Shown here: positions 1 to 64,000 of the stretch, piece by piece
How the letters are laid out: the number at the start of each line of letters is the position of its first letter
How positions within the stretch are numbered: the stretch's first letter is position 1
NCBI RefSeq assembly: GCF_002072105.2
Contig: NZ_MTBC01000002.1
Location: 372,001-436,000, forward strand
DNA length: 64,000 nt
From: Croceivirga radicis
GTDB taxonomy: Bacteria; Bacteroidota; Bacteroidia; Flavobacteriales; Flavobacteriaceae
Direction of reading: 5' to 3'
The notes under the pieces: generated by a model
Database searches by the model: none
Seen by the model: only the letters and a program-made list of their open reading frames with translations
Told to the model about the DNA's origin: nothing
Translations under genes and position numbers: made by a program

Positions 1-515
1 TAGAAACTTTTGAAGATTTAGTGCTTAAGGAAAACGAGAAGGGAGATTTGGTGTTGCAGCCAGAAGCACTAGAGGCTAGAGTATATGAGAAGATTTTTTT
101 GGATTTGCAGGAAGATGAGGTAGAATTGTCTAACGAGAGCTTCAGGGCTATATATACTCAACTAATTGAGCATTTGAATGCAACGGCTGAGTTTGATATA
201 AAAAAGTTTTTACCAACTTTAGGGCAAGAAGAGATGCAGCAAGTAAGCTCCATTTTAATGGATGATGAAAAGTATGTGCTGCACAATTGGGAGCGAAAAG
301 ATATTTATCCAAAAGACAAAGAGGTTGGCGTTGCCCAATTGGTAAGCGAAACTATATTGTCCTTACGCTGTAATTTGATTAAAAACAGAATAAATCAACT
401 TCAAAAGGAGACCGAAAACTCAATGGACGTTAACACCGAAGTGTTAGAGGAAATCATGAATTATATACAGCTTAGTAAATTATTGAATTCTAAGTTGAAC
501 CGAGTATTGGGGTAA
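1..515 (+). CDS. dnaG: DNA primase, C-terminal part (runs off left edge)
   Basis: The frame is open from the first complete codon at base 3 to a TAA at 513-515, so this is the 3' end of a longer gene; the GTG at 21 is internal, not a start. The roughly 170 visible residues are acidic and helical, as expected for the C-terminal helicase-interaction domain of bacterial primase; zinc and TOPRIM domains would lie left of the window. Primase makes RNA primers at the replication fork and this domain contacts the DnaB helicase. The assignment rests on the look of the domain and on flavobacterial gene order (primase, response regulator, nadE, gldB). No catalytic motif is visible, so the call is good but not certain. 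Confidence 0.75.
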   Translation, partial: ETFEDLVLKENEKGDLVLQPEALEARVYEKIFLDLQEDEVELSNESFRAIYTQLIEHLNATAEFDIKKFLPTLGQEEMQQVSSILMDDEKYVLHNWERKDIYPKDKEVGVAQLVSETILSLRCNLIKNRINQLQKETENSMDVNTEVLEEIMNYIQLSKLLNSKLNRVLG

Positions 516-518
516 AGA

Positions 519-548
519 AAAACCCTAGAAAAACTAGGGTTTTTTTTA
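519..548. terminator. Terminator between dnaG and the convergent response regulator
   Basis: An 8-bp perfect stem (521-528 with 534-541), a 5-A loop, and runs of A before and T after it. It can stop transcription from both sides, between the dnaG stop at 515 and the stop of the minus-strand regulator at 574. Confidence 0.85.
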
Positions 549-573
549 TTTATGGATAATATGTGCGTATATC

Positions 574-1203
574 TTAGTACAGTTCTAAAGCTTTTGCCTG
601 CTGTAATAAGTCTACAAGATTATCTACGTTTAACTTACGCATTAAACGAGCTTTGTAGGTGCTTACTGTTTTTTCGTTCAGGTTAAGGCCTTCTGCAACT
701 TCTTTATTTCGCTTACCACTTGCCAATAGTTTTAAAACTTCTATTTCTCTAGTAGATAATTTTCTAAAGAATCTTCTTGGTTTCTGGGTACCTTCATCAA
801 ACGCTAATCGCTGTGCCAGCTCGTTGGTAATAAACATGTTACCCTCTGCCACTTTTTTAACGGCAGATATTATGTAATTAACATCCGCAGTTTTAGATAG
901 ATAGCCAAATGCTCCTGCTCTAATGGTGCTCAAAGCGTAGACATCTTCAGATTGGCCACTATACATTAGCACCTTTGTTTTTGGGAAATCTTGTTTTAGT
1001 TTTCTCAGGGTGGCAATACCGTTAATTTCAGGTATATCCATTTCTAGCATAACTACGTCAGGAGAAACATCCTTAAGTGTTTCAAACAATTCGCTAGTAG
1101 AAGCTACATCTGCAATAACTTCAAATCCAGTCTCGGAGTTTAAAACTTCCTTTATACCTAAACGAACAATTGGGTGGCTGTCCGCTATAAGAACTTTGAT
1201 CAT
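574..1203 (-). CDS. NarL/LuxR-type response regulator with Glu at the phospho-acceptor position
   Basis: 209 residues: receiver domain (about 1-120) and LuxR-type DNA-binding helix-turn-helix (about 147-200, with LSTREIEVLKLLASG and NEKTVSTYKARL). The receiver keeps D8, the Thr/Ser position (YSG near 82) and the conserved Lys in GYLSKT. The usual phospho-acceptor Asp is Glu: residues 52-58 read MLEMDIP where NarL has LLDLNMP, giving E54. The second acidic residue of the pocket is also changed (D8-S9 instead of D-D). I infer a regulator that may act without phosphorylation or be held in an active-like state; D56 as an alternative acceptor is not excluded. No histidine kinase is adjacent. It converges on dnaG and follows nadE on the same strand after a 165-base gap. 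Confidence 0.9.
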   Translation of the reverse strand: MIKVLIADSHPIVRLGIKEVLNSETGFEVIADVASTSELFETLKDVSPDVVMLEMDIPEINGIATLRKLKQDFPKTKVLMYSGQSEDVYALSTIRAGAFGYLSKTADVNYIISAVKKVAEGNMFITNELAQRLAFDEGTQKPRRFFRKLSTREIEVLKLLASGKRNKEVAEGLNLNEKTVSTYKARLMRKLNVDNLVDLLQQAKALELY

Positions 1204-1229
1204 TGTGGTAGTAAATCTTTAAAATTAAG

Positions 1230-1277
1230 GCCTGTTGGTAGTATTTAATAAATAAAAGATTACAAATACTGACAGGC
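1230..1277 (-). promoter_or_regulatory. Hairpin in the leader of the response regulator gene
   Basis: Inverted repeat of 6 bp (1230-1235 with 1272-1277) plus 7 bp (1240-1246 with 1264-1270), separated by a small asymmetric bulge, loop 17 bases. It sits 27 bases upstream of the start codon, has no T-run, and so is not a terminator. It could be an RNA leader structure or a protein-binding palindrome; I see no TAnnTTTG promoter nearby. Confidence 0.4.
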
Positions 1278-1368
1278 AAGTTAACCAATAAACACGACAA
1301 ATTTGGGTTTTTTCATAAAAAACACAGAATTTCTAGGGTTTTATTCGTTTTAAGTCGGTATAAAATGG

Positions 1369-2166
1369 TTAATCTGCTGATTTTAACGCTTTAGGGATTT
1401 CGCAAACCGGTATGGGTACCATTTTATGTTTATTAGCGGTATTAAAACGCTTGTAAATGGCAAAGACCTCTTTTTTACGCCCTTCAAAATCATTTGCGGT
1501 TTTACCAGCATCTGCCATTTCCATAGCCCATTCCAATTCTGGATAAGAGGCTCCAATCTGGTCTTCATCAGTTCTATCGTCTCCCCAAAGTCCGTCTGTT
1601 GGAGCGGCTTCCAAAATATCTTGGTTTACGCCTAAAAAACGTCCTATTTGGTACACTTCTGTTTTTACTAAATCTGCAATGGGGCTTAAGTCTACACCGC
1701 CATCACCATATTTGGTGTAAAACCCCACACCAAAATCTTCAACTTTATTGCCAGTACCGGCTACCAAATACCCGTGTAAGGCCGCAAAATAATATAAGGT
1801 GGTCATTCTAAGTCTTGCTCTGGTATTTGCTAATGACATAAAACGTTCCTCTTCGTTTTCTACCTTTGGGAGCGCAGCAACCAAACTATCAAAAACGGGA
1901 GTAAGGTTTACTGGTTGTCTGCTTACATTAGGGTAGTTCTGCATAAGCCAATCTATATGGCGGTCTGCACGGGTTACTTGGCTTTCTGCTTGGTGAATTG
2001 GCATTTCTATACACATAAGGTCTAACCCTGTTCTTGCGCATAAAGTAGAGGTAACGGCAGAGTCAATTCCACCAGAAACACCTATTACAAATCCTTTTAT
2101 ATTGGCATTGTTGGCGTATGTTTTTAACCAATCAACAATGTGGTTTACTACCTTTTCTGTTTGCAT
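1369..2166 (-). CDS. nadE: NAD(+) synthetase, ammonia-dependent
   Basis: 265 residues, the normal size of the single-domain ammonia-dependent enzyme; there is no N-terminal glutaminase (nitrilase) domain. It amidates nicotinic acid adenine dinucleotide to NAD+ using ATP and NH3. The PP-loop SGGIDS is at 31-36, followed by the GTGNKVEDFGVGFYTKYGDG segment typical of NadE. It is divergent from gldB, with 66 bases between starts. It complements the NAD salvage genes at 24-27 kb, but I see no copy of their inverted-repeat operator upstream of it. Confidence 0.95.
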   Translation of the reverse strand: MQTEKVVNHIVDWLKTYANNANIKGFVIGVSGGIDSAVTSTLCARTGLDLMCIEMPIHQAESQVTRADRHIDWLMQNYPNVSRQPVNLTPVFDSLVAALPKVENEEERFMSLANTRARLRMTTLYYFAALHGYLVAGTGNKVEDFGVGFYTKYGDGGVDLSPIADLVKTEVYQIGRFLGVNQDILEAAPTDGLWGDDRTDEDQIGASYPELEWAMEMADAGKTANDFEGRKKEVFAIYKRFNTANKHKMVPIPVCEIPKALKSAD

Positions 2167-2170
2167 ACTA

Positions 2171-2199
2171 TTGTTTTTACTATCAAAAAATTACCTTTG
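2171..2199 (+). promoter_or_regulatory. Bacteroidota-type promoter for gldB-gldC
   Basis: TTG at 2171-2173, an 18-base spacer, then TACCTTTG at 2192-2199: a full match to the TTG-N17..20-TAnnTTTG promoter used by the Bacteroidota primary sigma factor. Transcription would start near 2206, about 27 bases before the gldB ATG, which supports the ATG at 2233 over upstream in-frame starts. Confidence 0.75.
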
Positions 2200-2232
2200 C
2201 ATCCTGTAAATTTAAACGCTGTAGCTTTAAAA

Positions 2233-3201
2233 ATGAAGTCGTATCCCTATTTCTTGTTATTCTTTTTGGTGATTTTGCTCTTTTCTTGCAAAGAAGAGTC
2301 TAAAATAGAACGGGAAATAGCAAAAGTTCCTGTAAATATCACGGTTAAGCGTTTTGATGATTTGTTTGCAAATTCTACGTTGGAAGCTATTCCTAGTTTA
2401 AAAGCCGAATTTCCTTATTTGTTCCCAAAGGTTGTTCCAGATAGTATTTGGGCACTTAAGCTAAAAGACACCTTGCAGCTGCAGCTAAAAGAAGAAGTAG
2501 ACAAAACTTTTGAAGATTTTGATACAGAGAAGGCCGGTTTGGAATCGCTGTTTAAGCACATAAAATATTACTTTCCACGTTACAAAACTCCAAAAATAGT
2601 CACCCTAATTTCAGAAGTGCAATATGATACCCGAGTGGTGCTTACAGATTCTCTTTTGTTAATTGGATTGGATAATTACTTAGGGGCCGATCACTTTTTC
2701 TACGAAGGTATGTCCAAGTATATCGCTAAGGGGTTGGATAAGCAATTTCTACTTTCAGATGTGGCTAGTGCTTTTGCTAAAAAGGTGAATGCATTGCCTA
2801 GAAATAGAACTTTTTTGTCTCGTATGGTTTATCATGGTAAAGAACTGTATTTAAAAGACCTCTTACTGCCTAATAGTACTAATGCGCAAAAAATAGGCTT
2901 TACTGCGGAAGAGCTAGTATGGGCGCAAAACAATGAGGAGCAAATTTGGCGCTATTTTATAGAGGAACAATTGTTGTATAGCACGGATAGTGCTTTAGAC
3001 AGGCGTTTTTTAGATCCAGCGCCATTCTCAAAATTTGGTCTTGAATTGGATCGTGAGTCTCCAGGACGATTAGGAAGGTTCATAGGCTGGCAAATTGTAA
3101 AAAAATACATGGACAAAAATCCGGAGGTTTCCATAGTTGAATTACTGGATATGCCGGCAGATGATATATTTAAAAATTCAAATTATAAACCAAGAAAATA
3201 A
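2233..3201 (+). CDS. gldB: Gliding motility lipoprotein GldB
   Basis: 322 residues from the ATG at 2233. This start is chosen because it gives a clean lipoprotein signal peptide (MKSYPYFLLFFLVILLFSC, lipobox LFSC at about 16-19). An in-frame ATG at 2140 would overlap nadE and spoil the signal. GldB is required for gliding in Flavobacterium johnsoniae and is anchored in the cell envelope; its biochemical role is not settled. Recognition is from the overall sequence (conserved VKRFDDLF and FLSRMVYHGK segments) and from gldC overlapping its stop codon (TAATG). Confidence 0.92.
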   Translation: MKSYPYFLLFFLVILLFSCKEESKIEREIAKVPVNITVKRFDDLFANSTLEAIPSLKAEFPYLFPKVVPDSIWALKLKDTLQLQLKEEVDKTFEDFDTEKAGLESLFKHIKYYFPRYKTPKIVTLISEVQYDTRVVLTDSLLLIGLDNYLGADHFFYEGMSKYIAKGLDKQFLLSDVASAFAKKVNALPRNRTFLSRMVYHGKELYLKDLLLPNSTNAQKIGFTAEELVWAQNNEEQIWRYFIEEQLLYSTDSALDRRFLDPAPFSKFGLELDRESPGRLGRFIGWQIVKKYMDKNPEVSIVELLDMPADDIFKNSNYKPRK

Positions 3202-3536
3202 TGGCTGTAGTACATACTTCTGAGATAAAGTTGAAGGTGGGATTAGATGAAAATAGAGTTCCAGAAGAATTAAGCTGGTCTGCCCAAGACGGTGGGGTAG
3301 ATAACGAAGAAGCAAAAGCAATGATGCTTTCTGTTTGGGATAGTGCTAAGCAAGAATCCTTAAAAATTGATTTGTGGACAAAGGATATGCCAGTAGATGA
3401 GATGAAAGTATTTTTTCATCAAACCTTGGTAACCATGGCAGATACGTTTATGCGTGCCACTCAGGATGAAAAGATGACAGCTACCATGAAAGACTTTTGT
3501 GAATATTTTGCAGATAAGCTAGACCTTAAAAAATAG
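3201..3536 (+). CDS. gldC: Gliding motility protein GldC
   Basis: 111 residues, no signal peptide, acidic; the start overlaps the gldB stop by one base (TAATG), so the two are translationally coupled in one operon. The sequence (HTSEIKLKVGLDENRVPEEL near the N-terminus, SWSAQDGGVDNEEAKAMMLS after it) matches the small GldC family. GldC assists gliding in F. johnsoniae; by composition it is cytoplasmic. It converges with the membrane protein at 3545, with only eight bases between stops. Confidence 0.92.
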   Translation: MAVVHTSEIKLKVGLDENRVPEELSWSAQDGGVDNEEAKAMMLSVWDSAKQESLKIDLWTKDMPVDEMKVFFHQTLVTMADTFMRATQDEKMTATMKDFCEYFADKLDLKK

Positions 3537-3544
3537 CAAAGTGG

Positions 3545-4042
3545 CTACAAGTCTTGATCAAAGGCCTCAAATTTAGCTTTGTCTTGGCCTCTTAATGCAA
3601 GGTCTTCTATAACTTTATCTTTAGTAGGTCTTAGCCAGAACAAATAAATCAATAATGTGCCAGCTACCGTAATGTAAAGTGGGGTTCCGGTGGTGCTAAA
3701 CCATATAATATTTATTAAGGTTGCGCCTTCAATTATAGCATATCTCACAATATTGGCGCTTAAAAAACCATTTAACTTGCTAAGCAAAGAGGGTTGTGTT
3801 TTGGCTTTGTCTATTAAATTTCTGTACAAAACCGAGCTGGCGAAAAAAGCAATAGCACCAATTACCGGTAGAATATAAATCATTGGGTCTTTTAAATTCA
3901 ATTCATCCGTAAAATTCATTTCGGTATTGGAGTAGAAATAAGCAGAAATGGCCAGGCACCCCATGGCTAGCGCTAAATGAATGATTTTTGCAGTTTTTAG
4001 AAAGTTTTTTGGAGTTCTTTGTGGTCTGTTTTGCTGAGTCAT
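3545..4042 (-). CDS. Conserved small membrane protein of unknown function
   Basis: 165 residues. About four hydrophobic helices: roughly 20-36, 53-70, 98-116 and 120-138, with a polar N-terminus rich in Gln/Arg/Pro and a charged C-terminal tail. I do not recognise a named family or any catalytic motif; such proteins are commonly found between gldC and engB in this family. It is followed on the same strand by nothing but gldC's convergent stop, and the gap to engB (93 bases) shows no clear promoter. Confidence 0.7.
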   Translation of the reverse strand: MTQQNRPQRTPKNFLKTAKIIHLALAMGCLAISAYFYSNTEMNFTDELNLKDPMIYILPVIGAIAFFASSVLYRNLIDKAKTQPSLLSKLNGFLSANIVRYAIIEGATLINIIWFSTTGTPLYITVAGTLLIYLFWLRPTKDKVIEDLALRGQDKAKFEAFDQDL

Positions 4043-4135
4043 TTATGGTCTTTTACGTATTAAAAGATACGGATTAATTGAGAAATGTAAATTGGAAACC
4101 GTTAGAAAACTAGAGTGCCCTTTTTGCTGTAAAAT

Positions 4136-4756
4136 TTAATCTATTAAATCGTTGGGGTTAAGGCTTTGGTTAATTTCTTCTATGTAGTTAAGTAACGCTT
4201 CTTTCCCCAAATGTTTGCTAGAAGAAGTAATAAAATAAGGCGGTGTTTCTTCCCAAACGGAAGCTAATAACTTCGTTAAATAAGCTTTTACATTTTTTTC
4301 TATAGCACCAGACTTAAGTTTATCTGCCTTGGTGAAAATAATGGCAAAGGGAATACCGTTACTGCCCAACCATTCCATAAACTCCATGTCTATTGGTTGT
4401 GGTTCATGGCGTATGTCTACTAACACGAAAGCGCAGACTAGTTGTTTGCGTTTTAAGAAGTACTCGGTAATGTATTTTTGAAATGTCTTCTTGTCTTTTT
4501 TGGAAACACGGGCATAACCATATCCGGGTAAATCTACCAAGAACCAATTTTTATTTATTTTAAAATGATTAATGAGCTGGGTCTTCCCTGGTCTGCCAGA
4601 AGTTTTTGCTAAACTCTTGCGGTCTACCAGCATATTTATCAGTGAGGATTTACCTACGTTAGAACGTCCTATAAAAGCATATTCCGGTAGTGGTTCTTTG
4701 GGACATTTGGCAACGTCCGAGTTGCTCATCACAAACTCTGCAGCGGTAATTTTCAT
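4136..4756 (-). CDS. engB: Ribosome biogenesis GTPase EngB (YsxC/YihA)
   Basis: 206 residues, the usual size. GTPase motifs in order: G1 GRSNVGKS at 30-37, a G2 threonine in the GRPGKTQ segment, G3 DLPGYGYA, G4 TKAD, and G5 TSSSK near the C-terminus. EngB is an essential GTPase for assembly of the large ribosomal subunit in bacteria where it was tested. The start is set by the typical N-terminus (MKITAAEFVMS) and by a promoter element 20 bases upstream. Confidence 0.95.
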   Translation of the reverse strand: MKITAAEFVMSNSDVAKCPKEPLPEYAFIGRSNVGKSSLINMLVDRKSLAKTSGRPGKTQLINHFKINKNWFLVDLPGYGYARVSKKDKKTFQKYITEYFLKRKQLVCAFVLVDIRHEPQPIDMEFMEWLGSNGIPFAIIFTKADKLKSGAIEKNVKAYLTKLLASVWEETPPYFITSSSKHLGKEALLNYIEEINQSLNPNDLID

Positions 4757-4775
4757 TTAGGTTCCTTTTGGAACT

Positions 4776-4783
4776 CAAAGATA
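4776..4783 (-). promoter_or_regulatory. -7 promoter element for engB
   Basis: Reads TATCTTTG on the minus strand, an exact TAnnTTTG match, about 20 bases upstream of the engB start. I see no TTG at the usual distance, so the upstream element is weak or absent. Confidence 0.55.
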
Positions 4784-4806
4784 AGGCAAGTCAGAAGAAC
4801 GCTTGT

Positions 4807-5571
4807 TTAAAACGCTCTTTTCTCTAACCATTTGTCTAAAATTAGGTTAAAATCTTCAGGGTGTTCCATCATTGGGGCATGGCCACATTTGTCTATCCAA
4901 AATAAATCAGAATCAGGCAGTAATTGATGAAATTCTTCGGCCACATTTGGTGGTGTAACATTGTCTTGTTTTCCCCAAATTATACATGTTGGTGTATTCA
5001 TGTTGGGTAAATCTTTTGCCATATTGTGGCGTATGGCACTCTTGGCAATAGCTAATGTTTTAACCAATTTCATTCTATCGTTTACGGTTGCAAAAACCTC
5101 GTCTACAATTTCTTTGGTGGCCACTTCTGGGTCATAAAAAACATCTTGTGCTTTTTTCTTGATAAACTCGTAGTCTCCTCGTTTTGGGTACCCATCGCCC
5201 ATGGCGCTTTCATATAACCCAGAACTTCCGGTAATTACCAAAGCCTTTACCATTTCGGGGTATAATTTGGTGTGCAATAAACCAATATGTCCGCCTAAAG
5301 AGTTGCCTAGTAGAATAACGTCCTTTAAACCTTTATGCTCAATAAAATCCTTAAGAAATTTCGCAAAATTCTTAACTGTTGTTTTTATTACCGGCATATC
5401 ATAAATGGGTAGCTCAGGAACCAGAACTTTATAGCCTTTTGTTGGAAAATACTCGGTTACGCCGTGGAAATTACTAAGGCCGCCCATTAATCCATGTAAG
5501 ATAATAATCGGAGTGCCTTCTCCTAGCTCTATGTAACGGTACTTGCCGTCCTGTACAATTTTCTCCTCCAT
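4807..5571 (-). CDS. Alpha/beta-hydrolase fold protein
   Basis: 254 residues. HGLMGG oxyanion-hole segment at 26-31, nucleophile elbow GNSLGGH with Ser91, and the catalytic His in CGHAPMMEHP near 235, completing a Ser-Asp-His hydrolase. The substrate cannot be told from sequence. There is no signal peptide, so it is probably cytoplasmic. It is divergent from the dcw cluster, sharing the 259-base control region with mraZ, a neighbourhood common in Flavobacteriaceae. Confidence 0.9.
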   Translation of the reverse strand: MEEKIVQDGKYRYIELGEGTPIIILHGLMGGLSNFHGVTEYFPTKGYKVLVPELPIYDMPVIKTTVKNFAKFLKDFIEHKGLKDVILLGNSLGGHIGLLHTKLYPEMVKALVITGSSGLYESAMGDGYPKRGDYEFIKKKAQDVFYDPEVATKEIVDEVFATVNDRMKLVKTLAIAKSAIRHNMAKDLPNMNTPTCIIWGKQDNVTPPNVAEEFHQLLPDSDLFWIDKCGHAPMMEHPEDFNLILDKWLEKRAF

Positions 5572-5593
5572 TTAAGTTGGTTACGAATGTGGG

Positions 5594-5621
5594 CAAATAT
5601 AGGGATTTCAAAAGAATGCAA
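5594..5621 (-). promoter_or_regulatory. Promoter for the alpha/beta hydrolase
   Basis: On the minus strand TTG (5621-5619), 17-base spacer, TATATTTG (5601-5594): full match to the Bacteroidota promoter, 23 bases upstream of the start codon. Confidence 0.7.
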
Positions 5622-5685
5622 TAACACACTTTTTTTTGGTTTTCGTAAAAATGTTAAGTGCTTTTTTTAAAGGTTGTTTTTAAAC

Positions 5686-5786
5686 CTTGTGGTAAAAAGT
5701 GTCTCAAGTTTTGGGTAAAAGTGTCAAAAAGTGGTAAGAATGTTCTCATTTTATTAACAATGTGGGGTTTTGTGGTAAAATGTGGT
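5686..5786 (+). promoter_or_regulatory. Array of MraZ-type operator boxes upstream of the dcw cluster
   Basis: Repeated GTGG/GTGT units, most preceded by A- or T-runs. Units start at 5689, 5699, 5721, 5731, 5762, 5772 and 5782, many exactly 10 bases apart; a weaker TTGGGT unit at 5711 keeps near-phase. Several read AAAAAGTGTC or AAAAAGTGGT. MraZ is known to bind direct repeats spaced by one helical turn (TGGGN with 5-base spacers in E. coli, AAAGTG[T/G]N3 in Mycoplasma), so this is most simply the autoregulatory operator of mraZ, lying just before its promoter. Confidence 0.75.
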
Positions 5787-5797
5787 AATAAATTTTA

Positions 5798-5805
5798 TAT
5801 TTTTG
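5798..5805 (+). promoter_or_regulatory. -7 promoter element of mraZ / dcw cluster
   Basis: TATTTTTG, a match to TAnnTTTG, 25 bases before the proposed TTG start of mraZ. The nearest upstream TTG (5770-5772) is 25 bases away, longer than usual, and lies inside the operator array. An array directly over the promoter fits repression by MraZ. Confidence 0.5.
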
Positions 5806-5830
5806 AGTTGTAATAAGAAACACGCCGATT

Positions 5831-6304
5831 TTGGACATTTTTTTCTTTGGGGTATTTAACTGTAAGGCCGATGCCAAGGGTAGGGTAATGCTACCTGTGG
5901 CGTTGCGCAACCAAATGGCCCCTGTTTTAAAAGATGGGTTTTTTATTAAAAAGGCGTATTACAGTGATTGTTTGGAGTTGTATCCTGCTTATGAATGGAA
6001 CAGGGTAATGTCAGAATTAAACCAAAAAAGCAGGTTTGATGAAGAAAACCTTGATTTTATAAGAATGTATACCGCTGGTTTACGTCAAATAGAGGTAGAT
6101 GCAAATGGCAGGTTGTTAATTCCCAAAGATGTTATTGGTATGGTGGGTATTGCCAAAGAAATTGTAATAGCACCAATTGGTAAGCATTTAGAAATTTGGG
6201 ATAAAGACACCTACGAGAAGGCTATTACGGCGACCAAAGAGGAAAAGAAAGCTTTGGCAAAAAGGGTTATGAGTTCTAATAAAAACGTAGACAATGTATC
6301 ATGA
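5831..6304 (+). CDS. mraZ: Transcriptional regulator MraZ
   Basis: 157 residues, first gene of the dcw cluster. Two SpoVT/AbrB-like MraZ repeats: CKADAKGRVMLPVALR (about 11-26) and EVDANGRLLIPKDV (about 87-100). MraZ forms ring-shaped oligomers that bind box repeats upstream of its own operon. There is no ATG or GTG in the open frame upstream of the first domain (a stop lies at 5804-5806), so TTG at 5831 is the only conventional start; it fits the promoter element at 5798-5805. The stop overlaps rsmH by 11 bases. Confidence 0.9.
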   Translation: MDIFFFGVFNCKADAKGRVMLPVALRNQMAPVLKDGFFIKKAYYSDCLELYPAYEWNRVMSELNQKSRFDEENLDFIRMYTAGLRQIEVDANGRLLIPKDVIGMVGIAKEIVIAPIGKHLEIWDKDTYEKAITATKEEKKALAKRVMSSNKNVDNVS

Positions 6305-7187
6305 TCCCGTCTTGCTTAAAGAAACTGTAGATGGTTTGGCCATTAAAGAAAATGGCACCTATGTAGATGTAACTTTTGGTGGTGGTGGCCATTCAAAGGA
6401 GATACTATCAAGACTTGGACCTACTGGAAGGTTATACGCTTTTGATCAAGATGAAGATGCGTTGGCCAATACTTTGGATGATGAAAGATTTGTTTTGATT
6501 AATGAAAATTTCAAGTTCTTAAAACAGTATCTGCGTTTTCATGGTGTGAAGCAAGTTGATGGCGTTTTGGCAGATTTTGGTGTGTCATCGCATCAGTTTG
6601 ATGAGGCCGATAGGGGGTTTTCTATTCGCTTTGATGGAGATTTAGATATGCGAATGGATCGTAGAAGGTCTATTTCTGCTTTTGAGGTGGTAAACGGGTA
6701 CGATGTAAAAGAGCTTACGCGGGTTTTAAAGGAGTATGGAGAATTAAGAAATGCCTACGGTATTTCTACGGCTATTGTAAATGCTAGGTCTGAGGGTGAA
6801 CTTAAAACAACAGAGCAGCTCAAAGGGGTTTTGGGTAGGTTTTTACCCAAGGCGAAAGAGAACAGAATTTTAGCGCAAATCTATCAGGCAGTTCGTATAG
6901 AGGTAAATGAGGAAATAGCTGTTTTAAAAGCGTTTTTGACTCAAATTCCAGAAGTTTTAAAGCCTGGTGGTAGGTTAAGTTTAATAAGCTACCATTCTCT
7001 GGAAGATCGTTTGGTAAAACGATTTATTAGAGATGGAAAATTTGAAGGTGAGGCAGAGAAGGATTTTTATGGGAATGTAGATGTGCCCCTTAAAAAGGTT
7101 GGCGGTTTAGTTGTGCCAACGGCAGAAGAGATAGCGAGAAATAATAGGGCGCGTAGCGCCAAATTAAGAATAGCAGAGCGTTTGTAA
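6294..7187 (+). CDS. rsmH: 16S rRNA (cytosine(1402)-N(4))-methyltransferase
   Basis: 297 residues. Begins MYHDPVLLKETVDGL, followed by the SAM-binding glycine loop DVTFGGGGHS (about 25-34), LADFGVSSHQFD and the late SYHSLEDRLVKRF motif, all typical of RsmH (MraW). It methylates N4 of C1402 in the ribosomal decoding centre. It overlaps mraZ by 11 bases and is followed directly by ftsL, so it is part of the same transcript. Confidence 0.96.
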   Translation: MYHDPVLLKETVDGLAIKENGTYVDVTFGGGGHSKEILSRLGPTGRLYAFDQDEDALANTLDDERFVLINENFKFLKQYLRFHGVKQVDGVLADFGVSSHQFDEADRGFSIRFDGDLDMRMDRRRSISAFEVVNGYDVKELTRVLKEYGELRNAYGISTAIVNARSEGELKTTEQLKGVLGRFLPKAKENRILAQIYQAVRIEVNEEIAVLKAFLTQIPEVLKPGGRLSLISYHSLEDRLVKRFIRDGKFEGEAEKDFYGNVDVPLKKVGGLVVPTAEEIARNNRARSAKLRIAERL

Positions 7188-7190
7188 TTG

Positions 7191-7508
7191 ATGAAAAAGG
7201 GATTGTTAGACATATTAAAAGGTAAGTTTTTGGTGAGTGGAGATGCTCCTAAGAACTGGCTTTTCTTGTTGTTTGCTTCTTTTTTGGCGGCAATTATGAT
7301 TTCGAGTGGGCATCAGGCAGATAGGAAGGTGCACGAAATTTCTAGGTTAAATGAAGAGGTTCGTTCATTACGATCAGAATTTGTGGCTAACCGAAGAATG
7401 TTGCAAGAGCTAAAAATGGAATCCTTTTTAAAGGAAGAAGTGGCGAGTAGGGGTTTAAAACAGTCCTTAAATCCACCTCAAAAAATAATAGTAAAATCCA
7501 ATAAATAA
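7191..7508 (+). CDS. ftsL: FtsL-like cell division protein
   Basis: 105 residues from the ATG at 7191; a TTG three bases upstream would add one residue. Short cytoplasmic N-terminus, one membrane helix (about 24-41), then a coiled-coil-like stretch (SRLNEEVRSLRSEFVANRRM), the bitopic FtsL layout. Bacterial FtsL acts in the periplasm with FtsQ and FtsB to activate FtsW-FtsI. Identity comes from topology, length and position between rsmH and ftsI. The stop overlaps the ftsI start (TAATG). Confidence 0.88.
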   Translation: MKKGLLDILKGKFLVSGDAPKNWLFLLFASFLAAIMISSGHQADRKVHEISRLNEEVRSLRSEFVANRRMLQELKMESFLKEEVASRGLKQSLNPPQKIIVKSNK

Positions 7509-9517
7509 TGGCCGTAAAGGAAAAAACCATAATGCATAGACTGTATTTGGTGGCAGCAGGGATGTTCTTGTTTGCCGTGGCCGTTGTATGGAAGCTGGTA
7601 GATATACAAATGGTAGATGGTGACACCTATAAGGAAATGGCGCAAGCCAAAACCGAAAAAATGTTCACCATACAACCAAATAGAGGTAATATTTATGCAG
7701 ATGATGGTAGTTTACTGGCGGCTTCTGTGGCCAAATACGAAATTAGATTTGATACCAACACGGTAACAGAGAAAGATTGGCAAGAAAACATTGGTCCTTT
7801 ATGTGATTCCTTAGGTATGTTGTTCAATAAGCCGGCTTCTCATTACCGTCAAATGCTTAGAAAAGCTAGGGCCAATAAGAATGGTTACAAGTTAATTGCA
7901 CGCAATGTTGGGTATTTAGATTATCAGCGGCTTAGGGGCTTTCCATTGTTTAAATTAGGTCCGCATAGGGGTGGTTTTATAGAGAAACATAGGGTAGTTA
8001 GGGAATATCCTCTGGGTAAAATGGGTGCGCGCAGTATTGGTTATGAGCGTGTAGATGAAAAAGGTTATTATACCAGAGTGGGGCTAGATGGTGCCTTTGG
8101 TGCTACCTATTTAAGAGGTAGGGAAGGTAAGCGTTTAAAGCAAAAAAGTGCCGGTAGCCATTGGAAACCTGTTGGTTTTAACAATACCATAGAGCCGCAA
8201 GACGGTATGGATGTGGTAACCACAATAAATTCTAATATACAAGATATTGCGCATCATGCTTTGCTTGGCCAGTTAGAAAAGTATAAGGCTGATCACGGTT
8301 GTGTTGTGGTTATGGAGGTAGAAACTGGCGAGATAAAAGCCATTTCCAATCTTGGAAGAACCGAAGAGGGAAACTATTATGAGCGTTTAAATTATGCGGT
8401 TGGTGAGTCTCATGAGCCTGGCTCTACCTTTAAACTAATGTCTTTAGTGGCTGCCATGGAAGATAACATGGTAGATACCAATACGGTTGTAGATACCGAA
8501 AAAGGGCGTTATAAAGTTTATGATCGCGTTGTTCGTGATTCTAAATGGGGTGGTTACGGTAAAGTGTCGGTTGCAGATGCTTTTGCTGTTTCTTCCAATA
8601 CGGCCTTTGCTAAAATTATACATGAAAATTACAAGGAGAACCCAGAGAAGTTTGTAAATCGTCTCATGAATATGGGGCTTCATAAAAATTTAGGACTTCC
8701 CATAATTGGAGAGGGTAGTCCGGTAATCCGCTATCCTGGTGATAAAGGTTGGTCAGGAATTTCTTTGGCTTGGATGTCTCATGGTTATGAGGTTTCTATG
8801 ACTCCTTTACAAACCTTGGCATTCTATAATGCCATAGCTAATAATGGAGAGTTGGTGAAACCAAGATTCATAAAAGAGGCCAGGATAGGTAACAGGGTGG
8901 TAAAAGCTTTTGATAAAGAGGTGTTGAATCCGTCTATCTGTTCAGATGCTACGGTAAAAAAGGCCCAGCGTATTTTAAAAGATGTTGTAGAAAAGAAAAA
9001 GGGAACTGGGCATGGTTTGTATAGCCCTACTTTTTCAATGGCAGGTAAAACAGGTACGTGCCAAAAAAATTACGTGGCAAAAGACCCAGATAAATTAGCA
9101 TATATATCTTCTTTTGTAGGTTATTTTCCTGCGGATAATCCAAAATATAGCTGCATTGTTGTAATTCATGAACCGGATAAGAGCGTAGGTTATTACGGGG
9201 CCGATGTTTCTGGACCGGTATTTAAATCGTTAGCTCAAAAAATATATACCAATTCACCTGTTATTGATAAAGTGGATCCCGAAAGCCCCAAAGAGGCGGT
9301 TCTAGAAAAAAACTACAAAAACTACTATGCCTTATCACAAAAAGTTAAAACAGCAATTCCCAATCTTTCAGGAATGAGTGGTATGGATGCTGTGTCCCTA
9401 TTGGAGAATATGGGGGTGAAAGTACAGGTTAGGGGTAATGGTAAGGTAAAAAAGCAATCGGTAAAGGCAGGTACGGCAATAAAAGAAGTTGAATATATAA
9501 TACTGGAGCTTTCATGA
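7508..9517 (+). CDS. ftsI: Septal peptidoglycan transpeptidase (class B PBP, PBP3-type) with PASTA domain
   Basis: 669 residues: N-terminal membrane helix (about 12-32), PBP dimerisation domain, transpeptidase domain and a C-terminal PASTA domain (about 612-669, starting IPNLSGMSGMDAV). Active-site motifs are complete: STFK with nucleophile S306, SSN at 362-364 and KTG at 514-516. It cross-links septal peptidoglycan together with the glycosyltransferase FtsW encoded 4 kb downstream. The PASTA domain is usual in Bacteroidota but absent from E. coli FtsI. Overlaps ftsL by one base and murE by four. Confidence 0.95.
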   Translation: MAVKEKTIMHRLYLVAAGMFLFAVAVVWKLVDIQMVDGDTYKEMAQAKTEKMFTIQPNRGNIYADDGSLLAASVAKYEIRFDTNTVTEKDWQENIGPLCDSLGMLFNKPASHYRQMLRKARANKNGYKLIARNVGYLDYQRLRGFPLFKLGPHRGGFIEKHRVVREYPLGKMGARSIGYERVDEKGYYTRVGLDGAFGATYLRGREGKRLKQKSAGSHWKPVGFNNTIEPQDGMDVVTTINSNIQDIAHHALLGQLEKYKADHGCVVVMEVETGEIKAISNLGRTEEGNYYERLNYAVGESHEPGSTFKLMSLVAAMEDNMVDTNTVVDTEKGRYKVYDRVVRDSKWGGYGKVSVADAFAVSSNTAFAKIIHENYKENPEKFVNRLMNMGLHKNLGLPIIGEGSPVIRYPGDKGWSGISLAWMSHGYEVSMTPLQTLAFYNAIANNGELVKPRFIKEARIGNRVVKAFDKEVLNPSICSDATVKKAQRILKDVVEKKKGTGHGLYSPTFSMAGKTGTCQKNYVAKDPDKLAYISSFVGYFPADNPKYSCIVVIHEPDKSVGYYGADVSGPVFKSLAQKIYTNSPVIDKVDPESPKEAVLEKNYKNYYALSQKVKTAIPNLSGMSGMDAVSLLENMGVKVQVRGNGKVKKQSVKAGTAIKEVEYIILELS

Positions 9518-10977
9518 AGTTGTTGAAGGATATATTATATGGAGTGGGGCTTAACGCCGTGAGTGGAGACACCAATGTCTTGATCAATCAAGTGCATTTT
9601 GATTCTAGGCAAATTGGTATGGACGATGTATTTGTTGCTATTAAAGGGCTCCAGGTAGATGGGCATAAATTTATTGCTAAGGCTATCGATGCCGGTGTTA
9701 AGGCAGTGGTCTGTGAGGTAATGCCAGAAATGGTAATTAATGGTATTACCTACATTCAAGTTAAAGACTCCCAGCAAGCATTGGCGGTTATGGCGGCTAA
9801 TTTTTATGATAACCCTTCTAAAAACCTAAAATTAGTTGGGGTAACGGGTACCAATGGCAAAACCACTATTTCAACCTTATTGTACAACCTATTTAAAAGT
9901 GCGGGTTATAAAGTAGGTTTGATCTCTACTATAAAGATTATGGTAGATGACAAAGAATTTGCCACTACCCATACTACGCCAGATTCTCTTACTATTAACA
10001 AGTGTTTGGATTTAATGAGCCAAGCCGGGGTGGAGTTTTGTTTTATGGAAGTTAGTAGTCACGGTTTGCACCAAAAAAGAGCGGAAGGGCTTCATTTTCA
10101 AGGGGCGGTTTTTACCAACCTAAGCCATGATCACCTAGATTACCACAAGACCTTTGCAGCATATAGGGATACTAAAAAGTTACTGTTTGATGGATTGACC
10201 AAGACGGCATTTGCCTTAACCAATCTAGATGATAAGAATGGTGCCGTTATGCTACAAAATACCAAAGCTAAAAAACTTAGTTATTCCTTAAAAAGTATGA
10301 CGGATTATAGGGGGCAAATCCTAGAACGTCAACTAGATGGGCAATTGTTGAAAGTAGATGATAATGAGCTATGGACCAAGTTAATAGGTGACTTTAATGC
10401 CTATAATATTTTGGCCATTTATGCGGTTGCGATAGAATTAGGTTTAGAACGCTTAGAGGTGCTTCGTCTAATTAGTGAACTGCAAACTGTAGATGGAAGG
10501 TTTCAATATTTTGTATCTAAAAATAAAATAACGGCTATTGTTGATTATGCCCATACGCCGGATGCGCTAAAAAACGTGTTGAACACTATAAACACTTTAA
10601 GGACTGGAAATGAAAAAGTCATCACCGTAGTGGGGTGTGGTGGTGATAGAGATAAGTCTAAGCGTCCGGTTATGGGTCATATCGCATCAGAAATGAGCCA
10701 GCAGGCCATATTTACATCAGACAATCCAAGAACAGAAGAGCCCGCAACCATCATCCAAGAGATGGAAGCTGGGGTGGAGCCACAAAACACACGTAAGGTT
10801 TTGAGCATAGAAAATAGAAGGCAAGCCATACGTACCGCTTGTAAGCTTGCCGTTGCTAATGATATTATTCTAGTGGCAGGCAAAGGGCATGAGACCTACC
10901 AAGAAACCAATGGGGTACGCACGGAGTTCGATGATTTTAAAGAATTAAAAATCGCATTAAAAGAAATAGAAGGCTAA
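9514..10977 (+). CDS. murE: UDP-MurNAc-tripeptide synthetase (meso-diaminopimelate-adding)
   Basis: 487 residues. ATP-binding loop GTNGKTT with K116, Mur-ligase central and C-terminal domains, and the DNPR motif at 403-406 that marks enzymes adding meso-diaminopimelate rather than lysine. It adds the third residue of the stem peptide to UDP-MurNAc-Ala-Glu in the cytoplasm. The start overlaps the ftsI stop (ATGA) and the stop overlaps mraY by one base, so translation is probably coupled. Confidence 0.96.
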
Positions 10978-12197
10978 TGTTGTATTATTTGTTTCAATTT
11001 TTAGAAGAACAATACCAGATTCCTGGAGCTTCCTTATTTCAATTCCTCTCTTTTAGAGCTGGTTTTGCGGTAATTCTATCCTTGCTTATTGCCATGGTAT
11101 ATGGTAAACGTATAATTCTGTTTCTTCAAAAACAACAGATTGGCGAAACCGTGCGTGATTTAGGCTTGCAAGGGCAAAAGCAAAAGGCAGGAACGCCAAC
11201 TATGGGCGGTATCATCATTATTTTGTCTACCCTGATTCCAGTACTACTGGTGTGCGATTTAAAGAATATCTATATCATCTTGCTCATAGTTACCATGGTG
11301 TGGATGGGTATAATTGGTTTTATAGACGATTACATTAAGATTTTTAAGAAGAACAAAGAAGGCTTAAAAGGTAGATTTAAAGTAATTGGCCAGGTTGGTT
11401 TAGGTCTAGTTGTAGGTGCCGTGCTTTACTTTCATCCGCAAGTAACTATAAAGGAAAAAGACGGGTCTAGAATTACAGAAGATTTTAAGGTAGAACGCGT
11501 TTATGGAGAAGAGCTAAGCACTGTTCGTACCAATATTCCATTTTTTAAGAACAATGAGCTTAACTATGCAGATTTCATTTCTTGGATGGGAGAGGGAATG
11601 GAGGAGTACGCATGGCTCATCTTTATTCCGGTAGTTATTTTAATTGTTACAGCGGTATCCAATGGTGCTAATTTAACGGATGGTATAGATGGTTTGGCCG
11701 CAGGATCTTCTGCTATAATCGTATTGACCTTGGGTATTTTTGCATGGGTGTCTGGTAATATCCTTTTCTCAGATTACTTAGATATTTTTTACATACCTCG
11801 GGTTGGTGAAACCGTAGTTTTTATAGCGGCCTTTGTGGGGGGCTTAATTGGCTTTTTGTGGTACAACACCTTTCCAGCACAAGTATTTATGGGAGATACC
11901 GGCAGCTTAACCATAGGTGGGGTAATCGCGGTAATAGCTATAATCGTTAGAAAAGAATTGTTGATTCCACTTTTGTGCGGAATCTTTTTTGCCGAGTCAC
12001 TTTCTGTGATGATTCAAGTAGGATACTTTAAGCATACCAAGAAAAAATATGGAGAAGGAAAACGGATATTTCTAATGGCTCCTTTACACCATCATTACCA
12101 GAAGAAATTATACCACGAAAGTAAGATTGTAACCCGCTTTTGGATTATTGGAATTCTTTTGGCCATAGTTAGCATTGTAACCTTGAAAATTAGATAA
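10977..12197 (+). CDS. mraY: Phospho-MurNAc-pentapeptide transferase
   Basis: 406 residues with about ten membrane helices. Family signatures are present: [30 protein letters not shown], and the HHHYQ cluster near the C-terminus. It transfers phospho-MurNAc-pentapeptide to undecaprenyl phosphate, making lipid I. Longer than E. coli MraY (360) because of an insert around 155-205 ([18 protein letters not shown]), as is normal in Bacteroidota. Confidence 0.96.
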
Positions 12198-12199
12198 GG

Positions 12200-13534
12200 G
12201 TGAAAAGATTGGTGGTGCTTGGTGGTGGAGAAAGTGGCGTGGGAACCGCCATTTTGGCAAAACAAAAAGGGTATGCGGTTTTTGTTTCTGATTTTGGAAG
12301 CATAAAGCCAAACTATAAAAACGTTCTTGAACAGTTTGAAATTGAATGGGAAGAGAAAATGCATACGGAATCTAAGATTCTAAATGCGGATTTAGTAATG
12401 AAAAGTCCTGGAATTCCAGATAAGGCACCAATGGTAAAGCAATTGGTGGCAAATGGCATTCCAGTAATATCTGAAATTGAATTTGCAACCAATTATACGG
12501 ATGCAGAATTAATTGGTATTACCGGCAGTAACGGTAAAACAACCACTACCATGTTGGCCTATCATCTAATAAAAAACGGTGGTGTGAATGTGGGGATGGC
12601 CGGTAATATAGGCGATAGTTATGCTAAAATGGTGGCAGAGCAGCATTTTGATTGCTATGTTCTGGAAATAAGCAGCTTTCAGCTAGACGGTATCGTGAGT
12701 TTTAAGCCAAACATTGCCATAATAACCAATATAACGCCAGATCATTTAAATCGATATGATTACAAATTTGAAAACTATATCGCATCTAAATTTAGAATAG
12801 CAATGAATCAGACAGCGGAAGATTATTTAATCTATGATGCAGACGATTCCGTGATTACCGAATGGTTATCGCAAAACCCAGTTCAATCAAAACTATTGCC
12901 TTTTTCGCTAGAGCGAGAACTAGAAGAAGGGGCATATATAGACAACAACCTAATTAAAATAAACGTAGACACTAATTATTTGGAGATGAGTACAGATTTT
13001 TTAACGCTAGAAGGAAAGCACAATACAAAAAATGCAATGGCAGCTAGTATGGCCGCTATGTTGGTGCGAGTGAGGAAAGAAGCTATTAGGGATAGCATAC
13101 AATCATTTCAGGGAGCTCCCCATAGATTGGAAAAAGTGTTGAAAATTAATCACGTAGAATATATAAACGATTCTAAGGCAACTAACGTAAATGCTACCTA
13201 CTATGCGTTAGACGGTATAAAAAAACCAATTGTTTGGATAGTGGGTGGTACAGATAAGGGCAATGATTACACAGACCTTATGCCTTTGGTAAGAGAAAAG
13301 GTAAAAGCAATTATCTGCTTAGGTATGGATAATAGCAAATTGGTGGCCACTTTTGGTAAGGTTGTTGAGCCTTTGGTAGAAACCTATTCTATGGAAGAAG
13401 CGGTTAAGATTGCCTATAAGGTTGCGGAACGTGGTGATGCCGTTTTACTATCACCAGCCTGTGCAAGTTTTGATTTGTTTAAAAATTATGAAGACCGCGG
13501 CGATCAATTTAAAGATGCGGTAAGAAATTTATAG
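12200..13534 (+). CDS. murD: UDP-MurNAc-L-alanine:D-glutamate ligase
   Basis: 444 residues from a GTG start two bases after mraY. N-terminal Rossmann segment VVLGGGESGVG, ATP loop GSNGKTTTT with K113, ITPDHLNRY, and C-terminal DGIKKPIVWIVGG and SPACASFDLFKNYEDRG. It adds D-Glu to UDP-MurNAc-Ala. No ATG lies near, and the first GTG fits the usual MurD N-terminus. Confidence 0.96.
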   Translation: MKRLVVLGGGESGVGTAILAKQKGYAVFVSDFGSIKPNYKNVLEQFEIEWEEKMHTESKILNADLVMKSPGIPDKAPMVKQLVANGIPVISEIEFATNYTDAELIGITGSNGKTTTTMLAYHLIKNGGVNVGMAGNIGDSYAKMVAEQHFDCYVLEISSFQLDGIVSFKPNIAIITNITPDHLNRYDYKFENYIASKFRIAMNQTAEDYLIYDADDSVITEWLSQNPVQSKLLPFSLERELEEGAYIDNNLIKINVDTNYLEMSTDFLTLEGKHNTKNAMAASMAAMLVRVRKEAIRDSIQSFQGAPHRLEKVLKINHVEYINDSKATNVNATYYALDGIKKPIVWIVGGTDKGNDYTDLMPLVREKVKAIICLGMDNSKLVATFGKVVEPLVETYSMEEAVKIAYKVAERGDAVLLSPACASFDLFKNYEDRGDQFKDAVRNL

Positions 13535-13545
13535 AGAATAGGTAG

Positions 13546-14745
13546 ATGAAAGCATTAATGAAAAACTTACGGGGAGATCGTGCCATTTGGGGCATTGTTG
13601 CCTTGTTGGCTATTTTTTCATTTTTGCCGGTGTACAGTGCTAGTACCAACTTGGTTTACGTTAAAGATTCTGGTACGGCATTAGGGCACTTGGTAAAGCA
13701 TGGCGTGCTGTTGTTTTTAGGTTTTATGATCATCTTTGCCGTACATCGTATTCCTGCGCATTACTTTAAAGGCCTGTCCCTAATTGGGCTCCCAATAATA
13801 TTGTGCTTGTTGGGGTACACTCTAACAGTAGAAACCAATATTGGAGGCGTAAGTGCCAACCGGTGGATTACTATTCCGGTTGTAGGTATTCCTTTTCAAA
13901 CATCTACGTTGGCTTCTGTTGTTTTAATGATTTGGGTTGCTAGGTATTTAAGTAAAATAAGAGATAGGCAAGTTACTTTTCAAGAAAGTATTTTGCCTCT
14001 TTGGTTGCCTATTGCCTTGGTGGTGGGTTTAATTTTACCCGCTAACTTTTCTACGGCTGCAATTGTAGGTGCATTGGCTTTTTTACTTTGCTTTTTAGGG
14101 GGGTATCCGTTAAAGTATCTAACGGTAATGGTGGTTACCGGGGGTATATTGGCAAGTATGTTCCTATTTGTTTTGTTCAAAGCACCAGAAGTGTTGCCAG
14201 ACAGGGCGGGTACGTGGAAATCAAGAATAGAAACCTTTTTAAATCCAGATGAAGCTTCTGCAGATGCCAATAGGCAGGTAAATTATGCTAAAATGGCTGT
14301 TGCGCAAGGTGGTATTGTAGGTAAGGGAGCTGGTAAAAGTGTCATGAAAAACATTTTATCCCAAAGTACATCAGATTTCATTTTTGCAATCATAATAGAA
14401 GAGTATGGATTAATAGGTGGCTTGGGGTTGTTGTTTTTTTACTTGTTGCTCTTGTTTAGAATTGTGGTTGTGGCCAATAGTGCCGAAACCATCTTTACCA
14501 AGTTGTTGGTGATAGGGGTAGGTGTGCCCATTGTTTTTCAGGCATTGATAAATATGGCGGTCGTGGTTCAGTTGTTTCCAACAACGGGTCAGCCACTACC
14601 CTTAATTAGTATGGGGGGTACTTCTATTTGGATGACGTGCTTGGCCATAGGTATAGTATTGAGTGCAAGCAATAAGAAAACGGAAGAGCCGGCTGCAGAA
14701 ATAGATGATATGAACCCTTTAGAAGTTTTAAGTGGACAAATTTAG
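13546..14745 (+). CDS. ftsW: Septal peptidoglycan glycosyltransferase FtsW
   Basis: 399 residues, about ten membrane helices, SEDS family. [17 protein letters not shown] and the late [17 protein letters not shown] motif are the FtsW/RodA signatures. It polymerises glycan strands from lipid II at the septum as the partner of FtsI. Its last 14 bases overlap the murG start. Confidence 0.95.
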
Positions 14746-15820
14746 ATTCATATTATCCGGTGGCGGTACGGGCGGTCATATTTATCCGGCCATATCCATA
14801 GCTAATGAGCTTAAGCAACGCTATCCAAATGCGGAGTTTTTGTTTGTTGGGGCCAAGGATAAAATGGAAATGGAAAAAGTGCCAAATGCCGGTTATAAAA
14901 TAGAAGGTTTGTGGATTAGCGGGTTGCAGCGTAAGCTTACATTTAAAAATGCACTATTTCCAATTAAAGTAATTAGTAGTTTGTTAAAGTCTAGGAACAT
15001 TATTAAGCAATTTAAACCGGACGTTGCCATAGGTACGGGAGGTTTTGCTAGTGGGCCTTTGCTTAAAATGGCAGAACGGGCAGGTGTTCCCTGTGTACTT
15101 CAAGAGCAAAATTCTTTTGCCGGAATTACCAATAAGCTTTTGGCGGGCAAAGCAGAGAAAATTTGTGTGGCCTATTCTGGTATGGAAAAGTTTTTTCCTA
15201 AAGACAAAATCGTACTAACCGGTAACCCCGTTCGTAAAGATTTAGTAGCTATTAAGCATGATGCTAAGGCTGTAAAAGCTGCTTATGGTTTAGATGAAAC
15301 TAAACCAGTGGTTTTGGTTTTGGGCGGTAGTTTAGGGGCAAGACGAATAAATGAATTGATAGAGACCGAGCTTTCCTTTTTTAGGGCGAACGATGTTCAG
15401 GTTTTTTGGCAGTGCGGTAAACTATATGAACAAGATTATAAAAAATACAACAGCGAGGACGTAAAAGTTCAGGCCTTTATAAATGAAATGGATAAGGCTT
15501 ATGCCATGGCGGATATTATTATATCTAGGGCAGGTGCCGGTTCGGTTTCAGAATTATGTTTGGTTGGTAAGCCGGTTTTGTTCGTGCCTTCTCCCAATGT
15601 AGCAGAAGACCATCAGACTAAAAATGCTGAGGCATTGGTAAAAAAGAATGCCGCGCTAATGTTGAAGGAAACGGAGCTAGAGGGCCAGTTTGAGCCTGCA
15701 TTTAAAGGATTGTTAGATTCAAAAGAGCAACAAGCAACACTCTCTAGAAATATTAAACGATTGGGTATGCCACATGCAACAACCGCAATTGTAGATGAAA
15801 TTGAAAAATTATTAAAATGA
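14732..15820 (+). CDS. murG: Lipid II synthase (UDP-GlcNAc transferase MurG)
   Basis: 362 residues, GT28 family. Begins after a GTG that overlaps ftsW by 14 bases; the glycine-rich loop [13 protein letters not shown] is at about 8-20, as usual near the N-terminus. The second loop [12 protein letters not shown] and the nucleotide site [11 protein letters not shown] are present. It makes lipid II from lipid I at the inner face of the membrane. Overlaps murC by four bases (ATGA). Confidence 0.96.
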
Positions 15821-17169
15821 ATATGACGGACATACATAACGTATATTTTATCGGTATTGGAGGTATCGGTATGTCCGCATTGGCCAGATATTTCCATTTC
15901 ATTGGTAAGCAAGTTGGAGGCTATGATAAAACTAGAACGCCTTTAACTGAAGAATTGGCTACAAGTGGTATGGCCATTCACTATGCAGATGATTTGACTT
16001 TGGTGCCTGAGTGTTTTAAAACCAAGGAGAATACATTAGTGGTTTATACACCGGCTATTCCAAAGCATCATTCAGAATTGAATTATTTTATCGCCAACAA
16101 ATTTCAAGTTCAAAAAAGAGCTCAGGTTCTTGGTCTTATTACAAAAGGCACGTATTGCTTTGCCGTAGCTGGTACACATGGTAAAACCACTACTAGCAGT
16201 ATTCTGGCTCATTTGTTAAACGAAGTAAATGCACCATTTTCAGCATTTTTAGGTGGAATTTCAGAAGATTTCAATTCCAATTATGTTTGTAAGGGTCAAG
16301 AATATACTGTTGTAGAAGCAGACGAGTATGATCGTTCTTTCTTGCATTTGCACCCTAATATGGCTTGTGTAACATCAATGGATGCGGATCACTTGGATAT
16401 TTACGGAGATGCAGATAATTTAAAACAAACGTTTGCTCAGTTTGCAGGTATTGTTGCTAAAAATGGTGGCTTGCTAAAACCGCAAAATGTTGGTTTAAAA
16501 GGGATATCGTATGGTATTGAAGATGGTTCGGATTATGAGATACATAATTTGGAAATTAGAAATGGTGCCTATCAATTCAACATTAAAACTCCAAAAGAGA
16601 TTATTAGGTCTATTTCATTTTCAAAACCAGGCAGGCATAACCTAAATAATGCACTAGCAGCATTGGCCATGGCGGCAGAGGCTGGTTTTAACGCTAAAGA
16701 TTTAGCAGAAGGTCTAGCAACCTTTAAAGGCGTACAAAGAAGGTTTTCATATCAAATTAAAAGTAGGGATTTCTATTTTATAGATGACTATGCGCATCAT
16801 CCTACAGAAATAGAAGCGGTACACCAGGCCGTTCGGGAGATGCATCCAAATTTATTGGTAACCGTGGTTTTTCAACCACACTTGTTTTCTAGAACACAAG
16901 ATTTTATGGAAGGGTTTGCGACAAGCTTGTCAAAATTTGATAGGGTGTTGTTGCTAGATATTTATCCTGCCAGAGAGGAACCTATTCCAGGGGTAGATTC
17001 TGGCGTGTTGTTAGAGAAAATCACCCAAGAAAATAAACGTATAATAGATAAAGCAGATTTAGTACAAGAGCTACAGAACTTAGACCAAGGAGTTTTGTTA
17101 ACGCTAGGAGCGGGAGATATAGGATTAGAGGTTGTAAAAATTAAAAAAGCACTACAACATGCGTATTAG
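15817..17169 (+). CDS. murC: UDP-MurNAc:L-alanine ligase
   Basis: 450 residues. [14 protein letters not shown] Rossmann segment at about 11-24, ATP loop GTHGKTTTS with K123, [10 protein letters not shown], and [10 protein letters not shown] in the C-terminal domain. First Mur ligase of the pathway, adding L-Ala to UDP-MurNAc. ATG at 15817 overlaps murG; an internal ATG at 15823 is also possible. Overlaps ftsQ by 11 bases. Confidence 0.96.
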
Positions 17170-17878
17170 TATGGCCTATATAAAAATTGTGGTCCTTTTA
17201 CTTTTGGTAATAGGTTTATATGGTTTTGCCAGCGTTAGAAATGCTAAAAGGCCTATGGGCAACATCGCCATTAAATTTGTAGGTGAAGAAAACTTGTATT
17301 TGACCGAAGAAGCGGTTAATAAATTGTTAATACAAAAATTGGGAGCCTTGGAAAATAGGGCAAAAGATGCGGTAGTTTTGGATTCCATAGAGAAGATTGT
17401 GCAATCTAGTCCTATGGTGAAAACCGCACAAGTCTATCGTACGGTAGACGGTAAACTTATTTCCAAAATAATACAGCGAAAACCAATAGGCAGGATTGAA
17501 GGAAATTCCAGATTTTATTTGGATAGTGAGGGCAAGCGCATGCCCTTATCCAGGTATCATTCTGCAAGAGTGCCTATAATTACGGGAAAAATAACCGAGA
17601 AAACATTGGAAGATGCCTATGTTATTCTTGAGTATATAAGCCAAGATGATTTTCTAAGGAAAAATGTTATTGGTATACATATTAAAGATGAAGATGCATA
17701 CTTGCTTAAACTAAGAGTAGAAGAGTTTGTGGTGAATTTAGGAAGCGTGGAAAACCTTGACGAAAAGTTTAAAAAGTTTATGGCCTTTTATGTTAAGGCA
17801 GCTAAAGACAATAGCTTGGATACGTATGCAGAAGTAAGTTTAAAATTTGATAATCAAGTGGTTTGCACCAAAATATAA
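17159..17878 (+). CDS. ftsQ: Cell division protein FtsQ
   Basis: 239 residues: short cytoplasmic N-terminus, one membrane helix (about 7-25), then a periplasmic part with a POTRA-like segment (IKFVGEENLYLTEEAVNKLL) and a beta domain. Sequence identity of FtsQ is low across phyla; position between murC and ftsA, topology and length make the call. It belongs to the FtsQ-FtsL-FtsB complex. It ends three bases before ftsA. Confidence 0.9.
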   Translation: MRISMAYIKIVVLLLLVIGLYGFASVRNAKRPMGNIAIKFVGEENLYLTEEAVNKLLIQKLGALENRAKDAVVLDSIEKIVQSSPMVKTAQVYRTVDGKLISKIIQRKPIGRIEGNSRFYLDSEGKRMPLSRYHSARVPIITGKITEKTLEDAYVILEYISQDDFLRKNVIGIHIKDEDAYLLKLRVEEFVVNLGSVENLDEKFKKFMAFYVKAAKDNSLDTYAEVSLKFDNQVVCTKI

Positions 17879-17881
17879 GTT

Positions 17882-19243
17882 ATGGGACAAGGTAAATATT
17901 CTGTTGGTTTAGACATTGGTACTACCAAAATCGTGGCAATGATTGGTAGGGAAAATGAATATGGAAAAATCGAGATTTTAGGTTCGGGTAAATCTAAAAG
18001 TCTAGGTGTGCACAGAGGCGTGGTAAATAACATTACCCAAACCATTGCATCAATACAACAGGCTGTAGAACAGGCAGAGCTAAATTCTGGTTTAAAAATA
18101 GGTTCTGTAGTGGTGGGTATTGCAGGGCAACACATTAGAAGTTTACAGCATAGCGATTATATAACCCGGAATAACGCGGAAGAGGTTATAGACGAGGATG
18201 ATTTGGACATGTTGTGTAACCAAGTCTACAAATTGGTTATGTTGCCAGGAGAAGAAATAATCCACGTATTGCCACAAGAATATAAAGTAGATGGGCAGTC
18301 AGAAATCAAGGAGCCCATGGGTATGTATGGGGGTAGGCTAGAAGCAAACTTCCATGTGGTGGTAGGTCAGGTTTCTTCTATAAAAAACATAGGTAGGTGT
18401 ATTAAAAGTGCTGGTCTTGATTTAGGCAATATTACCCTAGAACCATTGGCATCTGCAGAGGCCGTTTTAAGTCAAGAGGAAAAGGAGGCAGGTGTTGCCT
18501 TGATCGATATAGGTGGTGGTACCACTGATTTGGCCATTTTCAAAGACGGCATTATTCGCCATACAGCGGTTATACCATTTGGTGGTAATGTAATTACAGA
18601 AGATATTAAAGAAGGCTGTTCTATTATAGAGAAGCAGGCAGAATTATTGAAAATAAAGTTTGGTTCCGCATGGCCAGGAGAAAACAAGGATAACGAAATT
18701 GTATCCATTCCAGGTTTAAGGGGTAGGGAGCCAAAAGAAATTACGCTTAAAAACTTATCTAAGATTATACATGCCCGCGTGGTAGAAATTATAGAGCAGG
18801 TGTATGTAGAGATTAGAAATTATGGTCACGAAGATCAGAAAAAGAAACTAATTGCTGGTATTGTTCTTACAGGTGGTGGTAGCCAACTTAAGCATTTAAA
18901 GCAGTTGGTAGAGTACATCACAGGTATGGATACCCGTATTGGTTACCCAAATGAACATCTTGCAGGTGATTCTGATGAAAGTGTGGCTAGCCCGTTGTAT
19001 GCAACTGCAGTTGGCCTTTTGATGAACGCCTTAAAAACAGATAATAAAAACTATATAGAAGAGGTTCCTGTAGGGCAAGAACAACAAGAAGATATGGGTG
19101 TGCCAGAAGAGGTTTTGGTAAGTAACACTGGAGAAGAGCAAGTAGCTGCCCAACAGCATACAAGCACCCAAACTAGAGAACGTAAGTCCATTTTTGACAA
19201 ATGGTCAGAGAAGTTGAAAGATTTTTTAGATAACGCAGAATAA
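17882..19243 (+). CDS. ftsA: Cell division protein FtsA
   Basis: 453 residues, actin/Hsp70 fold. Phosphate-1 motif VGLDIGTTKI at about 8-17, IDIGGGTTDLAIF phosphate-2, and LTGGGSQLKHL adenosine motif. The C-terminal end carries the basic amphipathic helix (about 431-452, SIFDKWSEKLKDFL) that tethers FtsA, and through it FtsZ, to the membrane. A Gln/Glu-rich linker precedes it. Confidence 0.96.
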   Translation: MGQGKYSVGLDIGTTKIVAMIGRENEYGKIEILGSGKSKSLGVHRGVVNNITQTIASIQQAVEQAELNSGLKIGSVVVGIAGQHIRSLQHSDYITRNNAEEVIDEDDLDMLCNQVYKLVMLPGEEIIHVLPQEYKVDGQSEIKEPMGMYGGRLEANFHVVVGQVSSIKNIGRCIKSAGLDLGNITLEPLASAEAVLSQEEKEAGVALIDIGGGTTDLAIFKDGIIRHTAVIPFGGNVITEDIKEGCSIIEKQAELLKIKFGSAWPGENKDNEIVSIPGLRGREPKEITLKNLSKIIHARVVEIIEQVYVEIRNYGHEDQKKKLIAGIVLTGGGSQLKHLKQLVEYITGMDTRIGYPNEHLAGDSDESVASPLYATAVGLLMNALKTDNKNYIEEVPVGQEQQEDMGVPEEVLVSNTGEEQVAAQQHTSTQTRERKSIFDKWSEKLKDFLDNAE

Positions 19244-19268
19244 CACACCCCCAAGAAAAATAAACAAC

Positions 19269-21278
19269 ATGAGTAATAGCAACGAGATGGATAATATTGC
19301 CTTTGATATGCCCAAGCATAAAAGCAACGTTATTAAGGTCATTGGAGTTGGTGGCGGCGGTAGCAACGCCATAAATCACATGTTCCAGGCTGGTATTAAC
19401 GGAGTAGATTTTGTAATCTGTAATACAGATTCTCAAGCCTTGGAAAATAGTGCTGTACCCAATAAAATTCAATTAGGGGTCTCCTTAACAGAGGGTCTAG
19501 GTGCAGGTGCTAATCCAGAAATAGGAGAGCAAGCGGCCTTGGAGAGCATGGAAGAGTTAAAAAGCATGTTGGAGAGCACAACCAAAATGGTTTTTATTAC
19601 CGCTGGTATGGGCGGTGGTACGGGAACGGGTGCCGCTCCTGTTATAGCTAAAATTGCAAGGGAGTTAGATGTGCTTACCGTTGGTATCGTAACTATTCCT
19701 TTTCAATTTGAAGGGGCCATGCGGAATAAACAAGCACAACTTGGAATAGAAAAACTTCGTGCCAACGTTGATTCCTTGATTGTTATCAACAATAATAAGC
19801 TAAGGGAGGTTTACGGTAATCTTGGTTTTAAAGCCGGATTTTCTAAAGCAGATGAAGTATTGGCCACTGCGGCTAGAGGTATTGCAGAGGTTATAACCCA
19901 TCACTATACACAGAATATTGACCTTAGGGATGCCAAGACCGTACTTTCTAATAGTGGTACTGCCATTATGGGTTCTGCTATGGCTTCTGGTTCTGGTAGG
20001 GCAAATGAGGCCATAATGAAGGCATTGGATTCTCCTTTGCTTAACGATAATAAAATTAGAGGAGCTAAAAACGTACTATTGCTTATCGTTTCTGGCGCCC
20101 AAGAAATTACAATTGATGAGATTGGAGAAATCAATGACCACATTCAGATAGAGGCCGGTCACGGAGCCAATATTATCATGGGTGTTGGTGAGGACGAAAA
20201 TCTTGGAGATGCCATTGCCGTTACCGTAATTGCAACAGGTTTTGCCGTAGATCAACAAGACGAAATAGTTAATACGGAAACCAAAAAAATTATCCACACT
20301 TTAGAAGATGAACAAAAAGCCGTTCAACATTTAGGGGGAAGTGGGGCAGTAAAGAGATTTACGCTAGAAGAACCTTTAGAAGAGCCAGTGAAGCCTAAGC
20401 CGGTTCAGCAAAAAAGACAGCAATTAGAACAGGTGGTAAAACATAATTTAGAAGAGCCAAAGGCACCAGCTCCGGAATCTGATTTAATACCAACTACAAA
20501 TTTCATAAGAAACTTCAATGTATTTTATGAAGAGGTAGTGGCAGAGCCGGTAAAACAAACTGTTGCAAGATCTTCTGATGACGATTTTATAATTATTGAA
20601 GCTAAAGATGTTTTGGCCGAGATAGATGTTATAGATGCTGAATTGGTAGCCTCTAGCAAGCAAGAAGAAGAGCAATTTACCCTTTCTTTTGATATGCCAT
20701 TAAACGATACCAAAAAGGAAGAGGAAGAAACAGCGAATACCATTGTTTTTGATTTGAATGACGAAATCAAAGACATGGAAGTAGAGGAGTATGTAGAGGT
20801 AAGTCCGGTTTTGGAATACAACAAAAAGGAAGAGACCAGGTATGACCTTCAAGAATACATGGAGTTAGAAACGAAATTAACGGGAGCCAAAAGCAAAGCC
20901 GAAACTCATGATCCAGTAATGATAGAAGATGAGTTGGTATTTGAAAAGAAAACCGTTAAGCCAACACCAGAGCCTAATTCTGGTGGTGCTGATGAGCCAA
21001 AGGGAGAATTAGATCCAATGAACAGCTCTATTAGCGACATGTTAAAAGACCGTGCCGAAGAACGTAAAAGAAAACTAAAAAGCTTTAACCATAAATTTAA
21101 GAACAGCCGTTCTAGCTTGGACGAGTATGAGAAAGTTCCTGCTTATAAAAGACAAGGTATAGAATTTGAAGAAGGTCCAAAAGAGCAGAAAGTTTCAAGA
21201 ATGAGTTTGGGAGAAGATAGCAATGATGAAATTCAATTAAGAAGTAATAATTCCTTCTTGCACGATAATGTAGATTAA
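19269..21278 (+). CDS. ftsZ: Cell division GTPase FtsZ with long C-terminal extension
   Basis: 669 residues against about 380 in E. coli. The tubulin-like core covers about 1-330, with the signature GGGTGTGA at 115-122, [12 protein letters not shown] near the N-terminus and [10 protein letters not shown] in the core. About 300 further residues form an acidic, low-complexity linker rich in Glu, Lys and Val, then a basic segment ([18 protein letters not shown]) and a C-terminal peptide. Long linkers are common in Flavobacteriaceae FtsZ. Last gene of the dcw cluster, 25 bases after ftsA and followed by a strong terminator. Confidence 0.96.
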
Positions 21279-21301
21279 CACCTATCACTTTACTAAGTAT
21301 G

Positions 21302-21336
21302 AACCCGAAAATTCAAGAATTTTCGGGTTTATTTTT
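21302..21336 (+). terminator. Terminator of the dcw cluster
   Basis: A 13-base perfect inverted repeat (21302-21314 with 21317-21329) around two loop bases, followed by a T-rich tract. It lies 24 bases after the ftsZ stop. Confidence 0.9.
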
Positions 21337-21344
21337 TATCTTCG
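21337..21344 (+). promoter_or_regulatory. Probable -7 promoter element for yqeY
   Basis: TATCTTCG, one mismatch from TAnnTTTG, directly after the ftsZ terminator and 22 bases before the yqeY ATG. No clear TTG upstream, since the terminator occupies that position. Confidence 0.4.
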
Positions 21345-21365
21345 CAGGCCTAAAACTACCAAGAT

Positions 21366-21818
21366 ATGGGATTACAAGAAAACGTAATGACAGAGATGAA
21401 AGCAGCAATGAAAGCTAAAGACACGGTTGCTTTGGAAGCCTTGCGCGCTATAAAATCTGCTATATTATTGGCAAAAACGGATAAAGGAGCCGGAGCGGAA
21501 TTATCTGAAGAGGATGAGATTAAGCTGGTTCAAAAGTTGGTAAAACAGCGAAAGGATAGTGCCGCTATTTTTTCAGAACAGGGAAGAGAAGATCTGGCAG
21601 AGCCAGAATTGGCCCAGGTAGCGGTGATTGAAAAGTTTTTACCAGAACAATTATCAGAAGAAGAGATAGAAAGCGTTGTTGTGCAAACTATAGATGCGGT
21701 TGGCGCAACGGGTATGAAGGATATGGGAAAAGTAATGGGTATGGTATCCAAAGAGCTAGCAGGCCAAGCAGATGGCAAGACCATATCTAGCATTGTAAAA
21801 GCGAAATTAAGCGAATAA
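21366..21818 (+). CDS. yqeY: GatB/YqeY domain protein
   Basis: 150 residues, the whole length being the YqeY domain related to the tail of the amidotransferase GatB (MKAAMKAKDTVALEALRAIKSAI; KFLPEQLSEEEIE; GKVMGMVSKELAGQADGKTI). The GatB tail binds tRNA; the function of stand-alone YqeY is not known. It is followed ten bases later by a tRNA gene and may share its terminator. Confidence 0.9.
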   Translation: MGLQENVMTEMKAAMKAKDTVALEALRAIKSAILLAKTDKGAGAELSEEDEIKLVQKLVKQRKDSAAIFSEQGREDLAEPELAQVAVIEKFLPEQLSEEEIESVVVQTIDAVGATGMKDMGKVMGMVSKELAGQADGKTISSIVKAKLSE

Positions 21819-21827
21819 AAATTAAGG

Positions 21828-21901
21828 GGCCCAGTAGTTCAACTGGATAGAATATCAGATTTCGGCTCTGAGGGTTGGGGGTTCGAATCCTCCCTGGGTC
21901 A
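21828..21901 (+). tRNA. tRNA-Arg, anticodon TCG
   Basis: 74 bases folding as a full cloverleaf. Acceptor stem 21828-21834 with 21894-21900 (one G-U pair), anticodon stem 21855-21859 with 21867-21871, loop 21860-21866 with anticodon TCG at 21862-21864, five-base variable loop, T stem 21877-21881 with 21889-21893 and loop TTCGAAT. The discriminator is A; CCA is not encoded. It would read CGN arginine codons. Confidence 0.95.
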
Positions 21902-21921
21902 CAACCAAATACTTTTAAAAG

Positions 21922-21952
21922 AAAAAACGCCAAGATAGCTTGGCGTTTTTTT
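21922..21952. terminator. Bidirectional terminator after tRNA-Arg
   Basis: 8-bp stem (21927-21934 with 21939-21946), 4-base loop, A-run before and T-run after. It closes the yqeY-tRNA unit and faces the minus-strand sugar kinase that ends at 22016. Confidence 0.88.
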
Positions 21953-22015
21953 ATGCTTTAGGTTTTAATCCCTCAATCTAATGTTTCATAGAAAGGATAG
22001 TTTTTTAGGGTTGGG

Positions 22016-22975
22016 TTAACGGTCTATGGATTTTTCTTTACCCATAAAGACTTGTAATTGTTTAAATGTAGGGTATCCTTCGCTATCACCCTTTACCAAA
22101 GTGGCCATGGCCCCAACTCCGTTTGCAAAATCGCCAGCTTCTTGTATGGAATACCCTTTTAATCTAGAACTTAGAAAGCCCGCAGCAAAGCCATCACCTG
22201 CGCCAACGGTATCTTCTGTACGGTCTACAACGTATCCTGGTATAAATTCATTTGTAGTACCATCAGAAACCATACAGCCTTCTTTCCCCATTTTTAATGC
22301 AATTTCCTGAGCACCTAATTCATGGAAAGCGGTTATGATCTCTTCAGGTTTATTTAATCCTAGTAATAATTCAGATTCATCAATACCGGGAAACAAGATG
22401 TCCGCAAGACTACAGAACTCCAAAAGCGTCTCTTTTGCTTCTTCTAACGACCATAGTTTTAATCTAATATTTGGGTCAAAAGAGATTTTTACCCCAGCCT
22501 CTTTTGCAGCTTTTATTGCGGTTAAAGCCGTTTCTTTGGCAGATTGGCTAATGGCAGGGGTAATGCCTGTAACATGTAAGATTTTAGCCGTTTTTATGTA
22601 ATCTAGGTCTAAGTCTTCTGGTTTAAAAAAACTAGCGGCACTATTTTTTCTGTAGTAGTAAACATTAGGATTAACGTGGGCAAATAGCTCTTTAAATAAT
22701 AATCCCGTGCTGTGGTTAGGGTCCGTAATTAGTCTAGAAACGTCTACACCTTCTCCACGAACAATAAATTCAAGATACCTTCCAAATTCATCGTCTCCTA
22801 CTTTACTGAACCAACCTACCTGATGTCCTAATCTACTAAGTGCTATGGCAACATTGGATTCTGCCCCTGCTATGGCCTTTGTAAAAGTATGTATGTGTCT
22901 TAATGGGCCTTTGGAGTCTGGGCTAAAAAGCACCATGGATTCTCCAAATGTTATCACATCTAATGGCGTGCTCAT
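22016..22975 (-). CDS. PfkB-family sugar kinase, KdgK-like
   Basis: 319 residues, ribokinase/PfkB fold. N-terminal ITFGESMVLFSP and the glycine-rich AIAGAESNVAIALSRLG, and the C-terminal signature DTVGAGDGFAAGF with the catalytic Asp. The N-terminus and the DPNIRLKLW segment resemble 2-keto-3-deoxygluconate kinases, so the likely substrate is that or a similar keto-sugar acid, but specificity cannot be fixed by eye. No sugar-acid catabolic genes are adjacent. It stands alone between a tRNA terminator and lipoprotein genes. Confidence 0.85.
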   Translation of the reverse strand: MSTPLDVITFGESMVLFSPDSKGPLRHIHTFTKAIAGAESNVAIALSRLGHQVGWFSKVGDDEFGRYLEFIVRGEGVDVSRLITDPNHSTGLLFKELFAHVNPNVYYYRKNSAASFFKPEDLDLDYIKTAKILHVTGITPAISQSAKETALTAIKAAKEAGVKISFDPNIRLKLWSLEEAKETLLEFCSLADILFPGIDESELLLGLNKPEEIITAFHELGAQEIALKMGKEGCMVSDGTTNEFIPGYVVDRTEDTVGAGDGFAAGFLSSRLKGYSIQEAGDFANGVGAMATLVKGDSEGYPTFKQLQVFMGKEKSIDR

Positions 22976-23142
22976 CTTTTGATTTTAGGTGGATAAAAAT
23001 AAAAGATAAATTTTGTTTAATAGGTGAGTTTACTTGTTTTATTGTGCTTTAAAAACATGCTATTTTGTTAGTTCCTAATTAAGGATAAAGGTAATTTATT
23101 AGGTATGGATTCTATCCGTGCTTTGTGCTGCAAAGAAGAGAA

Positions 23143-23637
23143 TTAGTCTACTTTTTTAAACTCTAGAATATTTTTTTCTTTGGTGCTAAAAATAAGTTTC
23201 AACGGAGCAACCGAAAATGAATCTATTTGCTTTAATTGGTTTAAAAATTCTTTTTCTATGGATAATTCTTGATTACATGCTTTTTCCATGCTTACAAATT
23301 CTGAAAGGGAAATTTTGTGTCCGTCAAGCTTTAAGTTACTATAATACTCATAACAGCCTGTTGTGCCCATTAATCGTTTAGTTTTAGTGTTTACCTCTAA
23401 AAAAGGCGCTTCTTTATTGGTGAAAACTTCATTTGCGGCAACATTGTCAATTCGTTCTAAAATCCAAATATCATGAATGTTAGCTGTGCCTACCTCAGTT
23501 TTAGTCGCTTTCTTTTTAGGGTCTATTTCTATCTTTTTAGCTTCTTGTTTAGCATTCTTGTCCGCCATTTTATCCTCTTTACAGGATACTACAATGCAAA
23601 CACAGAGAACTATTAGCGTTTTTATGTAATTTTTCAT
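23143..23637 (-). CDS. META-domain lipoprotein (second of a tandem pair)
   Basis: 164 residues. Signal peptide with lipobox VVSC (Cys about 19), then a Lys-rich linker (about 20-48) and a META/HslJ-like domain: DIWILERIDN, GTTGCYEYYSNLKL, SMEKACNQE and a closing FSTKEKNILEFKK strand. Function is unknown; META domains occur in envelope proteins linked to stress or motility. Its start lies one base after the stop of the upstream homologue at 23639, so the two are co-transcribed and probably arose by duplication. Confidence 0.8.
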   Translation of the reverse strand: MKNYIKTLIVLCVCIVVSCKEDKMADKNAKQEAKKIEIDPKKKATKTEVGTANIHDIWILERIDNVAANEVFTNKEAPFLEVNTKTKRLMGTTGCYEYYSNLKLDGHKISLSEFVSMEKACNQELSIEKEFLNQLKQIDSFSVAPLKLIFSTKEKNILEFKKVD

Positions 23638-23638
23638 T

Positions 23639-24070
23639 TTAATCTGTTTTATGAAATTTCATGAGTATAACATCGTCTTTGTATAACTCAAGTATGTTGT
23701 TTTCCGTTATGCTATAAGCATTGACTTCTTTAATGGTTTTTAAAAATACCTGTTCGCCTTCTCCACAGTAACGCATAGTAGTTGGGCCAGGTTGTCCAAA
23801 AGATATTTTTCCATTTAAAACGTTAATAGGAGCGTTGTAACCGTTACAACTATTGTTGCCTCTAACATGTTCTTTTTCCTTGTCAAAATAAATTAATGGC
23901 TTTTTATCTGGGTAAAGCGTATTAAAAGCAATTTTAGTACCTGTAATGGATTCCAATTCCCATTTGTGATTATAGAGCATATCTTGGTTAATTGCTTTTG
24001 AGCTGGTACAGGACATACCAATGATTATTAAAATAAAAGATGCGAATTTTAAAATTTTGATTGTATCCAT
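23639..24070 (-). CDS. META-domain lipoprotein (first of a tandem pair)
   Basis: 143 residues, lipobox GMSC (Cys about 21) and a META domain without the Lys-rich linker of its neighbour. Typical features are HKWELESITG, GNNSCNGYNAPI, TTMRYCGEGE and NILELYKDDVILMKF. The family matches E. coli HslJ in shape. A probable promoter lies about 20 bases upstream. Confidence 0.8.
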   Translation of the reverse strand: MDTIKILKFASFILIIIGMSCTSSKAINQDMLYNHKWELESITGTKIAFNTLYPDKKPLIYFDKEKEHVRGNNSCNGYNAPINVLNGKISFGQPGPTTMRYCGEGEQVFLKTIKEVNAYSITENNILELYKDDVILMKFHKTD

Positions 24071-24088
24071 TATAACAAGTGGTTTATT

Positions 24089-24115
24089 CTAAAATAACCG
24101 AAAATGATTTTGCAA
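24089..24115 (-). promoter_or_regulatory. Probable promoter for the META lipoprotein pair
   Basis: On the minus strand TTG (24115-24113), 16-base spacer, TATTTTAG (24096-24089), one mismatch from TAnnTTTG. It lies about 18 bases from the start codon. Confidence 0.45.
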
Positions 24116-24209
24116 TTGTAGTATTTAAGAAAACTATAGTAAAAAAGGAGGTCGATTTTTAAATTGGAGTGGATGGTCTAAAACAGCTAATTTTACCACC
24201 AATAAATAG

Positions 24210-24236
24210 AAAAAGCCCCTATTAAAGGGGCTTTTT
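24210..24236. terminator. Terminator after nadV
   Basis: 11-bp perfect stem (24210-24220 with 24226-24236), 5-base loop, ending in T-runs on both strands. It lies 19 bases downstream of the nadV stop and closes the NAD salvage unit. Confidence 0.88.
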
Positions 24237-24254
24237 AATTTAGTTTTTAGCGTG

Positions 24255-25703
24255 TTATTTTACACGGGCTCGTATAGCTTTTAAATTATCGTCTATTAAT
24301 AGTTCTCCGTCTTTAAAAACTAATTGTAATTCGCCAGTAGCTTCTTCTTCCCAGGATACTTGGTCTTTTAGGGAATAGGTGTTATCTACTTTTTCGATTT
24401 TTATAAGTCCTTTAGCTGATTTTTTAGTACCGTCATCCGTAATAGGGTCTTTGTAGATTTCCCGGCCTTCGCCATTTACTTCACCATAGGTGGCTTTCAT
24501 GGCAAAGCCGAAGGTGTCTCTAGTATTATATTGGTAGGTAAAAGAACCTATCCCGAGCACAACGTTGGTAGAAGCAAAACCATTTTCTTCTAATCGTTTA
24601 CAAATGTTTTCTGCGCGTTCCAAGGTAATGCTATCCCCATAAATGGCTCCAATATGTGGGTCTAATTCTTTGAAGCCTTTCTCATTAATGCTTCCTCCAA
24701 AAGTATCCCACAGTAATTGTACAACACCTTTTTGGGCTACACTGCTATTGGCCTTTGGATCACCACAGATTATGGCTACTGGATCACCACTATCTGGGCG
24801 TATTACTACTTTGCCATCCCTTGCTAAAACTTCGTCTTTTAGATTAGGAAGGTATTGGGTCAATACTTTCCATAAATCCCAAGTGTCTGATACTATGGAA
24901 ACAATACCGTTAGGATAAATTTCGGTAATTAAACGCTTAAAGGTTTCTTGCTCACCAGAATTGGTGCCCATACACATTACGGAATGCTCCGTAGCGGCTA
25001 CGGAGCCACCTATAAGTTCTTCATCGCTATTGGCATTGTAATACGTTTCCAAAAAATCTACCGCAGGTATGGTATCTGTACCGCTAAAACTAAGTAAATG
25101 CCCAGCCGCACTCAATAAAGCGGCCTCTAAACCAGCCATACCACGCATGGAAAAGTCGTGGCCTTGCCAATCTACAAATTCGGGTATACTTGAGGTTTTC
25201 GCCGCATAATCATCTAACAAGCTTCTGTATTGCTTGGCTATGGTGGCAGAATTACAGGGTAACCAAATGGTAGTAGACAATAAGGTTTCAAAATAATTAG
25301 TTAGCCAAAAGAAATTGGGTAGGGTGTTGTACATGGTAAACATGGGTACTCTTATAGGTACGGAAACCCCTTCTGGAAGCGCCTTTATGGCCATGGGTAT
25401 ATAACCCAAATCATGCAAGGCCTCAATATGTTTAATACCTACGGAATTTGGCCCTAAATAATTATTTATTCTTCTAGAATACTGGGCGCATACCTCTTCT
25501 TTTGGCAGGTTAAAAAAGTTGTTTTGAAAATCCTCTAAAATGTACTTTTTAATAAAATACTGTAGCCCAAAGAAAACTACTTTATCCACATTGGGAATTC
25601 TACTTTTTCTAGGGGTCCAATTACTATAGACCAAGGTGGTGTTTTCTGGATATTGCCTTCTGTGGTCTACTTTGTAGCCATCTGTATATAAAAGTGGGTT
25701 CAT
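24255..25703 (-). CDS. nadV: Nicotinamide phosphoribosyltransferase
   Basis: 482 residues, about the length of human NAMPT (491). N-terminal TDGYKVDHRRQYPENT, RGMAGLEAALLSAAGHLLSF, the EHSVMCMG segment that carries the catalytic His region, SDTWDLWKVLTQYLP and VIRPDSGDP are all NAMPT/NadV features. It makes NMN from nicotinamide and PRPP in the cytoplasm. The gene 11 bases upstream makes PRPP, its co-substrate, and the first gene of the unit is a Nudix regulator; together they form a salvage and control module. Confidence 0.93.
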   Translation of the reverse strand: MNPLLYTDGYKVDHRRQYPENTTLVYSNWTPRKSRIPNVDKVVFFGLQYFIKKYILEDFQNNFFNLPKEEVCAQYSRRINNYLGPNSVGIKHIEALHDLGYIPMAIKALPEGVSVPIRVPMFTMYNTLPNFFWLTNYFETLLSTTIWLPCNSATIAKQYRSLLDDYAAKTSSIPEFVDWQGHDFSMRGMAGLEAALLSAAGHLLSFSGTDTIPAVDFLETYYNANSDEELIGGSVAATEHSVMCMGTNSGEQETFKRLITEIYPNGIVSIVSDTWDLWKVLTQYLPNLKDEVLARDGKVVIRPDSGDPVAIICGDPKANSSVAQKGVVQLLWDTFGGSINEKGFKELDPHIGAIYGDSITLERAENICKRLEENGFASTNVVLGIGSFTYQYNTRDTFGFAMKATYGEVNGEGREIYKDPITDDGTKKSAKGLIKIEKVDNTYSLKDQVSWEEEATGELQLVFKDGELLIDDNLKAIRARVK

Positions 25704-25714
25704 ACTGTTAGGTT

Positions 25715-26545
25715 TTAATTTAAATCTAGTAGGTTAATTTGTATTACTTTGGGGTGTTGTACATCTCTGACTGCATTGGTAACGAATATTTTATCATAGT
25801 GTTTTAATAGTGTATCAAAACCTTTACTAAAAATACCGTGACTAACGGCCAAGTATAATTTACCCGCCTGTTTTTCTTTTAATTTTTCGGCTAGGCCAAT
25901 AAAGGTGCCGCCACCATCACAAATATCATCTACCACAAGGCAAGATTTGTTTTCCAAAGTGTCTGCATATACTTTAAAGCCGGTAAGTTGCCCGGTTTTT
26001 ACATCTCTAGATTTAGAGCACTCTACCACATGGTAATCTTGTAGATAGGCTGCCAATTTATATATCTTTTTTAGCGCACCACCGTCTGGAGAAATCAAAA
26101 AAGCATCTTTTTCTATTTGCTCACAAACCCTTTGGATAAATGCATGGTTGTTAATTGCTACACAATTGTCTAATAAAGCGGGCCCTACCTCAGAATGGGG
26201 GTCAAAAAGGGTTACGCTACTGTAATGTTGTGCATTAATTAGTTGGGTGTACACCTTTACGGTCAATGGTTCTCCGGCAATCATTAAACGGTCTTGTCTA
26301 GCACCGGGTAAATAAGGTAAAAACAATGCGATGTCTTTAACTCCCATATGCCTTAGGGCATCTGTGGCTACCAATAGCAACCCTAAATCATTGAACGAAT
26401 TGATCCTATGGTAAATAACTACCTCTTGGTTCTTAGGAATATCACTTTTAATTTTTATATGGGGCTCGCCACCATTAAAAGTAAACGCCTCAAATGCAAT
26501 TTGGTTCGCATTAGGGCCAAAAGTTGGGTCGAGATTTAAATTCAT
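25715..26545 (-). CDS. prs: Ribose-phosphate pyrophosphokinase homologue (PRPP synthetase)
   Basis: 276 residues, shorter than housekeeping Prs (about 310). The PRPP-binding loop LVVDDICDGGGTF is intact, as are the FDPHSEVGPALLD ribose-5-phosphate region and the PYLPGARQDR segment. It is likely a dedicated PRPP source for NadV rather than the main cellular enzyme; this is inference from the operon. A copy of the inverted repeat proposed as NrtR operator ends one base before its start codon. The symbol is by function; the main prs gene should be elsewhere. Confidence 0.88.
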   Translation of the reverse strand: MNLNLDPTFGPNANQIAFEAFTFNGGEPHIKIKSDIPKNQEVVIYHRINSFNDLGLLLVATDALRHMGVKDIALFLPYLPGARQDRLMIAGEPLTVKVYTQLINAQHYSSVTLFDPHSEVGPALLDNCVAINNHAFIQRVCEQIEKDAFLISPDGGALKKIYKLAAYLQDYHVVECSKSRDVKTGQLTGFKVYADTLENKSCLVVDDICDGGGTFIGLAEKLKEKQAGKLYLAVSHGIFSKGFDTLLKHYDKIFVTNAVRDVQHPKVIQINLLDLN

Positions 26546-26546
26546 A

Positions 26547-26565
26547 TTGCGTTATTTTTACGCAA
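26547..26565 (-). promoter_or_regulatory. NrtR-type operator O1, upstream of prs-nadV
   Basis: TTGCGT-N7-ACGCAA, a perfect 6-bp inverted repeat one base from the prs start codon. On the minus strand it overlaps a promoter-like TTG-N16-TACTTTG (26588-26563), so a bound repressor would block initiation. One of three copies of the same motif in this operon. Confidence 0.7.
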
Positions 26566-26597
26566 AGTATAATATTGAAATCAGACAACAAAATTAT

Positions 26598-26618
26598 TTT
26601 GTGTTTATTTTACGCAAA
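26598..26618 (-). promoter_or_regulatory. NrtR-type operator O2, at the nrtR stop codon
   Basis: TTTGTGT-N7-ACGCAAA, a 7-bp inverted repeat with one mismatch and the same 7-base spacer as O1. It overlaps the last codons of nrtR and lies about 33 bases from O1, roughly three helical turns, so two bound dimers could sit on the same face. Confidence 0.6.
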
Positions 26619-27296
26619 TTTTATTTCAAAATGAAAACCCTTTTGTTCCAAGGCCTTGTATTTTTTAGTGTTAAAGCGAAATAACTTAGCCGGTCTGCCA
26701 CTTTCTGGTTTACTAATCTTATCGGTTTCTTCTAGTATTCCAAAACTCATAAGCTTTTTTCTAAAGTTTCTACGGTCTATGGGTTTGTTTAGAATGGTCT
26801 GGTATAAGTTTTCTATATTAGAAAAGGGGAATTCCGTATTCAACAATTCAAACCCTATGGGTTTGTAGCTTATTTTGTTTTGTAGGCGTTCTAGACCTTT
26901 GGCTACTATTTCTTGATGGTCAAACGCTAATGGGGGTAGGGCGTCTATGGCAAACCACCCTACTTCTAGCGCATCCGTACTGGCGGTGAGTTTAAATTTT
27001 TTAGGATTTATTAATCCCAAATAGGCAATACTTACTACACGCTGCCTGTTGTCTCTTTTTACGGCACCAAAAGTGTATAATTGTTCAAGGTAGGCCAACG
27101 TTATACCGGTTTCTTCTTTTAGTTCCCTTGTTACTGCGGTATCTAAATCTTCATGGTCTAGGACAAAACCACCTGGCAAGGCCCATTTATTTTTCTCGCT
27201 TCCGTATTTCTGTTTTATGAGCAGTAATTGCAATTGCCTCTCTACGTACCCAAATACCACAGCGTCTACGGCTACTTTTATGTTTTGCGAAATCAT
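26610..27296 (-). CDS. nrtR: NrtR-type Nudix regulator of NAD metabolism
   Basis: 228 residues: N-terminal Nudix domain (about 1-140) and C-terminal winged helix (about 150-228, with NFRKKLMSFGILEET and SGRPAKLFRF). The Nudix box is complete: G-x5-E-x7-REL-x-EE-x-G within GFVLDHEDL and TRELKEETGI. In the known NrtR family the Nudix domain senses ADP-ribose or a related NAD product and the winged helix represses NAD genes. The neighbours prs and nadV, and three matching inverted repeats, support this role. Related Nudix regulators in Bacteroides control sugar genes, so context is important here. Confidence 0.85.
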   Translation of the reverse strand: MISQNIKVAVDAVVFGYVERQLQLLLIKQKYGSEKNKWALPGGFVLDHEDLDTAVTRELKEETGITLAYLEQLYTFGAVKRDNRQRVVSIAYLGLINPKKFKLTASTDALEVGWFAIDALPPLAFDHQEIVAKGLERLQNKISYKPIGFELLNTEFPFSNIENLYQTILNKPIDRRNFRKKLMSFGILEETDKISKPESGRPAKLFRFNTKKYKALEQKGFHFEIKFA

Positions 27297-27299
27297 ATT

Positions 27300-27323
27300 T
27301 TGCGTTTAAACAACACAAAATTA
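27300..27323 (-). promoter_or_regulatory. NrtR-type operator O3 and promoter element upstream of nrtR
   Basis: TTGCGT-N7-ACACAA at 27300-27318, the same 6-7-6 layout as O1 and O2, three bases from the nrtR start. It overlaps TAATTTTG (minus strand, 27323-27316), an exact TAnnTTTG promoter element. Suggests autoregulation. Confidence 0.65.
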
Positions 27324-27347
27324 CACTTTCTGTTTAGAATCCTAGGG

Positions 27348-27824
27348 TTACAACTTGGCCGTTAAAATCTCTGGTTGGTGTAGTACCGGAAAATTACAGC
27401 TATTGGCTATAAAGCACATCTTTTGCGCTTCTGCGTGTAGGCTTTTGGCCAGCTGCTTGTTGGCTTTATGTTTTATAATAACCGTAGGTTTTAAAATTAC
27501 CTCGGTAAAATGGCCGCTACCATCTTTCTCTTCTACCATTTTTCCCAGTGGTTCGTCTGTGTATTCTAGTACCACAATGTTGTTGCTGGCACATAAATGC
27601 AGGTACCATAGCATATGGCAAGAGGCCAATGAGGCCACGAACAATTCTTCTGGGTTGTATTTGGTTTTGTCTCCTAAAAAAGCCGGATCAGAGCTGCCTT
27701 CTATTACTTGGTTGGTCACGGCGGTGCTTATACGGTGGCTGCGTTCATAGCTGCGGTAATTTTTGGTGCCCTTACCTCTGTTACCGGTCCATTCTAGAAA
27801 AAGGGTGTAGTTGTGCATTTTCAT
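27348..27824 (-). CDS. OsmC/Ohr-family peroxidase
   Basis: 158 residues. The two redox cysteines are present: C69 in SLASCHMLW and C143 in ANSCNFPV, with the NPEELFVASL segment before the first. Members reduce organic hydroperoxides in the cytoplasm. Which subgroup it belongs to (OsmC, Ohr or YhfA-like) is not resolved. It lies just left of the cassette array and is transcribed away from it. Confidence 0.88.
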   Translation of the reverse strand: MKMHNYTLFLEWTGNRGKGTKNYRSYERSHRISTAVTNQVIEGSSDPAFLGDKTKYNPEELFVASLASCHMLWYLHLCASNNIVVLEYTDEPLGKMVEEKDGSGHFTEVILKPTVIIKHKANKQLAKSLHAEAQKMCFIANSCNFPVLHQPEILTAKL

Positions 27825-27954
27825 ACGCTAAAGCTACTATAAGTATGCGTATTAAAAGCGCTTAACTTAAACAAAGTTTTAGTAGTTTTATGCCAAACAG
27901 ATATGCGTTAGATGACGGATATTGAATTGTTACCAAACAGTTGAAAACCGAATA

Positions 27955-28539
27955 ATGAAACAATTTTTGATTTTAATATTAATACTTTCAATTCTATCAA
28001 GTTGCGACCGAAGAAAGTCAGACAAAATCCAACCGAAACTTGAACAAAAAACTGAATTAGAAACGGTAAAATCAAAAAAAGAAATCAATACAATTAATAA
28101 TTATTGGGCTTTAATTCTCGACACTATTTCAAGTAAAAAAGAATTTAAAATTTTGGACATAAAACATACCCTTGAAATAAAAACTTATAGTTTAAACGAT
28201 AGTTCAATTGTTAGGAATTTATCTCAAAACGGAGAACAAGTCTATATAGACCATTCTCACAAAATGGTAACCGATTTTAAACTTTTGACAGACTCAATTG
28301 TTGACAAAAAACAAATCGACAGAACTGACTTTGAAAAAAAATTGATTCCTGAATTTTACGCCGAATGCAATCTTTTCTCAACTGAAATTGACAGTATTGT
28401 TGGAAACAACATTTATCTGAGTTCCGACTTAGCTGTTCCTGATACGGATAATCAATGGAGAGTTTGGTATTCGATTAAAATAAATAATAACCAACTTGGC
28501 AAATTGGAAATAAAAGAAACTGATTATGTCGGATTATAA
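27955..28539 (+). CDS. Cassette 1: small lipoprotein of unknown function
   Basis: 194 residues from the ATG at 27955, chosen because it begins a lipoprotein signal (MKQFLILILILSILSSC, Cys about 17); an in-frame start at 27922 lies outside the cassette boundary. The rest is hydrophilic, rich in Lys, Asp, Ser and Ile, with no motif I recognise. It starts 26 bases after the boundary G^TT at 27929 and stops seven bases before the right-hand cassette repeat. Codon use is more A-rich than in flanking chromosomal genes, suggesting acquisition. Confidence 0.75.
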   Translation: MKQFLILILILSILSSCDRRKSDKIQPKLEQKTELETVKSKKEINTINNYWALILDTISSKKEFKILDIKHTLEIKTYSLNDSSIVRNLSQNGEQVYIDHSHKMVTDFKLLTDSIVDKKQIDRTDFEKKLIPEFYAECNLFSTEIDSIVGNNIYLSSDLAVPDTDNQWRVWYSIKINNNQLGKLEIKETDYVGL

Positions 28540-28545
28540 AAAACC

Positions 28546-28739
28546 GTTTGGTAACAACGCCTATAAGTAATGCGGGCTCATGTTTTAGACGAAAGGGATT
28601 TTCTTACAGCATCGCTCTCAATTTTGTAAATTGGTAACAAACAAAAAACAAATTTAAAAATGGTTCGCTTGGGTTCGTGTTAGACTGAAAACTAGAGCTT
28701 TTCTTTCCCGCACTACTCATAGCCTAACCGTTAGGTGTA
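28546..28739 (+). repeat. attC-like site 1 (between cassettes 1 and 2)
   Basis: Left arm begins GTTTGGTAAC (28546-28555) and continues as GCCTATAAGTAATGCGGG; right arm CCCGCACTACTCATAGCC pairs with it at about 14 of 18 positions. Crossover point G28730^TT within GTTAGGT, which fits GTTRRRY. The span of about 190 bases is longer than classical attC sites. The same left and right arm motifs recur in site 2. Confidence 0.65.
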
Positions 28740-28756
28740 ATTTGAAAAAAAAATTA

Positions 28757-29470
28757 ATGGAAAAAGAAAAAACCACAAACTGGCTTCCTACAGATAAAAG
28801 ATTTGTGGCTTTCATCGATATATTGGGATTTAAAGATTTAGTCATGAGAAGTAGCCACTCCCATATTTATGACCTTCTTTCTGAGATATCAAAATTAAGA
28901 AGTCTGATAGATAATTGGAAAGACAAAAATGATGGAAGATATTCTAATGCTGAAATGTATACAGTTAGTTTTTCAGATTCAATAGTTGTTTTTTCAAAAA
29001 GTGATACCGTTGAAGATTTTGACCTTTTTGCTTTTGGAATAAAATGGTTATTTTCAGGGGCTATAGATAAGTCTATTCCCCTAAAAGGAGCACTAGCCTA
29101 TGGAGAAATCAGTCTGAATAAGTCAAGCCAAATATACTTCGGGCAACCAATTATTGATGCTTATTTACTAGAGGAAGAGGTAAATTATTTCGGAATAGTT
29201 GCTCACAATTCCATAGAGAAATTTTTTAAAGATAATGAAGAAAAAAGTGTGAGTAAACAGATTTTGTCTGAGTTTAAAACACCACTTAAATGCGGTACAA
29301 TTTCACACTTAAACCTAATATGGTTTAAAGAGATTGATAATCCGCCTACTGATTTCAACACTTTGAGAAATAAAATAAAAAATTTTCAATATAATATTTC
29401 TGGTAGTCCGAGAAGGTATATTGATAATACTATTAATGTAATTGACCAAGTTGAGAATGAACTGAAATAA
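28757..29470 (+). CDS. Cassette 2: nucleotide-cyclase-like protein
   Basis: 237 residues from the ATG at 28757 (a TTG at 28742 would add five). The fold signals resemble class III nucleotide cyclases: RFVAFIDILGFKDLV with D21, then SFSDSIVVFS with D74, then a GALAYGEI strand. In cyclases two such aspartates bind metal. Related sequences are usually called hypothetical, and pyrimidine cyclases of Pycsar defence share this general signature. Activity is not shown: purine- or pyrimidine-selecting residues cannot be assigned by eye, and no known effector gene is adjacent. It begins 27 bases after the cassette boundary. Confidence 0.65.
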   Translation: MEKEKTTNWLPTDKRFVAFIDILGFKDLVMRSSHSHIYDLLSEISKLRSLIDNWKDKNDGRYSNAEMYTVSFSDSIVVFSKSDTVEDFDLFAFGIKWLFSGAIDKSIPLKGALAYGEISLNKSSQIYFGQPIIDAYLLEEEVNYFGIVAHNSIEKFFKDNEEKSVSKQILSEFKTPLKCGTISHLNLIWFKEIDNPPTDFNTLRNKIKNFQYNISGSPRRYIDNTINVIDQVENELK

Positions 29471-29473
29471 AAC

Positions 29474-29676
29474 TACACCCAACACAACCTATACGTAATG
29501 CGGCCTTTAGGGTTAAATGGAAAGGTCTATGTATATTTATGAGGTCGCTAAATCTTATGGATTTAGCTTTGGACAAGAAAAAATAAAACTAAACAATAAG
29601 CTTTAGCTTCGTGTGCAGACGGAAACAAAAAGTTTCCTTGCCAGCCCTACTTGCCATAGCTTAGACGTTGTGTGTA
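29474..29676 (+). repeat. attC-like site 2 (between cassettes 2 and 3)
   Basis: Starts TACACCCAAC (29474-29483), the partner of the left end of cassette 2, then ACAACCTATACGTAATGCGG, closely similar to site 1. The right arm ends CTACTTGCCATAGCTTAGAC before crossover G29667^TT. GTGTAATTTGAAAAA follows the crossover here and at site 1, so cassettes 2 and 3 share their left ends. Confidence 0.65.
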
Positions 29677-29691
29677 ATTTGAAAAAAACCA

Positions 29692-30234
29692 ATGCAGAGA
29701 ACAGAAACCATAGATAAAAATCAACTTTTTGAACTGATTGAATACATTCTTTCGGACTCAAAAACTGAATTCTATGAATCATACTCTGAAATGGAAAAAG
29801 AAATAATTCTGATAAACAATCTGTCTGATTTCCGAGATTATTTTGATCTCGGAATCGCTAACGGTAAAGTTCATTTCGGATTTGGAATCTATAATCCTGA
29901 ATCAAAAGGCAAGATTTTTACTTCGAAGATAAAGCTCAACCCAAAATATTGTAATGGAAAAACCTTCCGCTATCGAATCGATGGTTGGGCAATAATTTTT
30001 GTTCAGCTTAACTTGAAAAACGGAGAAAACCAAATTGAATGTAATGTATCTGTAAACTCAAAAAAACGAGCTGAAAATTGGAAAAGTACAAATCCCGAAT
30101 TCGGAAATCCAGAATTATGGGAATGGAAATGTGTAGAAAGAAGAGCCAGAAAAATAATTAATCGATTAAAAAAACTACAGACAACAAAACCTCAAAGCAA
30201 TAGCGTCCTGCGGGACGCTACTGCTCATAGCTAA
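29692..30234 (+). CDS. Cassette 3: protein of unknown function
   Basis: 180 residues, no signal peptide or membrane helix. N-terminal helical region (QLFELIEYILSDSKTEF), a central part likely to form beta strands (GKVHFGFGIYNPESKGKIFT; YRIDGWAIIFVQLNL), and a basic C-terminal helix (VERRARKIINRLKKLQ). I recognise no family. The last 17 or so codons (TTKPQSNSVLRDATAHS) are encoded by the recombination site itself, as happens in integron cassettes. Starts 25 bases after the boundary at 29667. Confidence 0.7.
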   Translation: MQRTETIDKNQLFELIEYILSDSKTEFYESYSEMEKEIILINNLSDFRDYFDLGIANGKVHFGFGIYNPESKGKIFTSKIKLNPKYCNGKTFRYRIDGWAIIFVQLNLKNGENQIECNVSVNSKKRAENWKSTNPEFGNPELWEWKCVERRARKIINRLKKLQTTKPQSNSVLRDATAHS

Positions 30235-30247
30235 ACAGTTGCCACTC
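30176..30247 (+). repeat. attC-like site 3 (between cassettes 3 and 4), compact form
   Basis: TACAGACAAC (30176-30185) matches the left end of cassette 3. A tight hairpin follows: AGCAATAGCGTCC pairs with GGACGCTACTGCT at 12 of 13 positions around a TGCG loop. Then CATAGCTAAACA and crossover G30238^TT. At about 66 bases it has classical attC size. The hairpin is not a terminator: there is no T-run and an ORF reads through it. Confidence 0.7.
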
Positions 30248-30277
30248 ATTGGACTCACGCTACCCTTAAAAAGTAAA

Positions 30278-30529
30278 ATGAATAAAATAAAACTGACTTT
30301 AATTTTTATACTGTTATTTTCTTTAGATTGTTTTAGCCAACAAACCGGAAATAATGGAATAACACAAATTGCTGTAAAAAACGGTATTGGAATTGGAAGC
30401 GCAATTGCAATTGTAGTTTCTTGGGACAGAAATAAATCAATTCTTTATGCAGTATTACACGGAAGTTTGGGCTGGCTTTATGTTATCTATTTCGTAATAG
30501 TACGTGAAAGTGAAGAAAAGAATAAATAA
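30278..30529 (+). CDS. Cassette 4: small membrane or exported protein
   Basis: 83 residues from the ATG at 30278; an in-frame upstream start at 30239 would be inside the recombination site. N-terminal signal-like helix ending near CFSQQ (about 18-22), then one or two hydrophobic segments (IGIGSAIAIVVSW; AVLHGSLGWLYVIYFVIV). Similar short proteins with NKSILYA-LHG-GWLYVIYF are common in Flavobacteriia, with no known role. No right-hand cassette site matching its left end (expected GAGTGGCAAC) follows, so this unit looks truncated. Confidence 0.7.
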   Translation: MNKIKLTLIFILLFSLDCFSQQTGNNGITQIAVKNGIGIGSAIAIVVSWDRNKSILYAVLHGSLGWLYVIYFVIVRESEEKNK

Positions 30530-30542
30530 TCAAAAACAAAAT

Positions 30543-30664
30543 TGAATACGGAATTATCAAATGAATCGATTTCAAAAATAACTTTTGAACTAGACTTAGA
30601 AAATGGACTGGTTGAACGGGGAGATGGAGGTTATCAGTTTCTTGAAAAAGTAATTTTGAAATAA
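30543..30664 (+). pseudogene. Possible decayed coding remnant right of the array
   Basis: Two overlapping open stretches look protein-like: from 30543 (NTELSNESISKITFELDLE) and, one base out of phase, a tail NGLVERGDGGYQFLEKVILK ending in TAA at 30662-30664. Joining them needs a frameshift near 30600, and no proper start is seen. I do not recognise the protein. Probably debris of an older insertion. Confidence 0.3.
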
Positions 30665-30832
30665 CTTTGCTTTTATTGGCTATAATTCGTTTTAGCGCAT
30701 TTCCTATGCGGAAATCATTACTTTTAAGCGAAGGATTGATTGTAGCTGCAATTTTCACTTCATGAAATTCCACAACGTAATTATGGCCCAACCTTGGCCA
30801 TTTCTTTTGAAAAAATCTAAAATAAGAATAAC
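30665..30832. other. Non-coding stretch, nothing recognised
   Basis: No ORF with coding character, no match to the cassette arms except a short ACAACGTAATTATGG that vaguely recalls the left arm, and a 6-bp hairpin (ATTTCC/GGAAAT). Likely decayed sequence between the array and the chromosomal genes. Confidence 0.3.
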
Positions 30833-30952
30833 ATGGTAAATAATTTAAAGAAAAAAGCTATTGTATTACTAGCTGTAGTTGTTGTCATATTTAGTGTTGC
30901 TTGGGCTATTTTTTCAGATTGGGAACATTTTAAAACTGGACTATTTGGTTAA
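30833..30952 (+). pseudogene. Short hydrophobic ORF lacking an in-frame start
   Basis: The frame from 30833 to the TAA at 30950-30952 reads NNLKKKAIVLLAVVVVIF then SVAWAIFSDWEHFKTGLFG, a one-helix protein with the DWEHFK ending seen in many flavobacterial micro-proteins. The obvious ATG at 30834 is one base out of phase and meets a stop after four codons, and a stop at 30830-30832 closes the frame upstream. Either one base has been lost, or a non-standard start is used. Confidence 0.4.
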
Positions 30953-31042
30953 TGTTTTTTTATAGTCCCAAACGGAATACTTCTATGAAAAATAAACCTA
31001 TTGTGCCTAACCTTAATTTAATACTATGGTGTTAATGTTTAG

Positions 31043-31699
31043 TTATAACAGCAACGTAAACAAGAATTGTTTTACCATAAAACAAGCCAAGATAATTACG
31101 TAAGGCCTATAGCTTCTGCCCGTTTTTTTGTCTAAATAGATTAAAGTAGACAACAAAACATAGAGCACCGCAAACTTAATATGATTGGCTATTTTAGGGT
31201 GTATATTAAAAATAGTAGGCCCAATTCTACCAAAAATAGGTCCTAAGAAAACCAAACTGGTACCAATCATATAACGCATATGCTTGGCGGTATCCTTTCT
31301 ATAAAAAATAGCCAGTACGTAAAATAATATGAGCAGCACACTATCTGAGATTGGTAGGTAGGCCAACATGGCATGATCTGCTTTTAAAATTCGTATAATG
31401 GGTTGTATGCAGGTAAGTATGAGCATGGGAAAAATCAGGTAAGAAATACGGCCCAAACGCCTATGGGTTTTGTACCTACCAAAACGTATTAATAGTGGTT
31501 GGCCAATTAACAAACCAATCCAAACTAGGGCAAAAACTACATGTATATGGTCTATCATGGAAACAGCACTGTGCGATAAAGCAGTTGTATTAACCTCAAA
31601 ATTTGGGAATTGACCAAAATAGGTCTTGTAAAAAGCTACTATGGCCATTACTAGTAGCAATAACATAATATACCCTGTATACTTATATCCTTTTTCCAT
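31043..31699 (-). CDS. Multi-pass membrane protein of unknown function
   Basis: 218 residues with about six or seven membrane helices. A loop with HIHVVFALVWIGLLIGQ and R-x(6)-HRRLGRISY recalls heme- or quinone-handling DUF2306-type proteins, but I cannot confirm the family. Several His residues (HIH, KTHRR, KHMRY) could bind a metal or heme. It is on the same strand as, and downstream of, the AraC regulator at 31790, with a 90-base gap. Confidence 0.65.
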   Translation of the reverse strand: MEKGYKYTGYIMLLLLVMAIVAFYKTYFGQFPNFEVNTTALSHSAVSMIDHIHVVFALVWIGLLIGQPLLIRFGRYKTHRRLGRISYLIFPMLILTCIQPIIRILKADHAMLAYLPISDSVLLILFYVLAIFYRKDTAKHMRYMIGTSLVFLGPIFGRIGPTIFNIHPKIANHIKFAVLYVLLSTLIYLDKKTGRSYRPYVIILACFMVKQFLFTLLL

Positions 31700-31789
31700 T
31701 GGTCTTATTTACGTTAGGTTTATGGATGCCTAGATTGCATCTTTAATTTCTATGGTAAAATTAGTTTCAAGGGGAACAGGTCGTTTTTC

Positions 31790-32683
31790 TTAAAAGTCCT
31801 TCTTTTTTTCTATTTGGTTGCTATGTAAGTTTTTATAAGAAATTGGAGGTATGTTGTACTTTTCCTTGAACCTTCTGCTAAAATGCGAAACGTTCTTAAA
31901 GCCAGCGTTCAAAGTTACATCGGTAATGGTTTGCTGGGTTGTTTTAAGCAAAACGCAGGCATGTTCCAATCGTTTATTGGTTAGCCATTTACCTGGGCTT
32001 TCGGCATAATGTAGCTTAAAGTCTCTTTTAAAGGCAGATAGACTTCTTCTAGACAGTTGCGCATATTCTTTTAATGTAAGACCATACAGGTAATTTTTCT
32101 CCATTACTTGCCAAATGGGCGGTTTGTCCGTTGTATTTAATTGTAGAATATAGGAGAGTAGTTGCTTGTTTGCTGGGTTGGTTAGTATGGTTAGAAACAA
32201 TTCTTTGAACTTTAGCTCTAACAATTTTTCTGATTGTTTCTCTGGTTTAGAAAAATAGGGTAATAAACTATAAAAATAAGCTTCCGTCACCGCATTCAAT
32301 TCAATTTTAATAAACATATCGCTATTGGTGCTGGGCAAATTTGTGGTTGGTAGAAAATCTAAATATTCTTTAACAAAATTGATTAAGAATTGGTCGGGTA
32401 TATGAAAGGCCAATACTTTCCAATGTTGGGCATCTGATAACTCTTGGACATAGGCAGATTTTCTTTGAAAATAAGAGGTTTTGGGAGTTACACGCCACGC
32501 TTTACCGCCTTGGTGTAAGGTTCTTTCCCCTTCTAAGGAAAAGGCGATTAGGTTGTAATGATTATACAATTGTATCAAGCGGCTAATTTGCGGGCATTTG
32601 TAGTACACAAAAAGCATATCTTTTACAGATAGCTGTTTAAAAATATCTGGGTTGGCCAAGCTATCGTTATATGTATTAATCAT
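31790..32683 (-). CDS. AraC-family transcriptional regulator
   Basis: 297 residues. The C-terminal ~100 residues hold the paired helix-turn-helix: SRRSLSAFKRDFKLHYAESPG and AGFKNVSHFSRRFKEKY, then IPPISYK. The N-terminal part is a cupin-like sensing domain with no ligand signature I can name. It may control the membrane protein downstream (31043) or the divergent DUF3089 gene (32851). Confidence 0.88.
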   Translation of the reverse strand: MINTYNDSLANPDIFKQLSVKDMLFVYYKCPQISRLIQLYNHYNLIAFSLEGERTLHQGGKAWRVTPKTSYFQRKSAYVQELSDAQHWKVLAFHIPDQFLINFVKEYLDFLPTTNLPSTNSDMFIKIELNAVTEAYFYSLLPYFSKPEKQSEKLLELKFKELFLTILTNPANKQLLSYILQLNTTDKPPIWQVMEKNYLYGLTLKEYAQLSRRSLSAFKRDFKLHYAESPGKWLTNKRLEHACVLLKTTQQTITDVTLNAGFKNVSHFSRRFKEKYNIPPISYKNLHSNQIEKKKDF

Positions 32684-32850
32684 ATAAGTTGTTTTCTGGC
32701 AATAAGTTAGGTTATTTATTTAAATGTGCTTGGTAAACTAGATTACTTAGATAGCAAACATAAATGGATAAGAAAACAGTAGGCATTTTCGTTTTAATTA
32801 AACCTTTTTGGGTAAGACTAGTCCAAAACAATAACCAACCCCTACTTATT

Positions 32851-34071
32851 ATGAAAAATTGGATAAAACTTTTGCTGTTGCTGCCCTTGCTTAGTGGTTG
32901 TGCGGATCAAGAACCTGTCTCTGAAACCGCTGTGGATGTACCCGTAATAACCGTGCCTACCTCTACTATAGATTTTACGGCTATGGCCAATTGGTACTAC
33001 CACCCAGAGCAATCTTTTAATTTTTTAAAGTCGTACAGTTTAGATATAGCGGTAGTTGATGCGGCACTACAAACCAGTTCCATTGTGGCGGTACCCAACA
33101 AAGCCACTACCAATACCGGGGTAGATGTATTTTGGGTGCACCCAACCCATCTAACTAATCCGCCAACATACCCTACCAGTATTGCCATAGAAAATCAGGA
33201 TACCAATTATATTGGCTTAACCATTTTGGCACAAGGGGCGTTACTGTCTAAATACGGAAGGTTTTTTGCGCCAAAATATAGACAAGCTTCACCCGCTTCC
33301 TTTTTGAGTACGGTGCATACAGAAACAGAAAAGGCCCAAGGTATACTAGAAGCCTATGCAGATATTAAGGCTGCTTTTTTGCATTATTTGAATACGTACA
33401 ATAACGGCAATAAAATAATACTTGCCGGGCACTCACAGGGTTCGTTTTTATTGGCGCTATTGGTAAGGGATGTATTTGATAACAATCCGCAACTTAGGAA
33501 ACAACTAGTTACGGCAGCTTTGGGCGGAATGGGATATGTGTATGCAACTACGGATACTACTTTAGGTGGATGGTGGCAAAATATAGGTTTGTGTAAAACC
33601 CAAGAGCAATGTGGTTGTGTACATTATTGGCGAAGCTATAGTGCGGATGAGCCATTACCTGAACCCAATAGTGCTTTTCCTTCTTTTAGCGAAACCTTAG
33701 TGCAAAGTGGCTTGGTAAACCGGGCCACCCAAATTGAAGCGGATGTGTTCTTTCAAGATAGTTTGGCCATTTCATCTGCCCATAAACCCATACGCTATAT
33801 TACACCTGGGGCTCCCTATAGCTTTAGTAACGGATATAATTTTGTGGCTTTTGACCATATGTATTCTGGCTATTTTAAACGGGAGTCCGATCAAAAAGTA
33901 GGTTTTGCCATAATATATGATGCGGAAGATGGCGATGAGCGCCCCAATGAACTACAAAACTTGGATAATCCTATTCTATTTTCAGAAGGCGATTACCATG
34001 TAAAGGATTACCATATTTACATATGGCCCTTATTACAACAAATAGACCAAAAACTAAGCAACTGTCTCTAA
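32851..34071 (+). CDS. DUF3089 lipoprotein, alpha/beta-hydrolase fold
   Basis: 406 residues from the ATG at 32851, which begins a lipoprotein signal (MKNWIKLLLLLPLLSGC, Cys about 17); an in-frame ATG at 32764 would give a longer, unlikely N-terminus. VDVFWVHPTH and the nucleophile elbow GHSQGS with the surrounding LAGHSQGSFLLALL match the DUF3089 family of putative secreted hydrolases. Four Cys around 250-265 (CKTQEQCGC) may form disulfides. Substrate unknown. Confidence 0.82.
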   Translation: MKNWIKLLLLLPLLSGCADQEPVSETAVDVPVITVPTSTIDFTAMANWYYHPEQSFNFLKSYSLDIAVVDAALQTSSIVAVPNKATTNTGVDVFWVHPTHLTNPPTYPTSIAIENQDTNYIGLTILAQGALLSKYGRFFAPKYRQASPASFLSTVHTETEKAQGILEAYADIKAAFLHYLNTYNNGNKIILAGHSQGSFLLALLVRDVFDNNPQLRKQLVTAALGGMGYVYATTDTTLGGWWQNIGLCKTQEQCGCVHYWRSYSADEPLPEPNSAFPSFSETLVQSGLVNRATQIEADVFFQDSLAISSAHKPIRYITPGAPYSFSNGYNFVAFDHMYSGYFKRESDQKVGFAIIYDAEDGDERPNELQNLDNPILFSEGDYHVKDYHIYIWPLLQQIDQKLSNCL

Positions 34072-34150
34072 TATCTGTTTAAAAGATTATCCACGAAATA
34101 TCCATTTTTGTGAAGTTTCAAGGTTTTCTTTTATAGCGGCGATAAAATAA

Positions 34151-35329
34151 CTATTTGGTATTGCTCCGTTTTTTAACTAATGCAAGCACCCCAAAAGCTG
34201 GGCCCACGCCTAAAATCATAAAAAGAAACTCGGTAGGTATACGCGTGCTTAGGTATGCTATCAACTGGATACTTACAATAGTTAAACTATACCCTAGGCA
34301 GTTTACCAATGTTAGCGCCGTGCCTTTCGTCTTGGCATCGGCATTGTGGGCCACCAAAGTAGAGAATAGGGGAGAATCTGCAACCACTACCGCACCCCAG
34401 AAAAAAAGAAAAGCAATAAAGAGAATTTCATTTACGGTGGTGAAAAACAGCGGTGAAACCAGGCAACACACGCCAGATAAAGCAAGTGTTAAACCGGCTA
34501 TTTTTTTAGTTCCGAATTTTTGGGCTGCATAACCACTACATACGCAGGCCAAACCCCCGGTGGCTATAATGGCAAATGCCAATAAACTGGTATATGTGGG
34601 CGTTGTTTCAATTTTTTGATAATACGTAAATAACATTACCGGTACAAAGGCCCAAAAGGTATAAAGCTCCCACATATGGCCAAAGTAACCAAATGCGGCC
34701 ATACGGAAGTCTTTGTGCTTAAAAAGACCGCCTAATTGTTGTAGCTTAAGCTTACTCCCTTTTTTTCTAAAAGGGCCATCTGGTATTAGTAGTACCATAA
34801 GGCTGCCACCTAAAAAGGAAAGGAGCGTGGTACTCCAAATAACGCTTGTCCAAGAAATGGTAGCCGTTAGGTCTTTTAATAAATGGGGTAGTGCCGTTCC
34901 TAGTACCAATGCCCCAACTAAAAAGCCTAGTGATTTTCCTAAGCCTTGTTGAAAATAATCTGCAGCTATCTTCATGCCAACAGGATAAATTCCAGCTAAG
35001 AAGAATCCCGTAACAAATCTAAACCCCATTAAAGAGAATAGGGTATTGGTGTTATAAAGTAATCCAAGATTAAAAACTCCTGCCAGTAGGGCACTTACCA
35101 AAAATACTTTGGAGGGTGAAAAACGGTCTGCAAAACTAAGCAGGGCAAAAACCAAAGTACCTGTTATAAATCCAAATTGAACGGCGGTCGTTAAATGCGC
35201 CAAAGCGCTGGGTAATAAGTCGTATGCCAACAATAAATCATGGTAAACGGCATTACCGGCAAACCATAACGAGGTACAGCAAAACTGGGCAAATACAATT
35301 ACAAGAAGTACCTTGCGGTTGGTGGGCAT
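34151..35329 (-). CDS. MFS transporter
   Basis: 392 residues, about twelve membrane helices in two halves with a basic central loop (DGPFRKKGSKLKLQQLGG). RFVTGFFLAGIYPVGMKIAADY is the MFS-type signature in the first half. The set of helices resembles permeases of the CynX/NimT or sugar-phosphate branches; the substrate is not predictable. Monocistronic by appearance. Confidence 0.85.
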   Translation of the reverse strand: MPTNRKVLLVIVFAQFCCTSLWFAGNAVYHDLLLAYDLLPSALAHLTTAVQFGFITGTLVFALLSFADRFSPSKVFLVSALLAGVFNLGLLYNTNTLFSLMGFRFVTGFFLAGIYPVGMKIAADYFQQGLGKSLGFLVGALVLGTALPHLLKDLTATISWTSVIWSTTLLSFLGGSLMVLLIPDGPFRKKGSKLKLQQLGGLFKHKDFRMAAFGYFGHMWELYTFWAFVPVMLFTYYQKIETTPTYTSLLAFAIIATGGLACVCSGYAAQKFGTKKIAGLTLALSGVCCLVSPLFFTTVNEILFIAFLFFWGAVVVADSPLFSTLVAHNADAKTKGTALTLVNCLGYSLTIVSIQLIAYLSTRIPTEFLFMILGVGPAFGVLALVKKRSNTK

Positions 35330-35472
35330 AGAATTTGGTGTCTGTTACAGCAGCTAAAGTTAAATTTTTATAACGTAAAACTTGCCTATGGCCACAAAAG
35401 GTAAATGCAAAAGGTTTTTAAGATGAAGCAACCTTTTTTGCTTAGTTAATCTTATAGGTAAATACTTTTTCT

Positions 35473-35898
35473 ATGCGTATTGTTTTCATTTTTGTTGTAC
35501 TTACTTTCTTGGGCTGTTCCCCGTCTAGTGAAGCTCCCTTGGTAACGGATGGTCCCATACAGATTGAAGGTAAATTTAAGCTTACGGAATCTTATCTAGG
35601 TACGGGAGGGGAAACGGATTGGCAGGTAGTGGAAAATGGGCCTGAGTTTGTGTTTGCAGGTAATGGAACCTTTACCTCTACCCATTATGAAACCTGTTCT
35701 ACAGGTACCTATGTTATAGCTAATGATGTTTTACAAGTACTATACAATTGTCCTGATTTTGAAAATAATGCAATAGATGAGGATGGGTTTATTACCTATG
35801 CCATAGCTTTTGGCGCCAATTTTTTTATTCTAACCCCCACTAGTGGTCCCACCTGTATAGAAGGTTGCAGCTATAAATATACCCTAATTAAGGATTAA
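35473..35898 (+). CDS. Small lipoprotein, lipocalin-like
   Basis: 141 residues. Signal peptide with lipobox FLGC (Cys about 15) and then a beta-rich domain: GKFKLTESYLG, GPEFVFAGNGTFTS, CSTGTYVIANDVLQVLY, a pattern common to Bacteroidota lipocalin-like lipoproteins. Four Cys in the mature part could form two disulfides. Function unknown. Its stop is 14 bases from the convergent ypdA. Confidence 0.75.
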   Translation: MRIVFIFVVLTFLGCSPSSEAPLVTDGPIQIEGKFKLTESYLGTGGETDWQVVENGPEFVFAGNGTFTSTHYETCSTGTYVIANDVLQVLYNCPDFENNAIDEDGFITYAIAFGANFFILTPTSGPTCIEGCSYKYTLIKD

Positions 35899-35912
35899 GT
35901 ATGGTAAGCTAG

Positions 35913-36875
35913 TTATTGTTTGGTAATGGTGTCCATTATCATTTTGGCGTGTACCCTACTGTTTTCTATAAACCATTTATGGGTTTCCATTCCCCCACAA
36001 ATAACACCTGCTAAAAACAACCCATTTACATTGGTTTCCATGGTTTCTGGGTTGTAATGCGGTAAACGCTTTTCATCATTGGACAGGGTTACTCCCATTT
36101 GTAGTAAAAATTCAAAATTGGGTTTATAGCCTGTTAGCGCAAGAACAAAATCGTTAGCCAAGGTAATTTTACCCTCCGGAGTTTGTACCTCTAACTCTTT
36201 GGGTCTTATTTCTGTGACTTCAGAATTAAAATACGCTTTTATACTGCCTTCTTCTATTCTGTTGATAATATCTGGTCTAACCCAATATTTAACCCGTTGG
36301 CCAACTTCTGGTCCACGAATAATCAAGGTTACTTCCGCGCCTTTACGGTAGCATTCTAAAGCCGCATCTATGGCCGAGTTGCTGGCACCAATGACCGCTA
36401 ATTTTTGACTGGCATAAAAGTGCGGGTCGTTATAATAATGGGCTACTTTGGGTAATTCTTCTCCGGTAACACCAATGGTATTTGGAATATCATAAAACCC
36501 TGTGGCTACTATAACTTGGCTACTAGTATAGGAATCCTTGGTACTGGTAACGGTAAATAATTCTTCCTTTTTAATTACGCTTTCCACCTTTTCGAACAAC
36601 TTAATATTAAGTTCGTTATTGGTTACAATACGTCTGTAATACTCCAAAGCTTCGTCTCGTTTTGGCTTTGCTTCTTTACTTATAAAAGGGATGTTATCTA
36701 TTTCTAACTTTTCTGAAGAAGAGAAAAACTGCATATTAACGGGATAGTTAAAAAGACTATTAACTATAGGGCCCTTTTCTAATATCACGTAGTTTAAACC
36801 GCTCTTCTTTGCTTCTAAACCACAAGCTATTCCAATAGGTCCTCCTCCAATAATTACCAAGTCATATTGTTGCAT
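35913..36875 (-). CDS. ypdA: YpdA-family bacilliredoxin / bacillithiol disulfide reductase
   Basis: 320 residues, FAD/NAD(P)H flavoprotein of the thioredoxin-reductase fold without a CxxC pair. FAD loop IIGGGPIGIACGLEA at about 8-22, NADPH loop VIGASNSAIDAALE in the middle, and FLALTGYKPNF-like ATG segment later. YpdA reduces oxidised bacillithiol or bacilliredoxins in Firmicutes; Bacteroidota carry close homologues. It overlaps the rpe stop by one base (TAATG), so it is second in a two-gene operon. Confidence 0.85.
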   Translation of the reverse strand: MQQYDLVIIGGGPIGIACGLEAKKSGLNYVILEKGPIVNSLFNYPVNMQFFSSSEKLEIDNIPFISKEAKPKRDEALEYYRRIVTNNELNIKLFEKVESVIKKEELFTVTSTKDSYTSSQVIVATGFYDIPNTIGVTGEELPKVAHYYNDPHFYASQKLAVIGASNSAIDAALECYRKGAEVTLIIRGPEVGQRVKYWVRPDIINRIEEGSIKAYFNSEVTEIRPKELEVQTPEGKITLANDFVLALTGYKPNFEFLLQMGVTLSNDEKRLPHYNPETMETNVNGLFLAGVICGGMETHKWFIENSRVHAKMIMDTITKQ

Positions 36876-37534
36876 TAAGCTATTTCTTCTTTTAGTTTAC
36901 TAATGGTTTCGGTAGGGTTGTCACTACCAAAAACAAAACTACCCGCAACCAAAACGTCCGCACCGGTTTCTACTAATTTCTTGGCATTCTTACCAGATAC
37001 ACCCCCGTCTATTTCAATTAAGGTTGAAGCATTTTTTTGAATAATCAGGTCTTTTAGCGCACTAATTTTGGCATACGTATTTTCTATGAAAGACTGGCCA
37101 CCAAAACCAGGGTTTACGCTCATTAAGCAAACCAAATCAATATCTTGGATGGTATCTTGCAATAGTGAAACAGAGGTGTGCGGATTTAAAGCCACACCTG
37201 CCTTCATTCCTTCCGCTTTTATGGCTTGTAGGGTGCGGTGTAGGTGGGTACAGGCCTCAAGATGTACGCTGAGGTTATCTGCGCCTAAACTAGCAAATGT
37301 TTTTATGTAACGGTCTGGGTCTACTATCATCAAGTGCACATCTAACGGTTTGTTGGCATGTTTGGCCATTGCTTTTAAAACAGGCATTCCGTAAGAAATG
37401 TTTGGCACAAAAACACCGTCCATAATGTCTATATGAAACCAATCTGCCTCACTTTTATTGACTAATTCTATATCGCGTTGCAGATTGCCAAAATCTGCTG
37501 CCAATAAGGAAGGTGCTACTAATTTTGTTTGCAT
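36875..37534 (-). CDS. rpe: Ribulose-phosphate 3-epimerase
   Basis: 219 residues, TIM barrel. Signatures LAADFGNLQRDI, HIDIMDGVFVPNISYG, DVHLMIVDPD, MSVNPGFGGQSF and EIDGGVSGKNAKK contain the metal-binding His/Asp residues. It interconverts ribulose-5-phosphate and xylulose-5-phosphate in the pentose phosphate pathway. First gene of an operon with ypdA. Confidence 0.95.
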   Translation of the reverse strand: MQTKLVAPSLLAADFGNLQRDIELVNKSEADWFHIDIMDGVFVPNISYGMPVLKAMAKHANKPLDVHLMIVDPDRYIKTFASLGADNLSVHLEACTHLHRTLQAIKAEGMKAGVALNPHTSVSLLQDTIQDIDLVCLMSVNPGFGGQSFIENTYAKISALKDLIIQKNASTLIEIDGGVSGKNAKKLVETGADVLVAGSFVFGSDNPTETISKLKEEIA

Positions 37535-37670
37535 AGTACTAGTTGATTATACCTTGTAAAAATACGCATTGTACTACTAAAGAAGGGTATTAAAAGCGGA
37601 TTTAGAATAGCCTTAACGTAAATGCATTGAAACAGGTTGTTTTTAAATTAATGTTTACCTAACAATTTGT

Positions 37671-37678
37671 TAACTTTG
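37671..37678 (+). promoter_or_regulatory. -7 promoter element of the Lys-rich protein gene
   Basis: TAACTTTG, an exact TAnnTTTG match, 20 bases before the ATG at 37698. No TTG at the expected distance. Confidence 0.55.
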
Positions 37679-37697
37679 CAATATAAATTTGATTAGT

Positions 37698-37931
37698 ATG
37701 TCTAAAAAGAAAAAGCTAAAAAAACAATTTAAAAGTGCTAAAAAGAAAGTCGCTAAAAAAGAGAAAGGTCTTTTAAAGGCTTTGAAATCCTTAAAAAAAT
37801 TAAAGAAGAAAAAAGCTAAGAAAAAGGCAATTAAAAAAGCTATTGCAACTGCTAAAGTCAAAAAAATGGCCGTTAGAAAGGCCTCTAAAAAAGCGGTGTC
37901 GGCTAAAAAGGCCCTTAAAAAGGTGGCTTAA
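37698..37931 (+). CDS. Lysine-rich, histone H1-like small protein
   Basis: 77 residues from the ATG at 37698 (TTG at 37689 would add three). By my count 36 of 77 residues are Lys, the rest mostly Ala, Leu, Val and Ser; there is a single Glu and no Asp, Cys or Trp. KK and AKK blocks recur throughout with periodic aliphatic residues, as in the basic tails of histone H1-like and Hc1 proteins. I infer a nucleic-acid-binding, perhaps nucleoid-associated protein. It has its own promoter element and a strong terminator, so it is a real gene rather than low-complexity noise. Confidence 0.7.
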   Translation: MSKKKKLKKQFKSAKKKVAKKEKGLLKALKSLKKLKKKKAKKKAIKKAIATAKVKKMAVRKASKKAVSAKKALKKVA

Positions 37932-37949
37932 AATTAGCAGCATTAAGAA

Positions 37950-37980
37950 TTAAAAAAGGAGCTTTAAGCTCCTTTTTTAA
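37950..37980. terminator. Bidirectional terminator after the Lys-rich gene
   Basis: 14-base perfect inverted repeat (37950-37963 with 37967-37980) around TTA, with A-run and T-run on either side. Serves the Lys-rich gene and the convergent dehydrogenase gene that ends at 38018. Confidence 0.9.
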
Positions 37981-38017
37981 TGGTGTTATTTATTGTCTAG
38001 GCAAAGCCATTACCTTT

Positions 38018-40216
38018 TTAATTTGCTTTAAAGAGCTCAAATAATTCTTCTTCTGTAAAGGACTGGTCGGTTTTACGATCTAATTGCCTTAGTTCTTTTA
38101 TGGTCTCCAAATCTACATCTTGTTGGGCTTTATGGGTAAATGCATTCCTTATATAATTACCAATATCCCTAATGTTTTCGTCGGTTATTTCTGGATTTCC
38201 TCCTATGCCGGGCATGGCAATACCATTGTTGTATCGTTTGCCATTTATGGTAACGGGTCCGTTTAAGCCGTATAGCATAACTGCCAAAAAACGCTCTTTT
38301 GGCCCTGTTACATATTCTGAATTTAGAAGAGGTGGTGCTAAATTGGTAATACCCCTGCCATCTGGTCCATGACAGGTAGCGCAATGTTGATTAAACAACG
38401 TACGACCACGGGTAAGGTTATCGTCTTGAAAAATTACACTTTCGGGCTGTGGTAAGGGTATTTTGCTAAGCGAGTCTATTTGGTTTTGGGTATTAGGTAA
38501 TACTGCTGCATACCGTTCTTGTAAATAAAGTTGTTCATGTCCTAAACTATTAACTACGGCAGGTTCTATAAACCAATTTGCTTCTTGGTATTCGCCAATA
38601 AGTGTAAGCCATTTTTCATCTAAATGGTGCTTAGCCTGTTTGGACCAATAATAACCTAAGTAATAATCCACCATGGTATGCTGCATGCTTATAAAGGCAT
38701 CTAATTGTTCTGGGGTGAGCGTAATATTATGATCTACCGCTAGTTTTATGGCAACAGCCGCAGCTTTGGGGTATTGGTATAATGTTGCAATTTCAAAAAG
38801 ATTACTAGTAAAAGCATCAAGACCGCTTAAGGCGTAGAGTAGATGTATAAGTTGTTGTCTGCTTTTACTTTTTTTAATCTTTTCTTGTAGTAATTCTATC
38901 GTTTTTGGTGTGCCCTTTGCAACAAGATGATGTTGTGCCCTAGTTCGTATCCAGATATTTTTAGAAGCCAGTGAGTCTATTAATTGCGAATTTGTCCATT
39001 TACTTATTTTAAGTTTTCTTAAGGGTTTTAAGCTTTTGCCTATTCTAAGAATTCTACCCATACCAACGACCGTATCTAGGCCTTTTTTTAAATATTCTTG
39101 GCGTAGATACCCAGACATATAGGTCTTGTGCTGAATAACCCCACGATGCATATCTACAACAAATAAAGAACCATCCGGACCATTGAAATTGTTTACCGGC
39201 CTAAAATTTTCATCCGTACTTATTAAAAACTCTTTATTGGCGTAAGCTTGTTTTCCGTTTAATTTAAGGGCTTGGTTCTCCAATATGTTTCGCTTGATCA
39301 AGTTTGCCTCTGGACCGCTAACAAAGGCATTGCCTTGGAACGTATTGGGTAAATTGCTTCCTTCAAAATAAAGTGGTCCACAAGCACTGGTGAAATTTTT
39401 CACTTTTTGTTCTTTGTCTAGCGTATTGGGCAAATAGCCCCTGTTAATGGAGGTTGCTTGTATAGGGTATACTTTTTGGTTGGCCACAATAGTAGCTCTA
39501 AGTGCTTTAAGAGTATTAATTTTTGGATTATTATCTAGCATATTGGGCAATATCCAATCGCCTTTAAGTTGATTGGAATTATCATTATAGAGCAAACGCC
39601 CCATGTCATCATGGGTAATGCCCCACTGACCCCTAAAGCTAGTGGTTTCGGTTAGCCATTTTCCATCTTTTAAACGGTATCTTTTGTTGGATTTTGCGTT
39701 ATAAATCCAGTTATCCAAATTATACATTAATCCGTTAGGTTGGTGCTCCACATTACCGCCTACCGCATAGGAAGAATCTACAACGGTTGTTTTTCCTGGA
39801 GTATTGTCTGATCTGATTTCAGTAAAAAATAGAAAAGGCGGTTCTGCATATAAAAGACCACCGTAGACATGACTAAAAGCGCGCGCTAATTTTAAACTAT
39901 CTAAGAATACGCGAGTGTGGTCCATTATACCATCTTCATCTTTATCCTCTAAAATTACAATGCGGCCCACAGGTTCTTCTTCTTGCGTACCTTCTATATT
40001 GCGCATATAGCCAATTAATTCTAGTGCCCAAAGCTGGCCGTTATCGTCAAAACTTATGGCTACTGGTGCTTCTAATAAGGGTTCTGCGGCTATAGCTTCT
40101 AACTGTAAAGTGGAGGCAAGCTTGTATTTGGTATGGTCTAATTGGGTTTCTGAATATTCTTTGGAGCAGGAAAGGCATAAAAACACTACTGCTAGTGTGT
40201 AAAAATTCTTGGTCAT
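38018..40216 (-). CDS. Lipoprotein dehydrogenase with cytochrome c domain
   Basis: 732 residues. Lipobox LSC (Cys about 17), a beta-propeller domain (about 30-400) of the PVC-type membrane-bound dehydrogenase kind (VAISFDDNGQLWALELIGYM; DGIMDHTRVFLDSL; QPNGLMYNLDNWIYNA), a helical HEAT-like middle (about 410-570), and a C-terminal cytochrome c domain with CATCH at 612-616 and a likely Met ligand in AMPGIGG. It is probably an envelope oxidoreductase passing electrons to a respiratory cytochrome. The substrate is unknown; family members are often linked to carbohydrate oxidation. Stands alone. Confidence 0.8.
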   Translation of the reverse strand: MTKNFYTLAVVFLCLSCSKEYSETQLDHTKYKLASTLQLEAIAAEPLLEAPVAISFDDNGQLWALELIGYMRNIEGTQEEEPVGRIVILEDKDEDGIMDHTRVFLDSLKLARAFSHVYGGLLYAEPPFLFFTEIRSDNTPGKTTVVDSSYAVGGNVEHQPNGLMYNLDNWIYNAKSNKRYRLKDGKWLTETTSFRGQWGITHDDMGRLLYNDNSNQLKGDWILPNMLDNNPKINTLKALRATIVANQKVYPIQATSINRGYLPNTLDKEQKVKNFTSACGPLYFEGSNLPNTFQGNAFVSGPEANLIKRNILENQALKLNGKQAYANKEFLISTDENFRPVNNFNGPDGSLFVVDMHRGVIQHKTYMSGYLRQEYLKKGLDTVVGMGRILRIGKSLKPLRKLKISKWTNSQLIDSLASKNIWIRTRAQHHLVAKGTPKTIELLQEKIKKSKSRQQLIHLLYALSGLDAFTSNLFEIATLYQYPKAAAVAIKLAVDHNITLTPEQLDAFISMQHTMVDYYLGYYWSKQAKHHLDEKWLTLIGEYQEANWFIEPAVVNSLGHEQLYLQERYAAVLPNTQNQIDSLSKIPLPQPESVIFQDDNLTRGRTLFNQHCATCHGPDGRGITNLAPPLLNSEYVTGPKERFLAVMLYGLNGPVTINGKRYNNGIAMPGIGGNPEITDENIRDIGNYIRNAFTHKAQQDVDLETIKELRQLDRKTDQSFTEEELFELFKAN

Positions 40217-40323
40217 TCTATGGGTCTATTCTGTTTGGGAAACTTAGGGAATTAAGCTTAAAGTTAAATAAGTATTGCCAATTGTTGAATGGTTTTCTTA
40301 AAACTTTAGGAATAGGCACAAAA

Positions 40324-40348
40324 AAACTCCGGTAATCAGCCGGAGTTT
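40324..40348 (-). terminator. Terminator downstream of rpoD
   Basis: 9-bp perfect stem (40324-40332 with 40340-40348), 7-base loop, and on the minus strand a run of seven T's after the stem. It lies 115 bases after the rpoD stop with no gene between. Confidence 0.8.
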
Positions 40349-40462
40349 ATTCATCAATCAAAAAACGAACAGTCATGATAAACTGTTATAGTAACGCAAA
40401 GTACAATTTTCTTTATTAAAAAGCAATTGTGTTATTGCCAAAACCGTACTTTGGATAGGGTA

Positions 40463-41326
40463 TTACCCCAAATAAGTTTTTAAGATTTTACTTCTAGAGG
40501 TATGCTTTAACCTACGGATTGCTTTTTCTTTAATTTGTCTTACACGCTCACGGGTAAGGTCAAATGTTTCGCCAATTTCCTCCAAAGTCATACTGTGTTG
40601 TCCTGCCAATCCAAAATACAAACGAATAACATCTGCCTCTCTTGGAGTTAAGGTTTCTAAAGCACGTTCAATTTCCGTACGTAAAGAATCATGCAACAAA
40701 TCTTTGTCTGGATTAGGAGACTCACCACTTTTAAGTACATCGTATAGGTTAGAGTCTTCCCCATCGATCAAAGGTGCATCCATTGATACGTGACGACCAG
40801 AATTTTTCAAGGATTGTTTTACATCCTCAACGGTCATATCCAATTCTTTTGCAATTTCTTCTGCAGAAGGCACACGCTCATGTGCTTGCTCTAGAAAAGC
40901 AAAAGTTTTATTGATTTTGTTGATGCTACCAATTTTATTAAGCGGTAAACGAACAATACGTGACTGCTCTGCCAACGCTTGTAAGATGGATTGACGAATC
41001 CACCATACGGCGTAGGAAATAAATTTAAAACCACGGGTTTCATCAAAACGTTGTGCCGCTTTGATAAGGCCCAGGTTACCTTCATTAATTAAATCGGGTA
41101 AGGTTAAACCTTGGTTTTGATATTGTTTAGCTACAGAAACAACGAATCTCAAGTTAGCTTTAGTTAATTTTTCTAAGGCTACCTGATCCCCAGCTTTTAT
41201 ACGTTGGGCCAATTCTACCTCTTCATCGGCAGTAATTAAATCTACCTTTCCAATCTCTTGTAAATACTTGTCTAAAGACGCGGTTTCCCTGTTGGTAACC
41301 TGTTTTGTAATCTTTAACTGTCTCAT
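40463..41326 (-). CDS. rpoD: Primary RNA polymerase sigma factor (short Bacteroidota type)
   Basis: 287 residues, starting almost directly with region 1.2 ([16 protein letters not shown]); region 1.1 and the large non-conserved insert of E. coli sigma-70 are missing, as is normal in Bacteroidota. Region 2 ([47 protein letters not shown]), region 3 and region 4 ([27 protein letters not shown]) are complete. This factor recognises TTG / TAnnTTTG promoters, which are found throughout this window. Confidence 0.96.
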
Positions 41327-41439
41327 CTAAAATTATCCCTTTCTTTTAATTTTGTGGGGACTACCCATATACTTATACGTAAAAAGATCAAAAAAGTTAC
41401 ATTTAGGTAAAATTAAATTCAAAAAAAAATTGTAACTAA

Positions 41440-41467
41440 AAAGCCCCAACCAAAGGTCAGGGCTTGT
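41440..41467 (-). terminator. Terminator of pnp
   Basis: AAGCCC (41441-41446) pairs with GGGCTT (41459-41464), extended inside by ACC/GGT; on the minus strand a run of five T's follows. Lies 22 bases after the pnp stop. Confidence 0.8.
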
Positions 41468-41488
41468 TATTATTAGGATAATTGAGAA

Positions 41489-43705
41489 TTAATCTCTTCT
41501 TGGTTTTCTGTCTCTATTATCTCTATTGTTACCTCTACGGTCACCACCTTTATCGTTTCTTGGTGGTCTTTCTTTGTACCCTTCTGGTTTTGGTAAAAGT
41601 GCTTTTCTAGAAACTTTTTCTTTTCTAGTTCTTGGATCAATACCAAAGTATTTAACATCTATAATATCCCCTAGGTTAATTACATCTGTTACCTTATCGG
41701 TACGTTCCCATGCCAATTCTGATACATGTAACAAAACTTCGTTTCCTGGTGCGTCCATATATTCTACCACAGCACCAAAATCTAGCATCTTAATTACCTT
41801 AACCTCATAAACACTACCAACTTCTGGCTTAAACATTACTGCATCAATTTTAGCAATAACGGCATCAATACCAGCTTGGTCCGTACCTAATATTTCAACA
41901 ATACCTTCTTCTGTTACCGGGTCTTCATTGATAACAATAGTAGTGTTGGTTTCTTTCTGTAATTCTTGGATAACCTTACCACCAGAACCAATAACGGCAC
42001 CAATGTACTCACCAGGAATAATCTTGGTTACAATTTTTGGAGCGTAAGATTTTACTTCTGCTTTTGGTGTAGCAATAGTATCTGTAAGCTTACCTAAAAT
42101 GTGCATTCTGCCATCTTTAGCTTGCATTAAGGCTTTTACCAAAATTTCATAAGACAATCCTTTTACTTTGATATCCATTTGGCATGCGGTAATACCATCT
42201 TCGGTACCGGTAACTTTAAAGTCCATGTCCCCTAAGTGGTCTTCATCACCTAAAATATCAGAAAGAACAGCAAATTTTCCATTCTCCGTATTGGTGATCA
42301 ATCCCATTGCTATACCAGAAACAGGTTTTTTAAGTTGTACACCAGCATCCATTAATGCCATTGTTCCCGCACAAACGGTAGCCATAGAAGAAGAACCATT
42401 GGATTCTAAAATTTCTGAAACCACACGTACCGTATAAGGACAATCTGCAGGAATCATTTTCTTAAGAGCACGTTGTGCCAAGTTACCATGACCTACCTCT
42501 CTTCTTGATGTACCACGAATTGGTCTTGCCTCTCCTGTAGAAAAAGGAGGGAAGTTATAGTGTAAATAGAATGTTTCTTCACCTTCAAAAGATGGCATAT
42601 CTATTTGGTTGGCTTCTCTAGAAGTACCTAAGGTTACCGTAGCTAATGCTTGGGTTTCACCTCTGGTAAAAATAGATGAACCGTGTACGGATGGTAAATA
42701 ATCTATCTCGCACCAGATAGGTCTAATTTCATCTGTTTTTCTACCATCTAAACGTAAACCTTCTTCTAAGGTAAGGTTACGTACGGCTTCTTTTTCTGCT
42801 TTGTGGTAGTATTTAGAAACTAAACCACCATAGGTCTCTAGTTCTTCTTCAGAGAAAGAGGCTTTGATTTCTTCCTTAATTTCAGAGAAAGCTAAACTTC
42901 TTTCTTTTTTGGAAGAGCCTTGTTTGGCCACGGCATATACTTTGTCATATGCCATGTCATAAATTTTCTGTGCCAATTCTTCATCAGCGGCTTCTGGCTC
43001 GTACTCGCGTGTTTCTTTTTTTCCGAATGCTTCGGCCAACTTTCGTTGCGCCTCGCACTGTACTTTAATTGCCTCGTGGGCAAATTTGATGGCTTCTACC
43101 ATTTCTTCTTCAGAAATTTCATCCATCTCGCCTTCTACCATCATTACAGAGTCTTCTGAAGCACCGATAACCATATCAATGTCAGATACTGCCAATTGCG
43201 CTAGCGTAGGGTTAATTACTAAATTACCGTCTACACGCCCTACACGCACTTCAGAAATAGGACATTCAAATGGAATGTCGCTTAATTGTAATGCGGCAGA
43301 TGCTGCCAAACCAGCCATTGCATCTGGCATTACTTCTGGGTCATGAGACATTAGTTGAATCATTACCTGAGTTTCTGCGTGGTAGTCTTTTGGGAACAAA
43401 GGACGTAAAACACGGTCAACCAAACGCATGGTCAATACTTCGCCATCACTTGGTCTAGCTTCTCTTTTAAAGAAACCACCAGGGTAACGCCCAGCAGCGG
43501 CAAATTTTTCACGGTAGTCTACCGTAAGGGGTAAAAAGTCTACGTCTGCAGCATTGTAATTGGATACTACAGTACATAGTAACATACATTTGCCGGACTG
43601 TACTACAACAGAACCGTGGGCCTGCTTGGCCAATTTTCCGGTTTCGATAGAGATTTCCCTACCGTCTCCTAGGTCTATGACCTCTTTAAATGTTTTTGGA
43701 ATCAT
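41489..43705 (-). CDS. pnp: Polynucleotide phosphorylase
   Basis: 738 residues: two RNase PH domains (first about 15-230, second about 330-550 with [26 protein letters not shown] in its core), a KH domain ([20 protein letters not shown]) and an S1 domain ([22 protein letters not shown]), then a short Arg/Asn-rich tail. Exoribonuclease and 3' polymerase acting in RNA decay. Downstream of rpsO on the same strand as in many bacteria, but here with a terminator and a structured leader between them. Confidence 0.96.
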
Positions 43706-43750
43706 AAATAATACGTGTTGCCCTTTAAGTTGTATAAGGGCTAATTACTA

Positions 43751-43805
43751 ATTGGTCTACCGTCTTCCGGACGGTCGGGTTGTGTTGTTGTGTGTTGCGA
43801 CCAAT
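43751..43805 (-). promoter_or_regulatory. Nested hairpins in the pnp 5' leader
   Basis: An outer 7-bp repeat (43751-43757 with 43799-43805) encloses an inner 6-bp hairpin (43759-43764 with 43770-43775) and a stretch alternating G and T. It lies 46-100 bases upstream of the pnp start. PNPase is known to control its own mRNA through a leader hairpin in E. coli; a similar role here is an inference. Confidence 0.4.
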
Positions 43806-43856
43806 GAAAAACTGTGTGCAGCTTTTTGTGCTTGTCTATAAAAGACGTGGTAAAAA

Positions 43857-43881
43857 TAAGGGGAAGCAAAGCTTCCCCCAA
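43857..43881 (-). terminator. Terminator of rpsO
   Basis: 8-bp perfect stem (43860-43867 with 43871-43878), 3-base loop, followed on the minus strand by a T-rich tract. It sits 10 bases after the rpsO stop and separates it from pnp. Confidence 0.82.
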
Positions 43882-43888
43882 ATAAAAT

Positions 43889-44158
43889 TTATTTTCTGAT
43901 ACCTAAATCCTTAATTAAGGCACGGTACTTATTAATATCTTTCTTTTTAAGATAATCTAAAAGACTACGTCTTTTACCTACCAATTTTACCAAAGAACGC
44001 TCTGTGTTGAAATCTTTATGATTTCTTTTTAAGTGCTGTGTTAAATGGTTAATTCTGTAAGTGAACAACGCAATTTGTCCTTCAGTAGAACCTGTGTTTC
44101 CTTCAGAACCACCGTGTTTTTTGAAAATTTCGGCCTTAGCCTCTTTGCTTAAATACAT
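43889..44158 (-). CDS. rpsO: 30S ribosomal protein S15
   Basis: 89 residues, normal size. GSTEGQIALFTYRINHLTQHLKRNHKDF and LVKLVGKRRSLLDYLKKKD are the S15 core that binds the central domain of 16S rRNA. It follows a promoter and a leader with a small hairpin; S15 proteins often regulate their own mRNA. Confidence 0.97.
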   Translation of the reverse strand: MYLSKEAKAEIFKKHGGSEGNTGSTEGQIALFTYRINHLTQHLKRNHKDFNTERSLVKLVGKRRSLLDYLKKKDINKYRALIKDLGIRK

Positions 44159-44189
44159 TCCAATATTGTTTTAAATGATTTTTATGTAC

Positions 44190-44220
44190 CTGACTGGTTT
44201 TCAATCAGGCGGCAAAGATA
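44190..44220 (-). promoter_or_regulatory. rpsO promoter element and leader hairpin
   Basis: TATCTTTG on the minus strand (44220-44213), an exact match, followed by a hairpin in the early transcript: CCTGATT (44209-44203) facing AGTCAGG (44195-44189) around a purine-rich loop, one G-U or mismatch. The hairpin lies about 30 bases upstream of the start codon and could be an S15 binding site. Confidence 0.5.
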
Positions 44221-44361
44221 ATGCTTTTTTTGAAACAGATTTTTAAAAAGTTAAATATCGGTATTATCCGTAAAATCAAATGTATTGATTGATCGCAATA
44301 AATAAACAGATTTTTGCAATTAGCATTGCCAAAGTGCGTTAGCTAGAATAAAGTACGGCGT

Positions 44362-45120
44362 ATGCTCATTAGATTAGGTACATATAGTATAAAGTTTAAA
44401 ACATTTTTTGCTGAAGATTTAGGGTTGGGCAAGGAGTATAAAGATATTAAGGTGGAGTTTTTGCAGAAGGTATTTCACATATGGTATGTGCCTATTTTCC
44501 CTGCAGAGAAGCATTATCGTATAAAAAGCAAGGTTACCAATGATTTAATTAAGGAAACATCTGCAAGTTTACGAACGGCTATAAATTTGAAATTATTAAA
44601 ACTGAAAACACCTTTTTGGAGCTATACCGGATCTTTTGTAGTAGCCTTACCTATACTATTGGTGTTTGGATGGTTTCTTTATAATGCTGGGACAGAATTG
44701 AAACGCGATTTTAATAAGAAACAACGTACTAGCGCTAGAATTTCTGATAAGGAAGTTTTAGTGGCCAACCCAGCTATTGGTGATGTATATACATTTAAAA
44801 TACTAGAGGTAGAGGCGGTTACAAATGCCAATGGCCATGTGGCCAATTACAAGGCCAATCCCTATTTTGCACCAGAGACCATGGATTATGAGTTGAATTT
44901 TATTAAGGGGGATTCTTTAGGATTTCTAAGAACACCCAATCAAAAGTTTTTGATGTATGGAAACAAAGTACTTACGGAGTTTTCTTTAGCAAAAAACCAA
45001 ACCGAATTAGCCATTAAAGGTTACCAAGATTACAAGATTTTGGCAAAGCCAAATATAGCTGGAGCCAAAACCAAATTATTGGTAGGTATATTTGAAATAA
45101 AAAAAGAGCCTGTTAATTAA
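44362..45120 (+). CDS. Conserved membrane protein of unknown function
   Basis: 252 residues. N-terminal soluble part (about 1-75) with [19 protein letters not shown], one membrane helix (about 88-110, [17 protein letters not shown]), then a large second soluble domain with SH3- or beta-like strands. I recognise no family. Its last codons lie in a 26-base palindrome shared with accD, so the two genes overlap tail to tail by eight bases. Confidence 0.65.
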
Positions 45121-45129
45121 CAGGCTCTT
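45104..45129. terminator. Perfect 26-base palindrome that forms both gene ends and terminator
   Basis: Perfect palindrome preceded by an A-run on the plus strand and followed by TC-rich sequence. It contains the stop codons of both convergent genes and encodes the same C-terminal residues, E-P-V-N, on both strands. As RNA it folds into a stem that could terminate both transcripts. Confidence 0.7.
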
Positions 45130-45991
45130 CTTCTAATGTTCTTAATGGTTGATTTGTAATTAAATCAATATATAAATTCACTTTTTTCTTTAAATCCCTT
45201 CTATGGACTATAAAATCCAAGAAACCGTGTTCTTTTACGAATTCTGCTGTTTGAAAACCATCTGGTAATTCTTTACCGGTAGTATCTTTTACAATACGTG
45301 GACCGGCAAAACCAATTAAGGCGCCCGGCTCTGATATATTAATGTCTCCTAGCATGGCGTAAGAAGCGGTTGTACCACCAGTTGTTGGGTCTGTACATAA
45401 AGAAATGTATGGGAGTCCCGCATCTGCTAATTGGGCAAGCTTTGCAGAAGTTTTTGCCATTTGCATTAAACTATGCGCTGCTTCCATCATACGGGCACCA
45501 CCAGATTTAGAAATCATTAGAAATGGTAATTTCTTTTTTCTGGCATGGTCAATTGCACGTGCAATTTTTTCACCTACTACCGCACCCATGGATCCACCGA
45601 TAAAGCTAAAATCCATACAAGCCACCACCAATTCTTTACCCATAGATTTGCCAACGGCGGTTCTAACCGCATCTTTAAGACCAGTTTTTTCTTTGGCCGC
45701 TTTTAATCTATCCGTATATTTTTTGGTATCCTCAAACTTTAAAGGGTCTTTTGCCGTAAGGTCTTCGTCTAACTCTTTGAATTTATCGTCAAAAAGAATT
45801 TCAAAATATTCCTTGCTTCCAATTCTTACGTGGTAATCATCTTCTGGGCTAACATAGAAATTTTTTGCCAACTCATCAGATTCAACAATTTTACCGGTTG
45901 GTGATTTATACCAAAGGCCTTTTGGAGTATCCTTTTTTTCTTCCGTCCGGGTCTGTATTCCCTTTTCTTTTCTTTTAAACCAAGCTGTCAT
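45113..45991 (-). CDS. accD: Acetyl-CoA carboxylase carboxyltransferase beta subunit
   Basis: 292 residues. The crotonase-like core is clear: [66 protein letters not shown]. It transfers the carboxyl group from biotin to acetyl-CoA in fatty acid synthesis. The N-terminal zinc ribbon of E. coli AccD (four Cys) is replaced by [17 protein letters not shown] and [13 protein letters not shown] with no Cys, as usual in Flavobacteriaceae to my knowledge. Follows fbaA by 24 bases, probably in one transcript. Confidence 0.95.
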
Positions 45992-46015
45992 ATGCCGGGG
46001 GAAATTAATTAATAA

Positions 46016-47083
46016 TTATAGTGTATTTGTATTGTTAAGGTCTTCAAATGCCTTTTTTAATCGGTCAGAAAAAGCTTTTTCGCCTTCTCTTAACCATACA
46101 CGTGGGTCGTAGAATTTCTTGTTAGGAACATCGTCCCCTTCTGGGTTACCAATTTGTCCTTGCAAATAATCTTTTTTGCCTTGTACATAATCACGTACGC
46201 CACTTAAGAAAGCATATTGCAAATCGGTATCAATATTCATTTTTATAACACCGTAACCAATAGCTTCCCTTATTTCTTCAACAGTAGAACCAGATCCGCC
46301 GTGGAAAACAAAGTCTATATTGTTTTCTTCAACACCGTATTTTTCTGTTACGTATTCTTGAGAATTCTTAAGGATTTTTGGCGTAAGTTTTACGTTGCCA
46401 GGCTTGTATACCCCGTGTACGTTACCAAATGCAGCTGCAATGGTAAATTTAGGGCTTACTTTAGAAAGTTCTTCGTAAGCATAAGCAACTTCTTCTGGTT
46501 GTGTGTAAAGCTTGGAACTGTCTACATCTGTATTATCCACACCATCTTCTTCACCACCAGTAACACCTAATTCAATTTCTAGAGTCATGTCCATTTTGGC
46601 CATACGCTCTAAGTATTCTTTGCAGATTGCAATATTTTCTTCTAATGGCTCTTCAGAAAGATCTATCATATGAGAAGAAAAAAGCGGCTTGCCAGTTTCT
46701 TTAAAGTGTTTTTCGCTTGCATCTAAAAGACCATCTATCCAAGGAAGTAATTTTTTAGCGCAATGGTCTGTATGTAAAATAACAGTGGCTCCATAAGCCT
46801 CTGCCATTTCGTGCACATGTTTTGCGCCGGCCACTGCTCCTAAAACCGCAGCTCTTTGGTTTTCATTAGATAAGCCTTTACCGGCATTAAATTGAGCACC
46901 TCCGTTAGAGAACTGGATTATAACTGGCGCGTTCAACGCGGCAGCTGTTTCCATTACTGCATTCATGGTGTTGGTGCCAATTACGTTTACCGCTGGTAAA
47001 GCAAAGCCCTTCTCTTTAGCATAATTAAAAATTTCCTGTACTTGATCTCCTGTAGCAACTCCAGGTTTAATGTTATGTGCCAT
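46016..47083 (-). CDS. fbaA: Class II fructose-bisphosphate aldolase
   Basis: 355 residues from the ATG at 47083 (MAHNIKPGVATGDQV); a longer in-frame start at 47167 would overlap tamL and is rejected. Zn ligands in HTDHCAKK and in VFHGGSGS, and the GVTGGEEDGVDN loop, mark the class IIA (E. coli FbaA-like) type. Glycolysis and gluconeogenesis. Lies between tamL and accD on the same strand. Confidence 0.95.
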   Translation of the reverse strand: MAHNIKPGVATGDQVQEIFNYAKEKGFALPAVNVIGTNTMNAVMETAAALNAPVIIQFSNGGAQFNAGKGLSNENQRAAVLGAVAGAKHVHEMAEAYGATVILHTDHCAKKLLPWIDGLLDASEKHFKETGKPLFSSHMIDLSEEPLEENIAICKEYLERMAKMDMTLEIELGVTGGEEDGVDNTDVDSSKLYTQPEEVAYAYEELSKVSPKFTIAAAFGNVHGVYKPGNVKLTPKILKNSQEYVTEKYGVEENNIDFVFHGGSGSTVEEIREAIGYGVIKMNIDTDLQYAFLSGVRDYVQGKKDYLQGQIGNPEGDDVPNKKFYDPRVWLREGEKAFSDRLKKAFEDLNNTNTL

Positions 47084-47136
47084 TTTAGTCGGTTTCTTGT
47101 TTTTATCAGGTGGTAAATGTACTAAAATATTTAGGC

Positions 47137-49713
47137 TTAGAAAGGATAATTGATTCCTATGTTCCAAACAGCCTCGCCCAAGTTAAAATCTGTAAACCAG
47201 CGGTCAGAATAATCCAAGGCTGGATTGTAGGTTTTGAAACCTAAATCTAAACGAATAACAAAATATGATAAATCATATCGCAGGCCAAAACCACTACCTA
47301 AGGCCATGTCTCCTAAAGAACTAATGCCATTAAATTGTGCATCTGGGTCCGTAACATTGTCAAATACGTTCCAAATATTACCAGCGTCTGCAAATAAAGC
47401 CCCCTTAATATCACCAAGTATAGGAAAACGATATTCTAAATTCAGTCCAATTTTAAAGTTAGCTTCATTAAAATCATTTACATCATCGGTCTTACCCGGA
47501 CCTAGGGAATAGACATTCCAAGCCCTATTGTCATTAGATCCGCCTGCAAAATAACTGCGTACAAAAGGTATACTGTTAGCATTGCCATAAGGAACCGCTA
47601 AGCCAACAAATCCTCTAAACGCAACAACGTTGTCTGGATTTAATTCCCAATGTTTTATGTAATCTAACTCTCCTTTTATGTATTGTGAATAGGGTACACC
47701 AAATACAAGTCCTTGGTCGTTTTCGTTTTGTTCAAAAGGAATTATGTTTTCCGTGAGCGAAAGTAAATTACCAGCACTTTCTATTAATGCCCTAAAAGAA
47801 TAAAAGGTATTGTCCGTTAAGTTTTCCCTATTGTTTTGCGAAAAAGTATAGTTGGTAGTAAAAATTAAGTTGTTACTGGTTAAACGATCTTTACGTTCTT
47901 GTATACTGCGTACGGTTTCTAAATTATCTTGTGTAATATCAAAACCTTGTGTTGTTACAGTGTCAATAAAATCTTCTGTGCCCTTTGGAATTATTAACCG
48001 TAGGCTATCAATCTCACTATCAAAGGTTTCAAATGCGCTCGCAAGTTCTGGATACTCGTTAGGGTCTTGGTAAAGGTTGGCAATTTCGTCTAAGCGATCA
48101 TATGTGTTGTTGTACACATTAAAAAAATCTTTTACGTCTGTATTTCTAACAAATTCAATATTCAATAATTCAATATTGTGCTTTTTTAAGGTAGTAGGTG
48201 ACCAGGAATAGGATAGTACGGAGTTTAAAGATTGGCGATCCAGTCCAATATTATTTTGAAAAGATGTACCTACAGAAAGTCTTGTCTGTGGTAGCATGTA
48301 GTAGGGTATTACTTTTTCTGTGTTAAAAGGAAACCAAATCCTGGGAAAGGTTAGGTTGATGTCTCCTCCCAATTCTGAACTTATACTTTCGTTGGAAATA
48401 TCGCTATCCAAAAATCCAATAGAACCTCTAGCCGATAAACTTAATGTTTCTGCGCCACCAAATACATTTCTTGTAATAACGGATCCGCCAAAGCCAATGC
48501 CAAGTTGCTGTATGTTAGAGCGCGTTAGCTCAAAGGATGCATCTAAAGAATATTTTGGTCTGGCGGCCAGGTATACGTCTGCGTCTAAAAGACCAAGGGT
48601 ATCTATAGGAGTTAATTCTATATTAGGATATCTAAACGTATTTAAATTGGTAACCTGTCTATTGGTACGTATGTAATCCAAATCTCTATAAACACTGTCT
48701 TTTTCAAAAAAGATAGCATCTGTAAGTGCTTTGGGGCTGTACTTTAGTTTGTCCTTAAAATAAATGGTATAGTTCTCGTGCTGTATAGTGTCCAACTTGT
48801 CTATATCCGTGTCATAAGAATAATCTGGATATATATTGATTTTGTTAAAACGATGTACCTTATAAGGCTTAGCGGTTATGGAATCGTTATTGCTTCTAGG
48901 ATTATTTACGTTGAGGGTAATGTCCATTTTTTGGTCATCATTCCCTTTAATTGTATCCCTAATAATGTCAAAATTAATAGAGCTTTCTTGAAAATTATAG
49001 ATGCCACTATTTCTGTACAAGGTGGTTAGGCGTTCCCGCTCTTTATTGAATTTTTCTAGATCAAATTGTTGCTTGGCTCTAACCTTGGAGCTATCTATGT
49101 TTTTTCTGTAAATAGAATCTAATTCTGCAGTTGCTATTTTTGTGTCTAAACTATCTATGAAGTAGGGTTTTCTTAAAGTGGCTTTATAGCTAATACTCGC
49201 ACGTTTTTCTTTCTTGCTAGGTGCTATGGTATATTGGGCAGTTGCATTGAAATAACCTTTAGTAGCGTAGTAGGCCGCAAGCCTTTCAGCAGATTTTCTT
49301 GCTTTGGAGGTATCAATAACAACTGGTGCTTCGCCTGTATTTTTTAAAAAATCATTATACCCGGTTACCAAAAATGAATTACCCAAACGTTCTACTTGTT
49401 TGGCGGATAAGAATTTGGTTAGCCTTTCTTTACGCTTTGGTTTTTTGTTTAACCATGCATGGTATAGCGAATCTGGATTGTCCTTTGCCAGATTGTATAA
49501 GTTTAACCTAAGTGGATATCCTAAAATGTTGCTATTTGGTTTTTGGGAAATAAGATTTTTAATGATGGGGTCTTTGGTTTTAACGCTGTCTATCAAAATC
49601 TCATTTTCGGTAAGCAAATATTCATCTTCGCCCACCTTTTTTACCGCATTACAAGAGAATAAGGCAATTGCTACCAATAATAAACCTAAATTTGCCCTTC
49701 CTTTTTTTAGCAC
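47137..49713 (-). CDS. tamL: TamL-type outer-membrane assembly lipoprotein (BamA/TamA superfamily)
   Basis: 858 residues from a GTG. Lipobox LFSC (Cys about 21), POTRA-like repeats in the first ~400 residues, and a C-terminal Omp85 beta-barrel (about 400-858) with GEAVWNIGINYPF as the closing strand. In Bacteroidota TamL replaces TamA, pairs with TamB and, unlike it, is a lipoprotein. The GTG start matches the short leader from a promoter at 49734-49764. A TamB partner is not in the window. Confidence 0.88.
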   Translation of the reverse strand: MLKKGRANLGLLLVAIALFSCNAVKKVGEDEYLLTENEILIDSVKTKDPIIKNLISQKPNSNILGYPLRLNLYNLAKDNPDSLYHAWLNKKPKRKERLTKFLSAKQVERLGNSFLVTGYNDFLKNTGEAPVVIDTSKARKSAERLAAYYATKGYFNATAQYTIAPSKKEKRASISYKATLRKPYFIDSLDTKIATAELDSIYRKNIDSSKVRAKQQFDLEKFNKERERLTTLYRNSGIYNFQESSINFDIIRDTIKGNDDQKMDITLNVNNPRSNNDSITAKPYKVHRFNKINIYPDYSYDTDIDKLDTIQHENYTIYFKDKLKYSPKALTDAIFFEKDSVYRDLDYIRTNRQVTNLNTFRYPNIELTPIDTLGLLDADVYLAARPKYSLDASFELTRSNIQQLGIGFGGSVITRNVFGGAETLSLSARGSIGFLDSDISNESISSELGGDINLTFPRIWFPFNTEKVIPYYMLPQTRLSVGTSFQNNIGLDRQSLNSVLSYSWSPTTLKKHNIELLNIEFVRNTDVKDFFNVYNNTYDRLDEIANLYQDPNEYPELASAFETFDSEIDSLRLIIPKGTEDFIDTVTTQGFDITQDNLETVRSIQERKDRLTSNNLIFTTNYTFSQNNRENLTDNTFYSFRALIESAGNLLSLTENIIPFEQNENDQGLVFGVPYSQYIKGELDYIKHWELNPDNVVAFRGFVGLAVPYGNANSIPFVRSYFAGGSNDNRAWNVYSLGPGKTDDVNDFNEANFKIGLNLEYRFPILGDIKGALFADAGNIWNVFDNVTDPDAQFNGISSLGDMALGSGFGLRYDLSYFVIRLDLGFKTYNPALDYSDRWFTDFNLGEAVWNIGINYPF

Positions 49714-49764
49714 CTATACTTGTATTAAGAATTCAAAAATAACGTGATTTGCCATGGTGAGCAA
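49668..49764. promoter_or_regulatory. Overlapping divergent promoters of tamL and the RNA methyltransferase gene
   Basis: Minus strand: TTG (49764-49762), 20-base spacer, TATTTTTG (49741-49734), for tamL. Plus strand: TTG (49668-49670), 16-base spacer, TAAATTTG (49687-49694), for the methyltransferase. Each promoter reaches into the other gene's coding region, so initiation at one may hinder the other. Confidence 0.5.
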
Positions 49765-50476
49765 AAAGTGGTTAAAAGATGTTAAGCGATTACATCAAAA
49801 AAAATACCGAAATGAACTTGAACTTTTTTTTGTTGAAGGAATTAAAACGGTAAAAGAGCTATTACATTCTAATTATAGTTTAGAAAAACTCTTGGTAACC
49901 GCTGAACATAGTGATGAATTCAAGAATTTTGATTGTGATGAAATTACCGCGGAAGATTTAAAAAAAATAAGCGCTTTAAAAACACCCAGTGGTGTACTTG
50001 CCGTTTTTAAAATACCTACTAGCGCAAAGACTATTGAAGCTGATTGGACGTTGGTTTTGGATGATGTAAGAGATCCAGGTAATTTAGGTACTATTATAAG
50101 GTTGTGCGATTGGTTTGGTATTCAACGTTTAGTTTGTTCTGTACAAACTGTAGACTGTTATAATCCAAAGGTGTTGCAGGCAACAATGGGGTCTATTGCC
50201 AGGGTACAGGTAGAATATACAGAGTTGGCCTCCTTTTTTAATAATAATACATTGCCAGTCTATGGGGCATTTATGGATGGTGCACCAGTATATGGCGAGA
50301 ATTTACCAAAGAAAGGTGTTTTGGTAATGGGGAATGAAGCTAACGGTATAAGTAAAAAGGTTGAGGCCTTTTGCAATAAAAGGGTTTGTATACCTCAATT
50401 TGGTAGCCCGCATACGGAAAGCCTTAACGTAGCAACGGCAACCGCTATCTTATTGAACGAACTTAGAAGAGGTTAG
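49754..50476 (+). CDS. TrmH/SpoU-family RNA methyltransferase
   Basis: 240 residues. N-terminal RNA-binding substrate domain (KKYRNELELFFVEGIKTVKELL) and a C-terminal SPOUT domain with the three knot motifs: LVLDDVRDPGNLGTIIR, VLVMGNEANGISKKV and CIPQFGSPHTESLNVATATAI. It probably 2'-O-methylates rRNA or tRNA; the target position cannot be assigned. Divergent from tamL. Confidence 0.9.
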   Translation: MVSKKWLKDVKRLHQKKYRNELELFFVEGIKTVKELLHSNYSLEKLLVTAEHSDEFKNFDCDEITAEDLKKISALKTPSGVLAVFKIPTSAKTIEADWTLVLDDVRDPGNLGTIIRLCDWFGIQRLVCSVQTVDCYNPKVLQATMGSIARVQVEYTELASFFNNNTLPVYGAFMDGAPVYGENLPKKGVLVMGNEANGISKKVEAFCNKRVCIPQFGSPHTESLNVATATAILLNELRRG

Positions 50477-50481
50477 TATTT

Positions 50482-51180
50482 TTACTCGAAGGTAAAGTTT
50501 ACAAAGATTCCCCTTGTTTTCATGCTTTCAATATTTCCCGTCCAAGGACTGTTAGGGTTATTATCTGGTATAATTTCATTGGTAAGGGCAAAAACACCTC
50601 TTATGGAAGGCGTGAATTTGAAAAACTCTGTATAGATGTCTATTCCAAAACCAAGTTCGTAACCGTAAACATTCTTCTTCATCCTAAATTCTCCAGAAGA
50701 ATTATCGTCTAAACTATCTTCTTTTGCACCAAGGTTAATAGCGCTGTAGCCACCAGCAGTTACAAAAGGTTTTATATTGTTGTACCGTTTAGTACTTAAT
50801 TTTACCAATAGGGGAAAACGAATGTAGGTAGAGCGTACTTCCCTAATAGCATCTTGTGCAGTGGTAAACCCTGGAAATCCAAGGTCTCTTTGGGCGTAAA
50901 GCAGTCCAGGTTCAAAACGAAGGTCTACAAATTCATTAATGCGCATTTCTCCAATAAGGCCAACATTAAATCCAATTCCCTTGTTCACTAACACATCCTG
51001 TCCAATATCATTCTTGTATTCAAACTTAAAATCGTATTGGTTAAAACCAAGGTAGTAGCCGTAATTTAGAAAGGCTTTGTCTTCGTTCTGTATATTAATT
51101 ATTGGGTCTTTGCCAAATAGTTGGGCTTGGCAAAAGGCCGTGAATAACAGAAAACTACTAAGTAGAAATTGTTTTTTCAT
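50482..51180 (-). CDS. porT: Type IX secretion protein PorT (SprT-like)
   Basis: 232 residues. Signal peptide (MKKQFLLSSFLLFTAFCQAQ), then an outer-membrane beta-barrel of the PorT family (GIGFNVGLIGEMRINEFVDLRFEPG; YIRFPLLVKLS; ending GIFVNFTFE). PorT/SprT is required for the type IX secretion system and for gliding in F. johnsoniae and for gingipain secretion in Porphyromonas. It lies five bases after ubiE, its usual neighbour in the family. Confidence 0.9.
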   Translation of the reverse strand: MKKQFLLSSFLLFTAFCQAQLFGKDPIINIQNEDKAFLNYGYYLGFNQYDFKFEYKNDIGQDVLVNKGIGFNVGLIGEMRINEFVDLRFEPGLLYAQRDLGFPGFTTAQDAIREVRSTYIRFPLLVKLSTKRYNNIKPFVTAGGYSAINLGAKEDSLDDNSSGEFRMKKNVYGYELGFGIDIYTEFFKFTPSIRGVFALTNEIIPDNNPNSPWTGNIESMKTRGIFVNFTFE

Positions 51181-51184
51181 TTGC

Positions 51185-51913
51185 TTATTTTGAGGCTACA
51201 TATATAGTTGCCACCCCTAAGGTCTGAGGTTTGTTCTCTACACGTATAAACCCCGTTTTCTTCAAAATATTGTTGAAAGCCTCACCAAATGGAAAAACGG
51301 CAGCAGATTCTGATAGGTATTTGTAGGCAACTTTATCTTTAGAAAATAGTTTGCCAATAGTAGGTAAAATGTATCTGCTGTATAATTGGTAGCCTTGTTT
51401 AAAAGGAAATTTAGTGGGTACGGAAGTCTCAAGAACCACAAAAGTTCCGCCTGGTTTTAAAACCCTATTAATTTCGGTAAGGCCTTTTTCTAGATTTTCA
51501 AAATTTCTAACACCAAAGGCAACGGTAATGGCGTCAAAAGTGTTGGCTTCAAACGGAAGGTTCTCGCTATCTCCAAGCACCATTTCTATAGTTTGGTCTA
51601 GCTTTTTTTCCGTTACCTTTTCCTTACCAACAGCAAGCATTCCAGGAGATATATCTAGCCCAATAATTTGTTTTGCTCCGGTTCTATTAAGGTTAATGGC
51701 CAAATCGCCGGTCCCGGTAGCTATGTCCAATATTTTTTCAGGATTGGTCCCGGCCAAGATTTTAACAACTTTATTACGCCATTTTACGTCTATACCCAAA
51801 GAAATAACTCGGTTTAAGCCATCATAGTTCTTAGAAATGGTGTCGAACATCTGGGTTACTTGGGCTTTCTTGCCTAAATCACTATCCTTGTACGGATTTA
51901 CGTGCTGCGCCAT
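51185..51913 (-). CDS. ubiE: Demethylmenaquinone methyltransferase
   Basis: 242 residues. SAM motif [15 protein letters not shown], then [26 protein letters not shown] and [13 protein letters not shown]: the UbiE/MenG signatures. As Bacteroidota use menaquinone, the reaction here is the final methylation of demethylmenaquinone (MenG). Promoter element TATCTTTG lies just upstream; porT follows in the same operon. Confidence 0.94.
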
Positions 51914-51929
51914 AAAACAATTTTATTGG

Positions 51930-51937
51930 CAAAGATA
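51930..51937 (-). promoter_or_regulatory. -7 promoter element of ubiE-porT
   Basis: TATCTTTG on the minus strand, exact match, 17 bases from the ubiE start codon. Confidence 0.6.
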
Positions 51938-51969
51938 CGATAACGGAACCTAGGTAGCAGATAAGTTAT

Positions 51970-51995
51970 TTGCAATAATAAATTGATTACTTTTG
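51970..51995 (+). promoter_or_regulatory. Probable promoter of trkA-trkH
   Basis: TTG (51970-51972), 15-base spacer (shorter than usual), TACTTTTG (51988-51995). It lies 100 bases upstream of the trkA start, implying a leader of about 90 bases in which I see nothing special. Confidence 0.45.
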
Positions 51996-52094
51996 CTGCC
52001 ATAAAAGAATTAAATCCTTGGGATAAAGTGTTTTGTAAACCAACCCAAAAGAACTTTCCCATAAAACTTAGATTTTTTAATTAGAAGATAGGTA

Positions 52095-53444
52095 ATGAAA
52101 ATAATCATTGCAGGTGCTGGTGAGGTAGGATTTCATTTGGCAAAATTGTTGTCTTATGAGTCACAAGAAATAACGTTGATAGATACAGATAAGGAAAGTC
52201 TGGGTTATGCAGATACGCATCTGGATATTAGGGTGCTACGCGGAGATGCAACCTCTGTAGAGGTTCTGCAAGATGCCAAGGTAGAAGCTTCGGATTTGGT
52301 AATTGGTGTTACCGCATCTGAGACCACAAACATTACGCTTTGTATGCTGGCCAAGCAATTAGGTTGTAAGCAGACTATTGCTAGAATTTCCAACACAGAG
52401 TTTATATATAATCAAGATATTCTTCGCTTTAACGAGCTTGGTATAGACGAATTAATTTCTCCAGAACAGCTAGCTGCTTCGGAAATTCAGTTGTTGTTGA
52501 ATAAGTCAGCTTTTAGTGATACTTATGAGTTTGAAGATGGATTACTGACCATGGTAGGGGTGTTTTTGCCTAAGAGCGCCCCATTTGTGGGTAAATCGGT
52601 TAAAGAGGCAGCTCGGGTTTTTCCAGAATTACATTTTATGCCCATTGCCTTGCAGCGTATGGGAACCCAATATACACTTATACCACGTGGTGATACTGTT
52701 TTTAAGGAAGGAGACCAAGTTTATTTTGTCACCTGTCAAAACGGGGTAGAAGAGCTGTTAAAGCTTACTGGGATGCAAAAGCGTGAAATAAAAAATGTGA
52801 TGATTCTTGGCGGTAGTAAAGTTGGCTTTAAAACAGCTAGAGATCTTTGTTCTAAGAAATTCAACGTTAAGATTTTTGAAAAGAATAAAGAAAAAGCAAT
52901 GGATTTGGCAGAGAATCTGCCCAATGCCTTGGTAATTAATGGTGATGGCCGCAATGTAGAATTATTGGAAGAAGAAAGCTTGGAATCCATGGATGCTTTT
53001 GTATCCGTTACCGGTAATTCTGAAACTAATATTATGTCTTGTTTGGTGGCAAAATCCAAGGGTATTAAAAAAACCATTGCCTTGGTAGAAAACATGGATT
53101 ATTTTCAATTGTCCCAGTCCATTGGTATAGATACCTTAATTAATAAAAAACTTTTAGCGGCCAATAATATATTCAGATTTGTGCGTAGGGGAGAGGTATT
53201 GGCCTTAACTAGATTGAACAACTTAAATGCGGAGCTGTTGGAGTTTGAGGTAAAACCCGGCTCTTATGTTAATGGTGAAGTAATAAAAGAATTAGATTTT
53301 CCAAGGGAAGCCATAATAGGTGGGGTAATTAGAAAAGGAGAAGGTATAATTGCTTTAGGAGATTTTAGAATAACCACAGGAGATAAGGTGGTGGTTTGTG
53401 CGTTACCAAAGGCAATTGCCAAAATAGAAAAGCTGTTTTTATAA
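52095..53444 (+). CDS. trkA: Potassium uptake regulatory subunit TrkA
   Basis: 449 residues with the two-fold TrkA layout: RCK-N (IIAGAGEVGFHLAKLL at about 3-18), RCK-C (about 140-225), second RCK-N (VMILGGSKVGFKTARDL at about 234-250) and second RCK-C. It is a cytosolic nucleotide-binding ring that gates TrkH. The stop overlaps the trkH start (TAATG). Confidence 0.94.
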   Translation: MKIIIAGAGEVGFHLAKLLSYESQEITLIDTDKESLGYADTHLDIRVLRGDATSVEVLQDAKVEASDLVIGVTASETTNITLCMLAKQLGCKQTIARISNTEFIYNQDILRFNELGIDELISPEQLAASEIQLLLNKSAFSDTYEFEDGLLTMVGVFLPKSAPFVGKSVKEAARVFPELHFMPIALQRMGTQYTLIPRGDTVFKEGDQVYFVTCQNGVEELLKLTGMQKREIKNVMILGGSKVGFKTARDLCSKKFNVKIFEKNKEKAMDLAENLPNALVINGDGRNVELLEEESLESMDAFVSVTGNSETNIMSCLVAKSKGIKKTIALVENMDYFQLSQSIGIDTLINKKLLAANNIFRFVRRGEVLALTRLNNLNAELLEFEVKPGSYVNGEVIKELDFPREAIIGGVIRKGEGIIALGDFRITTGDKVVVCALPKAIAKIEKLFL

Positions 53445-54934
53445 TGCGATTCAATTTTAGGATCATTTTACACATAATGGGGCTATTGCTGTTGTGCAAT
53501 GGTTCTTTTATGCTTTTGGCCGGTATTGTTAGCGGTGTCTATAAAGATGGCGCAACCATGGAAATTCTTTCTGCGGCCATAGTTACTATGCTTGTTGGCG
53601 TTATGGCCATGTTTTATACCAGGGGTCATAGAAAAGAAGTAAAGAAAAAAGAAGGGTATCTAATTGTTACTTTTGGATGGCTTATCATGTCTATTTCAGG
53701 GATATTGCCATATGTTTTTTCGGGATCCATCCCTTCTTTGACAGATGCATTTTTTGAAACCATTTCTGGCTATACCACAACGGGTTCTTCTATTTTAAAC
53801 GACATTGAAGTTCTACCAGAAGGTATTCTGCTTTGGCGTAGTCTTACCCATTGGATAGGGGGTATGGGTATAATTGTATTGGCAATTGCCATTTTGCCGT
53901 TATTGGGTATTGGTGGTATGCAGTTATTTTCTGCTGAGGCTCCCGGTCCGGGCGGAGACAAGTTACATCCTAGAATTACAGATACGGCAAAGCGATTGTG
54001 GTATATTTACGTAGGATATACCTTGGCGGAGACCTTATTGCTTTGGGCAGCGGGAATGACCTTTTTTGATGCAATTAACCACGCATTGGCCACTCTGAGT
54101 ACTGGTGGTTTTTCTACTAAAAATGCCAGTGTAGCTTTCTACAACTATAGCCCGGTGATACAGTACATCATAATCGTTTTTATGTTCTTGGCGGGTACTA
54201 ATTTTGTAATGAGTTACTTTGCTTTTACGGGCAAAATTCAACGGGTATTACAGGATGAAGAATTTAGGGTGTACACAATTTTTACTATAAGTTTTACTTT
54301 GATTTCTGGTTTTATAGTATGGTTGCAGGCAGATGTGCCTGTCTCTGACTACCATCCTATGGTTTGGGGCGAAGCGGAAAGCGCTTTTAGGCACTCACTT
54401 TTTCAAGTAGTGGCTATAATTACAACTACTGGATTTGTTACCGCGGATTTTACCAATTGGACTCCTTTTTTAACGGTATTCTTTTTTGGTTTAATGTTTT
54501 TGGGTGGTTGTGCTGGTTCTACTTCTGGTGGAATCAAAGTAATGCGCCACCTTCTAATTATCAAAAACGGTTTGTTGGAGTTTAAACGGTCCTTGCATAC
54601 CAATGCTATTATTCCTGTTCGGTTTAACAACAAATCCGTGAGCGAACATATTGTATACAATATAATTGGCTTCTTTGTACTCTATATGCTACTGTTTATA
54701 ATAGGAGCCTTAGTGTTAAGTTATTTAGGATTGGATTTTGAATCGGCAATAGGTGGTTCTGCTTCCTCACTGGGTAATGTAGGTCCGGCCTTGGGCGATT
54801 TAAATCCAGTGGTTAATTTTAGTGAGCTACCAGATGTGGGTAAGTTGTGGTGCTGTTTTCTAATGTTATTAGGACGGCTAGAATTATTCACCGTCCTAAT
54901 AATATTTGTACCTTATTTCTGGAAAAAGGTTTAA
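53444..54934 (+). CDS. trkH: Potassium uptake channel TrkH
   Basis: 496 residues from the ATG at 53444 that overlaps the trkA stop; a start at 53396 inside trkA is unlikely. About ten to twelve membrane helices and four selectivity-loop repeats (ETISGYTTTGSSIL; ALATLSTGGFSTKN; IITTTGFVTAD; SLGNVGPALGDLNP), with the Gly of each loop conserved. It mediates K+ uptake with TrkA. Confidence 0.94.
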   Translation: MRFNFRIILHIMGLLLLCNGSFMLLAGIVSGVYKDGATMEILSAAIVTMLVGVMAMFYTRGHRKEVKKKEGYLIVTFGWLIMSISGILPYVFSGSIPSLTDAFFETISGYTTTGSSILNDIEVLPEGILLWRSLTHWIGGMGIIVLAIAILPLLGIGGMQLFSAEAPGPGGDKLHPRITDTAKRLWYIYVGYTLAETLLLWAAGMTFFDAINHALATLSTGGFSTKNASVAFYNYSPVIQYIIIVFMFLAGTNFVMSYFAFTGKIQRVLQDEEFRVYTIFTISFTLISGFIVWLQADVPVSDYHPMVWGEAESAFRHSLFQVVAIITTTGFVTADFTNWTPFLTVFFFGLMFLGGCAGSTSGGIKVMRHLLIIKNGLLEFKRSLHTNAIIPVRFNNKSVSEHIVYNIIGFFVLYMLLFIIGALVLSYLGLDFESAIGGSASSLGNVGPALGDLNPVVNFSELPDVGKLWCCFLMLLGRLELFTVLIIFVPYFWKKV

Positions 54935-54936
54935 AG

Positions 54937-56127
54937 CTATAAAACGGCTTTGATCCTAGCTACGGCTTCTTTAATTTCATCTACGCTGGCAGCATAGGAA
55001 ATACGAATACCGTTTGGGTTTCCAAAGGCATCTCCGGTAACGGTTGCCACGTTTGCATGCTCTAAAATGTACATGGCAAAATCCGAAGCGTTGTTAATTT
55101 TTGTTCCATTCAGCTCTTTTCCAAAATAACTTGAAATGTTTGGGAACACATAGAACGCTCCGTCTGGTTCGTTACATTCAAAACCAGGAATGTCATTTAA
55201 AAGTTCAAGAATTAATTTTCTTCTATTCTTAAACTCATCTACCATATATTGGATGCGTTCTGGGCTTTCTTCTAAAGCTGTAATTACCGCACGTTGGGCA
55301 ATACAATTAGCGCCACTGGTAACTTGTCCTTGTAGTTTGTTACAAGCCCTAGCAATGTAACTTGGTGCGCCAATGTAACCAATTCTCCAGCCGGTCATGG
55401 CAAATGCCTTTGCAACCCCGTTCACTGTCACGGTTCGGTCATACATGTCTTCAAATTGCGCCATAGATGCGTGCGCTGTTACACCGTAATTAATGTGCTC
55501 GTAAATTTCATCACTTACCACTATAATTTGTGGATGTTTTTGTAAAACATCGGCCAGTGCACGTAGCTCTTCTTTACTATATATAGACCCACTTGGGTTA
55601 CAAGGAGAGCTGTACCAAATCATTTTGGTTTTTGGGGTTATGGCATCCTCTAGTTGCTCGGGAGTCATTTTAAAATTAGAAGCTATGGTAGTGGGTACCT
55701 CTACCGGCACCCCGTCTGCAAGCTTAACAATATCGCTATAGCTAACCCAATAAGGACAAGGTAAAATAACCTCGTCTCCTTTGTTTAATACTGCTTGTGC
55801 AACATTGTAAAGCGATTGTTTGGCGCCCGTGGAAACAACTATTTGGGCAGGCTCGTAAGAGAGGCCATTATCTCTTTTGAATTTAGTAATAATAGCTTGC
55901 TTTAAATCAGCATAACCATCTACTGGAGTGTAGGAGTTGTAATTTTGGTCTATTGCCGCTTTAGCTGCTTCTTTAATATAGTCTGGAGTATTAAAATCTG
56001 GTTCTCCAAGGCTTAATCCTATTACGTCTTTTCCTTCAGCCCTTAAAGATCTTGCCTTTGCCGCCATCTCTAAAGTTGCCGATGGCACTAAGCTGTTAAT
56101 CCTGTCTGATAGTTGCTGGTTGCTCAT
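54937..56127 (-). CDS. PLP-dependent aminotransferase, aspartate aminotransferase type
   Basis: 396 residues, class I fold. PLP lysine K240 in VAKAFAMTGWRIGY, substrate-binding GLSLGEPDFNTPDYI near the N-terminus, SPCNPSGSIYS and the C-terminal Arg in NGIRISYA. Closest in look to AspB/AspC-type enzymes of subgroup Ib that use aspartate (sometimes also prephenate or aromatic acids). It starts 15 bases downstream of the desaturase gene on the same strand. Confidence 0.9.
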   Translation of the reverse strand: MSNQQLSDRINSLVPSATLEMAAKARSLRAEGKDVIGLSLGEPDFNTPDYIKEAAKAAIDQNYNSYTPVDGYADLKQAIITKFKRDNGLSYEPAQIVVSTGAKQSLYNVAQAVLNKGDEVILPCPYWVSYSDIVKLADGVPVEVPTTIASNFKMTPEQLEDAITPKTKMIWYSSPCNPSGSIYSKEELRALADVLQKHPQIIVVSDEIYEHINYGVTAHASMAQFEDMYDRTVTVNGVAKAFAMTGWRIGYIGAPSYIARACNKLQGQVTSGANCIAQRAVITALEESPERIQYMVDEFKNRRKLILELLNDIPGFECNEPDGAFYVFPNISSYFGKELNGTKINNASDFAMYILEHANVATVTGDAFGNPNGIRISYAASVDEIKEAVARIKAVL

Positions 56128-56142
56128 GAATTTATCCGTTTA

Positions 56143-57243
56143 CTAATATTGTAAAGTAGGTTCTTTACCTAACTCTTTTAAATGTTTAAAGTGCGAAATT
56201 ATAGCTTTTCTCGTGGTTTGGTATTCGTTGTACGGCAAATTGAATTCTGAAGCGGTCTCTTTCACAATTTTGGCAATATTTGTGTAATGTATATGGCTAA
56301 TGTTTGGGAAAATGTGGTGCTCTACCTGGTGGTTTAGGCCTCCGGTAAACCAGTTAATGATTTTATTTTTAGTTCCAAAATTAACCGTAGTGAACAATTG
56401 GTGTATGGCCCAGGTATTTTTCATGTTACCTGTTTCATCCGGTAGTGGTGTTTCTGCTTCTTCTACTATGTGTGCTAACTGAAAAACCACACTTAAAATT
56501 AAGCCAGCGGTATAATGCATTACAAAAAAGCCAATTAAAACATGCCACCAAGGAATATCAAAAAATAGTATGGGCAATAAAATCCAGATGGTAAAATATA
56601 AGGCTTTGGTAATGGCAAGGGTGCTCCAGTTTAAAACTGGGTTAGGCAATTTGCCATAAGACAATTTTCTCTTGGTATAGCTATACATTTGTTTAAAATC
56701 TGTTGTAATAGCCCAATTAAAGGTAAGTAGCCCATACAATAAAATGCTGTACCAATGTTGAAATTTATGGTGTTTTTTCCATTCAGCATGTTCAGAAAAA
56801 CGTAAGATTCTACCAGCTTCCATGTCTTCATCGTGTTCGTGGATATTGGTATACGTATGGTGTAAAACATTATGTTGTACTTGCCAATTGTATACATTAC
56901 CGGCTAAGAGGTACATGCTGCTACCCATAATTTTGTTAACCCAACTTTTTTGGCTGTAAGAACCATGATTGGCATCGTGCATAACATTCATACCTACACC
57001 GGCCATTCCTACTCCCATAACAATGGTAAGTAAAAACTGCGCCCAAGTGGGTAGGTTTAAGGATAGCATTAAAAAGTAGGGAGTTAAAAATATGGCAAAC
57101 ATGATTAATGTTTTAAGGTGAAGTTGCCAATTCCCCGTTTTTTTTAATTTATGTTCTTTAAAATATTGATTAACGCGTTTGTTTAGTGTTCTAAAAAAGT
57201 TAGCGGCGTCCCTGCGGGGGAAACGTATTAAATCTTTCTGCAT
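56143..57243 (-). CDS. Membrane fatty acid desaturase
   Basis: 366 residues, about four membrane helices. Three His boxes: HDANHGS (about 99), HNVLHHTYTNIHEH (about 134) and HQVEHHIFP (about 305), binding the di-iron site. This is the acyl-lipid/acyl-CoA desaturase superfamily, likely introducing a cis double bond for membrane fluidity; regiospecificity is unknown. Divergent from rsmG. Confidence 0.9.
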   Translation of the reverse strand: MQKDLIRFPRRDAANFFRTLNKRVNQYFKEHKLKKTGNWQLHLKTLIMFAIFLTPYFLMLSLNLPTWAQFLLTIVMGVGMAGVGMNVMHDANHGSYSQKSWVNKIMGSSMYLLAGNVYNWQVQHNVLHHTYTNIHEHDEDMEAGRILRFSEHAEWKKHHKFQHWYSILLYGLLTFNWAITTDFKQMYSYTKRKLSYGKLPNPVLNWSTLAITKALYFTIWILLPILFFDIPWWHVLIGFFVMHYTAGLILSVVFQLAHIVEEAETPLPDETGNMKNTWAIHQLFTTVNFGTKNKIINWFTGGLNHQVEHHIFPNISHIHYTNIAKIVKETASEFNLPYNEYQTTRKAIISHFKHLKELGKEPTLQY

Positions 57244-57317
57244 AATATTGTTTTAGGATACCTATAGTTCTATACTTTCTTAAGTACATGTATCCAATTT
57301 TAAGTGCTTAAAAATAC

Positions 57318-57325
57318 TACTTTTG
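57318..57325 (+). promoter_or_regulatory. -7 promoter element of rsmG
   Basis: TACTTTTG, exact TAnnTTTG match, 22 bases before the ATG at 57348. Confidence 0.5.
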
Positions 57326-57347
57326 CGCCAAAATAATTCTTGTTTGC

Positions 57348-57986
57348 ATGAAAGCCGATATCATTTATAAATATTTTACGAAACTCACGGACAATCAAAA
57401 AGCAAAGTTTGAGCGGTTAGAGGAATTGTATAAGGATTGGAATCAGAAGATAAATGTGGTATCCCGTAAAGATATAGATGAGCTGTATTTAAGGCACGTG
57501 CTACATTCCCTTGGTATTGTAAAGGTTCAAGAGTTTAAAGATGGTGCTGAAATTATAGATGTTGGTACTGGCGGAGGCTTTCCGGGTATACCTTTAGCAA
57601 TTATGTTTCCCAATGTTAAATTTACATTGGTAGATGCCATAGGTAAAAAGATAAAGGTTGTTCAAGAGGTGGTAGATGGGCTTGGATTGACCAATGTTAC
57701 TGCCCATCATACTAGAGTAGAAGATTTGCCCGGTCAGTTTGATTTTATAGTGAGCAGGGCGGTAGCTGCTATGCCAACTTTTGTGCATTGGACCAAAGGT
57801 AAAATCAAAAAAGATTCTGTTCATGACCGTAGAAATGGCATCCTTTACTTGAAAGGTGGTGATTTGACCGAAGAATTAAAAGGTTACCGTAACATTGAAG
57901 AATTTAATCTAAGTGCTTTTTTTGACGAAGACTTTTTCGAAACAAAAAAAGTAGTTTATCTACCTCAAAAGTATAACGGCAAATAA
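57348..57986 (+). CDS. rsmG: 16S rRNA (guanine(527)-N(7))-methyltransferase
   Basis: 212 residues. WNQKINVVSRKDIDELYLRHVLHSL and the SAM loop IIDVGTGGGFPGIPLAIMFP are diagnostic of RsmG (GidB), followed by LVDAIGKKIKVV and FIVSRAVAAMPTF. It modifies G527 of 16S rRNA; its loss causes mild streptomycin resistance in several species. Single-gene unit converging with the DKNYY gene one base away. Confidence 0.95.
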   Translation: MKADIIYKYFTKLTDNQKAKFERLEELYKDWNQKINVVSRKDIDELYLRHVLHSLGIVKVQEFKDGAEIIDVGTGGGFPGIPLAIMFPNVKFTLVDAIGKKIKVVQEVVDGLGLTNVTAHHTRVEDLPGQFDFIVSRAVAAMPTFVHWTKGKIKKDSVHDRRNGILYLKGGDLTEELKGYRNIEEFNLSAFFDEDFFETKKVVYLPQKYNGK

Positions 57987-57987
57987 T

Positions 57988-58992
57988 TTAGTTTACGGGT
58001 TTAGGTGCTAATTGGCCTCCAATATAAGTACCGTGCTTATCTTCTACACCATAGCCAACCTCTTGCAGGGTAAATGTTGCCGCATCTGCTCCAGTTATTA
58101 GTTGGTCCTTGTAGTAAACATTTTCTTTGTCTTTACCATACCAAACCCCTACAATCTCAAAGTTTTCACTATCTACGTTCTTTAAGGGTTTTCCTGCAAA
58201 GTAAATATGTTCACCAGATTTTAAATATTCTTTATTTAATAAGCGGGTCCTTTTAGTAGTGTTGGCTTTTATAGTAGTTATTGGGGATGTAGCCGTGGTG
58301 TCTCCCGGTTGATTTAAATAATAAATATGCTCATTGTCATAAGCATAGTAACTGTCTTTAAAGACATCAAAAGTTTCTAGTTTTGTTAATGGTAAAGTAT
58401 GGAAATTACCATTTATATGTGCAAAAGCAGAATTTTTGTCTTTACTGTAGTGCTCATTTAAGTGTGTAAAACTATCAAAGTCTACATTAACCAGTGTATT
58501 CCGATAAAAATAATGTTCTTTATCCTTTGCCCAATCTATCTCATAATATGAAAAACTGTCTGGTTTGGCGCTATCAATAATCGTAGCGGTATATTCTGTG
58601 CCGGCAGATGTTTCGGTGTTGGTAAATGTGTAAACATGTTTATCGTCAAACCCAATATAGTAGTTCAAGTATCCCTCTTTAGCGTAAAATTTTTCGATGG
58701 AAACAGTATTGGGGTCAATAGGATTGGCAAAATAATAAATTTGGTTATGGTCTTTGCTCAAGTAAGGATTAAGTACCTCAAAGGATGCTACATCTACATT
58801 CATTGGGGTTTTCCCGAGCGCAAACCAATTACCTTGACGGCTCCAAATAACTCCTGTTTTGTTTTTGTTGTAATAATGGTTTTTAGAAATTTCTGGATTT
58901 ACCGGTTTGCCAATAGGACTACAGCTATTGAGTAAAAAAGTAAAGGGATAAAGCGTTAAGCCTAAGATAAAATTACCGATACGTTTTTTCAT
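57988..58992 (-). CDS. DKNYY-domain lipoprotein
   Basis: 334 residues. Lipobox NSC (Cys about 24), then repeated units of about 40-50 residues containing D-x-x-x-x-YY/F (KDHNQIYYFANP; KDKEHYFYRN; DNEHIYYLNQ; KDKENVYYKDQ), the DKNYY pattern. The repeats probably build a beta-propeller or solenoid at the cell surface or in the periplasm; function unknown. Confidence 0.8.
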   Translation of the reverse strand: MKKRIGNFILGLTLYPFTFLLNSCSPIGKPVNPEISKNHYYNKNKTGVIWSRQGNWFALGKTPMNVDVASFEVLNPYLSKDHNQIYYFANPIDPNTVSIEKFYAKEGYLNYYIGFDDKHVYTFTNTETSAGTEYTATIIDSAKPDSFSYYEIDWAKDKEHYFYRNTLVNVDFDSFTHLNEHYSKDKNSAFAHINGNFHTLPLTKLETFDVFKDSYYAYDNEHIYYLNQPGDTTATSPITTIKANTTKRTRLLNKEYLKSGEHIYFAGKPLKNVDSENFEIVGVWYGKDKENVYYKDQLITGADAATFTLQEVGYGVEDKHGTYIGGQLAPKPVN

Positions 58993-59049
58993 GATGGTGC
59001 AATTAATCTAATTAGTAACGATGCAAATTAGAAAAGATTGCAATTAAAA

Positions 59050-59070
59050 ATACCCCTGAAAACGGGGTAT
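59050..59070 (-). terminator. Terminator of the DinB-family gene
   Basis: 7-bp perfect stem (59050-59056 with 59064-59070), 7-base loop, T-run after it on the minus strand, eight bases from the stop. Confidence 0.8.
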
Positions 59071-59077
59071 TCATCAA

Positions 59078-59641
59078 TTATTGTTGGCTCCAAGGCGGGG
59101 TAACATTGTTAGATCTGGCATAAGCAATTAGTTGGCCTTTATGTTCCCCTGCGTGCTCTAAGATTATTAGCAAACCAGCAAGTCTATTAAACTTTGCAAA
59201 ACCAAAATCTACCTCTGAACCAAAATTTTCTGCCTTTTCCTCTGTGATTTTGGACAATATAAATTCGTTGGATTTTTTTAATGCAGCTAGTACGTTCTCT
59301 TTTCCCTTTATATTTACCTCCATAGTCATAAAATCGGTATCTGCAGGTGGCGTATAACCCAATTTAGTGGCTAAAAAATAATTGGCGGCAGCTACATGTA
59401 AAATAGATTCTCTAACTGAGCGTATGCCTTCTGCTGGTTTCCAATCATACTGCTCTTCTTCAAAAGCACTTGCTAATTGTTCTACTTGGTCTTGAACCCT
59501 GTACAGCATGCCTTTTAGGGTTTCTTGTACAAGTTGGGTCTCATTACTTGCTAGGGCAATAGTAGTTGATTTGGCTGGTATATTCTGTGCCGTAGCAAAA
59601 AGGCATAACATGCTAATGGAAATTACAATTGCGTTTTTCAT
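59078..59641 (-). CDS. Exported DinB-family protein
   Basis: 187 residues: signal peptide (about 1-20, ending near FATAQ) and a DinB four-helix domain. Likely metal ligands are His in ESILHVAAANYFLATKL and the pair in LEHAGEHKGQLIAYAR. DinB/YfiT-like proteins are often thiol-dependent metalloenzymes; a periplasmic one is not unusual in Bacteroidota. Function unknown. Confidence 0.8.
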   Translation of the reverse strand: MKNAIVISISMLCLFATAQNIPAKSTTIALASNETQLVQETLKGMLYRVQDQVEQLASAFEEEQYDWKPAEGIRSVRESILHVAAANYFLATKLGYTPPADTDFMTMEVNIKGKENVLAALKKSNEFILSKITEEKAENFGSEVDFGFAKFNRLAGLLIILEHAGEHKGQLIAYARSNNVTPPWSQQ

Positions 59642-59733
59642 AGTGGTAAATTGTTAGTTTCTAGATTTATTAGGGAAAGTTAACAATTAAACCAATAGCC
59701 TATTTAATTTAGGTGAATTTAATTATTTGAATA

Positions 59734-59856
59734 TTAATGAAATAGGTTGTAATAATAAGAAGTGCGATATTTTTCCGCAAATACTTTTATATAGTCCCAA
59801 ATATCTTCAAATTTCAATTTCATCTTAATCCAAAATCTTTCTACTGCATCCTTCAT
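59734..59856 (-). CDS. Possible 40-residue protein
   Basis: ATG at 59856 to TAA at 59734-59736, in a gap of 368 bases with no other gene. The product (MKDAVERFWIKMKLKFEDIW start, then DYIKVFAEKYRTSYYYNLFH) is amphipathic, rich in Lys, Phe, Trp and Tyr, and reads like a real micro-protein rather than random sequence. No promoter match was found. The remaining parts of the gap (59642-59733, 59857-59955) show nothing. Confidence 0.4.
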   Translation of the reverse strand: MKDAVERFWIKMKLKFEDIWDYIKVFAEKYRTSYYYNLFH

Positions 59857-59961
59857 AATCAATACGTTTAAAGTTCTAAGTTCTGTAAATAACATTTAAA
59901 ACACAATTAATTAACGTTAAATTTACATAGAATAGTATTTGGTTGATGGTAAATAATGAAA

Positions 59962-59983
59962 AAGCCCTGCATTTGCAGGGCTT
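59962..59983 (-). terminator. Terminator of pruA
   Basis: 9-bp perfect stem (59962-59970 with 59975-59983), 4-base loop, T-run following on the minus strand, 27 bases after the pruA stop. Confidence 0.85.
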
Positions 59984-60009
59984 CTCAGTAAATTCTATTT
60001 AGTTTTTTT

Positions 60010-61638
60010 CTAACCTAGAAATGGATATCTGTAGTCTGTTGGCGTTACAAAAGTCTCTTTAATAAGTCTTGGAGAAACCCAGCGTAATAGATTTTGAGCA
60101 GAACCAGCCTTGTCATTGGTTCCAGATGCCCTTGCGCCGCCAAATGGTTGCTGACCTACAACGGCACCAGTTGGTTTGTCATTAATATAAAAGTTACCTG
60201 CACTGTTTTGTAGTGCTTTTGTAGCTTCGTCAATGGCATAACGATCTTTTGAAAGAACTGCCCCCGTCAAAGCATATATAGAGGTGTTGTCTACTAATTT
60301 AAGCGTGTTGCTCCAATCTTGGTCTTCATAAACATAAACGGTAACCACTGGTCCAAACAATTCTGTTTCCATGGTTTCGTAATGTGGGTTTGTAGTCAAG
60401 ATTACAGTTGGTTCTACAAAATAGCCTACACTTTTATCATAGTTTCCACCAGCCACTATTTCTGCTTCAGAACTTGCTTTAGCTTGATCAATAAACTTAG
60501 CTAGCTTGTCAAAAGAGCCTTCATGTATAACCGCTGTGATAAAATTGCTCATATCTTCCGGTGAACCTGGTTTGTTAAAGCTTTCCAAATCGGCTTTTAC
60601 ATAATCCAATATAGTATTGGCGGTAGATTTAGGTAAATATACCCTAGAAGCAGCACTACATTTTTGTCCTTGAAATTCAAAGGCACCACGGGTAATAGCT
60701 GTTGCTACCTGTTTTGCATCTGCAGACGGGTGTGCAATTATAAAGTCTTTACCTCCGGTCTCGCCTACTATTCTAGGATACGTTCTGTATTTATCAATAT
60801 TGTTTCCAATTTGCTTCCAAAGGCTTTTGAATACATGGGTAGAACCGGTAAAATGAAGACCAGAAAAGTCTGGGCTAGCTAGGGCCGTATCAGAAACCAT
60901 TACAGGATCACCCATTACCATATTGATGACACCGTCTGGTAACCCAGCTTCTTTAAATACATCCATTATTATTTTGGCTGAATATACTTGACTATCACTT
61001 GGCTTCCAAAGCACAACATTGCCCATCATAGCAGCGCTTGCTGGTAAATTACCAGCTATTGCCGTAAAGTTAAAAGGGGTAATTGCATATATAAAACCTT
61101 CTAGGGGTCTATACTCTACTCGATTCCATAAACCTTCGGCAGATTCTGGCTGCTCCTGGTAAATTTGACTCATAAATTCAACATTGAATTTTAAGAAGTC
61201 AATCAATTCACATGCGGCATCTATTTCAGCTTGATGAATCGTTTTGGATTGCGCAATCATAGTTGCTGCATTTATTTTTGCCCTGTACGGACCGGCAATT
61301 AAATCTGCGGCTTTCAAGAAAATGGCAGCTCTTTGCTCCCAAGTTAAATTAGCCCATTTTTCTCTTGCATCTAAGCTGTTTTGAATTGCCTTTTCTATGT
61401 GGGCCTTTGTTGCTTTATGGAAAGTACCAACAACGTGTTTATGGTCGTGTGGCGGGGACATGGTTTGGGTGTCGCCCGTATATATTTCTTCGCTACCAAT
61501 ATATAATGGCACCTCTACCTTACTATCAAAAAATGCTTTGTATTGCTTTAAAACTGCTTCACGCTCAGGACTTCCTGGGGCATAACTTTTAACAGGTTCG
61601 TTTATAGCTGTAGGAACTTGAAAGAATCCTTTACCCAT
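60010..61638 (-). CDS. pruA: L-glutamate gamma-semialdehyde dehydrogenase
   Basis: 542 residues, single-domain P5C dehydrogenase of the long eukaryote-like type. Catalytic Cys327 in FQGQKCSAASR, general base Glu in VGETGGKDF, and NDKPTGAVVGQQPFGGARASGTNDK near the C-terminus. Oxidises glutamate semialdehyde to glutamate with NAD+, the second step of proline degradation. No proline dehydrogenase domain is fused, so putA-type activity must come from another gene. Confidence 0.95.
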   Translation of the reverse strand: MGKGFFQVPTAINEPVKSYAPGSPEREAVLKQYKAFFDSKVEVPLYIGSEEIYTGDTQTMSPPHDHKHVVGTFHKATKAHIEKAIQNSLDAREKWANLTWEQRAAIFLKAADLIAGPYRAKINAATMIAQSKTIHQAEIDAACELIDFLKFNVEFMSQIYQEQPESAEGLWNRVEYRPLEGFIYAITPFNFTAIAGNLPASAAMMGNVVLWKPSDSQVYSAKIIMDVFKEAGLPDGVINMVMGDPVMVSDTALASPDFSGLHFTGSTHVFKSLWKQIGNNIDKYRTYPRIVGETGGKDFIIAHPSADAKQVATAITRGAFEFQGQKCSAASRVYLPKSTANTILDYVKADLESFNKPGSPEDMSNFITAVIHEGSFDKLAKFIDQAKASSEAEIVAGGNYDKSVGYFVEPTVILTTNPHYETMETELFGPVVTVYVYEDQDWSNTLKLVDNTSIYALTGAVLSKDRYAIDEATKALQNSAGNFYINDKPTGAVVGQQPFGGARASGTNDKAGSAQNLLRWVSPRLIKETFVTPTDYRYPFLG

Positions 61639-61668
61639 AGTTGTTGTAATTAGAATTTATGATTACAA

Positions 61669-61676
61669 CAAAGGTA
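61669..61676 (-). promoter_or_regulatory. -7 promoter element of pruA
   Basis: TACCTTTG on the minus strand, exact match, 31 bases from the start codon. Confidence 0.5.
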
Positions 61677-61711
61677 ACAAAAGGGTTATGGTTTGTGAAA
61701 TATAAACCTAA

Positions 61712-62098
61712 TTAGTTCATGGCGAAAGGAGCGGCGAACTTAAAGGTAGGTACTTCTGCCTCAAAGGTTTCGCCAGAAACCAATTCTATTAAGGTATAAA
61801 AACCTTTCATGGCGCCTATAGGTGAAGCTAATAAGCAGCCACTACTGTAGGAATGTGTTTTGCCAGGTAAGATTACCGGTTTTTTGCCTATAACACCTTC
61901 ACCGTCTACCGTTTCTATGTCTTTAAGCGCATCAAAAATATCCCAATGTCTGGTTATTAATTGAACGGATGCGTTGGTTTGGTTTTCTATGGAAATGGTA
62001 TAGCCAAATGCGTAATGCATTTTGTAATTTTTAAAGAAAGTTCCCTCAAAAGAAGTTTCTACAGAAATTTTAATACCATTGGTAACCTGAGTAATCAT
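61712..62098 (-). CDS. apaG: ApaG-domain protein
   Basis: 128 residues, all one ApaG (DUF525) beta-sandwich domain: YTISIENQTNASVQLITRHW, IETVDGEGVIGKKPVILPG, YSSGCLLASPIGAMKGFY. The family is linked to Co/Mg resistance in enterobacteria and to protein binding in F-box proteins; its molecular role is unsettled. Follows the DUF3667 gene by three bases, so it is co-transcribed with it. Confidence 0.93.
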   Translation of the reverse strand: MITQVTNGIKISVETSFEGTFFKNYKMHYAFGYTISIENQTNASVQLITRHWDIFDALKDIETVDGEGVIGKKPVILPGKTHSYSSGCLLASPIGAMKGFYTLIELVSGETFEAEVPTFKFAAPFAMN

Positions 62099-62101
62099 AC
62101 T

Positions 62102-63292
62102 TTAATATGTAATAGCGCTTCCAGTAAATAAAAGCACAATGCTTATAGTTGCTAAAAATAAAAATACCGTGTTCAGAAACAAGTACTTTATAATTGTTTT
62201 AAGAACTCCTTGGCTGTAGAATTTTCTCATGGCCTGAAACAGGTATATGGAGAACAATGTTACGAACAACCACATACTGCTGGTGCCAAAAATCCAATCT
62301 ATTAGCCAGCTAAGGATGAGCAAGATAAACATTAAGGATTGGTTATGGAAACTAAAGATTAAATGATCGGTATAGGTATAATTTTTTCGGATGTAAGCTA
62401 GTTTAATGAAGACCGTAAATATGGGCATAAAGAAGAATATCACAAATGGTAGCTTACCAATGGTGTCGTTGATCCAGTAGTCTGGTTCTGCTAAGGCACG
62501 TAAAAAACTTCTGGAACCGTTGAAGGCCATTTTGGTGCTCCAGTTATCTTTTGCACCATATTTTTGTTTGGCCTGATTAAAACTTTTTAAAGAGTCTCTT
62601 TTTATCATGGCCATGAAAAACTCCATTTTGTCTGTAAAACTTGGGTCGTTAGCTTGTAATTCTGAATAGTACTTTTTAGGATTGTTTACCATTATAGAAT
62701 CGGAAAGCCGTTCTTTCTCTATTATTTTGTCTAGGTTTTGGGTAATGGAATCTAATGTTTCTAAACCTTTAATACGATCCGCATTAAATTGATGAGTAGT
62801 GTCTGCCATGGAAATGGAAACTGCCTCTGTTTCTGAAATTCGAATGGAATCTAATTTTTTGAACTTTTCTGAATCCGCAAAACTAAATCCGTTTTCAATG
62901 TTCATTTGGTTTTCCAAATCTAGGTCCAAAAAGCTATCATAATTGCTATTTAGGTTAACTAGAATAAAATAGATAAAGGCTAAGCTTAATAAAAATCTAA
63001 AGGGGTTGGTATAAGCTATTCTTTTGCCGGCAATATAATCTTTAGTTATACTACCGGGTTTAAGGAGCATAACGTAAAGGGTTCGTATTAGTTTGGAATC
63101 GTAATTTATGACGCTGGATAAAAATTCATTTACAAAATCTTTAAGTGTCAATTTTTTGGTGCTATTGGCCTGGGAGCAATTGGGGCAATATTTATCGCTA
63201 ATGTCCAATGGGTGGCCACAATTTAGGCAACTAACCCCACGATATTTTAATTGGTAGCGTCCCCTATTTACTGGCCAATTTTCTTGTTTCAT
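62102..63292 (-). CDS. DUF3667 membrane protein with zinc ribbon
   Basis: 396 residues. N-terminal zinc ribbon with C22, C25, C36 and C39 (SCLNCGHPLDISDKYCPNCSQ-like), a segment LTLKDFVNEFLSSVINYDSKL typical of DUF3667, one membrane helix around 100-115, a long charged loop (about 120-270) and four C-terminal helices. Function unknown. It lies between the plug-domain gene and apaG, all on the minus strand. Confidence 0.85.
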   Translation of the reverse strand: MKQENWPVNRGRYQLKYRGVSCLNCGHPLDISDKYCPNCSQANSTKKLTLKDFVNEFLSSVINYDSKLIRTLYVMLLKPGSITKDYIAGKRIAYTNPFRFLLSLAFIYFILVNLNSNYDSFLDLDLENQMNIENGFSFADSEKFKKLDSIRISETEAVSISMADTTHQFNADRIKGLETLDSITQNLDKIIEKERLSDSIMVNNPKKYYSELQANDPSFTDKMEFFMAMIKRDSLKSFNQAKQKYGAKDNWSTKMAFNGSRSFLRALAEPDYWINDTIGKLPFVIFFFMPIFTVFIKLAYIRKNYTYTDHLIFSFHNQSLMFILLILSWLIDWIFGTSSMWLFVTLFSIYLFQAMRKFYSQGVLKTIIKYLFLNTVFLFLATISIVLLFTGSAITY

Positions 63293-63322
63293 TTTTTAGG
63301 TTGGTTTGCACCCTAAAGATAA

Positions 63323-64000
63323 CTAATTGGTGATAGTTTCTGAGTTGGTATTGCCAATTCCTATTAAACTATCATAAACGTCTCCAAAATTTCTAAAATA
63401 CACCAATATTAAATAGTTGTTTTCGGTAAAATGGAAATCACCACTAATGAAATTGGGTTCAACGGAACCGTCTTCTTTTACCATTACATATTTATAGTTG
63501 TAAAAACCTTGCTTAAAGGGATAGGCTAATTCAAAATAGCCTGTTTCTTCATTGTAGGCCATTTTATTTTCTTCGGTCAGGTCATAATTGTTGAACTTGC
63601 CGGTAACGTATATACTGTTAAGTCCAAGTTCAGCGGTGTAAGGAAGTTTAAAGTGCACAAGGGTATATTCTGCTTCTCTAGAAACATCGGAGCCCTGTAA
63701 TGTTCTAATTTGAAAATCGCCATTTATGTCCGGGAAGTAGGTATATTTTTGGTCCTTTCTCAATTGATTGGCAAATAGATAATGATGATAGACATCTGTA
63801 TATTCTATCCTAGAAATGGCAAATGTAGGGGAGCGTAGGTCTTTGGTGTCAAAATTCAAATATTCGTTGCCACCATAAAATGATGCTTCTTGGTCATATT
63901 TATAAACCAATTCGTTTCCTAAGGTAAATTGAGGTTTAAGAGTATTAATACTAGTGTTCCACTGATAATTCTGTATAATATTTGTTTTTATTTGCTCTTT
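63323..64000 (-). CDS. Type IX secretion plug-domain protein (DUF5103), C-terminal part
   Basis: The frame is open to the right edge, so only the last ~225 residues are visible; the TTG at 63910 is internal. SISRIEYTDVYHHYLFANQ-like sequence, YTYFPDINGDFQIRT, an E-set-like YVTGKFNNYDLTEENKM domain and a final NNYLILVYFRNFGDVYDSLIGIG strand match DUF5103. Members of this family include the plug of the SprA translocon of the type IX secretion system in Flavobacterium. With porT and gldB/C it is the fourth secretion or gliding gene here. Confidence 0.82.
   Translation of the reverse strand, partial: KEQIKTNIIQNYQWNTSINTLKPQFTLGNELVYKYDQEASFYGGNEYLNFDTKDLRSPTFAISRIEYTDVYHHYLFANQLRKDQKYTYFPDINGDFQIRTLQGSDVSREAEYTLVHFKLPYTAELGLNSIYVTGKFNNYDLTEENKMAYNEETGYFELAYPFKQGFYNYKYVMVKEDGSVEPNFISGDFHFTENNYLILVYFRNFGDVYDSLIGIGNTNSETITN

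What the first reader, a model, noticed from the sequence alone, without database searches (positions are those of the whole stretch)
27929..30529. Integron-type cassette array in a flavobacterial chromosome, with reciprocal end matching
Four same-strand small genes are separated by hairpin sites. For three successive units, the ten bases at the left end (from G^TT) are the reverse complement of ten bases just after that unit's own gene: 10/10, 9/10 and 9/10. The arms within one site do not match each other this way, for example the left GTTTGGTAAC and right GTTAGGTGTA of site 1. The only simple explanation is that each unit was once a circle whose ends were joined, then opened by recombination inside the GTT core, as integron cassettes are. 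The right boundaries share CATAGC-TA-GTT, and the ORFs begin a near-constant 25-27 bases after three of the boundaries. Two of the sites are about 190 bases long and do not look like proteobacterial attC, so standard covariance models may miss them.
Basis: partly seen in the sequence, partly recalled or inferred. Interest (0 to 1): 0.87.

Follow-up and report, generated by a model that had tools for sequence, protein, structure and literature searches.

The report
Bacteroidota integrons without classic integron integrase
The small genes between hairpins in this window look like a gene-capturing cassette array of an integron-like system that recurs widely in related bacteria, but the recombinase linked to it lacks the part thought to define integron integrases.

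Summary
27929-30237 holds three cassettes with attC-like sites, after an attI-like site. The same genome has a fuller locus (contig C15): a 375-aa tyrosine recombinase, an attI-like site just after its stop codon, then at least nine linked units. Eight further attI-like copies, the window's included, have no such recombinase beside them. Cognate unit ends match: 153 of 166 units in own and related genomes at 6-7 of 7 untrained bases, against a mean near 2.5 for mismatched pairs. Sites covary, carry a nearly invariant G.T wobble and fold better as the bottom strand (132 of 146). Orthologous attI sites in a congener carry different cassettes; a 99.6% identical cassette sits at another locus. A model of the site hits 134 of 149 genomes of the family (E 0.01), 85 of 198 of the phylum (E 1e-4), 0 of 20 others. 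The linked recombinase lacks the ~42-residue insert that defines IntI and has an unplaced N-terminal domain. It works like an integron but fails a defining membership test: a new variant of a known kind. Catalysis is inferred, not shown.

The parts
27877..27894 (+). promoter-like block TTTTAGTAGTTTTATGCC upstream of the attI-like site (candidate cassette promoter)
   Evidence: by eye, a like block lies upstream of 15 of 16 recombinase-less attI-like copies in own genome and G150 (not own C16) and not at the two recombinase-adjacent copies; promoter reading is inference from the recalled Bacteroidota -7 motif
27901..27928 (+). attI-like site ATATGCGTTAGATGACGGATATTGAATT before G^TT
   Evidence: ATGACGGATATnnAATTGTT at 27912-27931, one of 6 exact copies in the genome; one lies right after the recombinase gene on contig C15. 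Unlike that copy, the window copy has no clear palindrome
27929..28729 (+). cassette 1 (G^TT to next G^TT)
   Evidence: cognate ends 10/10
27955..28539 (+). ORF of cassette 1, 194 aa, lipoprotein-like start, no family above cut-off
28546..28739 (+). attC-like site 1 (AAC to GTT 174 nt)
   Evidence: arm scanner score 59; covariance model hit 28553-28732 minus, E 3.7e-8
28730..29666 (+). cassette 2
   Evidence: cognate ends 9/10
28757..29470 (+). ORF of cassette 2, 237 aa, no family hit
29474..29676 (+). attC-like site 2 (AAC to GTT 183 nt)
   Evidence: arm scanner score 42; covariance model weak, E 0.11
29667..30237 (+). cassette 3
   Evidence: cognate ends 9/10
29692..30234 (+). ORF of cassette 3, 180 aa, runs into its attC-like site, no family hit
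30176..30247 (+). attC-like site 3 (short class, AAC to GTT 52 nt)
   Evidence: arm scanner score 38; hairpin z -3.8; not found by the covariance model of the 117-nt class
30238..30784 (+). unit 4, without a sound right site; possibly an eroded cassette, end uncertain
   Evidence: ORF 30278-30529; degenerate site-like stretch 30682-30784 (E 0.32)

Best explanation
The window holds a satellite cassette array of an integron-like site-specific recombination system. A tyrosine recombinase encoded on contig C15 (protein P0001) joins a double-stranded attI-like site to attC-like sites of circular single-gene cassettes, and excises cassettes by attC x attC exchange. The attC-like site is read as a folded bottom strand: its hairpin is kept by compensatory changes and marked by fixed G.T wobbles that exist only on that strand. 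The exchange point lies within G^TT. Several promoter-plus-attI copies, including the one at 27877-27928, are filled in trans. Shown by sequence: architecture, cognate ends, covariation and strand bias, recombinase-attI-array linkage, dispersed attI copies, cassette turnover. Inferred: that P0001 is the enzyme, that it acts in trans, the single-strand route, the cut position and the promoter.
For: Own genome: recombinase L023:9102-10229, attI-like site after its stop, nine linked units. Relatives: in six of 14 fetched stretches chains of 16, 10, 15, 8, 14 and 13 units start 51-90 nt after the recombinase on its strand; the longest chain in three shuffles of the 22 sequences is 4. Named examples with a chain of 4-14 units starting downstream: 7 of 80 loci, among them Winogradskyella ursingii (4, no more than shuffles reach, but with 4 arm-scanner sites), Seonamhaeicola aphaedonensis, Rufibacter sp., Flavobacterium enshiense, Algibacter onchidii. 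Sites found by arms: 202 real against 2 shuffled at threshold 23. Cognate ends 153 of 166. Covariation: 14 of 15 pairs with changes on both sides, 93.9% of cells paired against 69.1% shuffled and at most 48.1% slid. Top-strand A.C mismatches 696 against G.T 139; bottom strand more stable in 132, top in 13 of 146; 97 of 101 sites against 29 of 101 cassette-body controls. attI pattern at most 1 mismatch: 8 in own, 9 in G150, 0 in nine other genomes of the genus, 0 in reversed controls. Turnover. R235, K260, K263, H324, R327, H350 and Y359 invariant in 25 of 25 (catalytic roles recalled).
Against: No excision or integration was observed. The IntI patch, essential in known integron integrases, is missing. 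51 of 134 site-positive family genomes showed no recombinase at E 1e-60, so other enzymes or dead arrays are possible. The 83 recombinase-positive genomes at E 1e-60 include generic XerA-like proteins without the N-terminal domain, so the association (Fisher p 1.8e-6) is loose. One close relative of the recombinase (G103) has a single site hit. The window's attI-like copy lacks a clear palindrome. One transferred cassette differs in the last bases before GTT, which a cut strictly at G^TT does not predict. The arm scanner includes a pairing term, so the share of paired cells is partly selected.
Confidence: 0.86

Rival explanations
1. A relic array (CALIN) of an ordinary integron whose IntI acted once and was lost; the linked patch-less recombinase is a bystander.
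For: The window array has no recombinase beside it; sites occur in 51 of 149 genomes where no recombinase was found at E 1e-60.
Against: No protein of the genome passes the IntI cut-off; the arrays begin right after the patch-less recombinase in several genera; attI-like pattern and closely related recombinase co-occur in the genus; the site model misses a Pseudoalteromonas genome that carries a classical array.
Confidence: 0.06
2. Xer/pdif-like modules: double-stranded recombination at short dif-like sites, with the hairpins incidental.
For: The recombinase is closest to XerA by sequence and structure.
Against: Sites are hairpins of 46-183 nt between cores in this genome, with covariation and strong strand asymmetry and cognate end matching of about 10 nt. 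No search for dif-like 28-mers was run.
Confidence: 0.06
3. RNA hairpins (terminators or riboregulators) between ordinary neighbouring genes.
For: Hairpins lie between same-strand genes.
Against: The transcript strand folds worse than the other strand; gene content turns over at fixed attI-like sites; no Rfam match in the array; cognate ends are unexplained.
Confidence: 0.01
4. Single-gene transposons or MITE-like units that insert next to each other.
For: Units are small and recur within and between genomes.
Against: No transposase gene was seen in the window array; units lie head to tail and their starts match their own far end, not a family-wide terminal repeat. Target duplications were not searched for.
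Confidence: 0.01

Closest known systems
Integrons (class 1, Vibrio superintegrons)
   Same: Recombinase gene, attI, head-to-tail cassettes, attC with R''/R' complementarity of about 10 nt, GTT core, bottom-strand hairpin (compare passages read in PMC2727003)
   Different: Recombinase lacks the IntI-specific insert and has an extra N-terminal domain; attI-like sites carry a palindrome centred 16-17 nt before GTT in 19 of 32 copies tested, its letters differing by species; several recombinase-less attI copies per genome; no constant extrahelical column but a fixed G.T wobble
CALINs (attC arrays without IntI)
   Same: The window array has no recombinase beside it
   Different: It has its own attI-like site and the genome encodes a matching recombinase elsewhere
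XerA recombinases (NF040815, PDB 5hxy, 4a8e)
   Different: XerA acts on dif-type sites (recalled); here about 105 extra N-terminal residues and linkage to cassette arrays
TnpF recombinase beside tet(X3) on Acinetobacter plasmids
   Same: 53% identity over P0001 143-375; palindrome + 8 nt + GTT follows the gene
   Different: Shorter protein (221 aa), no attC-like site found after the resistance gene
'Integron-like' tyrosine recombinase subgroup of Smyshlyaev et al. 2021 (PMC8138268)
   Different: The passages read describe no cassette arrays for members without it

Membership tests
Integron (IntI type) | Tyrosine recombinase gene adjacent to the cassette array | tested here: met
   L023 and relatives; not beside the window array itself
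Integron (IntI type) | IntI-specific additional domain (patch) in the integrase | tested here: not met
   P0001 272-322 is 51 residues and 51-56 in its full-length Bacteroidota relatives, against 93-94 in four IntI rows and 74 in a fifth; PDB 2a3v alignment splits there; TIGR02249 213.6 under the 265 cut-off
Integron (IntI type) | attI beside the integrase gene | tested here: met
   site after the recombinase stop, junction to differing cassettes at GTT; recombination itself not tested
Integron (IntI type) | attC: R''/R' inverted repeats, GTT core, folded bottom strand | tested here: met
Integron (IntI type) | Constant extrahelical bases in the attC stem | tested here: inconclusive
   no constant unpaired column seen in A4; instead G.U at columns 24/127 in 51 of 52 cells
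Integron (IntI type) | Cassettes move: turnover, duplication, same cassette in other arrays | tested here: met
   (comparative evidence only)
Integron (IntI type) | Excised circular cassettes | not testable with these tools
   needs bench work or reads
Integron (IntI type) | Cassette promoter Pc | tested here: inconclusive
   like block upstream of 15 of 16 recombinase-less attI copies, by eye; no expression data
XerA equivalog NF040815 | Score over curated cut-off | tested here: met
   233.2 bits against 220
pdif modules | Short XerC/XerD dif-like sites flanking modules | not tested
   no search for dif-like 28-mers was run; the sites found are hairpins of 46-183 nt between cores

The most novel reading that the evidence does not exclude
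A second integron lineage, near-universal in Flavobacteriaceae and spread over Bacteroidota, in which the IntI patch and extrahelical-base recognition are replaced by an N-terminal domain resembling structure-reading DNA domains (XPB damage-recognition, SMARCAL1 HARP) and by fixed G.T wobble marks; one recombinase serves many dispersed promoter-attI stations in trans, and this system carried tet(X) out of the Flavobacteriaceae.
Probability: 0.3. Interest if true: 0.96.

Novelty: new variant of a known kind. Interest (0 to 1): 0.88.

Why it matters
Integron searches described in the papers seen ask for the IntI patch, so they would pass over this system although its sites occur in 134 of 149 genomes of the family. 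It would reopen what makes an integron integrase: the patch is held essential, yet patch-less relatives sit at the head of intact-looking arrays. It gives a natural experiment on strand choice (a fixed G.T wobble in place of constant extrahelical bases) and on trans-acting, multi-station integrons, and a large pool of unstudied cassette genes, some defence-like. An attI-like site of the same geometry in front of tet(X3) on Acinetobacter plasmids suggests a medical link.

Full report

1. Observation. The window array is as described: unit ends 10/10, 9/10 and 9/10, right arms with CATAGC..GTT, ORFs 25-27 nt after three boundaries, three hairpin sites with cores 174, 183 and 52 nt apart. In the window alone units 2 and 3 are hardly distinguishable by their ends, so I sought more units.

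2. The fuller locus. A search of the genome with the integron integrase profile found nothing over its cut-off; the best match, at G000:C15, came in two pieces. There, L023:9102-10229 encodes a 375-aa tyrosine recombinase, followed after its stop codon by AAATATCCGTCATATGACGGATATCCAATT^GTT and by nine linked units with the same kind of sites. The window's left boundary shares the right half of that site. The pattern ATGACGGATATnnAATTGTT has six exact copies in the genome and eight at one mismatch or less. At two mismatches or less ten were looked at; one (C14) shows no cassette. Of the other nine, seven have a reciprocal first unit (9/10 or 10/10) ending in a left arm of the site class, one has a 9/10 end without an arm, one has none. 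In the congener G150 six of nine copies have such a first unit, three none. The genome has one match to P0001 at E 1e-60, the gene itself.

3. Relatives. The recombinase was found at E 1e-60 in 83 of 149 family genomes; 27 of these, own included, have a relative of 52-100% identity that includes the N-terminal part. Of 14 stretches of relatives fetched first, six show chains of 16, 10, 15, 8, 14 and 13 units starting 51-90 nt after the recombinase, on its strand; others were short contigs or gave shorter chains; three dinucleotide shuffles of the 22 sequences never exceed 4. Among 80 named loci, seven have chains of 4-14 units starting downstream of the recombinase: Winogradskyella ursingii, Flavobacteriaceae bacterium S0862, Seonamhaeicola aphaedonensis, Rufibacter sp. 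(Hymenobacteraceae), Flavobacterium enshiense, Algibacter onchidii and a Bacteroidetes MAG. The same detector found a classical five-unit array in Pseudoalteromonas luteoviolacea beside a recombinase of the IntI clade, a positive control.

4. Sites without circularity. An arm scanner was trained on sites of six relatives, without the seven bases beyond the core: at threshold 23, 202 sites in 575 kb against 2 in one shuffle; at the threshold 20 used later, 202 against 4. Of 197 cassettes, 188 have the longest ORF of 60 aa or more on the array strand, 5 on the other, 4 none; median start 30 nt after GTT.

5. Structure and strand. In 57 dissimilar sites of the 117-nt class (picked from 166), 14 of 15 inner pairs change on both sides; 93.9% of cells pair, against 69.1% in shuffles and 30-48% when slid. 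One pair is G.U in 51 of 52 cells and never G.C or A.U, another G.U in 39 of 57. Because G.T on the bottom strand is A.C on the top strand, the sites are asymmetric: 696 A.C against 139 G.T on the top strand of 234 sites; one site per left arm, the bottom strand is more stable in 132 and the top in 13 of 146. In eight loci 97 of 101 sites favour the bottom strand against 29 of 101 cassette-body stretches, and four of four classical attC sites of Pseudoalteromonas do too. This speaks against transcript hairpins as the selected object and for a folded bottom strand, as in integrons (PMC2727003 passages).

6. Movement. Own C1 and G150 C46a share 95.65% over 2,897 bp up to the attI-like site and no match at E 1e-8 in the 2.6 kb beyond; own C19 and G150 C70 94.3% up to the site, with one shared cassette (92%) first in one and further in the other; the recombinase loci 73% up to the site. 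The cassette L023:14624 is 99.6% identical over 795 bp to one at another G150 locus. A cassette of Algoriphagus ornithinivorans (Cyclobacteriaceae) is 97.3% identical over 630 bp to one in family genome G056; in all 7 pairs across genomes passed the filter among 197 cassettes, and some arrays hold exact duplicates at non-adjacent places. One shared cassette differs in its last bases before GTT, unexplained.

8. Stations. By eye, a like block (TTTAGTAGTTTTATRC, TTTATCTTTAKGC or variants) lies upstream of 15 of the 16 recombinase-less attI copies of own genome and G150 (not own C16), and not at the two recombinase-adjacent copies: candidate promoter-attI stations. A palindrome at or above the 95% level of random stretches was found in 19 of 32 copies tested, every one centred 16-17 nt before GTT, with letters differing between species; 13 copies, the window's and those of Rufibacter, Algibacter, F. 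enshiense and Winogradskyella among them, show none by this even-palindrome test. In the genus the attI pattern occurs in the two genomes with recombinases 78-100% identical and not in the nine others, one of which has a 56% relative.

9. Spread. Model R1 hits 134 of 149 family genomes at E 0.01 (at most 23 sites scored a genome), 85 of 198 phylum genomes at E 1e-4, 0 of 20 genomes of other phyla at E 0.01. All 83 recombinase-positive family genomes are site-positive and none of the 15 site-negative ones has the recombinase at E 1e-60 (Fisher p 1.8e-6), with the caveat on the loose threshold; of the 27 with a close relative, 26 have 8 or more site hits and one (G103) has one.

10. Verdict. It works like an integron; by the patch criterion used in the papers seen (PMC9668308 and PMC2426708 passages) it is not one. 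Reviews list Bacteroidota among phyla with integrons (PMC8618304 passage); [quoted passage not shown] I file it as a new variant of a known kind.

Noticed in passing
L295:6052-6907 (NZ_CP041297.1) and L296: A shorter recombinase of the same family (called TnpF in a like record) lies about 190 nt before tet(X3) on Acinetobacter plasmids; between them a palindrome, 8 nt and GTT repeat the attI geometry. No attC-like site was found after tet(X3). PMC7722449 passages place tet(X) ancestry in Flavobacteriaceae; the word integron does not occur in its main text.
   Followed up: partly
L297, L298: Arrays also ride on plasmids of Chryseobacterium sp. SNU WT5 (4 model hits, E 3.5e-9 to 8.5e-7) and Rufibacter tibetensis, downstream of a recombinase annotated in the first as 'site-specific tyrosine recombinase/integron integrase'.
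   Followed up: partly
all scanned loci: Core-to-core site lengths fall mostly in classes near 54, 117 and 182 nt, about 64 nt apart.
   Followed up: no
L023:12484-13365, L086 minus 2843-2400, L279 minus 1028: A ~440-bp cassette with no convincing gene occurs twice in the C15 array, once at C19 and once in G150, 91-94% identical among the pairs compared.
   Followed up: partly
L082/L276 and L086/L279 upstream flanks: Flanks of attI-like sites are 94-96% identical between two species whose three other compared genes are 66-73% identical, as if the flanks moved too.
   Followed up: no
L281 minus 10520 against L023:14624: Shared cassette whose last ~10 bases before GTT differ, hinting at a second exchange point or homologous exchange.
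   Followed up: no
cassette proteins (A5, 90 scanned of 182 distinct): Some resemble defence proteins (reverse-transcriptase-associated SLATT, PifA, AbiLi, QatA, PDC-S20; 20 PADLOC models with 1-2 members each); others an erythromycin-esterase-like protein, DMP19, VIT1.
   Followed up: no
L091, L097, L101, L284, L286, L287, L291: These draft contigs end within 0.2-2.1 kb of the recombinase, as if the repeated sites break assemblies.
   Followed up: no
window 44156-44220 (-) and 21828-21901 (+): S15-Flavobacteria ribosomal leader and a tRNA gene: ordinary.
   Followed up: no
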